Assembly (NCBI GenBank): GCA_024276465.1
Contig: JAJRXD010000098.1
Coordinates: 1 to 41,756, forward strand
Source: Deltaproteobacteria bacterium
GTDB taxonomy: Bacteria; Desulfobacterota; WTBG01; CAIYCZ01; CAIRTM01
Reading direction: 5' to 3'
DNA: 41,756 bases
The notes below the pieces were generated by a model. The model searched no databases. It saw only the letters and a program-made list of their open reading frames with translations, and was not told where the DNA came from. Below, one piece after another: positions 1-41,756 of this stretch (within the stretch, counting starts at the first letter, position 1; each line of letters starts with the position of its first letter). The position numbers and the translations under genes were made by a program.

Positions 1-2244
1 AAAACGCTCTTTCAGTCTCTGTTCGTAAAGATTTATTCGTTTTTCTTCACGTTCTATTTTATCATCAATATTGTCAATGATATCCTGATAATTATCTTCA
101 AGAACAGCTAATGGGCCGGTATTGGGATTTGTCAGGAAATCCAGTTCCTCTTTTAATGTTCCTGAAAAACCAAGTTTCAGATCAACTTCTCCTGTAAAGC
201 TTGCCGAGGTATCTGTAATTTTCACTACTAAACCTGATTCTGGAGTACCCGAAGCACCTGTAAGAGTGCTTTCTGTGGCATCCCATGTTGCAGTATGCCA
301 GTCACCACCCTTAATCCGTATTAAACTGCTGGAAGGACTTGACTGGTTGAAAGAAATTTCAAATGTGCCGGCTTCTGTAATACCGGCTATATAGCTATTG
401 TAGTCGATTTTGGAATTTGCGGATCTGCCGTTAAAGGAATCGGAAAAAAGCTCGGCAACCGCACCAATATCAGATGCAAGTGCAGCATCCAATACAGAAT
501 CATCAATTATAAGCTCACCTTCAGTTTCCGATCCGTCATCAACATCAGTATAAATACCAATCTGCATGAGGTTTATATAAGTATCATAGCCATTCCTGAA
601 TCCAAGAGGGGTGGTAGAGACAATCGTGTTAAGCCTGTTTTTAATATTATCAACAGCATAGTTTCCAAGCAGAACCCCAGCCACATTTGTATTGGTATTA
701 TAAGCAGTCTGTTCCCTGACGTAATTGCGAACTTCATTGAACACATTAACAAAATCTTTAATTTTGTCCTTAACTGCTGATGTGTCTGTGTCTACAGTAA
801 CTGTAGCTGTTCCTGTTGAATTAAGATATAAACTGACTCCGGTTATTATGTCACTTATTGTGTTTGATGACCTTTGAATATACTGGTTGCCCGAAGGGTA
901 TCCATCAATTTTTGTCATTGCATTCTGGGCTGATTGTGTTTCAGTGAAACCGCCTCCAACGCCAGCGCCACTTCCGCTGAAATTGTCAAAGTCATGCTCT
1001 ATGCTTTCTATTTTGTAGGCAACCCCGGTTTCGTCTCCTGTTAACACCAGATGATAGGCTGTTGATAGTCCTGACCCATCATTGACAATGCTTGCTTTTA
1101 CACCCGGGTTTTGTGCATCATTGTTTATCAGGCTAACAAGCCCTGTAAGCGTTGTTCCCCCACTGACTGTTATGTTTGTCTGCTGTCCGTTGAATATATA
1201 TGAAAAAGTTTTATCACCACCAGCGCTGGTGGTAACAGCAGTTGTGTCTTCATCAGAAAATCCTGCGTGATACTCTTTTTCTGTTTTTGCAAGGCCCTCA
1301 TCCTGAGGTGCCTGAAGATCAGGATTCCATACATCAATGCTGAATGTATCACCACCCTGAACTGTCCCGGCACTAAACTGCATGGTTAACCCTTGAAAAA
1401 CATCAACCGCACTTGTGGAGGTTATGGATGCAGTACCGCTGTTTCCCTCCCCATCTGTCCAGTTTACATCAAAATCATTGGTGCCAACAGTATATGTGCT
1501 GCTGCCTGAAACTGTAAACTGAAATGTTTTGTTGGTAGTTCCAAGATACTGACCGCCTGATGATACTGTAGAAGTTCCGCTCAAAGTTCCTTCAACAGTA
1601 TCAATTCTGTCTCCAACTCCGGTCATGGTGAAATTAACGCTTGTAGTGTTTGTTCCAATCGATATTCTGTTAGATGACCCTCCGGTATTTGCAGTAAGCA
1701 CGAGGCGATACTTATTGCTGCCGGATCCATCATTAATAACTTCTGCCGTAACATAGCTTGATTCGCTGTTTATCTCACTTGCAATTCCGTCTAAAGTATA
1801 GTCGCCGGCATTGATTGTTATTGTCTCTGTGTTTGTGCCAACTGTTATCTGGATAGTGTTTCCACTTGAAGCATAATTTGTTACATCACTGTCAGCCTTT
1901 CCATCTGATCCCAAACGGTGTTTAATATTAGTTCCAACTACAACAACATAAGAACCATTAAGAGCTGAACTTGAAGCAGAGGCTGTCAGAACATCAGAAT
2001 CGGATGTAGTTGCAGTTTTGACAAGGAACTCTGCTTTGGTATCTAAAGACTTAACCGTTGAATGGAGAGATGCCAGCTTTGTGTTCAGATCCTGAAATGC
2101 ACTGATTTTGTCAGTCCAGTCAGTTTTCCAGGTTTCATAGGGCTGGATATATCTTTTTTTCTCAACTTCGATAAGTGAATCTACTATCGTGGCAAGATCG
2201 ATTCCAGATCCCAAACCAGTAAATGTAATTGCAGATGATGACAT
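1..2244 (-). CDS. fliD: Flagellar filament cap protein FliD (hook-associated protein 2), C-terminus beyond the window
   Basis: FliD caps the growing flagellar filament and helps flagellin subunits fold at the tip. I translated the minus strand from the ATG at 2244. It begins MSSSAITFTGLGSGIDLATI, the classic FliD N-terminus with its GLGSGID motif, and stays open for 748 codons to the left edge. The middle is Ser/Thr/Gly-rich and beta-prone, as expected for the exposed domains. The last part in the window (from about residue 725) is a charged coiled-coil segment, DNIDDKIEREEKRINLYEQR, typical of the FliD C-terminal domain, so only a short tail should be missing. The protein is longer than many FliDs, because of its enlarged central domains. 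It lies downstream of the flagellin on the same strand but is separated from it by a strong terminator, so it probably has its own promoter. No clear Shine-Dalgarno sequence precedes the ATG. Confidence 0.93.
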   Translation of the reverse strand, partial: MSSSAITFTGLGSGIDLATIVDSLIEVEKKRYIQPYETWKTDWTDKISAFQDLNTKLASLHSTVKSLDTKAEFLVKTATTSDSDVLTASASSSALNGSYVVVVGTNIKHRLGSDGKADSDVTNYASSGNTIQITVGTNTETITINAGDYTLDGIASEINSESSYVTAEVINDGSGSNKYRLVLTANTGGSSNRISIGTNTTSVNFTMTGVGDRIDTVEGTLSGTSTVSSGGQYLGTTNKTFQFTVSGSSTYTVGTNDFDVNWTDGEGNSGTASITSTSAVDVFQGLTMQFSAGTVQGGDTFSIDVWNPDLQAPQDEGLAKTEKEYHAGFSDEDTTAVTTSAGGDKTFSYIFNGQQTNITVSGGTTLTGLVSLINNDAQNPGVKASIVNDGSGLSTAYHLVLTGDETGVAYKIESIEHDFDNFSGSGAGVGGGFTETQSAQNAMTKIDGYPSGNQYIQRSSNTISDIITGVSLYLNSTGTATVTVDTDTSAVKDKIKDFVNVFNEVRNYVREQTAYNTNTNVAGVLLGNYAVDNIKNRLNTIVSTTPLGFRNGYDTYINLMQIGIYTDVDDGSETEGELIIDDSVLDAALASDIGAVAELFSDSFNGRSANSKIDYNSYIAGITEAGTFEISFNQSSPSSSLIRIKGGDWHTATWDATESTLTGASGTPESGLVVKITDTSASFTGEVDLKLGFSGTLKEELDFLTNPNTGPLAVLEDNYQDIIDNIDDKIEREEKRINLYEQRLKERF

Positions 2245-2302
2245 GAGTATCTTAGTTCTAATAAATATCTGATATATAATTTAGTAATTACTGGAAGAAT
2301 AT

Positions 2303-2318
2303 GCAAATTTGGAACCAA
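2303..2318 (-). promoter_or_regulatory. Candidate sigma54 (-24/-12) promoter for fliD
   Basis: On the minus strand the sequence reads TTGGTTCCAAATTTGCAT. It has GG, exactly ten bases, then GC, with a perfect TTGCA -12 element but only partial agreement in the CAC part of the -24 box. A start about 12 bases downstream would give a leader of roughly 45 nt. Sigma54 control of fliD is common in polar flagellates. The motif is short and was found by eye. Confidence 0.42.
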
Positions 2319-2370
2319 AAGTTATATTTAATTATATAAGGATTATCAAGAAGTTGGTGACTGTGTTAAT

Positions 2371-2414
2371 ATTTAAAAAAATATGGCAGGGAAAATTTTT
2401 CTTTCCCTGCCATA
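2371..2414 (-). terminator. Rho-independent terminator of the flagellin gene
   Basis: Just after the flagellin stop there is a perfect 12-bp inverted repeat (ATGGCAGGGAAA at 2383-2394 pairs with 2402-2413) with a 7-nt loop. In the minus-strand direction a run of T residues follows (2374-2380). This is the clearest intrinsic terminator in the window, and it insulates fliD from flagellin transcription. Confidence 0.9.
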
Positions 2415-2430
2415 CTGATAATGGAAAAGA

Positions 2431-3282
2431 TTACCCACCAATCAGTGTAAGGGCCATCTGTGGCAGGGTGTTTGCCTGGGCAAGCATTGCAATTGCTGCC
2501 TGGGATTTGATCTGGTTGTTCGTAAAATTTGTCATTTCAAGTGCAACATCAACATCCCTGATGCGTGATTCGGAAGCCTGGAGGTTTTCCGCCTGAATAG
2601 AAAGCTGAGAAATTGTGTTGGAAAGCCTGTTGCTGTAGGCACCAAGGTTTGCACGAATTGTATCTTTGGACTGAATGGCAGTGGTTATTGTTGTCAATGC
2701 AGTCTGAGCACTTGACTGGGATGAAATGCTGAGAGAATTTATGCCAAGAGAAGAAGCTGTAGCACTACTTATATTAATATAGTAGTAATCCTCAGCCAAC
2801 AGGTTTGTTGGGCCAAAGTGAATTTTCATACCACTTGATGAGCCAGAAGTTGCGGTGATACTTCCGTTGAGAAGCTGAACCCCGTTGAATCTTGTTGCCT
2901 CTGCAATTCGTGATATCTCACTGCGCATGGTAACAAACTCATTATTCATTATTGTTCTCTGAACAGACGTATAGGTGCCTGTTGCAGACTGCTCTGCCAG
3001 CTCTTTCATTCTTATCAGTTTCTCATCGATAACTGACAAGGCACCGTCTGCTGTCTGTATCATGCTCTGGGCATCGGCAGCATTTCTGACTCCCTGATTC
3101 AGTGCAGCTATTTCAGCTCGCATAAGTTCACTTACTGCCAGTCCGGCTGCGTCATCGGCAGAAGAGTTGATTCTCATACCAGATGAAAGCCTTGTTGTGG
3201 ATTTATAAAGGGCATCGTAAGATACGCCGAAGTTTCTGGCCGCAGTCATGGCCATTAGGTTGTGATTAATTACTAAGGGCAT
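2431..3282 (-). CDS. fliC: Flagellin
   Basis: This is the structural subunit of the flagellar filament, exported through the flagellar type III apparatus. At 283 residues it is a short flagellin: the conserved D0/D1 helices are complete and the variable surface domain is reduced to about 60 residues (roughly 140-200). The N-terminal D0/D1 part contains LSSGMRINSSADDAAGLAVS and continues to a TRFNGVQLLNG motif. The C-terminal part contains RIRDVDVALEMTNFTNNQI and ends in a hydrophobic QANTLPQMALTLIGG-type tail. A strong Shine-Dalgarno AAGGAGG (3290-3296) precedes the ATG. The gene is monocistronic, with a sigma28-like promoter, a long leader with CsrA-like sites and its own terminator. Only one flagellin gene is present in the window. 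The flaG gene is divergent upstream. Confidence 0.96.
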   Translation of the reverse strand: MPLVINHNLMAMTAARNFGVSYDALYKSTTRLSSGMRINSSADDAAGLAVSELMRAEIAALNQGVRNAADAQSMIQTADGALSVIDEKLIRMKELAEQSATGTYTSVQRTIMNNEFVTMRSEISRIAEATRFNGVQLLNGSITATSGSSSGMKIHFGPTNLLAEDYYYINISSATASSLGINSLSISSQSSAQTALTTITTAIQSKDTIRANLGAYSNRLSNTISQLSIQAENLQASESRIRDVDVALEMTNFTNNQIKSQAAIAMLAQANTLPQMALTLIGG

Positions 3283-3289
3283 GGTTAAT

Positions 3290-3354
3290 CCTCCTTGATT
3301 TTGTTTTTCCTGCTTAAAACATTTAAGTTCAAATGTTTTTTTGGCATCCTTGCC
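3290..3354 (-). promoter_or_regulatory. Flagellin 5' leader with candidate CsrA-binding sites
   Basis: In the transcribed (minus) direction, 3343-3354 reads GGCAAGGATGCC. This is a 4-bp stem with an AGGA loop, and its core CAAGGATG matches the CsrA SELEX core CARGGAUG. A second GGA lies in the Shine-Dalgarno (CAAGGAGGAT, 3288-3297) and a third in AGCAGGAA between them (around 3305-3313). Another inverted repeat, AACATTT/AAATGTT, lies at about 3316-3335. A hairpin site plus a site over the ribosome-binding sequence is the arrangement known from the Bacillus hag leader under CsrA-FliW. Neither csrA nor fliW is in this window, so regulation is inferred. Confidence 0.55.
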
Positions 3355-3445
3355 TTTTTGGGGTATTGTTTAGTGCGAAGTTATTTTGCTGGTTTTATTT
3401 TTATACCTCCTTTCTTAATTAAAATTAATTAATTATTTATTAGAC

Positions 3446-3472
3446 ATATCGACAGGCATGTAAAAAATCTTA
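3446..3472 (-). promoter_or_regulatory. Candidate sigma28 (FliA) promoter of the flagellin gene
   Basis: The minus strand reads TAAGATTT, then exactly 11 bases, then GTCGATAT. Each half matches 6 of 8 positions of the FliA consensus TAAAGTTT-N11-GCCGATAA. It predicts a leader of about 155 nt carrying the CsrA-like hairpin. A second purine-rich AAAGGAGGT sequence, with no start codon after it, lies in the leader at about 3407-3415. Confidence 0.62.
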
Positions 3473-3497
3473 AATATAATTTTATGCTTAGACAACA

Positions 3498-3514
3498 GGG
3501 TACAAAAAGTGCTT
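3498..3514 (+). promoter_or_regulatory. Weak candidate sigma54 promoter for flaG
   Basis: GGGTACAAAAAGTGCTT has GG, ten bases, then GC, and shares its GTGCTT -12 end with the better site before the PilZ gene. The -24 box is a poor match. It would leave a leader of about 150 nt. The rest of the 3.28-3.67 kb divergent intergenic region holds no convincing coding sequence. Confidence 0.25.
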
Positions 3515-3674
3515 GAGTTATTTTTGCTTACTGTCGAAAAGATAAGCGGAGATAAAAGACAGATAAAATCCTTTTTTTAGAAAATTACAGTGTGTCAGAA
3601 ATAGCACTGACAGAATATCAGGAAACATTAACTCATTAAGTTTTCTCCATGCTTCACAATAAGGGGTAAAAAAA

Positions 3675-4055
3675 ATGGAGACAGTAAATATAAATTTAAA
3701 CAAGTTAGATTTTGAAGTCGATACTGTCCGGTCAAAAAAGGTTAACAGTAATGGCTTACAAGCGAGTACCAAAAACGATAAAGCAGCTAAAGCTGATACC
3801 GATAATGCAATAAACAGAAAAAACAACCTGGACAACAAAGAAATACACAACATTGAAACAAGCCTGAATAAGTTTCTTAAATCAATTCAAACAGACCTTC
3901 AGGTTGAAATTCATAAAGAAACCAAAACAGCTGTTTTCAAAATCGTAAAAAGAGATGATAAATCTGTAATAAGCGAAGTTCCGCCCAGTAAACTGTTAGA
4001 TATTGAAGTCAGGATTAGAGAAATGGTTGGCTCTCTTTTTGATACCAATGTTTAA
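3675..4055 (+). CDS. flaG: FlaG family flagellar protein
   Basis: FlaG proteins are small, poorly understood flagellar accessory proteins usually encoded beside flagellin or fliD; in some bacteria they affect filament length. This one has 126 residues. The N-terminal half is polar and probably disordered. The C-terminal half (about 60-126) has the family pattern: a helix (NKFLKSIQTDLQVEIHKETK), a strand, VIKR-like KIVKRDDKSVISEVPPSKLL, and a final helix ending in REMVGSLFD. The ATG follows AAGGGG at good distance. It is divergent from the flagellin and next to fliD, which supports the assignment. An inverted repeat with a T tract follows the stop. Confidence 0.85.
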   Translation: METVNINLNKLDFEVDTVRSKKVNSNGLQASTKNDKAAKADTDNAINRKNNLDNKEIHNIETSLNKFLKSIQTDLQVEIHKETKTAVFKIVKRDDKSVISEVPPSKLLDIEVRIREMVGSLFDTNV

Positions 4056-4066
4056 TTTTCAAACCC

Positions 4067-4098
4067 CTTCTTATCACTTTACTCAAAGAAGTTTTTTT
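4067..4098 (+). terminator. Weak intrinsic terminator after flaG
   Basis: CTTCTT (4067-4072) pairs with AAGAAG (4086-4091), followed directly by seven T residues. The stem is short and AT-rich, so it is only a candidate. The remaining gap to the PilZ gene (4099-4357) holds a sigma54-like site and no ORF that looks real. Confidence 0.4.
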
Positions 4099-4289
4099 GC
4101 CATAATTTCCTTCAGTTGTTAAAAAATTCCTGAAAATTCTTTTTTAAATCAATCAACAGACCGAAGTAAATACAGGTGTGTCAAAATTTTATCTGTTCAA
4201 GGCAGGGCCTGCAGCAGTGCTTTGGCAGGACTTAAATTAAACAATATGTTTTTTCAGTATCTTACCGTTGATTGTTTATTGTCTTATCT

Positions 4290-4306
4290 TAGGCACAATT
4301 TGTGCT
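4290..4306 (+). promoter_or_regulatory. Candidate sigma54 promoter for the PilZ gene
   Basis: TAGGCACAATTTGTGCT contains GGCAC and the exact GG-N10-GC spacing, with GTGC in place of TTGC at -12. The same bases also form a near-perfect palindrome GCACAA-T-TTGTGC (4293-4305), so a repressor site is an alternative reading. The predicted start is about 40 nt before the TTG start codon. Confidence 0.5.
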
Positions 4307-4357
4307 TTATACTTCTATTACAGGAATTGAAATGTTAAAAAAAAGGAATAAAATATT

Positions 4358-5203
4358 TTGAGTTTTTTAGATTATTTCAAAAAAGATCAGCACATTGACT
4401 TTGAGATCGTTACAGATGGTATAGAAAGAAAATATTCATCAATAGTCGATGAAATTTCCGAAACAGCTATAATAATTCGAATTACAGAAGATGACTTTAA
4501 TATTAAACAGTTTAAACCCGGCTCAAAAGGTGTTGTGTCTGGAAAAAGAAAGGAATTGCAATTCAGCCTGGATGTTGAAATAGTGACTGTAAAAAAACCT
4601 TCCTGTATTGAACTGAAACGCATTCCCTCAAGATCATATCTCAGAGTAAATGCTTTTATCATTATGGAATATAAAAAAATAACTGATAAGAGTGAATTTG
4701 AAAAAAGAAAAAAATACATACTGAACATGAGTTCTGACTGTGAAGATTATCTTTTTTCTTCAACACATCAGGGCTCTGAAGAAATTGAACCAGCGTCAAG
4801 TATTCCTTCTGAAATGTTAAGTGAAATTCACAGCATTCATAGAAAGCTTGATTATATTATAAAACTTTTAGGCAAATCTGATGAGGAAAATATTTTCAAC
4901 AGAGATCTTGTGGATGTTAATCTCAGCGGTTCCGGTATTAAATTTAAATGCATGGATGAGCTTCAACCAGGCGATTGTCTTGACATTAAACTTGTACTGC
5001 CCGTATCTTCACGTATCATAATTGAGTTGATTGGTGAAATTGTAAGAACAGTCCGTTTGTCTGAACAGGATGAGCCTTCTGTTGATAACAGGTATGAATC
5101 AGCTGTCAAGTTTGCTGTTATTAATGAGGATGACCGTGAGTTTATAATCAGATATGTTTTCAGACGTCAGAGGGAACTGCTCAGAGCAGAAGAAAGCACT
5201 TAA
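4358..5203 (+). CDS. PilZ-domain c-di-GMP receptor with a split PilZ domain (YcgR-like)
   Basis: This is a likely c-di-GMP effector for motility control. It is 281 residues long and starts with TTG (4358); the nearby upstream ATG at 4332 is out of frame and hits a stop. GGA at 4345-4347 is the likely ribosome site. Residues 1-85 form a beta-rich N-terminal domain of the YcgR type. The PilZ signature pieces are both present: RSYLR (92-96, the RxxxR loop) and NLSGSG (188-193, the (D/N)xSxxG motif). They are about 90 residues apart because of an inserted, mostly helical stretch (about 110-178), where a continuous PilZ domain needs only a few tens. Its position beside flagellar genes and the sigma54-like site upstream suggest a flagellar brake role, but that is inference. 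Confidence 0.82.
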   Translation: MSFLDYFKKDQHIDFEIVTDGIERKYSSIVDEISETAIIIRITEDDFNIKQFKPGSKGVVSGKRKELQFSLDVEIVTVKKPSCIELKRIPSRSYLRVNAFIIMEYKKITDKSEFEKRKKYILNMSSDCEDYLFSSTHQGSEEIEPASSIPSEMLSEIHSIHRKLDYIIKLLGKSDEENIFNRDLVDVNLSGSGIKFKCMDELQPGDCLDIKLVLPVSSRIIIELIGEIVRTVRLSEQDEPSVDNRYESAVKFAVINEDDREFIIRYVFRRQRELLRAEEST

Positions 5204-5228
5204 AACTCTTGCTGTAACGCCTGTTTCA

Positions 5229-5903
5229 TTATCTCTGTGACTGTGAGCCCTGATTTTGCAAGGCACGATTTACCAGTGCCTTGCTGTTATTTAATAATTC
5301 CCTGAAATCAGCATCTGACAAACCAGCACCCCTTGCAACCAGTTGAGCTTTATTGATTGAAATCAAATCCTCCGGTGCGTGGGCATCGGTATTAAGAACC
5401 AGTCCGGCCCCGTATTTTTTAGCTGATTTAACCACATGCCCGTTGCTGAGACAATGGCCTTTCCTGGATGTGATTTCGAGGAAAATCCCGTTTTTAGCTG
5501 CAAGTTTTACATCATTATCGCTGATAATGCCAGGATGTGCAAGGATGTCGACATCAGAGGCAAGTGCACTTCTGTTAGTGCCATTCATTACAGGCTCTGC
5601 TATTGTTTCGCCATGAACAACAATTAAAGCTGCGCCCATTTTCCTGGATTCTGCTGCAAGAGACTGAATGTCTTCAGGATCAATATGGGTCAGTTCAATC
5701 CCCGGAACAGCTATAATATCTTTTCTTTCATTAATTTTATTGCATGCCTTAATAATCCTGGGGATTATAAAATCGAAATTAGATATATCAGCATGATCTG
5801 TAATTGCAATTGCCCTGTAACCACTAACTTCAGCCCTTCTGACCAGTTCTGCTGGAAGCAGTTCTCCGTCACTGAATAGAGAATGGGTATGTAAATCTAT
5901 CAT
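5229..5903 (-). CDS. PHP-domain metal-dependent phosphoesterase
   Basis: PHP proteins hydrolyse phosphoesters using a cluster of metal ions. This one has 224 residues and all PHP motifs: IDLHTHSLFSDG at the start (HxH and the SDG motif), AITDHAD (about 34-40), GIELTHID, VVHGE, ILAHPG and LNTDAHAPED near the end. The histidines and aspartates expected to bind metals are intact. The substrate cannot be told from sequence; histidinol-phosphate phosphatase (HisK-like) and PolX-like PHP enzymes share these motifs. It lies 14 nt downstream of miaB on the same strand and is probably cotranscribed with it. Confidence 0.85.
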   Translation of the reverse strand: MIDLHTHSLFSDGELLPAELVRRAEVSGYRAIAITDHADISNFDFIIPRIIKACNKINERKDIIAVPGIELTHIDPEDIQSLAAESRKMGAALIVVHGETIAEPVMNGTNRSALASDVDILAHPGIISDNDVKLAAKNGIFLEITSRKGHCLSNGHVVKSAKKYGAGLVLNTDAHAPEDLISINKAQLVARGAGLSDADFRELLNNSKALVNRALQNQGSQSQR

Positions 5904-5917
5904 TTCTCTGTTTCCCG

Positions 5918-7249
5918 TTAAATTAATACTCCGTTTAAAGAGTGAACATTTGCTTTTTCAATCTTAACAGGTACTGTTTTCCCAATCAGATCAACAGGGC
6001 CTTTGCAGTTGACAACCTTATTAGAAGATGTCCTGCCAGCTATGCTGTTATTGCCCTTTTTGCTTGGATATTCAAACAAAACAGAAAGAGTTTTTTTGAC
6101 AAGTTTTTGATTGTTTTTAATGCTTATGGCATTTTGTATTTTGTTAATGAGACTGAGCCTTTCCAGCTTGGTCTTATAGGGTATTTTGCCGGAAAGCTTT
6201 GAAGCTGCAGTGTCAGGTCTGTCAGTATAATGAAACACGAAAAGATCATCAAAACATGTTTTTTCTATCACAGAAACAGTTTCGTTGAAATCTTTTTCTG
6301 ATTCTCCAGGGAAACCAACAATAATGTCTGAGGTTATGGCTGCCTCAGGATCAGCATGCCTGAAAAGGTCAATTCTTTTCATATATGTTTCAATAGTGTA
6401 TCCCCTGTTCATTTTTTTTAATATCCTGTTTGAACCTGACTGCAGGGGCAAATGAATATGGGAGGCTAACTTCTCAATGTTTTTAAAACACGTTATAAGT
6501 TCATCTGAAAGGTCCTTTGGATGTGAAGTTGTAAAACGTATTCTTTCCAACCCCCTGATTCCGTTCAGATCCTGAAGAAGTTCAGGAAAAGTTGTCATGG
6601 GCATAAGGGTTTTACCGTATGAGTTAACATTCTGACCTAATAGTGTCACTTCCCTTATTCCGCAGTCAACTAAATTTTTTATCTCTTCTTTTATCTCTGA
6701 TGGCCTGCGGCTCCATTCACGTCCTCTTACATACGGGACAATGCAGTATGAACAATAGTTGTTGCACCCCTGCATTATCGTTACAAAGGCAGTTACGCCA
6801 GATGTTTGAGGAGAGCAGGGACGCAAAGGATACATATCCTCCGGCATATTCATTTCCGTATCAACGTTTCTTTCTCCTGCTTCAGCTCTTTTTAATATCC
6901 CGGGAAGTCTTGCCAGTGATCTTGTGCCGAACACAAAATTAATATATGGAAAGCGTTTCAGCAGTTTTGTTCCTTCCTGTTGTGCAACACATCCGCCAAC
7001 TCCAAGAATGACGTCAGGCCTTTTTTTTTTCATTTTTTTTATTCTGCCCAGTTCACTGTAGAGCTTGTCTTCAGCCTTTTTTCGCACACTGCAAGTGTTT
7101 AGAATAATAACAGAAGCATCATCGTAGGATAATGCAGGACAGTACCCGTGAGGTTCCAGGATTTTTAAAATACGCCCGGAATCATATTCATTCATCTGGC
7201 AACCGAATGTCTTGATATGGACTGAAAGGGAAGGGGGGCTGCTGTTCAT
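5918..7249 (-). CDS. miaB: tRNA-2-methylthio-N6-dimethylallyladenosine synthase MiaB
   Basis: MiaB is a radical-SAM methylthiotransferase that adds the 2-methylthio group to i6A37 of tRNAs reading UNN codons. The 443-residue protein has the usual three parts. The N-terminal UPF0004 domain has cluster-binding Cys17, Cys53 and Cys87. The radical SAM core has the CNNYCSYC motif (Cys162, Cys166, Cys169). The C-terminal TRAM domain (from about 375) binds RNA. The length is normal for the family. The related RimO and MtaB are less likely, because the spacing and motifs (FGCQMNEYDS, PYVRGRE) follow MiaB. It starts 8 nt after the cyclic-nucleotide-domain gene, so the two are likely in one operon. Confidence 0.95.
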   Translation of the reverse strand: MNSSPPSLSVHIKTFGCQMNEYDSGRILKILEPHGYCPALSYDDASVIILNTCSVRKKAEDKLYSELGRIKKMKKKRPDVILGVGGCVAQQEGTKLLKRFPYINFVFGTRSLARLPGILKRAEAGERNVDTEMNMPEDMYPLRPCSPQTSGVTAFVTIMQGCNNYCSYCIVPYVRGREWSRRPSEIKEEIKNLVDCGIREVTLLGQNVNSYGKTLMPMTTFPELLQDLNGIRGLERIRFTTSHPKDLSDELITCFKNIEKLASHIHLPLQSGSNRILKKMNRGYTIETYMKRIDLFRHADPEAAITSDIIVGFPGESEKDFNETVSVIEKTCFDDLFVFHYTDRPDTAASKLSGKIPYKTKLERLSLINKIQNAISIKNNQKLVKKTLSVLFEYPSKKGNNSIAGRTSSNKVVNCKGPVDLIGKTVPVKIEKANVHSLNGVLI

Positions 7250-7257
7250 TATAATGT

Positions 7258-8004
7258 TTACAACAGGTCAGCAGGATATTTTGTTGACAGCTTTTTATTA
7301 GCTTCGAAAAGGCGTTGAGCTAAGGTATCAATTATTTTTTTTGCCAGTTTTGGATATGCTTCAAGGATTGACTGGAGATTATCACTGCTGAAAACCTGAA
7401 CAACACTCTTGCCTATGGAACTGACAGTGGCACTTCTTTTTTCGCGCAAAATCGCGCTCATTTCACCAAAGTACTCCCCGGGTTTAGTTATAGTACCAAT
7501 TTCCCTGCCTTTGATTGTAACCCTGAGACCATGCTGTGATTTTAAAAGCCTGAAAATATCACTCCCCTCAGAGCCTTCCTCGATTATTTTTTCTCCATCC
7601 TGATAAATTCTGTCATTCAAATCAACAATATTTTCAAGTGGTATGTTTTCTTCAGCAATCTGTGTGGTTTGCTCAAGTTGTCTCATTAACGAAGCAAGTA
7701 TCTGCTGTATAAGCTGCGGGCGGTCATATATGATATCCTTGATCATATTAGTATGATAAGATGCTACCCTCGAGGTCGTAATGGAGGTTGCACACGTTGT
7801 ATAAGACCGGTTCAGATAGAAATTTTCAATTCCGAACACGTCCCCGTCTTTAAGAACTCTGATGCTTTTATTGTTTTGCAAAATTTCAACATTGCCTTTT
7901 AATATTACAAAAAAACGATCGTTCAGTGAACCTTCGGCAACAATTGTTTCCCGTGGCTTAAATTCTTTTATGATCACGTCCTGAATGGTTTGATCTGTGT
8001 TCAT
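7258..8004 (-). CDS. Protein with two cyclic-nucleotide-binding (CRP-like) domains, no DNA-binding domain
   Basis: There are two tandem cNMP-binding domains and nothing else recognisable. The first (about residues 10-100 from the chosen start) has FxPRETIVAEGSLNDRFFVILKG but lacks the phosphate-binding-cassette arginine (FGIENFYLNRSYTTC), so it is probably degenerate. The second (about 130-235) has the full cassette FGEMSAILREKRSATV, with the Glu and Arg that normally contact the nucleotide. No helix-turn-helix follows. I chose the ATG at 8004 because the first domain begins there. In-frame starts exist at 8040 (ATG) and 8091 (TTG), and none has a good ribosome site. It heads the miaB-PHP operon. 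The role is unknown; a sensor or regulatory subunit is possible. Confidence 0.8.
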   Translation of the reverse strand: MNTDQTIQDVIIKEFKPRETIVAEGSLNDRFFVILKGNVEILQNNKSIRVLKDGDVFGIENFYLNRSYTTCATSITTSRVASYHTNMIKDIIYDRPQLIQQILASLMRQLEQTTQIAEENIPLENIVDLNDRIYQDGEKIIEEGSEGSDIFRLLKSQHGLRVTIKGREIGTITKPGEYFGEMSAILREKRSATVSSIGKSVVQVFSSDNLQSILEAYPKLAKKIIDTLAQRLFEANKKLSTKYPADLL

Positions 8005-8128
8005 GAAAAACCCGAGTTTGATTTGCAATGGATTATTCATCCATAATATATTTTTTAATATTAATTTCAAGCAAAAAAGAAGGTCTGACAATATTATAAA
8101 AATTACAGAAAAAGGGGCAGAGCGTGTT

Positions 8129-8155
8129 TAATCTTTTTATAATAAAAACCGATAG
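8129..8155 (+). promoter_or_regulatory. Candidate sigma28 (FliA) promoter of the chemotaxis operon
   Basis: TAATCTTT, exactly 11 bases, then ACCGATAG: each half matches 6 of 8 positions of the FliA consensus, with the same spacing as the flagellin promoter candidate. The leader to cheY would be about 120 nt. A weaker sigma70-like pair, TTGAAA (8187-8192) with TACAAA (8209-8214) at 16 bp, lies further downstream. Confidence 0.55.
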
Positions 8156-8278
8156 ATCCGCTTGTTATTATAAAGTACTTTTTTCTTTGAAAAATCCTTT
8201 TTTCTTGATACAAATGTGAATCAATTGATTAATTCAACGAGACAAATTTGAATATTTACTTTTAAAGGAGATAATAGA

Positions 8279-8656
8279 ATGCCTGATTTAAATATGAAAA
8301 TACTTTTAGTGGACGATTTTTCAACAATGCGGCGTATAGTAAGAAACATCCTGAAACAGTTGGGGTTTACAAACGTTGAAGATGCTGATGATGGTGATGT
8401 TGCTTTTGAAAAACTCAAGCAGGCTGATTATGATTTTGTAATAACTGACTGGAACATGCCCAACATGACCGGCCTTGAACTGCTGAAATTAATCAGGGCA
8501 GATGAAAACCTTAAAGACACCCCTGTTTTGCTTGTTACTGCAGAGGCAGACAAGGAAAATGTTATCCAGGCTGCCCAGGCAGGTGTAAATGATTATATCG
8601 TCAAGCCCTTTACCGGTGAAATCATGAAACAGAAAATAGACAAAATATTCCCGTAA
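8279..8656 (+). CDS. cheY: Chemotaxis response regulator CheY
   Basis: This single receiver domain carries the CheA signal to the flagellar motor switch. It has 125 residues, and the key positions carry the same numbers as in E. coli CheY: Asp12 and Asp13 (acid pocket), Asp57 (phosphoacceptor, in ITDWNMP), Thr87, Tyr106 and Lys109. The ATG follows AAGGAG at good spacing. It is the first gene of the cheY-A-R-D-Y-X-B cluster, and cheA begins 31 nt later. Keeping Tyr106 and Lys109 supports a true motor-binding CheY, as opposed to a phosphate sink. Confidence 0.95.
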
Positions 8657-8687
8657 AATAATTTCCAAAAACAAGGTGTTTTAACAT

Positions 8688-11261
8688 ATGATTTCTGAAG
8701 AGATTATTAAAAACATTGATGCTGCTGCTGTAGAGATAATAGCTTCTGACCCGGAAAACCTGCAGGACATTGGAAAATTATATTCCATTTTTCGGGCAAT
8801 TCATCAAACTGCTCAGTCAAATGATTTGTCATTAATGGCAGAAGAGGCTGAAAGGGCAGAGGGTTTACTTAAAGAAATTATGCTTGACCAGGAAAATGAC
8901 AAAAATGAAACCTTCGCTTATTTAAATAAAATTATTTCTTCATTGCAATACATGACCAGGCCTGGCTCAGAAACTCAAAAATCAGCATCTGATGACAGTC
9001 CTCAATCAAAGGAAACGGATGGTGCAATATCTGAAAAAAAGACTTTTATATTGCCTGAGTATATAGACGGAGAAATTTTTAATGAATTTATTAATGAACA
9101 GGATAATGTTCTTGAGAAAATGGAGACACACCTGCTTAGTCTGGAAAAGAATCCCGACAGGGAAATAATTGCAGAACTCCGCAGAATTTTTCACACGCTG
9201 AAGGGTGAGGCAGCTGTTTTTGAACTCTTTGATATCGAAAAACTTTGTCACAAAACCGAGGATTTGATTGATTCCTCTGAAGACAATTTGCCGATTGATG
9301 ATCTTTTAAATGTCAAGGACTGGCTAAAGGAGGTTTTTGACGCGCTAAAAACCAGAAGAGAAGTCCTTAAGCTTGAAGATGATAAGTTTTCTTTTTTAGC
9401 CTCTGAGGCTTCGCAGAACAGAAACAGTAATGATGGGCAAAAACAGGAAGTGCCTTTTGAACAGTCAAAAGAAATTAATTCAAACTCAGAACCATCTTTT
9501 ACCCCTATAACAGGAGATATTGACCTGTTAACTGATTTTCTTTCCGAAGTTCAGGAACATATTGATAATATTGACAACAAAATGCTTTCTCTTGAGAGCA
9601 ACCCTAAAGACCAGGAACTGCTTAATGCTGTATTCCGTGTTTTTCACACTATTAAAGGCGCAGCAGGATTTCTGAAGCTTGATGACATGGCAAAACTTGC
9701 TCATACTACTGAAAACCTGCTTGATCTTGCCCGTAAAGAAGAGATCCTGCTTGAAGGTGTAAAGATTGACGTGATTTTTGAATCTGTAGATGTAATGAAA
9801 GCACTTGTTTCCAAAATTGCTGATGCAATTTCAAAGGGTTCTGCCACTTACTCCAGCGTTACATCACTGGAAGAGCTTGTGATGAAAATAAGCTCTGTTG
9901 CTTCAGATCAGATAACAGACGCTGTTCCACCATCACCCTGTCAGTCTGTTGAAAAAAATGAAGATAAAACTGATGAACAGGCACAAGCAGGGGAACCTTA
10001 TCAGATCTCAGGCAGAACACCCGTATCCGGAAGTGGCTCAGCAGCAAAAAGTGGACAACCGCAAATAAAGGCTAAAATAAAAGAATCAATCAAGGTTGAC
10101 TCCGAGAAACTTGATCAGTTAATTGATGCAATTGGTGAACTTGTAATAATTGAGTCTATGATAATTCAGGATCATGAGATGAAAAAAATCAGTTCTCCCA
10201 TGCTGATCCAGAACTTCAGGCAGATGAACAAAATAACAAGAGAACTGCAGCAACATGGAATGTCACTCAGAATGATTCCGGTTAGAGCCACTTTTCAAAA
10301 AATGGCCAGGGTGGTACGCGATGTTGCAAAAAAAAGCAATAAGAAAATTGATTTTGTTCTGCATGGTGAGGACACAATGCTTGACAAAAGCGTTGTAGAT
10401 AAAATCGGTGATCCTCTCATTCATCTTGTGAGGAATTCGGTTGACCATGGTATAGAACCAACTGTTGAGGAGAGAAAAAAGGCCGGAAAAAGTGAAACAG
10501 GCAAAATTGATCTCGTGGCATTCCATAAGGGTGGAAATATTTATATTGAAATTAAAGATGATGGAAGGGGGTTGAACAGGGATTCTATTGTTGCTAAGGC
10601 AAAAGAGAAAGGCCTTGTGCGTGATGGACAGAATTTAACAGATAAGGAGATTTCCAGCCTGATATTTCTGCCTGGATTTTCTACTGCCAGACAGGTCACT
10701 GATGTATCTGGCCGTGGTGTTGGAATGGATGTGGTCAGAAAAAACATCGAAGAGCTGAGGGGTAATGTGGAAATAACCACAGAATCCGGCAGGGGATCTG
10801 TGTTTAGCCTTAGATTGCCTCTGACCCTGGCAATCATTGACGGCATGCTTGTAAGAGTAGGTGCAGAAAAGTACATTATTCCAACCCTTTCGATAATCGA
10901 GTCGTTCAGGCCTGCTGATAAAGACATTCTAACTGTGGTAAATCGCTGTGAAATGATAAAAATCAGAGACACCCTGATCCCGCTTGTCAGGCTTGCCAGC
11001 ATTTTTAAAATTGAGGGTTCAGTTCAAAATTCAACTGAAGGAATTGTAATTGTAGTAGAGGACAGCGGCAAAAAAACAGGACTTTTTGTGGATCAGCTTT
11101 TGGGGCAGCAATCTACAGTTATAAAAAGCCTGGGGTCTTCAATGAAAGGACTGCCGGGGATTTCCGGAGGTTCCATAATGGCTGATGGCCGCGTAGGGAT
11201 AATTTTAGATGTTGCTGGAATTGTCAAACTTGCTACAAAACAATTTGCACCGGAAAATTGA
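8688..11261 (+). CDS. cheA: Chemotaxis histidine kinase CheA with multiple HPt domains
   Basis: CheA autophosphorylates in response to chemoreceptors and phosphorylates CheY and CheB. This 857-residue form has three N-terminal HPt-like segments. Residues about 1-90 are degenerate (IFRAIHQTAQ, His39 present but the TLKG motif lost). Residues 125-225 hold His169 in FHTLKGEA. Residues 275-380 hold His320 in FHTIKGAAGF. An acidic linker follows, then the dimerisation helices (465-525), the ATPase domain (about 570-710: N box HLVRNSVDHGIE, G boxes DDGRGL and GRGVGMDVV) and a CheW-like domain (715-850). No separate P2 domain for CheY/CheB docking is recognisable. Two likely phosphorylatable histidines make this a multi-HPt CheA. 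No cheW gene or receptor gene lies in the window. Confidence 0.95.
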   Translation: MISEEIIKNIDAAAVEIIASDPENLQDIGKLYSIFRAIHQTAQSNDLSLMAEEAERAEGLLKEIMLDQENDKNETFAYLNKIISSLQYMTRPGSETQKSASDDSPQSKETDGAISEKKTFILPEYIDGEIFNEFINEQDNVLEKMETHLLSLEKNPDREIIAELRRIFHTLKGEAAVFELFDIEKLCHKTEDLIDSSEDNLPIDDLLNVKDWLKEVFDALKTRREVLKLEDDKFSFLASEASQNRNSNDGQKQEVPFEQSKEINSNSEPSFTPITGDIDLLTDFLSEVQEHIDNIDNKMLSLESNPKDQELLNAVFRVFHTIKGAAGFLKLDDMAKLAHTTENLLDLARKEEILLEGVKIDVIFESVDVMKALVSKIADAISKGSATYSSVTSLEELVMKISSVASDQITDAVPPSPCQSVEKNEDKTDEQAQAGEPYQISGRTPVSGSGSAAKSGQPQIKAKIKESIKVDSEKLDQLIDAIGELVIIESMIIQDHEMKKISSPMLIQNFRQMNKITRELQQHGMSLRMIPVRATFQKMARVVRDVAKKSNKKIDFVLHGEDTMLDKSVVDKIGDPLIHLVRNSVDHGIEPTVEERKKAGKSETGKIDLVAFHKGGNIYIEIKDDGRGLNRDSIVAKAKEKGLVRDGQNLTDKEISSLIFLPGFSTARQVTDVSGRGVGMDVVRKNIEELRGNVEITTESGRGSVFSLRLPLTLAIIDGMLVRVGAEKYIIPTLSIIESFRPADKDILTVVNRCEMIKIRDTLIPLVRLASIFKIEGSVQNSTEGIVIVVEDSGKKTGLFVDQLLGQQSTVIKSLGSSMKGLPGISGGSIMADGRVGIILDVAGIVKLATKQFAPEN

Positions 11262-11267
11262 TTAATA

Positions 11268-12068
11268 ATGGATTTAGAAACATTTCAGAAATTCAGAAGG
11301 ATCGTACTCAATACCTGCGGGATAAAACTTAACGAGACAAAAATGGCAATGGTTTCTTCCCGTGTTGCCAAACGTATGCGCATCCTCGGAATAGACAGTC
11401 ACAGAGAATATTTAAATTACCTTGTAAATGAAAACAGCAGAGAAGAAACAATTAAATTTATTGACGTTATTTCTACAAATACTACTTTTTTTTTTCGCGA
11501 ACAGGAGCATTTTGAATTTCTTGAAAAACTGATTTCCGACCGGGTCAGTAAGGGACAGCGTAAAATAAGAATATGGTGTGCTGCATCTTCAACCGGTGAG
11601 GAACCATATACGATTGCAATGACTTTACTTGCGGCATCTTCCGGTAAGAATATTGACATGAAAATACTTGCCACTGATATTTCCACAAAGGTTCTTGCAA
11701 AGGCTCAGGCAGGTGAATATGAATCCGATAAAATGGAAAAAGTTCCAATTGAATATAAAAAAAAGTTTTTTTCACTTTCAGATAAAGATGATGACCTGTA
11801 TGTTGCAAAGGATCTGTTAAAGAATATGATCCTTTTCAGGAGATTGAATCTGTCGACCCCCCCTTACCCCATGAATGGGCAGCTTGATGTTGTTTTTTGC
11901 AGAAATGTAATGATATATTTTAATGATGAAGTAAGGGTGAAGCTGGTTTCGGAAATTTTCCGTTTGCTGAAACCTGATGGATACCTGATTATAGGCCATG
12001 CTGAAAGTATAACAAATTTAAAAACCGATTTTAAATGTGTTGTGCCTTCAATATATATTAAAAATTAG
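11268..12068 (+). CDS. cheR: Chemoreceptor glutamate methyltransferase CheR
   Basis: CheR methylates glutamates on chemoreceptors using S-adenosylmethionine, for adaptation. It has 266 residues. The N-terminal all-helical domain (about 1-75) is basic. The catalytic domain shows RIWCAASSTGEEPYTIAM, the SAM-binding glycine-rich motif of CheR, then ILATDIS and VVFCRNVMIYF and a final GHAES motif. It starts 6 nt after the cheA stop. No C-terminal TPR extension is present and no pentapeptide-binding partner can be judged from here. Confidence 0.95.
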   Translation: MDLETFQKFRRIVLNTCGIKLNETKMAMVSSRVAKRMRILGIDSHREYLNYLVNENSREETIKFIDVISTNTTFFFREQEHFEFLEKLISDRVSKGQRKIRIWCAASSTGEEPYTIAMTLLAASSGKNIDMKILATDISTKVLAKAQAGEYESDKMEKVPIEYKKKFFSLSDKDDDLYVAKDLLKNMILFRRLNLSTPPYPMNGQLDVVFCRNVMIYFNDEVRVKLVSEIFRLLKPDGYLIIGHAESITNLKTDFKCVVPSIYIKN

Positions 12069-12091
12069 TTATTTGTCAGACTGCTGCACAT

Positions 12092-12577
12092 ATGGAAAAA
12101 CAGGTGATTACACAGGTTGTTGGAATTTCAGACATGAGGGTGTCAAGAAATGAGAATGAAAAAATTATCACTTACTCTCTCGGCTCCTGTCTGGGGGTTG
12201 TAATTTATGACCCTGTAGTACACGTTGCCGGCATATTACACTGCATGCTTCCCCAATCTAAAATAGATTCTCAAAAAGCACAGGATAACCCGTGTATGTT
12301 TGTTGATACAGGCGTTCCTTTTTTATTTAAGGAAGCATATAAGATGGGAGCAGACAAAAAACGAATGATTGTTAAAGCTGCAGGATGTTCATCCCTCCTG
12401 GACGATAAAGGAATGTTTAAAATTGGTGAGCGTAATTTTACGGTTTTGCGGAAGCTGTTATGGAAAAACAATGTAATGATTAAAAAACAGCACATTGGTG
12501 GTAATCTGTCACGAACTGTTTCAATTGAAGTATCTACCGGTAAAGTTTTGATGAAGGTATCAGGACAGGAAATATAA
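12092..12577 (+). CDS. cheD: Chemoreceptor glutamine deamidase CheD
   Basis: CheD deamidates receptor glutamines and, in several bacteria, binds CheC/CheX-type phosphatases. The 161-residue sequence has the catalytic Cys/His pair in TYSLGSCLGVVIYD and AGILHCMLP, and the conserved Thr just before GSC. The tail (HIGGNLSRTVSIEVSTGKV) also fits the family. There is no strong ribosome site before the ATG at 12092; an internal start is unlikely because the first strand lies right after it. Its presence with a CheX-like gene fits a CheD-based adaptation system. Confidence 0.92.
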   Translation: MEKQVITQVVGISDMRVSRNENEKIITYSLGSCLGVVIYDPVVHVAGILHCMLPQSKIDSQKAQDNPCMFVDTGVPFLFKEAYKMGADKKRMIVKAAGCSSLLDDKGMFKIGERNFTVLRKLLWKNNVMIKKQHIGGNLSRTVSIEVSTGKVLMKVSGQEI

Positions 12578-12636
12578 CTGTAATTTTTTTCAGTTTGTTG
12601 ATTATCTGAGAAAAGTGTTTTAAGGGAGGGAAAAAC

Positions 12637-13012
12637 ATGTCATTCAATATTCTCATTGTGGACGACTCAAAGACAATTCGTTCGGTAATAAAGAAGACAC
12701 TCCAAATTGCAGAAATTCCTGTTGGGGAAATATATGAAGCGGAAAATGGTCTGGCAGGCTTAAACCTGATGAAAGAACACTGGATTGATATTGTTTTTGC
12801 TGATATTAATATGCCGGTTATGACAGGTATTGAAATGATAGAGAAGATGGAAGCCGACAAAATCCTTGAGAAAATGCCTGTAGTAATAATATCAACAGAG
12901 GGAAGCAAAACCAGGATAGAAGAACTCCTTAAAAAAGGTGTTAAAGCATATATCAGAAAACCAATATCTCCGGAGACCCTGACAAATGTAGTCAAAGAAG
13001 TTATGGGGGACT

Positions 13013-13026
<14 letters not shown>
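12637..13026 (+). CDS. Second CheY-like single-domain response regulator
   Basis: The 129-residue receiver domain has IVDDSKTIRSV at the start, the phosphoacceptor Asp in VFADINMPVMTG, Ser/Thr in IISTEGS, and Lys in YIRKPIS. The tyrosine position is kept (KAYIRKP). It differs enough from the first CheY (it has AEIPVGEIYEAENG) to be a separate subfamily. A good AGGGAGG site precedes the ATG. It overlaps the next, CheX-like gene by 14 nt, which suggests that the two work as a pair: the phosphatase-like protein may act on this regulator. Confidence 0.9.
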
Positions 13027-14508
<1,482 letters not shown>

Positions 14509-14583
14509 TAATCACGACCTGCCATTAGTTTACATAATATACATTATCAGACACAACTGATTTTTCAGATATATTCGTTTTCC

Positions 14584-15489
14584 ATGATTTCTAACAGATT
14601 TTTACCGTTTAATTTTGCCGGTTTGAACAGCAGTCTCTCAGCCTGGGGAAAAGCATCTGCAGTTATTCTGCCTGTGCCTTATGATTTAACGACTTCTTAT
14701 ATTTCTGGTACACGACGCGGACCACTGGCAATAATTGAAGCATCAACACACCTGGAACTTTTTGATGAAGATACTGAAAAAGAAATTGCTTCCATAGGAA
14801 TTCATACGCTTGAACAGATTGAACCTGTTACTTCATCTCCTGAGGGCATGATAAATAAAATTGAACAGGCGGTAGATAAAGTAATTGAGTCTGATAAATT
14901 CCCTGTTATACTTGGTGGTGAACACAGCATTACTTTAGGAGCAGTAAAGGCTTTTAAGAAAAAATTTGATGATTTTGCTGTTGTGCAATTTGATGCACAT
15001 GCTGATTTGCGTGACAGTTTCCAGATGAGTAAATTCAACCATGCATGCATTGCACGACGCATACATGAAATCTGCAGCATTTTTCAGGTAGGTGTTAGAA
15101 GTTTCAGTAAAGAAGAATATGATTTTCTCAAATCTTCAAAAATAAATACTTTTTTTGCCAGGATGATTACCGGAAAAACTGACTGGATTAACACCCTGGT
15201 TAATGACCTGCCTCAAAATATTTACATTACAATAGATCTTGATGTTCTGGACCCGTCAATTATGCCGTCTGTCGGCACTCCCGAACCCGGCGGTATGGAC
15301 TGGTTTGATATTTTGCTTCCGCTTCAGGCACTTGCTGAAAACAGAAATATTCTTGGATTTGACATTGTTGAACTGTCTCCTCAGCCGCCAAACATAGCAC
15401 CTGATTTTCTTGCTGCCAAATTATGTTATAAACTGTTAGGGTATATTTTTTTCAAAAACTGTGATTCTTATCAGGGAGATATTGATTGA
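14584..15489 (+). CDS. speB: Agmatinase (ureohydrolase family)
   Basis: It hydrolyses agmatine to putrescine and urea, using a two-manganese site. The 301-residue protein has the three ureohydrolase motifs: GGEHSITLG (His114), QFDAHADLRD (Asp137, His139, Asp141) and ITIDLDVLDPS (Asp218, Asp220). Arginase shares these motifs. Agmatinase is preferred because the next gene, overlapping by 4 nt, makes agmatine from arginine. There is no strong Shine-Dalgarno at 14584. Together the pair gives a two-enzyme arginine to putrescine route. Confidence 0.9.
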   Translation: MISNRFLPFNFAGLNSSLSAWGKASAVILPVPYDLTTSYISGTRRGPLAIIEASTHLELFDEDTEKEIASIGIHTLEQIEPVTSSPEGMINKIEQAVDKVIESDKFPVILGGEHSITLGAVKAFKKKFDDFAVVQFDAHADLRDSFQMSKFNHACIARRIHEICSIFQVGVRSFSKEEYDFLKSSKINTFFARMITGKTDWINTLVNDLPQNIYITIDLDVLDPSIMPSVGTPEPGGMDWFDILLPLQALAENRNILGFDIVELSPQPPNIAPDFLAAKLCYKLLGYIFFKNCDSYQGDID

Positions 15490-16031
15490 AACTATTGCCA
15501 AAAGAACTGTTTTTTACCAAGGGAACCGGTACGCATAAAGACAAGCTCAGATCTTTCGAACTGGCGCTTCGTGATGCTGGTATTGAAAAACAGAATCTTG
15601 TACCTGTTTCCAGCATTTTTCCACCTGGATGCAAAATCATTTCAAGAACCCAGGGTCTAAAGAAGCTTGAGCCAGGTGCAATCACATTTACTGTAATTTC
15701 AAAGTGTTCAAGTGATGAGCCCAGACGGCTTATCGCAGCTTCAGTTGGGTGCGCCAGACCTACCGGCAATAAAGGGTATGGTTACCTTTCAGAGTACCAT
15801 GCCTATGGCATGACTGAAAAGCAGGCTGGTGATTATGCAGAGGATCTTGCTGCTGCAATGCTTGCTTCAACATTAGGGATAGAGTTTGATGAGGATAAAA
15901 GCTGGGATGAAAAAAAGGAGGTGTATCGCATAAGCAATAAAATATATAAATCTACTGAAATAACCCAATCAGCTATAGTTACTCCAAAGGGTTTTACCAC
16001 TGTCATGGCAGCAGCTGTTTTTATAACGTGA
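15486..16031 (+). CDS. pdaD: Pyruvoyl-dependent arginine decarboxylase
   Basis: It decarboxylates arginine to agmatine using a pyruvoyl group made by self-cleavage of the chain. The 181-residue protein has the processing site VPVSSIFPPG, where cleavage between Ser42 and Ser43 would give the beta and pyruvoyl-alpha subunits. The downstream GCARPTGNKGYGYLSEYHAYG and TVMAAAVF segments also fit the family. The start is TTG (15486), overlapping the speB stop by 4 nt, with AGGGAG about 10 nt before it, so translation is probably coupled. The enzyme is typical of archaea and some bacteria and replaces the PLP-type SpeA. Confidence 0.93.
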   Translation: MKLLPKELFFTKGTGTHKDKLRSFELALRDAGIEKQNLVPVSSIFPPGCKIISRTQGLKKLEPGAITFTVISKCSSDEPRRLIAASVGCARPTGNKGYGYLSEYHAYGMTEKQAGDYAEDLAAAMLASTLGIEFDEDKSWDEKKEVYRISNKIYKSTEITQSAIVTPKGFTTVMAAAVFIT

Positions 16032-16121
16032 CAGTCTACTGTTCAGGATTGCGATTTCCCTTTTGTGTTTGCTATGGGACTTGGAATTGTATTAATATTA
16101 TAACAATAGGAGGTTTTGCAA

Positions 16122-17597
16122 ATGAAAAATCATCGCTCAACAACTAACTCCCCTGTAACATTTTTCTTATTCTTCTCGTTTTTCCTGTTTTGCTGCCCTG
16201 CCCTGCTTTCTGCTCAGCAGGCTGATGCAGAAAAAAAAGCAATGCCTGCCATTCAATTACCGAATTTTTCCAGTCTGGTAAAAAAATTGACTCCTGTTAC
16301 TGTTAATATCAGCACAACAAAAACAATCAAATCGGATTTCAGTCACTACAGTAATCCTTTTGGCCAGGGACAAAACCCTCACGATCCCTTCAGGGATTTT
16401 TTTGGAGATGACTTTTTCAGACATTTTTTTGGCGATATCCCAAACAAGGAGTATAAACAGAAAAGCCTTGGATCAGGTTTTATTATTGATAAAGAGGGTT
16501 ATATCCTGACAAACAATCACGTTGTTGAAGGGGCTGATGAAATAAAGGTCAAAACTCACAATCAAAAAGAATATGATACAGAAGTTATTGGAAGAGATCC
16601 AAAGACAGATATTGCCCTGATTAAAATAAAAGACTTAAATGAAGATCTTCCCGTAGCAACATTCGGTGATTCTGACAGCCTTCAGGTTGGTGAATGGGTA
16701 ATTGCTATCGGCAATCCATTTGGACTTCAGGAAACTGTTACAGCAGGTATTGTAAGTGCCAAGTGGAGGAAAATAGGTGCCGGGCCGTATGAGGACTTCA
16801 TACAAACCGATGCCTCCATTAATCCCGGCAACAGCGGCGGTCCTCTGTTCAATATGCAGGGTAAGGTTGTTGGTGTTAATACCATGATTTACAGTCCAAG
16901 CGGTGGAAATGTCGGAATCGGATTTGCTATTCCAATCAACCTTACAAAAAAAATTGTTAGTCAATTAAAGGAAAAGGGCAAGGTCGTGAGAGGATGGCTT
17001 GGCGTTGTTGTTCAGACAGTTACACCTGAGCTTGCTAAATCCTTTGGACTTGAGGAGGGCAAAGGAGCCCTTGTGGCAGAGCCTGACAAAACAGGGCCTG
17101 CGGCAAAAGCAGGCATCAAACAGGGTGATGTCATAATTATGTTTGACGGCAAGCCTGTAAAAGAAATGACAGACCTTCCACTAATGGTAGCTGAAACTCC
17201 GATTGGGAAAAAGGTTAAGGTGGTTGTCATCCGTGCTGGTAAAAAGAAAACAATGACAGTTGAAATCGGCGAACTGAAGGAGAAAGCCTCTGTAAAAGAA
17301 GCAGAAAAAGAGAGGGATAAAACCGGTTTGACTGTAACTGAAATAACTCCTGAGCTTGCCAACCGGCTGGATTTATCTGATGTGGAAGGGGTTATTGTAA
17401 GCTTTGTTAATCCGGGAAGTCCTGCTGATGATGCTGGATTGAGAAAAGGTGATATAATCAAGGAAATCAACAGAAATCCTGTCAGGAACATGAAGGAATA
17501 CATGGAAGCTTTAAATGACGCAAAACATGACAACATACTTATACTTGTTAAAAGAGGCAGGACTTCTTTGTGGGTTGTTGTAAAGCCAGCCAGTTAG
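16122..17597 (+). CDS. HtrA/DegP-type periplasmic serine protease with two PDZ domains
   Basis: This is periplasmic protein quality control. I chose the ATG at 16122 because AGGAGG lies 8 nt before it; a TTG two codons upstream is in frame. Residues 1-32 form a signal peptide (basic start, phenylalanine/leucine-rich core, LLSAQQA cleavage region). The trypsin-like domain has the triad His133 (TNNHVVEG), Asp163 (KTDIALIK) and Ser238 (GNSGGPL). A disordered Phe/Asp/Gly-rich loop (about 75-110) corresponds to the LA loop. Two PDZ domains follow, at about 280-375 and 395-485, as in DegP/DegQ/MucD. Assigning it to one of those names is not safe. Confidence 0.93.
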   Translation: MKNHRSTTNSPVTFFLFFSFFLFCCPALLSAQQADAEKKAMPAIQLPNFSSLVKKLTPVTVNISTTKTIKSDFSHYSNPFGQGQNPHDPFRDFFGDDFFRHFFGDIPNKEYKQKSLGSGFIIDKEGYILTNNHVVEGADEIKVKTHNQKEYDTEVIGRDPKTDIALIKIKDLNEDLPVATFGDSDSLQVGEWVIAIGNPFGLQETVTAGIVSAKWRKIGAGPYEDFIQTDASINPGNSGGPLFNMQGKVVGVNTMIYSPSGGNVGIGFAIPINLTKKIVSQLKEKGKVVRGWLGVVVQTVTPELAKSFGLEEGKGALVAEPDKTGPAAKAGIKQGDVIIMFDGKPVKEMTDLPLMVAETPIGKKVKVVVIRAGKKKTMTVEIGELKEKASVKEAEKERDKTGLTVTEITPELANRLDLSDVEGVIVSFVNPGSPADDAGLRKGDIIKEINRNPVRNMKEYMEALNDAKHDNILILVKRGRTSLWVVVKPAS

Positions 17598-17643
17598 TTG
17601 GTGGTGAATCAAAAATATTTATACGGCAGATTTTAACAACATT

Positions 17644-20336
<2,693 letters not shown>

Positions 20337-20395
20337 CGGGTTACGAGTTGAAAAAATATTTTAATCTAATATTTCAAAATAATACATGCAAATAC

Positions 20396-20731
20396 CTAAC
20401 CGGAAGTTACTGAATATCTGTTGCTGATAAATTCTATTACATCCTCAAGCGTGTCTTGATCTGCAAACCTTAAAGAGTTAATGACTATCCACAAGTAGGG
20501 ATCCTTGTCATACCATCTCCTCTTGAATGGTTTTAATGGGAAAGCCATAAAGTACCTGTCGATCAGGTCTGTATCATGCCTGCAGATGATGTTTTTCAGC
20601 TCAATTACAATCTCATCGAGAGCCTTCCCCTTTAGAGGTTTAAGCATGTGAATAGCATGCATGAGTTTTGAATGATTATCGTACCATCTTTTTTTATAAT
20701 GAGTGTTGAATTCCAGAACTTTTTCCGTCAT
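20396..20731 (-). CDS. Small orphan protein with an internal repeat, unknown function
   Basis: I do not recognise this 111-residue protein. It consists of two copies of a unit that begins with (K/R)RWYD: copy 1 at about residues 14-50 (KKRWYDNHSKLMHAIHMLKP...) and copy 2 at about 70-107 (KRRWYDKDPYLWIVINSLRF...). In both copies the RWYD motif is followed by a helix and then by an acidic helix, LDEIVIELKNI or LEDVIEFISN. There are no membrane segments or cysteine clusters. AAGGG about 10 nt before the ATG is a usable ribosome site. It stands alone between the convergent ligA and the GGDEF gene. The unusual amino-acid pattern and clean start suggest a real gene. Confidence 0.65.
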   Translation of the reverse strand: MTEKVLEFNTHYKKRWYDNHSKLMHAIHMLKPLKGKALDEIVIELKNIICRHDTDLIDRYFMAFPLKPFKRRWYDKDPYLWIVINSLRFADQDTLEDVIEFISNRYSVTSG

Positions 20732-20829
20732 AAGGAATACCCTTAACTAATTGTCTGCTTTGCGGTTTAAAACCTTAGCCCTTCCTGTTAAAGACGTGAT
20801 CCTGGACAGGCGAAGATTTTGTTTTTCCT

Positions 20830-21810
20830 TTAGTCAGGATGTGTCGGGGGTACTGAATCCACCGGGTAAAAGCAGTCGGCAGTTTTTTTGTTGTTATATT
20901 TTGACACCCTGTTTCTGCCGTTTTCCTTTGCAGAATAAAGAGCCTCATCAGCAAATTTTATCATTTCACTGTAGGATTCAGGGTTGTTATCCCTGCGACT
21001 GACAACTCCAAGGCTGACCGTATTTTTTATTTTATAATTGTTGAAATTAAAGGTCCGTGATTCCACATTCATTCTGATTCTCTCGCACAGACACAGCGCA
21101 TTTTCAAGTTTAGTATGTGGAAGTATGAGAGCAAATTCTTCTCCTCCATATCTGGCCGCAAGATCAATTTCCCTTATGCTTTCACGAGTTATCTTTGCAA
21201 CTTCTCTCAGCACGAAGTCACCCGCCTGGTGGCCATAACTATCATTGACTTTCTTAAAGTAATCAAGATCGAGAATAACACAGCAAAGAGGCAGATTGTA
21301 CCTGTTCGATCGATTAAATTCGTAGGAAATTCGTTCCATGAAATGACGATAATTATGTAAACCGGTAAGTTCATCCCTTCTGGAAAGCTCATGAAGCATT
21401 CTGTTTTTTTCCTGGAGATCATCCCACATGATTTTGATTTTTACATGTGTTGCTACCCTTGCCAGCAGTTCGCCATGATCAAATGGCTTGGTAACATAAT
21501 CTGATGCTCCCTTTTCAAGCCCCTTTATTTTATCTACTGATTCTGTCTTTCCGGTAAGCATTATAATGGGAATATCCATGGTTTCATCACTTGCCTTCAG
21601 CTTTTCGCAAACAGCATACCCGTCTAATTCAGGCATCATTACATCAAGCAGAATTACATGGGGTTGAAAACAACGAGCAATATCAATCCCAGCCTGTCCG
21701 TTTTCAGCAGTTTTTACCAGATAATTTTTTTTAGATAACTGCGTGCTTGTTAATTTCCTTATTACTTCATTATCATCAATTACAAGCACCTTTTTTATTT
21801 GCTCTGACAT
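20830..21810 (-). CDS. Response regulator with diguanylate cyclase (GGDEF) output domain
   Basis: It makes c-di-GMP from two GTP under control of a receiver domain. It has 326 residues: receiver 1-125 (phosphoacceptor Asp56 in VILLDVMMPELDG, Lys at YVTKPF), a coiled linker (125-142) and a GGDEF domain (145-312) starting DELTGLHNYRHF. The active-site loop is GGEEF (222-226), a catalytically competent variant. The product-inhibition I-site R213-x-x-D216 sits exactly five residues before it. So an active, feedback-inhibited enzyme is expected (PleD/WspR-like layout). Its product could feed the PilZ protein at 4.4 kb. No histidine kinase is next to it. Confidence 0.93.
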   Translation of the reverse strand: MSEQIKKVLVIDDNEVIRKLTSTQLSKKNYLVKTAENGQAGIDIARCFQPHVILLDVMMPELDGYAVCEKLKASDETMDIPIIMLTGKTESVDKIKGLEKGASDYVTKPFDHGELLARVATHVKIKIMWDDLQEKNRMLHELSRRDELTGLHNYRHFMERISYEFNRSNRYNLPLCCVILDLDYFKKVNDSYGHQAGDFVLREVAKITRESIREIDLAARYGGEEFALILPHTKLENALCLCERIRMNVESRTFNFNNYKIKNTVSLGVVSRRDNNPESYSEMIKFADEALYSAKENGRNRVSKYNNKKTADCFYPVDSVPPTHPD

Positions 21811-21857
21811 GATTTTCTATTACGGATTTATTCCTTATAACTTTAGCTGTTTTTGCA

Positions 21858-22964
21858 CTAAACCTTCACTAATTCGTAACATCTTTTGCCAATACCCATC
21901 TTTTCTGCGTAGCGCAGTTGAATTTCCCAGTCCACTTCAGGATAAAGTCCCCTGATTTTATCTCCGCCCTTTTCATGACCGGTCTTCAGGGCAGAATCAA
22001 CAAGCCCTGTTTGTGAATTCAGCAGGTCTACTGACGCCTGATCTATTGCCACAGGATCAAGTGATGTCAGGATGCCGATATCCGGCACAATGTTTCGGTC
22101 TGAATGACCGTAGCAGTCGCAGGCAGGACTGATATCTGTGAGGAAATTTATAAAAATGCTTTTTTCAGCTTTGTTCCTGATTACTCCAAGAGCATACTCA
22201 ACCATTTTCTCCTGAAAGTCTTCCGTGTTTCCATCCCAGTTTATTTTTACAGAACCCTGCGGGCAGATTGTTATACATTCAGCACAACCAATGCAATTTT
22301 CAGAATTAATTCTAAACTTTTCATTAAACAGTTCTATGGCACTTACAGGACACCAGTCTGCACATTTGCCGCATGCTGTACATTCCCCGGGTTTTATTTT
22401 AGGAGAAATATTTGAATGCTGCTTCATCTTTCCCTCCCTGGAAGCACAGCCCATCCCGAGATTTTTAATCGTTCCACCAAAACCCGTAAGCTCATGTCCT
22501 TTAAAATGAGCAACGCTTATAAGTGCATCTGACAGAATTATTGCTGATGCGATAGAAACTTCTGAAAAGTGTTTTGCGTCAACTTTCAGCCTGACTTCAT
22601 CACTGCCTCTCAATCCGTCGGCTATAATAACAGGAGCGCGAACAGTTGTGTAATTAAAACCATGTGAAAGTGCAATATTGATGTGTGATGGGGCTTCAGA
22701 CCTTTCTCCTCTGTAAAGAGTATTTGCATCTGTTAAAAAAGGTTTTCCACCAAGCTTGATTATTTTTTCAACAATGTCGCGTATAAATATTGGACGTATG
22801 AAGGCAGTGTTTCCCTTTTCACCAAAATGCAGTTTAACAGCCACCAAATCTGTTTTGTCAACAACCTGTGAAACATCTGTCCTGTCAAGAATGCTGTTGA
22901 TTTTTGTTGTGTGATTGTTTGTAAAGGTTGTTCTCAAGTCAGCAAAATAAACCTTTGATTTCAT
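21858..22964 (-). CDS. DUF362-family protein with two [4Fe-4S] clusters
   Basis: The 368-residue protein has a DUF362 domain (about 40-180, 300-350) and, inserted at about 188-250, a bacterial-type ferredoxin pair: CTACGKCADWCPVSAIE and CIGCAECITICPQGSV, each with CxxCxxCxxxCP. It is cytoplasmic, with no signal peptide. The biochemical role is unknown; such proteins are frequent in anaerobes and presumably pass electrons. Its start overlaps the lptD stop by 4 nt (ATGA), so it is translationally coupled as the last gene of the trp-folC-lptD run, though a link to LPS export is not implied. Confidence 0.85.
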   Translation of the reverse strand: MKSKVYFADLRTTFTNNHTTKINSILDRTDVSQVVDKTDLVAVKLHFGEKGNTAFIRPIFIRDIVEKIIKLGGKPFLTDANTLYRGERSEAPSHINIALSHGFNYTTVRAPVIIADGLRGSDEVRLKVDAKHFSEVSIASAIILSDALISVAHFKGHELTGFGGTIKNLGMGCASREGKMKQHSNISPKIKPGECTACGKCADWCPVSAIELFNEKFRINSENCIGCAECITICPQGSVKINWDGNTEDFQEKMVEYALGVIRNKAEKSIFINFLTDISPACDCYGHSDRNIVPDIGILTSLDPVAIDQASVDLLNSQTGLVDSALKTGHEKGGDKIRGLYPEVDWEIQLRYAEKMGIGKRCYELVKV

Positions 22965-25105
22965 TGCATAAATCCTCCCAACCCCTTTAAGTAAAAGCTG
23001 AAATTAAATCTGGTGTCTGAGGTACTGCCGGCAGTTGAACCACGGGTCTGAACTGAAATCCTGCTGCCCCAGCACTGTGAGCTGTAATCCAGTCCAATAT
23101 TAGTATATTTTTTATTTCGATAATTCCTGTCAAACTGTACTCTGAAAAAAGTACGCAAAGAATCGGTCAGGCGAATTCTGCCTCTGAAAGCAAAGCCGTC
23201 AAATATGTCACGTGCATATCTGTATTCAAATTTCAAATTTGCATCCCTGCTGTTGCTCCAGCTTATAATTGCATTATAATATCGAAGGCTGTTTTCATAA
23301 CTATCAAATGCAGCTTTTGTTTTAAAATAGAGGAAAGGGAATACACCGTAACGAATTTCAGCAAAAATATCTGAAAAGTCCTTTCCCGGATTGCCTTTCA
23401 AATAGAGCCCCCCCTTTGGTTTGCTGATATTGAAAGACTGTCCAACCAGGAAATAACCGATTTCACGTTCTTCAAAAGCACCGGTGCCATCAGGGATAAT
23501 TCCGGAAAATCTGTTTTTCAGATAATAGCTTATGCTGTGGCGCTTAAAAAATCTTTCAGGAACGTCAAACCCCGGAAAATCATCCTGATCATTAGAAGGT
23601 TCATATTCATACAAAAGACCTGGTTCAACAGTATGTTTCAATTTTTTCAACCATTTTCCGTTTATCTGATATATTCTGATAAACGTAACCGAGAGCTCGG
23701 CCCTTGCACTTGGAAAAACCCCTGCTTTTTTAAGTCCCTTTTCATGATCAGCATTGAAATTGGCCATACCTCTCAGACCTATTTCCGGATTGAATTTCAG
23801 CCAGCCGTCATAGTTAACAGGCAGGGATATTTTAGGAAAGATATCGAAACGCTGGCCTTTCTGGCCCTCTTCCCTCCAGAAAAAATTATAAGAAGAATCA
23901 AATTGATAAAACAGCGCTGATCCTTTCACAGGCCTGCGCAGGCTTGAAAAAATAACCTGCGGAAGTTTTTGAAGAGTATCCGGACCCCTGTGCCGGAGGT
24001 TTTTATAAAGGTTAAAGTTTACAAGCAGATTATGAAAACCCCAGTTTTTATTGAAGAATATCAGTGATTCGTCTTTTTCGACAGATCTTATGTTTGATTT
24101 GTCTATTTCACCTTTTGAGCGATTAACCATTCTTTTATAATCATGATAAAATTCCCTGTCAGTTACGTAAGATCCCTGGGACTTTACATAAAAGTCTTCT
24201 GAAAAATAGTGCTCACCCTCAATGTTAAAATAACCTCTTTGCATATTCCTGTCACGTTTATCACGGTATCTGGCGTCAAAGTAATTTGTTTTCTCTTCAG
24301 CAAAATATCCGTAAAATTTTCCCCATGTTTGTTCACTCAGTTTAAAGCGATATTCCAGTCCGTTTCCAAGTCCCTTTCTTGATGCATAATCAAACCAGAA
24401 AGTTGCATCAGTGTTTTCTGATATAGCCCAGAAAAAAGAATTATTAACAAAATAACCTGATCTGTTTGAATGGCCAATTTCAGGGAATAAAAGGCCTGAT
24501 TGTCTTTTAGTGCTTAAAGGGAAAACAGCATATGGAAGATATACTACCGGAAACCCCTTAACTCTTAATATGTTGCTGCGTGACAAGGCATAACCTTCAA
24601 CTGTCAGGTTTATCTTTGCAGCATTTATTTTCCATGCCGGGTTTTCACCATCACATGTTGTTATTGTTCCCTGTTTTACTACATATGTATTTAAACCGGT
24701 TTTTTTTATCTCTTTTCCTTCAACATGAATATTTTGCTCCTTAATAAATATTCTGGCATTTCGGACTTCGCCAATCTGTGAATCAAGATTTATATCAAAG
24801 GACTCACAGGAAAGAATGTCACCACCCTCCATCAGGGTAACATTTCCCCTGGCTTCAGTATCCTTGGTTGTAAGATTAATCCTGATATTATCTGCTTTAA
24901 GAATTCTGCTGCCATGGATTATTTCAACATTTCCCTTGGCAAAAAGATAATTTTTATTTCTGTCATAATTCAGGTGGATTGCCTCAATGTTAACAGGCAA
25001 ATCATCATAATTTGGATCAGCATCAGGTGTTGCACGGGAAAAAGCAGTTACAGCATATAATGGCAGCATTAAACAAACAGACATAATAAGCAGTTTTCGT
25101 GACAT
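22961..25105 (-). CDS. lptD: LPS-assembly outer membrane protein LptD
   Basis: LptD (with LptE) inserts lipopolysaccharide into the outer leaflet. It has 714 residues: a signal peptide (1-22, ending in AVTAFSRA), an LptA/OstA-like periplasmic jellyroll (about 35-150, with repeated LNYDRNKNYLFAKGNVEI and ARGNVTLMEGG units) and a C-terminal beta-barrel rich in alternating aromatic strands, ending in Phe (FSFYLKGLGGFMQ region). Motifs such as GFPVVYLPYAVFPLS mark LptD. Few cysteines are present, so the disulfide pattern differs from that of E. coli. It shows that the organism has an LPS-bearing outer membrane. Confidence 0.92.
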   Translation of the reverse strand: MSRKLLIMSVCLMLPLYAVTAFSRATPDADPNYDDLPVNIEAIHLNYDRNKNYLFAKGNVEIIHGSRILKADNIRINLTTKDTEARGNVTLMEGGDILSCESFDINLDSQIGEVRNARIFIKEQNIHVEGKEIKKTGLNTYVVKQGTITTCDGENPAWKINAAKINLTVEGYALSRSNILRVKGFPVVYLPYAVFPLSTKRQSGLLFPEIGHSNRSGYFVNNSFFWAISENTDATFWFDYASRKGLGNGLEYRFKLSEQTWGKFYGYFAEEKTNYFDARYRDKRDRNMQRGYFNIEGEHYFSEDFYVKSQGSYVTDREFYHDYKRMVNRSKGEIDKSNIRSVEKDESLIFFNKNWGFHNLLVNFNLYKNLRHRGPDTLQKLPQVIFSSLRRPVKGSALFYQFDSSYNFFWREEGQKGQRFDIFPKISLPVNYDGWLKFNPEIGLRGMANFNADHEKGLKKAGVFPSARAELSVTFIRIYQINGKWLKKLKHTVEPGLLYEYEPSNDQDDFPGFDVPERFFKRHSISYYLKNRFSGIIPDGTGAFEEREIGYFLVGQSFNISKPKGGLYLKGNPGKDFSDIFAEIRYGVFPFLYFKTKAAFDSYENSLRYYNAIISWSNSRDANLKFEYRYARDIFDGFAFRGRIRLTDSLRTFFRVQFDRNYRNKKYTNIGLDYSSQCWGSRISVQTRGSTAGSTSDTRFNFSFYLKGLGGFMQ

Positions 25106-25114
25106 CTTATACCT

Positions 25115-26419
25115 TTAAAGTGCTATGGGACCACTTGAAAATGTTTTGGATTTTAACATGTACTCACGAACTTCACCAACAACAAACAGCGAGCCGGTAA
25201 CACATATAATGTCTTGTTTTGAAGCCATTTTTAATGTTTTTCCAAATGCAGTGGAAACATTATCACACCAGAATACATTTTTATGCCTGGAAAATCTAAT
25301 GAATTTTTCTATATGCTGCTTTGTAGCAGCCCTCCATATCATGGGTCTGCAAAACATGACTGCGTATGCATAAGGGGTCAGAATATTAACCATGCGGCGA
25401 ATATCCTTATCTTCCATAACTCCCAACATTAAAAAAAGTCGCCTGGTTGAAAATTCTGTTTTAATGGTTTTGACTAATGTCCTCCATGCAGCTGGGTTGT
25501 GGGCGCCATCTAAAACAACAGCCGGATTTTTTTTAATTATCTCCAGCCTCCCATGCCAGACAGTTTTTTTAATCCCTGTTATGATGTCATTTTCACTTAA
25601 CTGATAGTTTTTGTTTTTCAACTGTTCTGAGGCGGCAATTGCCAGTGAAGCATTGCGAATTTGATGGTCACCGAAAAGACCGCATTGAAGGTTTTTCAGT
25701 TTCAAATCAAAGCCCTGGTAGCTGAAAACACGCGGTTTAATCTTTCTGCATCTGATATCCCTGCCTAACTGATAAAATGCTGAATCCATGTTTTTGCATC
25801 TCTTCTCGAAAAAGCTGTTGACAGATGGCTGTCGGGCTCCGCTTATTACAGGAACATTTCTTTTTATAATCCCTGCTTTTTCAAGGGATATTTCCCGGAG
25901 TGTACTGCCAAGATAAGCCTGATGATCAGGGCTGATTGATGTTATTATGGACAGCAGTGGTTTAATTACATTAGTTGCATCATATCTTCCACCCATTCCA
26001 ACTTCAACTATTACCGGATCAGCGCCCTCCTCTTCAAAATACTTGAATGCCATGGCAGTTACAAATTCAAAAAAAGTAATATTTTTTAAAAAATGCCTGT
26101 TGCAGACGGACTTTATCTGTTTGACCAGCATAACCACCCTTTGGTGAGTTATTTTATGATCATTTATCCTGATTCTCTCGGTAAAATCGATCAGGTGAGG
26201 TGAGGTGAAAAAACCGGCTCTGTAGCCACCATGCTTAAGAATGGACTGGAGAAATGCTCCTGTTGAGCCCTTGCCATTGCTTCCGGCAATATGAATACAT
26301 CTGAGCATTTTATGCGGATTATCCAAATAGTTCAGGAGGCTGGTTATATTGGAAAGACCTAACTTAATGCCAAACTTCTGAAGGCCGAACAGGTAGGATA
26401 TTGACTCAGGATAGTTCAT
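25115..26419 (-). CDS. folC: Bifunctional dihydrofolate synthase / folylpolyglutamate synthase
   Basis: It adds glutamate to dihydropteroate or tetrahydrofolate using ATP. The 434-residue protein has the Mur-ligase-like P-loop GSNGKGSTGAFLQSIL (about 47-62), the FTSPHLIDFTERI motif, VEVGMGGRYDATN, SPDHQAYLG and the C-domain VLDGAHNPAAW. The catalytic site is therefore intact. It lies 25 nt after trpA and 9 nt before lptD. In many bacteria accD sits between trpA and folC; here it is absent. Confidence 0.94.
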   Translation of the reverse strand: MNYPESISYLFGLQKFGIKLGLSNITSLLNYLDNPHKMLRCIHIAGSNGKGSTGAFLQSILKHGGYRAGFFTSPHLIDFTERIRINDHKITHQRVVMLVKQIKSVCNRHFLKNITFFEFVTAMAFKYFEEEGADPVIVEVGMGGRYDATNVIKPLLSIITSISPDHQAYLGSTLREISLEKAGIIKRNVPVISGARQPSVNSFFEKRCKNMDSAFYQLGRDIRCRKIKPRVFSYQGFDLKLKNLQCGLFGDHQIRNASLAIAASEQLKNKNYQLSENDIITGIKKTVWHGRLEIIKKNPAVVLDGAHNPAAWRTLVKTIKTEFSTRRLFLMLGVMEDKDIRRMVNILTPYAYAVMFCRPMIWRAATKQHIEKFIRFSRHKNVFWCDNVSTAFGKTLKMASKQDIICVTGSLFVVGEVREYMLKSKTFSSGPIAL

Positions 26420-26444
26420 TCGAGTAACATGAATAGTTTTCGGG

Positions 26445-27242
26445 TTAGGCTAATGTAGCATCCTTAAGTGAGTGCACAAAATCACCGACCTTTTGAAGCA
26501 TATCAGATTTGTTCAGGTTTGACTCTATTATTTTTATTATTGCGCTTCCCACTATAACAGCATCTGCATAACAGGAAACCTCACGAACATGTTCAGGAGA
26601 TGATATGCCAAAACCAATTCCAATGGGAAGGGCAGTGTGAAGCCTTATTTTGCTGATATGCTTGTCAATAAGGTCAGCAAGACTGTCACGGGCACCAGTG
26701 ACTCCGGTTACAGAGACGTAGTAGATAAACCCTGAACCCATATCAGCAACAACATTCATTCTCTCGCTGGTGCTTGTGGGAGCAAGCAGAAATATTGAGT
26801 CAATCCCGCAGATATCCGCCTCATTTTTAAAATCCACAGCCTCTTCCGGGGGCAGATCAACAGTCAGGAAAGCATCAACACCAGCATCCCCTGCATCACT
26901 GGAAAGCTTTTTCAGCCCGTACTGGTAAAACGGATTATAATAACCAAAAAGAATTATCGGGATTGAAGAATATTTCCTGACACCTTTTACAAGGTCTAAA
27001 ACAGATTTTATTGAAAAGGAATTTTTTAAAGCACGCTGGGATGCAGCCTGAATGGTAGGTCCATCAGCCATTGGGTCTGAAAAGGGAACCCCTATCTCTA
27101 TCATGTCAGCACCATTGCTTACCAGGCATTGAAGCAGTTTTTCCGTAGTATTGATGTCTGGATCACCAGCTGTTATATAAGGGATAAGAGCTTTTTCTTT
27201 TTTTTTACGGAGTTCCTGAAACAGGCTTTTTATCCGGCTCAT
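26445..27242 (-). CDS. trpA: Tryptophan synthase alpha chain
   Basis: It cleaves indole-3-glycerol phosphate and passes indole to TrpB. It is a TIM barrel of about 265 residues with the catalytic Glu in DMIEIGVPFSDPMADGP, Asp in PYITAGDPD, and the phosphate-binding GFGISSPEHV and ADAVIVGSAI. I chose the ATG at 27242 because GAAGGAAG lies about 7 nt before it; an ATG two codons upstream (27248) is too close to that site. Unlike the other trp genes, it is separated from its upstream partner trpB by about 250 nt occupied by palindromic repeats. Confidence 0.95.
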   Translation of the reverse strand: MSRIKSLFQELRKKKEKALIPYITAGDPDINTTEKLLQCLVSNGADMIEIGVPFSDPMADGPTIQAASQRALKNSFSIKSVLDLVKGVRKYSSIPIILFGYYNPFYQYGLKKLSSDAGDAGVDAFLTVDLPPEEAVDFKNEADICGIDSIFLLAPTSTSERMNVVADMGSGFIYYVSVTGVTGARDSLADLIDKHISKIRLHTALPIGIGFGISSPEHVREVSCYADAVIVGSAIIKIIESNLNKSDMLQKVGDFVHSLKDATLA

Positions 27243-27334
27243 GACCATCTTCCTTCTATTGCTATAGAATCATTTTTATATGTCCATGTTTGCACCCTCT
27301 TCAGGAGCAAGCAATGGATGTATGTTTGTTTAAA

Positions 27335-27362
27335 GTTGATGACTTTGCAAAAAGTCATCAAC
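27335..27362. repeat. Perfect 12-bp hairpin in the trpB-trpA gap
   Basis: GTTGATGACTTT (27335-27346), a 4-base GCAA loop, then the exact reverse complement (27351-27362). In the plus orientation the loop is a GNRA tetraloop; in trp mRNA (minus strand) the loop is UUGC. It stands 9 bases from the larger palindromic element and shares its GATG-ending border, so the two may form one composite unit. A processing or stability element in the trp mRNA is a possible role. Confidence 0.8.
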
Positions 27363-27371
27363 TATGTTTCA

Positions 27372-27498
27372 GATGGCTAAGTAAAAATTTCGATATACAA
27401 GGCGTAGTGATTTTTCAGGTGCGAGACTATACATATAGTATGTCAAGTAGCTGAAAAATTGCTGCAACGCTGTAGATCGGACTTTTTACGACGCCATC
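27372..27498. repeat. Palindromic MITE-like element between trpB and trpA
   Basis: The left arm (from GATGGC at 27372) and the reverse complement of the right arm (ending GCCATC at 27498) share GATGGC, GTAAAAA, CGAT, TACA and ATTTTTCAG in the same order over about 47 bp each. The centre holds another short palindrome, ACTATA-CA-TATAGT (around 27427-27440). The whole can fold into one hairpin of about 127 nt. Its right end supplies two bases of the trpB stop codon (TGA at 27497-27499). It encodes no transposase. I infer a dispersed, transposed-in-trans element; only one copy is in this window. Confidence 0.72.
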
Positions 27499-28684
27499 AA
27501 AGTTTAATTCCAATTTTTTCTGCAGCAATATGAATATCCTTATCACCTCTTCCTGAAAGATTAACAACAGCAACTGAATCTCTTTCCAGATTTGGCGCCT
27601 CTTTTATCAGGTATGCAACTGCATGAGCGCTTTCAAGTGCTGGTATAATCCCCTCTGCACGGGAAAGCTCCTGAAATGCATTAATTGCTTCATCATCTGT
27701 CACGGACACATAGGAAACCCTGCCCGTGTCCTTCAGATAGCTGTGTTCAGGTCCTACGCCGGGATAGTCAAGTCCCGGGGCTATGGAGTGTGCAGGCAGT
27801 ACCTGTCCATGTTTATCCTGTAAAAGATAACTTTTAGCGCCATGTAAAACCCCCGGGGTTCCGGCTGCAAGGGGTGCTGAATGAGGCCCCTTGTCAATGC
27901 CAATACCTGTTGCTTCAACACCCGTAAGTTTTACTGAAGCATCCTGGAGAAAAGGGTAGAATATTCCCATTGCATTGCTTCCACCTCCCACACAGGCAAG
28001 AATCAGATCAGGAAGTCTGCCCTCTTTTTCAATAATCTGTTTTTTTGTCTCATCACCGATTATCCTCTGAAAATCCCTGACAATCAGCGGATAGGGATGA
28101 GGCCCTGCAACAGATCCTATTATATAAAAAGTATTTTTTACATAGGTTATCCAGTCCCGCATTGCTTCATTCATTGCGTCTTTTAAAGTACAGGTTCCTG
28201 AGCTGACAGCACGAACTTTTGCACCAAGAAGTTTCATCCTGAAAACATTCAGTGACTGGCGCTGCACATCCTCTGAACCCATAAATATCTCACATTCAAG
28301 ACCGAACCTCGCTGCAACAGTTGCAGTTGCAACACCATGCTGTCCTGCACCTGTCTCAGCGATGATCCGGGTCTTCTTCATTCTTTTTGCAAGAAGAATC
28401 TGCCCGATTGTGTTATTTATTTTGTGAGCCCCTGTGTGGTTCAGGTCTTCTCTCTTTAAATATACTTTTATCCCCAGCTTTTCTGAAAATCTTTCAGCAA
28501 AATACAAAGGGGTTTCCCTGCCCACATATTCTTTAAGATAAAATTTTACCTCATCTGAAAATTGAGGGTCATTTTTATAGTGATCGTATGCCTCTGAAAG
28601 TTCAATAAGAGCAGGCATGAGGGTTTCAGAAACATATCTTCCTCCGTATCCTCCAAAGTGTCCGTTATTGTCAGGTAATGTCAT
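27497..28684 (-). CDS. trpB: Tryptophan synthase beta chain
   Basis: It condenses indole with serine, using PLP. It has 395 residues, with the PLP lysine Lys88 in the HTGAHKINN motif, [13 protein letters not shown], the phosphate-cup GGGSNAMG and the serine-binding GRGDKD region near the end. This is the standard TrpB1 type, which works with TrpA; the longer TrpB2 form lacks some of these features. The stop codon abuts a palindromic repeat. It lies 22 nt after trpC. Confidence 0.97.
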
Positions 28685-28706
28685 AAATTCTCCTGCAATT
28701 CAGTTG

Positions 28707-29564
28707 TTAGTGCTGAAATCCTCCAACAAACTCCGAGAGTTTTTGTCCTGGGTTTTCAGCTCTCATTAGAGATTCACCTATCAGGCACGCATCAACACCG
28801 GATTGTTTAAGCATAGTCACATCCCCAGGATTTTCAATCCCGCTTTCACTGACAACAATTGTGCCCTCTGGAATGTGCTTAATCAAATCATGCGTTGTTT
28901 TCAGATCAGTCTTAAATGTCCTTAAATCCCTGTTGTTAATGCCGATTATTTCAGAACCAGCGTCAAGTGCCATTTGCAGTTCCTTTTTTGAGTGAACCTC
29001 AACCATTGAAAAGAGAGACACCTCTCTTAAGAGCTTTAAAAAATCCTTAAGCAGTACTTCATCAAGAATCGCAGCTATAAGAAGCACAGCATCCGCTCCC
29101 CAGGCCTTTGACTCATATATCTGATAAGGGTCCAGCAGAAAATCTTTTCTGAAAACAGGTATGGAAATATTTTTTTTAATCTCTCTCAGGTATTCAAGTG
29201 AACCCATAAAAAAATTGTTATCTGTCAGCACCGAAACTGCAACAGCACCATGTTTTTCATATTCTCTTGCTATTTCAACCGGATTAAACTCTTCACGAAT
29301 AACACCTCTGGATGGAGATGCTTTTTTCACTTCAGCGATAATCCTGTTCCCCCCCCCGATCTCTTTTGAGAGTGCACCTTTAAAATCCATTGCCTCAGGT
29401 AAATCCTTAAGTATTTCTTTCAAGTTACCAGAAGGCATTGTTTTTTTTGCTTTTTCAATCTCTTCTTTTTTTTTTGCTATAATTTTTTCAAGAATCACTC
29501 TATGATGTTTTTCCTTTTTTAAAACTGGTATTGCTCTACACTCAGCAGAAGGTTGATAACTCAT
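28707..29564 (-). CDS. trpC: Indole-3-glycerol phosphate synthase
   Basis: It makes indole-3-glycerol phosphate. It has 285 residues and a TIM barrel: IIAEVKKASPSRGVI, PVFRKDFLLDPYQI, ADAVLLIAAIL, IIGINNRDLRTF and VVSESGI all match IGPS, including the catalytic Lys and Glu residues. It is about 25 residues longer than usual at the N-terminus (MSYQPSAECRAIPVLKKEKH before the conserved ILEKIIAKK). This extension results from the ATG overlapping the trpD stop by 4 nt (ATGA), so coupled translation is likely. It is not fused to TrpF. Confidence 0.95.
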   Translation of the reverse strand: MSYQPSAECRAIPVLKKEKHHRVILEKIIAKKKEEIEKAKKTMPSGNLKEILKDLPEAMDFKGALSKEIGGGNRIIAEVKKASPSRGVIREEFNPVEIAREYEKHGAVAVSVLTDNNFFMGSLEYLREIKKNISIPVFRKDFLLDPYQIYESKAWGADAVLLIAAILDEVLLKDFLKLLREVSLFSMVEVHSKKELQMALDAGSEIIGINNRDLRTFKTDLKTTHDLIKHIPEGTIVVSESGIENPGDVTMLKQSGVDACLIGESLMRAENPGQKLSEFVGGFQH

Positions 29565-30580
29565 GAAAGCCTTTGAGTTAAATTTTTCAAATCATTCAGT
29601 TTGTCCAAAGCTTTTCCACTGTCAATTGATTCAGCTGCCTGAGCTATTCCTTCTTTTAAATCCATTGCCTTTCCGGAAACCATTATTGCAGCACCTGCAT
29701 TTACAAGAACAATGTCCCTGTGAGGACCCTTTTTGCCGGTCAATAAATTCAGTATGATTTCAGCATTGTGGCCTGGGGTGCCGCCCTTTACTTCATCAAT
29801 GTCAATCTTTTTCAGGCCAAAATCACTTATATCAATCTCATATGTTTTAACAGCTCCATTATTGAGTTCACTTACCAGTGTTTCAGAACTCAGGGTTATC
29901 TCATCAAGTCCGTCTTTCCCGTGCACAACAAGAGCTTTCTTTCTCCCAAGCTGCTTTAAAACATTTGCTAAAGTACCGGTCAGTTTTTTATCATAAACCC
30001 CCACAACCTGAACATTAGCGTCTGCGGGGTTTGTCAATGGTCCCAGGATATTGAAAATTGTTCTAATACCTATCTCTTTTCTAACAGAAGCTGCATATCT
30101 CATGGCCAAATGAAGTTTTTGAGCAAACAGAAAACCAATACCAACCTCATCAATACAGTGCCCCACACTTTCAGGTGAAATATTTATATTGATCCCGAGT
30201 TTTTCTATGACATCAGCACTTCCGCAGCTGCTTGAAACTGAGCGATTACCGTGTTTTGCCACACGAAGTCCTGCTCCGCCTGCAACAAATGCTGCCGCAG
30301 TAGATATGTTGAATGTATTTGCGTTATCACCGCCAGTACCGACAATATCAATCAAATCATCATTTGATTCGACAGGAATAGCAAGAGCTTTCTGTCGCAT
30401 TACCATTGCAGCACCGGTAATTTCCTCAACAGTCTCGCCCTTCATCCTTAAAGCAGTAATAAAAGAGGCAATCTGTGAATCTGTGGCACTGCCTTCCATG
30501 ATCAGGTTCATTACCCCGATCATCTCATTTTCAGACAAACTCTCGCCTGCAATCACCTTTTTTATGGCTGTTTTAATCAT
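29561..30580 (-). CDS. trpD: Anthranilate phosphoribosyltransferase
   Basis: It transfers phosphoribose from PRPP to anthranilate. The 339-residue protein has the family motifs: DIVGTGGDNANTFNIST (PRPP binding), KHGNRSVSSSCGSADVIE, the FLFAQKLHLAMRYAASVRKEIGIRTIFNILGPLTNPA block and GKDGLDEITL. It is a separate protein, not fused to TrpG. It sits 15 nt after trpG and overlaps trpC. Confidence 0.97.
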   Translation of the reverse strand: MIKTAIKKVIAGESLSENEMIGVMNLIMEGSATDSQIASFITALRMKGETVEEITGAAMVMRQKALAIPVESNDDLIDIVGTGGDNANTFNISTAAAFVAGGAGLRVAKHGNRSVSSSCGSADVIEKLGININISPESVGHCIDEVGIGFLFAQKLHLAMRYAASVRKEIGIRTIFNILGPLTNPADANVQVVGVYDKKLTGTLANVLKQLGRKKALVVHGKDGLDEITLSSETLVSELNNGAVKTYEIDISDFGLKKIDIDEVKGGTPGHNAEIILNLLTGKKGPHRDIVLVNAGAAIMVSGKAMDLKEGIAQAAESIDSGKALDKLNDLKNLTQRLS

Positions 30581-30595
30581 CTTTGATTCATTTAG

Positions 30596-31186
30596 TCACT
30601 TTTTTGACTTCCAGAAAATTTCAGACATATCCAGAAAATTTTTCAGGATCTGTTTTCCCTGACGGGTTAAAATTGATTCAGGATGAAACTGAATGCCCTC
30701 AACAAAATATTTTTTATGCCTTATCCCCATAATTTCCCCCTGCTTTGTGTGCGCAGTAATTTTCAGGCTGGCTGGAAGACTGCTTTTTTCGACAATCAGA
30801 GAATGGTAACGTGTTGCCTCAAAGGGATTGGGTATGCCCTTAAACAGTTTTCTGTTGTTATGAAAGATAACAGACATTTTCCCATGCATAATTCTCGGGG
30901 CTCTGGTTATTTTTGCTCCAAAAGCCTCGCCGATACACTGATGGCCTAAACACACCCCTAAAATGGGATATCTGTCTTTGAACCTCTTTATTATGTTCAG
31001 GGAAATTCCAGCATCAGCAGGTCTTCCCGGGCCAGGTGAAATAACTATTTTTTGAGGGTTAAGATTGTCAATCTCTGTAAGGGTAATTTTGTCATTCCTG
31101 AATACTTTAATCTCTTCCCCAAGCTCACCAAAATACTGAACAAGGTTATAAGTAAACGAATCGTAGTTATCAATCATTAAAAGCAT
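30596..31186 (-). CDS. trpG: Anthranilate synthase glutamine amidotransferase subunit
   Basis: It supplies ammonia from glutamine to TrpE. The 196-residue class I amidotransferase has the triad Cys79 (LGVCLGHQ), His168 and Glu170 (GIQFHPES), plus the [16 protein letters not shown] start and [10 protein letters not shown]. The start codon follows the trpE stop directly (TAA then ATG), so translation is probably coupled. In some bacteria the same protein also serves PabB; no pabB is nearby. Confidence 0.96.
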
Positions 31187-32671
31187 TTAAAGACCTTCAT
31201 ACGCTTTGTTAATAGCTTTGATCATGCCTTTTGCCTTGTTTACAGTTTCTAAATATTCATTTTCAGGATCAGAGTCCATCACAACACCACCGCCAGCCTG
31301 AATATAAATTTTTCCATTTTTTACAAACATGGTTCTTATTGTAATGCAGAAATCCATATTGCCGGAAAATCCGAAATAACCCACTGATCCTGCGTAGGGC
31401 CCTCTTTTATGCTTTTCAAGCTCATCAATTATCTCCATGGCCCTTATCTTTGGAGCTCCTGACACAGTACCAGCCGGAAAACATGCTCTGAACACATCAT
31501 ATGCATCCCTGCCCTTTTCAAGTATTCCATTGACATTGGAAACAAGATGCATCACGTGGGAATACCTCTCAACAATCATGAATTCGTCAACAGATACACT
31601 ACCCATTTCAGCAACTCTTCCAACATCGTTTCGACCAAGGTCTACCAGCATAACATGCTCGGCAATTTCTTTCGGATCATTTTTAAGATCGTTTTCAAAC
31701 CCGTAATCCTCTTTTTTATCAGTACCCCTGGGCCTTGTGCCTGCAATAGGTCTGACAACAACCTCACTGCCTTCAAGACGCACAAGAACCTCTGGTGAAG
31801 ACCCTACAATGAAATCATCACCAAGCTTCAGATAATACATGTAAGGTGAGGGGTTCACAACACGCAAAGAGCGGTAAAGATCAAAAGGGTCTGTCTTCAG
31901 GTCTGTTTCAAAACGCTGGGAAGGTACAACCTGAATAATGTCTCCGGCACGTATGTATTTTTTTGCCTTTTCAACAATTTTTTTATAATCGCTAATTTTA
32001 AAGTTTGATTTTATTTCAACCTTTTTTGGCTTATCATTTTTAGCAATTTTCCTTAATGGCTTGTTAAGCAAACTGATTATCTTATCTATTGCAGTAATTG
32101 CCCTGCGATAGACAGCATCCAGCGAGTGTTTTGTGTTAAGATGAACATTGCAGACAACCTTAACATTGTGCTTAAGATTGTCAAAAACAAGTATGGTATC
32201 AGTAATCATTAAATAGGAGTCATACCAGTCCAGGTCATCTTCAGTGTCATCAGGAAGGTTTTCGAAAAATCTGACCATATCATAAGCTATATAGCCCACA
32301 GCACCCCCGAAAAAACGGGGCAAGCCCTCAACCTCAACAGGATTATAACCTGCCATAATGTTGCTTAGAACTGAAAGCGGATCATCGGATAAAATATCCT
32401 CAGTTTTTTTTCCTCTGATTATTGTAATGTTTTTACCTTTGCTCCTGAAGATTATGGATGGGTTGAAACCTAAAAAACTGTATTGTGCCCATTTTTCACC
32501 ACCTTCAATACTTTCAAGAAGAAAGCAGTGTTCGGATCTGTTCAGTTTCATAAAAGCAGACACAGGGGTTTCAGTATCAGCAAGAATTTCCCTGTATACG
32601 GGTATCAGGTTCCCTTTTTTTGCCTTTTTTTTAAACTCGGTTAAGCTGGGGTAGTAATCTTTTTTGCTCAT
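31187..32671 (-). CDS. trpE: Anthranilate synthase component I
   Basis: It converts chorismate to anthranilate with TrpG. It has about 494 residues. The feedback site motif LLES (in HCFLLESIEGGEKWAQYSFLG) predicts inhibition by tryptophan. Catalytic motifs are present: GDIIQVVPSQRF, PSPYMYYL, VGSSPEVLVR, RPIAGTRPRG, HVMLVDLGRNDVGRV, FRACFPAGTVSGAPK and IQAGGGVV. I chose the ATG at 32671; an in-frame TTG at 32686 has AAGGG close by and cannot be excluded. The first residues, YYPSLTEFKKKAKK, recur in the relE-like gene at 36.6 kb. It is the first gene of the trp cluster; no Trp-rich leader peptide is visible upstream. Confidence 0.96.
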   Translation of the reverse strand: MSKKDYYPSLTEFKKKAKKGNLIPVYREILADTETPVSAFMKLNRSEHCFLLESIEGGEKWAQYSFLGFNPSIIFRSKGKNITIIRGKKTEDILSDDPLSVLSNIMAGYNPVEVEGLPRFFGGAVGYIAYDMVRFFENLPDDTEDDLDWYDSYLMITDTILVFDNLKHNVKVVCNVHLNTKHSLDAVYRRAITAIDKIISLLNKPLRKIAKNDKPKKVEIKSNFKISDYKKIVEKAKKYIRAGDIIQVVPSQRFETDLKTDPFDLYRSLRVVNPSPYMYYLKLGDDFIVGSSPEVLVRLEGSEVVVRPIAGTRPRGTDKKEDYGFENDLKNDPKEIAEHVMLVDLGRNDVGRVAEMGSVSVDEFMIVERYSHVMHLVSNVNGILEKGRDAYDVFRACFPAGTVSGAPKIRAMEIIDELEKHKRGPYAGSVGYFGFSGNMDFCITIRTMFVKNGKIYIQAGGGVVMDSDPENEYLETVNKAKGMIKAINKAYEGL

Positions 32672-32699
32672 AAATTTTTTAACCAATTACCCTTTTTAT

Positions 32700-32729
32700 A
32701 TTTTAGCAGACAAATTCTAAGGCGGTAAA
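32700..32729 (-). promoter_or_regulatory. Candidate sigma70 promoter for trpE
   Basis: The minus strand has TTTACC (32724-32729), an 18-bp spacer, then TAAAAT (32700-32705), 4/6 and 5/6 matches. A start near 32693 leaves only a short leader, so classical ribosome-mediated attenuation is unlikely. The -35 box overlaps the conserved box of the neighbouring REP-like element. Confidence 0.4.
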
Positions 32730-32791
32730 GATTTCTCCCTTCACAGACTGTGTCATAATAGGCTTCTGGTAGCCGCAGACTTTAGTCTGCG
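32726..32791 (+). repeat. REP-like element with GTAG head (copy 1)
   Basis: A conserved box (TAAAGATTTCTCCC ... ACAGACTGTGTCATAA) is followed by GTAG (32769-32772) and a perfect 8-bp palindrome CGCAGACT-TT-AGTCTGCG (32774-32791). Copies with the same box and head occur at 39.33-39.40 kb and, inverted, at 39.43-39.48 kb. GTAG or GGAG followed by a palindrome is the form of REP sequences mobilised by RAYT transposases; no such gene is in the window. Confidence 0.7.
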
Positions 32792-32804
32792 TTAAGTTCT
32801 GATT

Positions 32805-32882
32805 TTATTGCAAGCATGTGACTGACGTCAACAACTTTTTAAATGCTGCCTTTTCGTGGTCCAATACGGGGAATATCCTCAT
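32805..32882 (-). pseudogene. 25-codon stub in the toxin position after the RHH antitoxin
   Basis: This ORF begins at an ATG overlapping the antitoxin stop (ATGA), exactly as a toxin gene would, and reads MRIFPVLDHEKAAFKKLL before ending 25 codons later, short of the REP element. The start vaguely resembles that of PIN toxins (hydrophobic strand with an Asp), but no active-site set is present. I infer the remnant of a deleted toxin gene; a genuine micro-ORF is possible. Confidence 0.4.
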
Positions 32883-33100
32883 GAAATTTTGGAGAAAACA
32901 TCTTTGTCAGTTAAGAATCCACGGGCGTCGGCAAAAGGCATAATTCTTTTTCGAAGAATTTCAAACTGGCTGATTCGCAGCTGTCGCCGCAAAGCCTCGC
33001 GTGCAATTTCACTCCGGCTTTTTCCTGCTTGCCCGCTGGTTTTGGACAATAATTTGTCGAGGGCCTTATCCAACCGAATTGTAAGAACGGAAGTTTTCAT
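32879..33100 (-). CDS. Ribbon-helix-helix antitoxin-like protein
   Basis: The 73-residue protein (from the ATG at 33100; an in-frame TTG lies 3 codons upstream) begins MKTSVLTIRLDKALDKLL, the beta-strand and first helix of the RHH/CopG DNA-binding fold. It is followed by GKSRSEIAREALRRQL, the second helix. The C-terminal part (ILRKRIMPFADARGFLTDKD) is the usual toxin-binding tail. It would repress its own promoter through a palindrome at 33108-33120. Its toxin partner seems lost, with only a 25-codon stub following. I find no clear Shine-Dalgarno sequence. Confidence 0.8.
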   Translation of the reverse strand: MKTSVLTIRLDKALDKLLSKTSGQAGKSRSEIAREALRRQLRISQFEILRKRIMPFADARGFLTDKDVFSKIS

Positions 33101-33107
33101 GTCTAAC

Positions 33108-33154
33108 AATGTAATACATTAATATGTTTTTGTCATGGTCATAATAATCTTAAC
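33108..33154 (-). promoter_or_regulatory. Operator-like palindrome and promoter region of the RHH antitoxin (copy A of a 47-bp repeat)
   Basis: AATGTA-A-TACATT (33108-33120) is a perfect 13-bp palindrome 7 bases before the antitoxin ATG, a usual place for an RHH operator. The 47 bp from 33108 match 35908-35954 at 38 positions without gaps. The next stretch up to 33249 has no gene; it contains only low-complexity and repeat-like sequence. Confidence 0.55.
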
Positions 33155-33249
33155 ACCCTTTTCTTGAGCCGCAGAAGCACACAGACAGGCGCAGACAAGG
33201 GAGATATAAGCGCGAAAGGAATTGGACAAAGGCACAAGGTAAAAAAAGC

Positions 33250-33323
33250 CCCGGAATTAACCTGTAAAGGTTTCATAAAAGGCTGATGCTTTAACTCCGG
33301 AAGAGTACAAAACTGAGTTTTTG
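33250..33323 (+). repeat. 74-bp dispersed repeat, copy A
   Basis: The 74 bases from CCCGGAATTAACCTG to the end of AAAACTGAGTTTTTG match 34344-34417 at 72 positions, the two differences being T/C transitions. Both copies lie outside genes, one on each side of vapBC. Reading them as protein gives two similar short ORFs on the minus strand, which I regard as an artefact of the DNA repeat. Confidence 0.9.
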
Positions 33324-33356
33324 GCATTATTATTTTGAGATATTACCTGGAAAGAT

Positions 33357-33386
33357 TTGACATTTACAGGATTGCATTTATATAAT
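33357..33386 (+). promoter_or_regulatory. Consensus sigma70 promoter of vapBC
   Basis: TTGACA (33357-33362), an 18-bp spacer and TATAAT (33381-33386): both hexamers are perfect. Two ATGACAT direct repeats (33385-33391 and 33408-33414, 23 bp apart) overlap the -10 and the start region and may be the VapBC operator. It is the strongest-looking promoter in the window. Confidence 0.75.
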
Positions 33387-33431
33387 GACATGAAGAGGCA
33401 TCATATTATGACATCATTTTGGGAGTAGGCT

Positions 33432-33695
33432 ATGAAGACAATCACTGTACGTGGTATTGAAGAACCGCTTGCAAAAAAGCTGAAACAGGCAGCGGGGAAA
33501 CAGGCTAAGAGTGTTAACAGATTTATAATAGATATGCTCAGGCAAAATCTGGGCTTACAACAGAAAGAAAAAAAATATACAATCGTCCATCACGATCTGG
33601 ATCATCTTTTCGGTAAGTGGACAAAGGATGAATTCAACAGAATCCGACAGAAGATTGAACGGGAAAGAAAAATAGACAAGGAGCTCTGGGGTTGA
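33432..33695 (+). CDS. vapB: VapB-type ribbon-helix-helix antitoxin
   Basis: The 87-residue protein begins MKTITVRGIEEPLAKKLKQAA, followed by KSVNRFIIDMLRQNL, an RHH DNA-binding fold of the FitA/VapB kind. A charged C-terminal region (HHDLDHLFGKWTKDEFNRI) would wrap the toxin. GGGAGTAGG precedes the ATG. Its stop overlaps the vapC TTG start by 4 nt, the normal antitoxin-toxin arrangement. A consensus promoter lies upstream. Since vapC is frameshifted, this may now act as an orphan repressor. Confidence 0.88.
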   Translation: MKTITVRGIEEPLAKKLKQAAGKQAKSVNRFIIDMLRQNLGLQQKEKKYTIVHHDLDHLFGKWTKDEFNRIRQKIERERKIDKELWG

Positions 33696-34092
33696 TAAAC
33701 CTGCTTATAGATACAAATATTTACTCTCATGCGCTGAGAGGAAGCGAGGATGTTATAAGAATCCTGCAAGGGGTTAGCAGAATCGGAATTTGTTCAATAA
33801 GTGTCGGGGAACTGCTTTCAGGTTTTAAAGGAGGAAGAAAGGAGCGAGAAAGGAGCGAGAAAACAGGAGGGAACTTGAAGAGTTCCTGGATTCACCACGT
33901 GTTGTTGTTTATGCCGTAGATGAAGATACTGCAGAATATTATGCAGATATTCTGAACAGCATGAAAAACAAGGGCAGACCAATTCCAACAAATGATATCT
34001 GGATTGCTGCTGTTGCGTTTCAACATGCTTTGAAACTGTTTTCGATGGATGGCCATTTTAAGAATATTCCGGGGTTAATGCTTGTTTCATGA
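33692..34092 (+). pseudogene. vapC: VapC-type PIN-domain toxin, frameshifted
   Basis: PIN toxins are small ribonucleases that cleave tRNA or rRNA. From the TTG at 33692 the frame reads INLLIDTNIYSHALRG ... CSISVGELLSGFKGG and then goes off at an 11-bp tandem duplication, ending early at 33919. In the next frame the rest of the PIN domain continues to a stop at 34090-34092: RRELEEFLDSPRVVVYAV, PTNDIWIAAVA, LFSMDGHF. Across the two frames all four acidic active-site residues are kept (Asp in LIDTN, Glu in GELL, Asp in TNDIW, Asp in SMDGHF). Removing one repeat copy restores a single 129-residue protein. As written it should be inactive. Confidence 0.88.
33841..33862 (+). repeat. 11-bp tandem duplication that frameshifts vapC
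   Basis: GGAGCGAGAAA occurs twice in a row (33841-33851 and 33852-33862). Eleven is not a multiple of three, so one copy gives the open toxin frame and two copies give early termination. The surrounding sequence is also purine-rich (AGGAAGAAA before, AACAGGAGGGAA after), which favours slippage. Confidence 0.92.
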
Positions 34093-34118
34093 CGTCAAAG
34101 GAGACATAAATCACAAAA

Positions 34119-34158
34119 CAAAGGTTTAAGACCCTTTTCTCAGGCACTTAAACCTTTG
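34119..34158. repeat. Inverted repeat downstream of vapC
   Basis: CAAAGGTTTAAG (34119-34130) and its exact reverse complement (34147-34158) are separated by 16 bases. A stable hairpin 26 bases after the vapC stop could end vapBC transcription, although no T run follows. I see no genes between 34093 and 34636; this stretch holds this hairpin, REP-like palindromes, one copy of the 74-bp repeat and the AAA-ATPase promoter region. Confidence 0.6.
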
Positions 34159-34223
34159 TGGAACGGTATTAAAGACTTAAGGACAGGGACAAAGGATTAG
34201 AGGATTGAAGCAAAACAGATGCA

Positions 34224-34241
34224 GGAGCGCATTCATGCGCG
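34224..34241 (+). repeat. REP-like element with GGAG head
   Basis: GGAG is followed by the palindrome GCGCAT-TC-ATGCGC (34227-34240). The close relative at 36696-36712 has the same GCAGGAGCGC start and compensated stem bases (GCGCCT-TC-AGGCGC). The following sequence to about 34300 (CATCCGCCTTCGC, CTGCGAGCTACGG) looks like another repeat fragment. Confidence 0.6.
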
Positions 34242-34343
34242 AAGGGGTTGGCAGAGGCATCCGCCTTCGCTCTGCGAGCTACGGTTGGACAGGCATCTAA
34301 AGGAAATGTCAATTGGCAATGGCCGGCAGGTCAGTGGAGTTAA

Positions 34344-34417
34344 CCCGGAATTAACCTGTAAAGGTTTCATAAAAGGCTGACGCCTTAACTCCGGAAGAGT
34401 ACAAAACTGAGTTTTTG
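34344..34417 (+). repeat. 74-bp dispersed repeat, copy B
   Basis: It is the partner of 33250-33323 (72 of 74 identical). Next to it, at about 34440-34462, is a short inverted repeat with TCCCGAA and TTCGGGA. Both copies are followed within about 100 bases by TGGCATTATTA, so copy B may have gained, or copy A lost, the sequence between. Confidence 0.9.
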
Positions 34418-34566
34418 ACCGGAACGTGCCGCGCAAGCCCCGTCCCGAATCCTTTCGGGATAGGAGGGGAGCTTCACATTTTCTTTTTTGAACTTCATTT
34501 GGCATTTGGATTTTGAACCCTGGCATTATTACTGCTCACAGAGAAAAACATCACCCTGTCAATAAA

Positions 34567-34629
34567 CCATAATAATTGAATAATTGCCATATTAATTGTT
34601 ATTGACAATTAAAATTATTATGGTAAACT
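34567..34629 (+). promoter_or_regulatory. Promoter and nested inverted repeats before the AAA ATPase
   Basis: TTGACA (34602-34607) is followed by 16 bp and TAAACT (34624-34629). A perfect 11-bp inverted repeat (CCATAATAATT at 34567-34577; its complement at 34613-34623) brackets the -35, and a smaller one, AATTGT/ACAATT, is nested inside. Transcription would begin about at the ATG itself (34637), which lacks a Shine-Dalgarno, so a leaderless message is plausible. Confidence 0.5.
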
Positions 34630-34636
34630 TAGCTGT

Positions 34637-35893
34637 ATGGGTGTTTATAAAAAAAGAGATATTGAGTCACATATCAATGATTATTTTGAAGTATTTCCCA
34701 TTGTGTCAATCACCGGACCAAGACAGTCAGGCAAATCAACATTAATAAATCATTACATCACAAAAAAATGGAACTATTACTCCCTTGATGACCGTGAGCT
34801 TTTGTTAAGAATCAAGGATGATCCCACCCTTTTTACAAAAACACTCAATACCAACATTGCCATTGATGAAGCACAGAAAGCCCCTGACCTGTTTCATGCA
34901 CTAAAAGCATTGGCAGACAGTGGTTTCCCGTTTAAAATTCTACTTTCCGGGTCAGCTAATTTTTTATTAATGAAATCGATCACAGAGTCTCTTGCCGGCA
35001 GAGTCGGCATATTACACTTATTACCCTTTTCACTGTCAGAAGCTTATGAACTACCTTCAAACACATTAATACAGACCTTCATAAATGCAAAATCCATCGA
35101 TGATCTTTTTCAGAAACTCCTTCAAAAAAAAAGTAGTCAAATCGCCGATAACATTCTTTTAGAATATATTTTCCAGGGGGGGTATCCTAAAATACATAGC
35201 CTCCACACCCAAAAGCACAAGTTGCTCTGGTTCCAAAACTATATCAGCACCTATATAGAAAAAGACCTTCGCGACCTTGCCCAGGTTGGTGACATAGACA
35301 TCTTTCAGAAAGTTTGCAGGCTGCTTGCTTTTCAAAGCGGCAACATTATCAACATGTCAAAAATTGCCGCAGGGGTCGGCCTCTCTGTACAAACCGTAAA
35401 AAGATATATCTCTATCCTGCAAACATCGTTTCAGTGCGCCTTACTCCCTGCATATTTTATCAACCAGAAAAAACAGATAATAAAGGCTCCGAAACTGTTC
35501 TACAGTGACACAGGCATTATTAATTATTTTATGCAAAACGACTCTATTGAAAAAATGACCCATACAGCCCAGTGGGGATCTGTTTTAGAAACATTTGTCT
35601 TTACAGAAATCTCAAAGGAAATACAGCGCCTGAACCCAAAACCTTCGCTTTATTACTGGCGAACAAATAATGGCGCTGAAGTAGATTTTGTCATTGAATG
35701 TAACAACAAACTGATTCCGATAGAAGTAAAAGGAAGTATACAGATAAAAAAACAGTCCTTGCGAGGCTTGAAGAGTTTTATTGCAACACAGAATCCAGGC
35801 TCAGTCCCTTTTGCTCTGGTATTATACATGGGTGATGAAATCATATATCTGGAAAAAGATACGATAGCAGTTCCGATAACAATGTTTTATTAG
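34637..35893 (+). CDS. AAA-family ATPase with DUF4143 C-terminal domain
   Basis: The 418-residue protein has an N-terminal AAA_14 domain: Walker A GPRQSGKST (27-35), Walker B IAIDEAQ (74-80), and a LSGSANFLL sensor-like motif. The C-terminal DUF4143 domain (about 200-400) contains the nuclease-like pattern YYWRTNNGAEVDFVIE ... IPIEVKGS, resembling a PD-(D/E)xK core. A central helix-turn-helix-like stretch (KIAAGVGLSVQTVKRYISIL) is typical of the family. Function is unknown; these genes are scattered and often sit in accessory regions. No ribosome site is visible, and the gene seems to be transcribed alone. Confidence 0.88.
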   Translation: MGVYKKRDIESHINDYFEVFPIVSITGPRQSGKSTLINHYITKKWNYYSLDDRELLLRIKDDPTLFTKTLNTNIAIDEAQKAPDLFHALKALADSGFPFKILLSGSANFLLMKSITESLAGRVGILHLLPFSLSEAYELPSNTLIQTFINAKSIDDLFQKLLQKKSSQIADNILLEYIFQGGYPKIHSLHTQKHKLLWFQNYISTYIEKDLRDLAQVGDIDIFQKVCRLLAFQSGNIINMSKIAAGVGLSVQTVKRYISILQTSFQCALLPAYFINQKKQIIKAPKLFYSDTGIINYFMQNDSIEKMTHTAQWGSVLETFVFTEISKEIQRLNPKPSLYYWRTNNGAEVDFVIECNNKLIPIEVKGSIQIKKQSLRGLKSFIATQNPGSVPFALVLYMGDEIIYLEKDTIAVPITMFY

Positions 35894-35907
35894 GGAAAGC
35901 GGATTCG

Positions 35908-35954
35908 GATGTAATACATCAACATATACTTGTTGAGGTCATAATAATCTTAAC
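35908..35954 (-). repeat. Orphan copy (B) of the antitoxin operator region
   Basis: Forty-seven bases matching 33108-33154 at 38 positions, including an exact GGTCATAATAATCTTAAC (35937-35954). The palindrome is kept with a compensating change at both ends: GATGTA-A-TACATC (35908-35920). No antitoxin gene follows on the minus strand; the ATPase 3' end lies there. The stretch 35955-36061 has no gene that I can support. Confidence 0.65.
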
Positions 35955-36061
35955 CACCCCTGCCCCATACTTATCATGGTTTTGTTCAGATTCAGGTTGT
36001 CCAAGTCAGCAAAGCCTGCAACGTCTCAACCTCACCACTGACTGTCTACTTTCGATATGTT

Positions 36062-36286
36062 CTACCTTTCTCTTCCTTCTCGAACAATATCCACTATTTC
36101 TTGTGTAGTGGTCGTAATATTCGCTTTAATCGATGGTACATCTAAAGGTGAAGAAGCGATCTTTTCCGGAACCAGCGCGAATGTTCGCCCGTCTTTCCTT
36201 CGAATTAGTACCTTTCCAGTATCTTCAGCCTGTTTAAGAACTACAGCGAGCTTTTGCCTGGCTTCTGAATAAGTATAAACCTGCAT
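36062..36286 (-). CDS. Phd/YefM-family antitoxin
   Basis: The 74-residue protein starts MQVYTYSEARQKLAVVLKQA, the Phd fold with its typical YSEAR start, and continues VLIRRKDGRTFALVPEK. The C-terminal tail (SPLDVPSIKANITTTTQEIVDIVREGRER) is the disordered toxin-neutralising part. I chose the ATG at 36286 because GGAGG lies 8 bases before it; earlier in-frame codons belong to a preceding PIN-toxin remnant. No toxin follows it downstream. The remnant just upstream ends one base before the ATG, so the original order may have been toxin first. Confidence 0.82.
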   Translation of the reverse strand: MQVYTYSEARQKLAVVLKQAEDTGKVLIRRKDGRTFALVPEKIASSPLDVPSIKANITTTTQEIVDIVREGRER

Positions 36287-36287
36287 T

Positions 36288-36395
36288 TTAGACCTCCATG
36301 GTTTTGACATTAAGATTTTGAGCAACTGTCTTTAGCTTACGATCCAACGTCAATAGCGGTGCTTTACATCTAATAGCACAATCCAGGAAATACAA
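36288..36395 (-). pseudogene. C-terminal remnant of a PIN-domain toxin
   Basis: Reading the minus strand from 36395 to the TAA at 36288-36290 gives a stretch containing FLDCAIRCKAPLLTLDRK and ending VKTMEV. This is the last helix-strand part of a PIN domain, with the APLLTLD motif (final active-site Asp). The N-terminal two thirds of the gene are missing: upstream the sequence becomes the relE-like gene in another frame. Its stop is one base from the Phd antitoxin ATG, whose GGAGG site lies in this remnant. Confidence 0.65.
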
Positions 36396-36597
36396 CTCGA
36401 TAATCTCCTATTCGCAGCCTGCATCTGTTCATACCTTTAAGTTTTTTTGATTGGGGGTGTGGGTAGGGATTTTTTCGCAAAGAAAGCATTGCCTTGTCAA
36501 TTTTAAGAAATTGCTCAGAGGGGATCTTGTCCAGTTCTTTTTTTGCCTTTTTTTTAAACTCGGTTAAGCTCGGGTAGTAAACTTTTTTCCCAATCAT
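36370..36597 (-). pseudogene. Chimeric, truncated RelE/ParE-like toxin gene with a trpE-derived start
   Basis: The reading frame has 75 codons. Residues about 19-69 (KKELDKIPSEQF ... NPYPHPQSKKLKG ... CRLRIGDYRVVF) are RelE-superfamily toxin sequence. Residues about 7-20 (YYPSLTEFKKKAKK) are identical to the TrpE N-terminus and are encoded by near-identical DNA. After RVVF the frame runs into the PIN remnant and ends PGLCY, so the last RelE strand, which normally carries a conserved aromatic/basic end, is missing. AGGA at about 10 nt precedes the ATG. The gene is probably inactive as a toxin, but the frame is open and it could still make a fusion protein. Confidence 0.78.
36537..36588 (-). 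repeat. 52-bp copy of the trpE 5' coding end
   Basis: Positions 36537-36588 match 32614-32665 at 50 of 52 bases, starting with 34 identical bases in a row. Both lie in the minus-strand reading frame and encode the same peptide. The difference at the proline codon is silent (CCC/CCG); the other changes Asp to Val. TrpE homologues commonly start with a YPSLEEF-like segment, so trpE is the likely donor. Confidence 0.92.
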
Positions 36598-36695
36598 TTA
36601 AAATCATCCTGATCTATCAGGATTCTGGTAGTTCTATTCAGTGGCTGAACGAAAAGTCCTGATTCAGGTTAAAATCTGATCAATAATTTTCTGCA

Positions 36696-36761
36696 GGAGC
36701 GCCTTCAGGCGCGATATTACGCAGCACAGGTCTGTTTTTCGCGGCTAAAGCCGACTCCTAC
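36696..36761. repeat. Convergent pair of REP-like elements (BIME-like)
   Basis: Left: GGAG (36696-36699) with palindrome GCGCCT-TC-AGGCGC (to 36712), plus strand. Right: GTAG on the minus strand (36758-36761) followed by GAGTCGGCTTTAGCCGCG, with palindrome CGGCTAAAGCCG (36742-36753). Two REPs in inverted orientation form a BIME-like unit. The 310-bp gap 36598-36907 between the relE-like gene and the helicase otherwise shows nothing coding. Confidence 0.72.
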
Positions 36762-36907
36762 ATATGCTGCGCTAACAAAAAACAGGGTTTCCGGTCAGCC
36801 TCTATTTAAGAGTAGTCAGGTCTCTGAATTTCAGAAGCTGGCTGGTTTCTGCTAAGATCATTCTACTTTATTGATTTTGTCTGTGGCAAGAAGAATTTTA
36901 TAAAATT

Positions 36908-39301
36908 TTAGGTTGGAAGTATCACAGGTTCTCTCAGCAGAAGCTTTATGCATTGCCTGGATTTGTCAGCAAGCATGGGATGGGTTTCATCCAGGGATGT
37001 TAGCTGTCTTAAATTATCTGCTGTCCTGAAAATCATCATGGCAAGATCACCTTCATCAACAGAGGTTAATTTTATTACATTCTCCCATGTTTCGCCCCTG
37101 GCCCAGTTATAGAGAGCTGCTGCAGGCCAGAACTGGACATTAGGAACTTTAAAGTTATGCTGTTTCATGAGCAGGATGATCTCTTCTGTAGCATTTTTCA
37201 TCCTGTAATAAGATCCCATCAGAAGATCTTTTTCCCACTTAATTGATTCATCCAAATCAAGATCCCGGAACTTGTCATTAACAAATACTGCAATTATGCC
37301 TGATAGCAGCTCTGGGCTAAGCCTGCTGAGCATACCTTTGCGTATGGATTCAGCAATGATAAGGGGATGATCAAGACGCAGTTTTGAAGCCCATATTCCA
37401 TCGGAGGTAAGCTTGCCATTATTATCGGCAAATCCGTTAAGGATAAGGAAATCAAGGTGCCGTGTAAATTCATTCCATAATACATTATAAGCCTTTTCAT
37501 AAGATTGAAAAAAATATTTTGCTTTATGAACAAGATCCATGAATTTCCTGTTTTTCTTTCTGTTGCAAAGCTGGTAATTCTTACAGTCACTGCATGGCAG
37601 TTTTTGAATTTGATTTAACAGGAACTCGATTTTTTGATTAATCTCCCTGAAATGTTCATCTTCTTCAACATTTATATCAGACATACTGCACTTTTTTACA
37701 TATTTCCTTTTTTGTTTCTTGAGTCGTGTTAATTGTCCGGACAACAGATCTCTCTGCTCTGTTTTTTCAATAATATCCATAACATTTTCACAGCAGCATC
37801 CGATTAACTTCTGCTGCAAATTTTCAAATATTTTTTCTTTTCTGTTTTTCAGTTCACTGAGCGAGTCCATTTTCTGAAATTTTGCAAATGAAACACTGAG
37901 CAATTGATTAATCTCCTCCGGGGTCTGGCTTAACAGCAGATTAAGACACATTGAAAAGTTAATTTTAATCTGACTGTTTATCGGCTCAGGTGGAGTAGCA
38001 AAAAGTTCATTAATAAGATGCGGATCCTGAAAAGGACCATGCAGCATCAGGGCAAATCCTATCTTGTCTTTTCCTCTTCGGCCTGCCCTTCCAGTAGCCT
38101 GATGAAGTTCTGCAGAGGAGAGACTGACAAATTCTTTCCCGTTGAACCTGTCGCTTTGCGCAAGAACCACAGTACGTGCGGGAAAATTTACCCCGGCAGC
38201 TACAGTTGAAGTTGAAAAAATAGCATCAAGGCATCCTTCATTCATCAGCCTTTCAATAACTACTTTCCAGTGGGGAAGCTGACCCCCATGATGTGATCCG
38301 ACCCCATGATACATAAGATATTCAAGCTGTATATGATCAGATAAAAAAGGGTATTTTTTCAGGAGTTGCTCAAATCTTTCTTTTGTTCTATTGGATCTGT
38401 TTTCTGAAACAGTATGTTTTCTGCATGCGTAAAGCGCATTATTGCATTCAGAGCGGGATTTAAGAAAAAACACAGCAGGAAGCAAATTGAATTTTTGCAG
38501 AGCATTAAGAATATCTGCGTATGCTGGTGAGCTCTGGCTTCTCCGGAATCTTTTTTTCTGAGAGTTCAGGATGAAACTTTCTATTTTGGGGCTTATGCCA
38601 TTATGACCTGAAAGAGGTACAATCTCACCGTCAGGCAACTGATACAAGGGGTATATGGGAACAGGCCTTTTCTCAGAGTGAACAACATGGCAGGTAAGGT
38701 TTCTAATACTTTCAAGCCAGGATGCAATTTCATGATCATTAGGAATGGTTGCAGAAAGCATTAAAAGCCTGACTCTTGTGGGCAGATAAATCATAACTTC
38801 CTCCCATACTACCCCGCGGTCAATATCTCCAAGATAATGAGCTTCATCAAGAATAACAAGTTCTGCATTAAAGTCAGAAGATTTGCTCATTGAATCATAA
38901 AGCTGATTTCTTAAAATCTCAGTTGTCCCAACAATAATTCTTGCGTCAGTGTTTTCTTTCCTGTCACCTGTTATAAGTCCAACATTTTCTCTGCCGAATT
39001 CCTGCACAAACTCATGGTATTTGGAATTGGAAAGGGCTTTCAGCGGAGAAGCATACCAGGCGTGTTTCTGCTCGGAAACAACCTTTTTTATAGCCTGAAC
39101 AGCAATCCATGTTTTTCCGCTTCCTGTTGGAGCGCTGACTAACACGTCACCCCTGGTTATTTTTTCAACAGCCTCAACCTGGAACTGATCAGGTATAAAG
39201 GGTGAAGGCTCGGGAATTCCGATTTCAGAAAATAATTTTATTAAATTGCGGTCAGCTTTTGCAGTAAACTGAGGATGTTTTCTAAACTTTGCTTGCTTAA
39301 T
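36908..39301 (-). CDS. Ski2-like DEAD/DEAH-box helicase, possible ATT start
   Basis: This is an SF2 helicase of the Ski2/Mtr4-like bacterial group. It has Walker A SAPTGSGKT, ASPLKALSNSK (motif Ia), DEAH in VILDEAHYLGD, SAT in MLSATIPN, and motif VI QATGRAGRRGKD. A cysteine cluster, LPCSDCKNYQLC (C-x2-C-x5-C), precedes the C-terminal helical domain. The first conventional start, GTG at 39145, falls inside the Walker A strand. Convincing coding sequence continues upstream (PFIPDQFQVEAVEKITRGD, the Q-motif region) to about 39310. No ATG, GTG or TTG occurs in frame up to the stop at 39394. ATT at 39301, 7 bases after AAGGA, is the best candidate start and gives about 797 residues. Confidence 0.82.
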   Translation of the reverse strand: MKQAKFRKHPQFTAKADRNLIKLFSEIGIPEPSPFIPDQFQVEAVEKITRGDVLVSAPTGSGKTWIAVQAIKKVVSEQKHAWYASPLKALSNSKYHEFVQEFGRENVGLITGDRKENTDARIIVGTTEILRNQLYDSMSKSSDFNAELVILDEAHYLGDIDRGVVWEEVMIYLPTRVRLLMLSATIPNDHEIASWLESIRNLTCHVVHSEKRPVPIYPLYQLPDGEIVPLSGHNGISPKIESFILNSQKKRFRRSQSSPAYADILNALQKFNLLPAVFFLKSRSECNNALYACRKHTVSENRSNRTKERFEQLLKKYPFLSDHIQLEYLMYHGVGSHHGGQLPHWKVVIERLMNEGCLDAIFSTSTVAAGVNFPARTVVLAQSDRFNGKEFVSLSSAELHQATGRAGRRGKDKIGFALMLHGPFQDPHLINELFATPPEPINSQIKINFSMCLNLLLSQTPEEINQLLSVSFAKFQKMDSLSELKNRKEKIFENLQQKLIGCCCENVMDIIEKTEQRDLLSGQLTRLKKQKRKYVKKCSMSDINVEEDEHFREINQKIEFLLNQIQKLPCSDCKNYQLCNRKKNRKFMDLVHKAKYFFQSYEKAYNVLWNEFTRHLDFLILNGFADNNGKLTSDGIWASKLRLDHPLIIAESIRKGMLSRLSPELLSGIIAVFVNDKFRDLDLDESIKWEKDLLMGSYYRMKNATEEIILLMKQHNFKVPNVQFWPAAALYNWARGETWENVIKLTSVDEGDLAMMIFRTADNLRQLTSLDETHPMLADKSRQCIKLLLREPVILPT

Positions 39302-39330
39302 TTTTAATTCCTTCTGCTGGTTTACATGGT

Positions 39331-39480
39331 TAAAGATTTCTTCCTTTACAGATTGTGTCGCGATTATGAATAAGGCGGGTAGCCGTCCCGTTTACGGGGC
39401 GAAACATGTTGAAGTTGCATGGGCTAAAAAGCGCAAACTAAAGTTTGCGGCTACCAAATTCCTGTTATGACACAGTCTGT
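39331..39480. repeat. Inverted pair of REP-like elements upstream of the helicase (copies 2 and 3)
   Basis: Copy 2 (plus): box TAAAGATTTCTTCC ... at 39331-39360, 26 of 30 bases as in 32726-32755 with only transitions different, then GTAG (39379-39382) and a hairpin CGTCCCG-TTTA-CGGGGCG. Copy 3 (minus): box ACAGACTGTGTCATAA (39465-39480), GTAG (39451-39454) and palindrome CGCAAACT-AA-AGTTTGCG (39432-39449). The pair forms a BIME-like unit between the helicase and the SHMT gene. From 39481 to 39792 I see no gene, only AT-rich sequence with a possible promoter. Confidence 0.75.
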
Positions 39481-39792
39481 TGGTTGAAATTACAAAAAAC
39501 AGGGTTTTCTTCCAGACTCTAATTTATTCAGGAGTAATACAAATTTTTAATTGTATAATTAGATGGACCAATATGCAACTACTATAAATTTGAAAATTTG
39601 ATTATTCTGGTCCTGGTCATTGCAGCATTGACTGCTGCAGAACACAGGGCTGATTCGGGCGCGTTTGAAACCAGGAAAATATCTTTTCATAGTTATATAA
39701 TTATGTTATGCTCCAGCGTTAACGTTAAGCACAATGGACAAAAACAAAAATCAAATCATATTACAATTTTTATGGATGAGGTTTTACTTAAG

Positions 39793-41037
39793 ATGAATTA
39801 TCAGGAATTTACTAAAACAGTTGACATAATAAGGCAGCAGAATGAATGGAGAAACAGCACAATCAACCTGATTGCCAGTGAAAATGTTATGAGCAGGAAG
39901 GTAAGGGAGTTAGCAGGGTCTGACTTTGCGCACAGGTATGCAGAGGGGCACCCTGGTGAGCGTTACTACAGAGGAACAAATTATATTGACGAGATAGAGA
40001 ATACCCTCAAATCAAACCTGAAAATTTTATTCAAATGCAATCATACGGAAGTAAGGCCCATAAGCGGAACGAATTGTAATGAAGCTGTTTTCAGCAAGCT
40101 TGTACGCCCGGGGGACGTTGTAATGGTCAACTCCACTCCCGGAGGTGGTCATATAAGTCATCACAGGATGGGCTCGCTTGGCAAATTCACAAAAAACATT
40201 ATTGACTTTCCAATATCAAAGGACGGATATCATATTGACATTGAAAAAACTAAATGCCTGATTAAAGCTGTGAAGCCAAGGCTGATCGTGCTTGGGAAAA
40301 GTCTTTATTTGTTCCCTGACCCTGTAAAGGAACTGAGCGATATCTGTAATGAAAACAAGGTTTTTCTTATATATGACGCAGCACATGTGTTAGGTCTTAT
40401 TGCCGGCGGAAAATTTCAGGATCCATTAGAAGAAGGTGCTTATCTTGTAACAGCAAGCACTCACAAAACCTTTTTCGGTTCCCAGCGTGGATTGGTTTTA
40501 AGCAACATGGATGATGACTCCTGGAGAAAAATAGACAAGGGAGCTTTTCCGGGTTCTTCAAGCAACCATCACCTTGCGACCCTTGCTCAGCTTTCTCTCA
40601 GCACCTCTGAATTCATGGAGTTTGGGAACAGTTATGCAGATAAAGTCATTTCAAATGCAAAGGTGCTTGCAAAATTTTTAGACAAACATGGATTTGATGT
40701 TCAGGCAAAGGAGTTCGGGTACACTGAAAGCCACCAGGTGGCAATAAATGTGAAACAGTTTGGTGGTGGAGAGAAAGTCTCAAAAACTCTTGAGGTTAAT
40801 GACATTATACTTAACATGAACATGCTTCCATATGAGCCTTTCAGCAATCATGATCATCCTGACGGAATCAGGATCGGAGTACAGGAGATGACCCGTTTTG
40901 GCATGAATTCAGATGATATGGAAAGGATTGCTGAGTTTATTAAGGAATGTATTATTGACAACAAACCTGTAAAAGATGAGGTGAACAAATTCAGACGGAA
41001 CTACCAGGACGTTAAATTCAGCTTTGATGATAAATAG
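39793..41037 (+). CDS. Serine hydroxymethyltransferase-family PLP enzyme (GlyA-like)
   Basis: This is a fold-type I PLP enzyme of the SHMT family. It has 414 residues from the ATG at 39793, a normal GlyA length; in-frame starts at 39772 and further upstream add residues without homology. Signature parts: NLIASENVMSRKVRELAGSDF, YAEGHPGERYYRGTNYID, RPISGTNCNEAVF, VFLIYDAAHVLGLIAGG and the PLP lysine in ASTHKTFFGSQRG. Several positions differ from canonical GlyA (for example TTHKTLRGPRGG), so it is a divergent subgroup. It may be the housekeeping enzyme or a paralogue with another aldol-type reaction. The ribosome site (GAGG, 12 bases upstream) is weak. Confidence 0.85.
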   Translation: MNYQEFTKTVDIIRQQNEWRNSTINLIASENVMSRKVRELAGSDFAHRYAEGHPGERYYRGTNYIDEIENTLKSNLKILFKCNHTEVRPISGTNCNEAVFSKLVRPGDVVMVNSTPGGGHISHHRMGSLGKFTKNIIDFPISKDGYHIDIEKTKCLIKAVKPRLIVLGKSLYLFPDPVKELSDICNENKVFLIYDAAHVLGLIAGGKFQDPLEEGAYLVTASTHKTFFGSQRGLVLSNMDDDSWRKIDKGAFPGSSSNHHLATLAQLSLSTSEFMEFGNSYADKVISNAKVLAKFLDKHGFDVQAKEFGYTESHQVAINVKQFGGGEKVSKTLEVNDIILNMNMLPYEPFSNHDHPDGIRIGVQEMTRFGMNSDDMERIAEFIKECIIDNKPVKDEVNKFRRNYQDVKFSFDDK

Positions 41038-41097
41038 ATATTCTTTTAATGGATTTAGTTGAACCAGAGTTTTGAGCATTAAAGATAGAATGGGGGA

Positions 41098-41756
41098 TCA
41101 GCATCTTTTCTGCTTTGTCCTGCTTATATACCATTTAAGTTGTCTGAAAACACCTCGAATCAGCTTTACATCCTCCCCTGTCATACCGGCACGTGTAAGA
41201 ATCCTTCTGAACCTGCCAAGAAAAATTTCAGGGTTCTGAGGGTTTAAAAAACCAATATCAAGCAGTGTACTTCTCATGTGATCATACATGTTTTCCTTTT
41301 CCTCGCTTGTTGCAAGTGTAACTGTTTCTTCTGTTTTGCGATTTTCAATTGCCGTGCAGAAAATTTCATAACATATTATCAATACTGAGTGTGATATATT
41401 AATTGACAGGGCGTCTTCTGTGGTGGGAATAGTCACAACCTCGTTGCACAACTCAAGCTCGTCATTGCTTAGACCCATATCCTCAGGACCAAAAATTATT
41501 GAAATTTTATCTGTTTTTGCAAGCTTTAAAATTTTTTTTGCCATCCTGTCAGGAGACACAAAGCTTCTGCATCTTCTGTTGCGGGCTGTTGTTCCAAAAA
41601 CATAGGAAGATTTACTGATTGCTTCTCTAAGGGTGGAAAATATCCGGATGTTTTCCAGAATGGCGGCTCCGTGGGTTGCCATCCTGAACGCCTGGTCGTC
41701 TATCCCGCACTGTGGATTTACAAGTTTCAGAAAGGAAAAACCCATGTTTTTCATGG
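41098..41756 (-). CDS. TrmJ-like SPOUT RNA methyltransferase, N-terminus beyond the window
   Basis: This is a 2'-O-methyltransferase of the SpoU/TrmH class. The visible 218 residues begin MKNMGFSFLKLVNPQC, which in TrmJ proteins follows an N-terminal N-I-G-A-x-A-R segment; that part, with the true start, lies to the right of the window. The knot motifs are present: IIFGPEDMGLSNDELELC (motif 2) and ALSINISHSVLIICYE (motif 3). A C-terminal helical extension (about 140-218) like that of TrmJ rules out the shorter TrmL. TrmJ modifies position 32 of tRNAs. It is convergent with the SHMT gene, with 60 bp between. Confidence 0.85.
   Translation of the reverse strand, partial: MKNMGFSFLKLVNPQCGIDDQAFRMATHGAAILENIRIFSTLREAISKSSYVFGTTARNRRCRSFVSPDRMAKKILKLAKTDKISIIFGPEDMGLSNDELELCNEVVTIPTTEDALSINISHSVLIICYEIFCTAIENRKTEETVTLATSEEKENMYDHMRSTLLDIGFLNPQNPEIFLGRFRRILTRAGMTGEDVKLIRGVFRQLKWYISRTKQKRC

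Follow-up and report, generated by a model that had tools for sequence, protein, structure and literature searches.

A flagellin mRNA leader with two predicted CsrA sites in a deltaproteobacterial genome, and its recurrence with sigma28-type promoters in Desulfobacterota

A flagellin leader under probable CsrA control

The flagellin gene in the 41.8 kb stretch of DNA analysed here (hereafter the window) is preceded by an mRNA leader for which control by CsrA is the best explanation, with a probability that we estimate at about 90%. The leader carries two predicted CsrA sites, one over the Shine-Dalgarno sequence (SD) and one upstream at a distance that a CsrA dimer could bridge (Table 1). Since this pair of hairpins recurs across the phylum with compensatory changes, the brake on flagellin described for Bacillus and Campylobacter is very probably at work here as well.

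A sequence-only reading of the same DNA had proposed a CsrA-type switch from a short hairpin presenting GGA in its loop, and the letters and coordinates of that hairpin (hairpin 1 in Table 1) were confirmed. The GGA that it had placed in the SD is likewise there, but the reading had overlooked that the SD lies in a hairpin of its own, with a loop (CAAGGAGG) that matches the CsrA core CANGGANG within a C-closed hexaloop. The middle AGGA that it had named as a further target is present, but finds no support as a site: no CsrA-type hairpin surrounds it, and it is absent from two related leaders (L003 and L005).

Table 1 Features of the flagellin locus in the window.
Feature	Position	Strand	Basis or remark
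Flagellin gene, 283 aa	3282-2431	minus	Pfam Flagellin_N (122 bits) and Flagellin_C (83 bits)
Leader of flagellin mRNA, predicted length ~158 nt		minus	from predicted transcription start
Sigma28-type promoter TAAG-N15-GTCGATAT	3472-3446	minus	sequence match, conserved
Extended SD-like element AGAAAGGAGGT	3415-3405	minus	11-nt run against the generic complement of the 16S 3' end
Hairpin 1, GGCAAGGATGCC, GGC-AAGGAT-GCC	3354-3343	minus	hexaloop with CsrA core CANGGANG
A/T-rich 10-bp hairpin between hairpins 1 and 2	3339-3316	minus	fold
Middle AGGA	3311-3308	minus	outside any CsrA-type hairpin, not conserved
Hairpin 2, AATC-AAGGAG-GATT	3300-3287	minus	SD within CsrA-type hexaloop
SD CAAGGAGGA	~3297-3289	minus	inside hairpin 2
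flaG-like gene	3675-4055	plus	62 bits; divergent from the adjoining flagellin gene
PilZ-domain protein	4358-5203		comes after the flaG-like gene

The CsrA dimer has two RNA pockets and can bridge sites that are 10-63 nt apart, performing best above 18 nt (PMC7652899). In the window leader, the distance from the GGA of hairpin 1 to that of the SD hairpin is 55 nt, which is close to the upper limit of this workable range. The A/T-rich hairpin that lies between the two candidate CsrA sites (fold p = 0.065 in the window) makes the path between them shorter; it is present in one relative (L005; p = 0.01) and is not a general feature of these leaders.

For this leader we infer CsrA binding, repression, and release by FliW. 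Specifically, the two RNA pockets of a single CsrA dimer would hold hairpin 1 and the SD hairpin, respectively, and CsrA on the SD hairpin would block ribosome binding. By homology with Bacillus and Campylobacter, FliW, which is encoded beside csrA, would bind CsrA and lift the block, and flagellin that remains unexported in the cytoplasm would hold FliW. As flagellin would sequester FliW in this way, unexported flagellin would shut off its own translation. The CsrA/FliW/flagellin chain has been established in B. subtilis (PMC6529632, PMC7652899), and both the binding of CsrA to the two loops and the resulting repression have been established for flaA of C. jejuni (PMC4894983).

It is unlikely, in our estimate, that CsrA instead mainly activates or protects this mRNA, or that the abundant leader is mainly a sponge for CsrA, releasing other flagellar mRNAs from it. 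The flaA leader of C. jejuni does titrate CsrA besides being repressed (PMC4894983), which lends the sponge some plausibility. However, one site over the SD is the arrangement of direct repression, and a sponge function would add to repression rather than replace it.

Recurrence and covariation of the two hairpins

We counted A-N-GGA-N hexaloops (stem of at least 3 pairs, C-G closing pair) on both strands of the window and observed 4, when 1.4 were expected; 2 of the 4 fall within 68 nt, both in the flagellin leader. For comparison with other genomes, 80 relatives' loci and four family loci were collected, which gave 81 distinct leaders including that of the window, mostly from Desulfobacterota. 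Leaders with a TGGCA-N-TTGC-like match near the start were classed as sigma54-type (25 leaders) and those without such a match formed the other class (56 leaders), to which L073, with a weak chance sigma54 match, was reassigned by hand.

Upstream of the SD, 33/56 leaders without a recognisable sigma54 promoter contained a hairpin with GGA in a hexaloop, compared with an expectation of 0.8 from dinucleotide shuffles of a near-identical set of 59 leaders. GGA was the only triplet enriched in hexaloops; the runner-up of the 64 triplets reached 8/56. When leaders were selected by the loop and closing pair only (CANGGANG, 22-100 nt before the start codon), the core was present in 44/56 non-sigma54 leaders vs. 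0/25 sigma54-type leaders (Fisher p 3.5e-12), and was thus absent from 12/56 leaders that have no sigma54-type promoter. The spacing between the two GGA in these leaders was 18-23 nt or 32-55 nt, all inside the bridgeable range, and in the relatives it falls mainly into two groups (18-23 nt and 40-55 nt). Rfam yielded no family match for the window or for the leaders of 16 relatives, apart from an unrelated cobalamin riboswitch (L007, 950-1141, minus strand; 108.6 bits), which lies ~360 nt upstream of a flagellin gene and runs on the strand opposite to it.

Among the relatives, the second pair of hairpin 1 occurs as GC and AU, and the third as CG, GC, GU, UA, AU and UG. The constrained letters of this hairpin are in the loop (CA.GGA.G), while its stem letters interchange freely. 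Both sides of the pairs had changed in 25 cells for hairpin 1 (9.7 after shuffling) and in 37 cells for the SD hairpin (17.6 after shuffling), counts that cannot be read as probabilities because the sequences share kinship. With a control that preserves this kinship, in which the partner strand was slid, the covariation score was 0.417 vs. at most 0.088 for hairpin 1 (38 distinct sequences, the outer pairs having played no part in their selection) and 0.368 vs. at most 0.133 for the SD hairpin (all 56 non-sigma54 leaders).

Folding of the single leader sequence is weak evidence. The centroid fold of the full leader contains both hairpins; in the minimum-energy fold, GGCA pairs with the start-codon region and hairpin 1 is not formed, and the stability of the leader showed no excess over shuffled sequences (z -1.1). 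This long-range pairing was considered as a switch in its own right and rejected, because the start region (ATGCCC in the window) differs in most relatives (ATGGGA, ATGTCT or ATGAGT) and the pairing is therefore not conserved.

The same observations bear on whether the hairpins could work independently of any protein, with an SD hairpin that modulates translation unaided (e.g., a temperature-sensitive or ribosome-opened stem) and a hairpin 1 that is structural or stabilising. The A/T-rich and easily melted SD stem would suit such a scheme, as would the weak single-leader folds and the finding that sigma54-type leaders also exceed shuffles at the second and third pairs of the SD hairpin. Nonetheless, we consider it very improbable: the constraint in hairpin 1 sits in the loop letters and not in the stem, a purely structural stem would show no preference for GGA over other triplets, and the genome has both csrA and fliW. 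A chance resemblance, which might be argued from the commonness of three-pair stems and the GGA that every SD contains of necessity, is already refuted by the comparative data, namely the excess of hairpins over shuffles, the covariation of both hairpins, and the conservation of their position and promoter class.

Association with the sigma28-type promoter

The sigma28-like promoter anticipated by the sequence-only reading was found (Table 1), with the same boxes (TTAAGATTTTT..GTCGATAC) in L003, L005 and L086. It is the only conserved promoter, lying ~100 nt upstream of hairpin 1 and kept in three related genomes, and it places the predicted transcription start near 3440. A sigma70 scan of the minus strand returned no match. 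The genome encodes two sigma factors of the FliA type that score above the curated cut-off (G000:C162:20012-20680 and G000:C35:51803-52468), and in an own-genome search the window's flagellin was the sole close copy.

The hairpin tracks this class of promoter. At least six of the eight letters of the sigma28 -10 box were matched in 37/56 non-sigma54 leaders (2.6 expected), and where the sigma28 match was strong, 35 of 38 leaders had the hairpin core, vs. 9/43 of the others (p 5e-11). In at least eight genomes, as judged by record names, one flagellin has the hairpin and no sigma54 match, and another has a sigma54 promoter and is free of the hairpin (L012/L048, L019/L060, L020/L044, L021/L047, L030/L056, L035/L033, L053/L057 and L073/L075). 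Sigma28-driven flagellins with the predicted switch and sigma54-driven ones without it, including paralogues in the same genome, provide a natural contrast, which makes it testable whether export-coupled feedback belongs to one promoter class. We also note that many Desulfovibrio-type genomes hold two flagellin classes (e.g., L033/L035, L053/L057, L020/L044). The sigma54-type class in these genomes has short leaders and no CsrA hairpin; the non-sigma54 class, mostly sigma28-type, bears the hairpin.

csrA and fliW in the genome and its relatives

A search of the genome for csrA and fliW, to which the sequence-only reading had pointed as a check, found both, adjacent and behind flgL. There is one csrA (83.5 bits with PF02599) and one fliW (130.8 bits with PF02623) in this genome, which is 95% complete; the gene order on contig C133 is flgL-csrA-fliW, with 9 bases from the csrA stop to the fliW start. 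The RNA-binding residues of CsrA are conserved, with MLVLTR (MLxLTR) at the N-terminus and VHREE, as in solved CsrA/RsmE chains (e.g., 2jpp). Residues 2-69, including the C-terminal tail, align to the CsrA chain of entry 5dmb; the other chain of this entry is FliW, and is matched by the FliW of the genome.

Across the genomes that contributed leaders, csrA was found in 45/49. In the window's order, a flagellin of this type occurs in 4/11 genomes, and fliW in three of these four (the fourth, whose assembly is also without flgL, is considered below), whereas it was found in no genome without flagellin; seven genomes of the order (G001-G005, G009 and G010) returned neither a close flagellin nor fliW. 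When csrA was searched in nine family genomes, it was present in the same three as fliW and absent from all five flagellin-less genomes of the family. This suggests that motility loss was accompanied by csrA loss, and it fits the view that the control of flagellin is an ancient function of CsrA and a central one (PMC4894983).

In a few genomes, hairpin or flagellin and csrA do not go together. Genome G006 has the flagellin and no detected csrA, and was set aside as a natural csrA knock-out: flgL is likewise missing from its assembly, and the csrA operon is therefore probably just absent from the assembly. In draft G013, where csrA was not found, neither of the two flagellins (L006 and L009) has the hairpin; this joint absence is suggestive but comes from a single incomplete genome. 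Two other drafts (G016 and G022) have the hairpin and no detected csrA, which is probably due to draft incompleteness.

Comparison with known CsrA-controlled leaders

The window leader belongs to an already known kind, because its plan is the same as that of C. jejuni flaA (PMC4894983). There, too, a flagellin gene is preceded by two adjacent stem-loops with ANGGA/CANGGANG hexaloops, of which the second covers the ribosome-binding site; relatives show compensatory changes, and FliW is encoded in the genome. Many Desulfobacterota leaders, at 18-23 nt, have a spacing like the 21 nt of flaA, but that of the window is longer and interrupted by a hairpin. The window leader also differs in its length (~158 nt vs. 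45 nt for flaA) and in the extended SD-like element near its predicted 5' end. Furthermore, csrA and fliW are adjacent in the window's genome and are not adjacent in Epsilonproteobacteria.

The sequence-only reading had invoked the logic of Bacillus hag. Its proposal of CsrA-FliW control gains support from conserved, covarying hairpins that track sigma28-type promoters, but the closest experimental match is C. jejuni flaA and not hag. With hag of B. subtilis, the window shares a CsrA site that covers the SD and another in the leader, a sigma28-class gene, and csrA and fliW as neighbours in a flagellar cluster. The gene order is csrA-fliW in the window's genome and fliW-csrA in B. subtilis, and the SD site of the window lies in a covarying hexaloop hairpin, the structure of hag being outside this comparison. 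E. coli glgC offers a similar use of a hairpin site that tethers CsrA, which then bridges to the SD (PMC7652899), but in a carbon storage gene of other sequence and with no FliW.

We found no report of such a leader in Desulfobacterota in the open-licence literature, although this absence carries little weight. A 2026 study of Geobacter sulfurreducens dealt with CsrA-FliW in biofilms and left FliC open (PMC13407953). The new parts here are the phylum-wide comparative evidence, the split by promoter class, and the 5' element; by comparative evidence, a CsrA-FliW-flagellin brake that was shown experimentally in Bacillus and Campylobacter is extended to Desulfobacterota.

An extended SD-like element near the predicted 5' end

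The extended SD-like element AGAAAGGAGGT lies ~30 nt downstream of the predicted transcription start, and it is complementary to the 3' end that 16S rRNA usually has in bacteria, the 16S sequence of the genome itself being without that end. Within the window's family, each of the four flagellin leaders of the sigma28 type (the window's own, L003, L005 and L086) carries the element. Overall, such an element was found in 10/56 leaders (0.36 expected) vs. 0/25 sigma54-type leaders.

This arrangement is reminiscent of the STAB-SD of Bacillus thuringiensis cry3A, in which an SD-like GAAAGGAGG lies close to the 5' end, far upstream of the gene's start codon, and has no start codon of its own (PMC4113751). 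The Bacillus element, however, blocks RNase J1, and the window's genome (95% complete) has no RNase J match above the family cut-off (best 22 bits vs. 400); therefore, the Bacillus mechanism cannot be carried over. The element AGAAAGGAGGT may serve to park ribosomes, or may offer CsrA a third point of contact. A more elaborate possibility, which we offer tentatively and regard as rather doubtful, is that the window's family has a three-part leader, in which the CsrA hairpin pair would be joined by a 5' extended SD that recruits 30S or a second CsrA dimer without initiation, and which would couple the CsrA-FliW switch to ribosome standby or to protection of the mRNA in bacteria that have no RNase J. 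An upstream ORF behind AGAAAGGAGGT was rejected for the window because no ATG, GTG or TTG follows within reach; a start codon follows the element in 1 of the 10 leaders that bear it.
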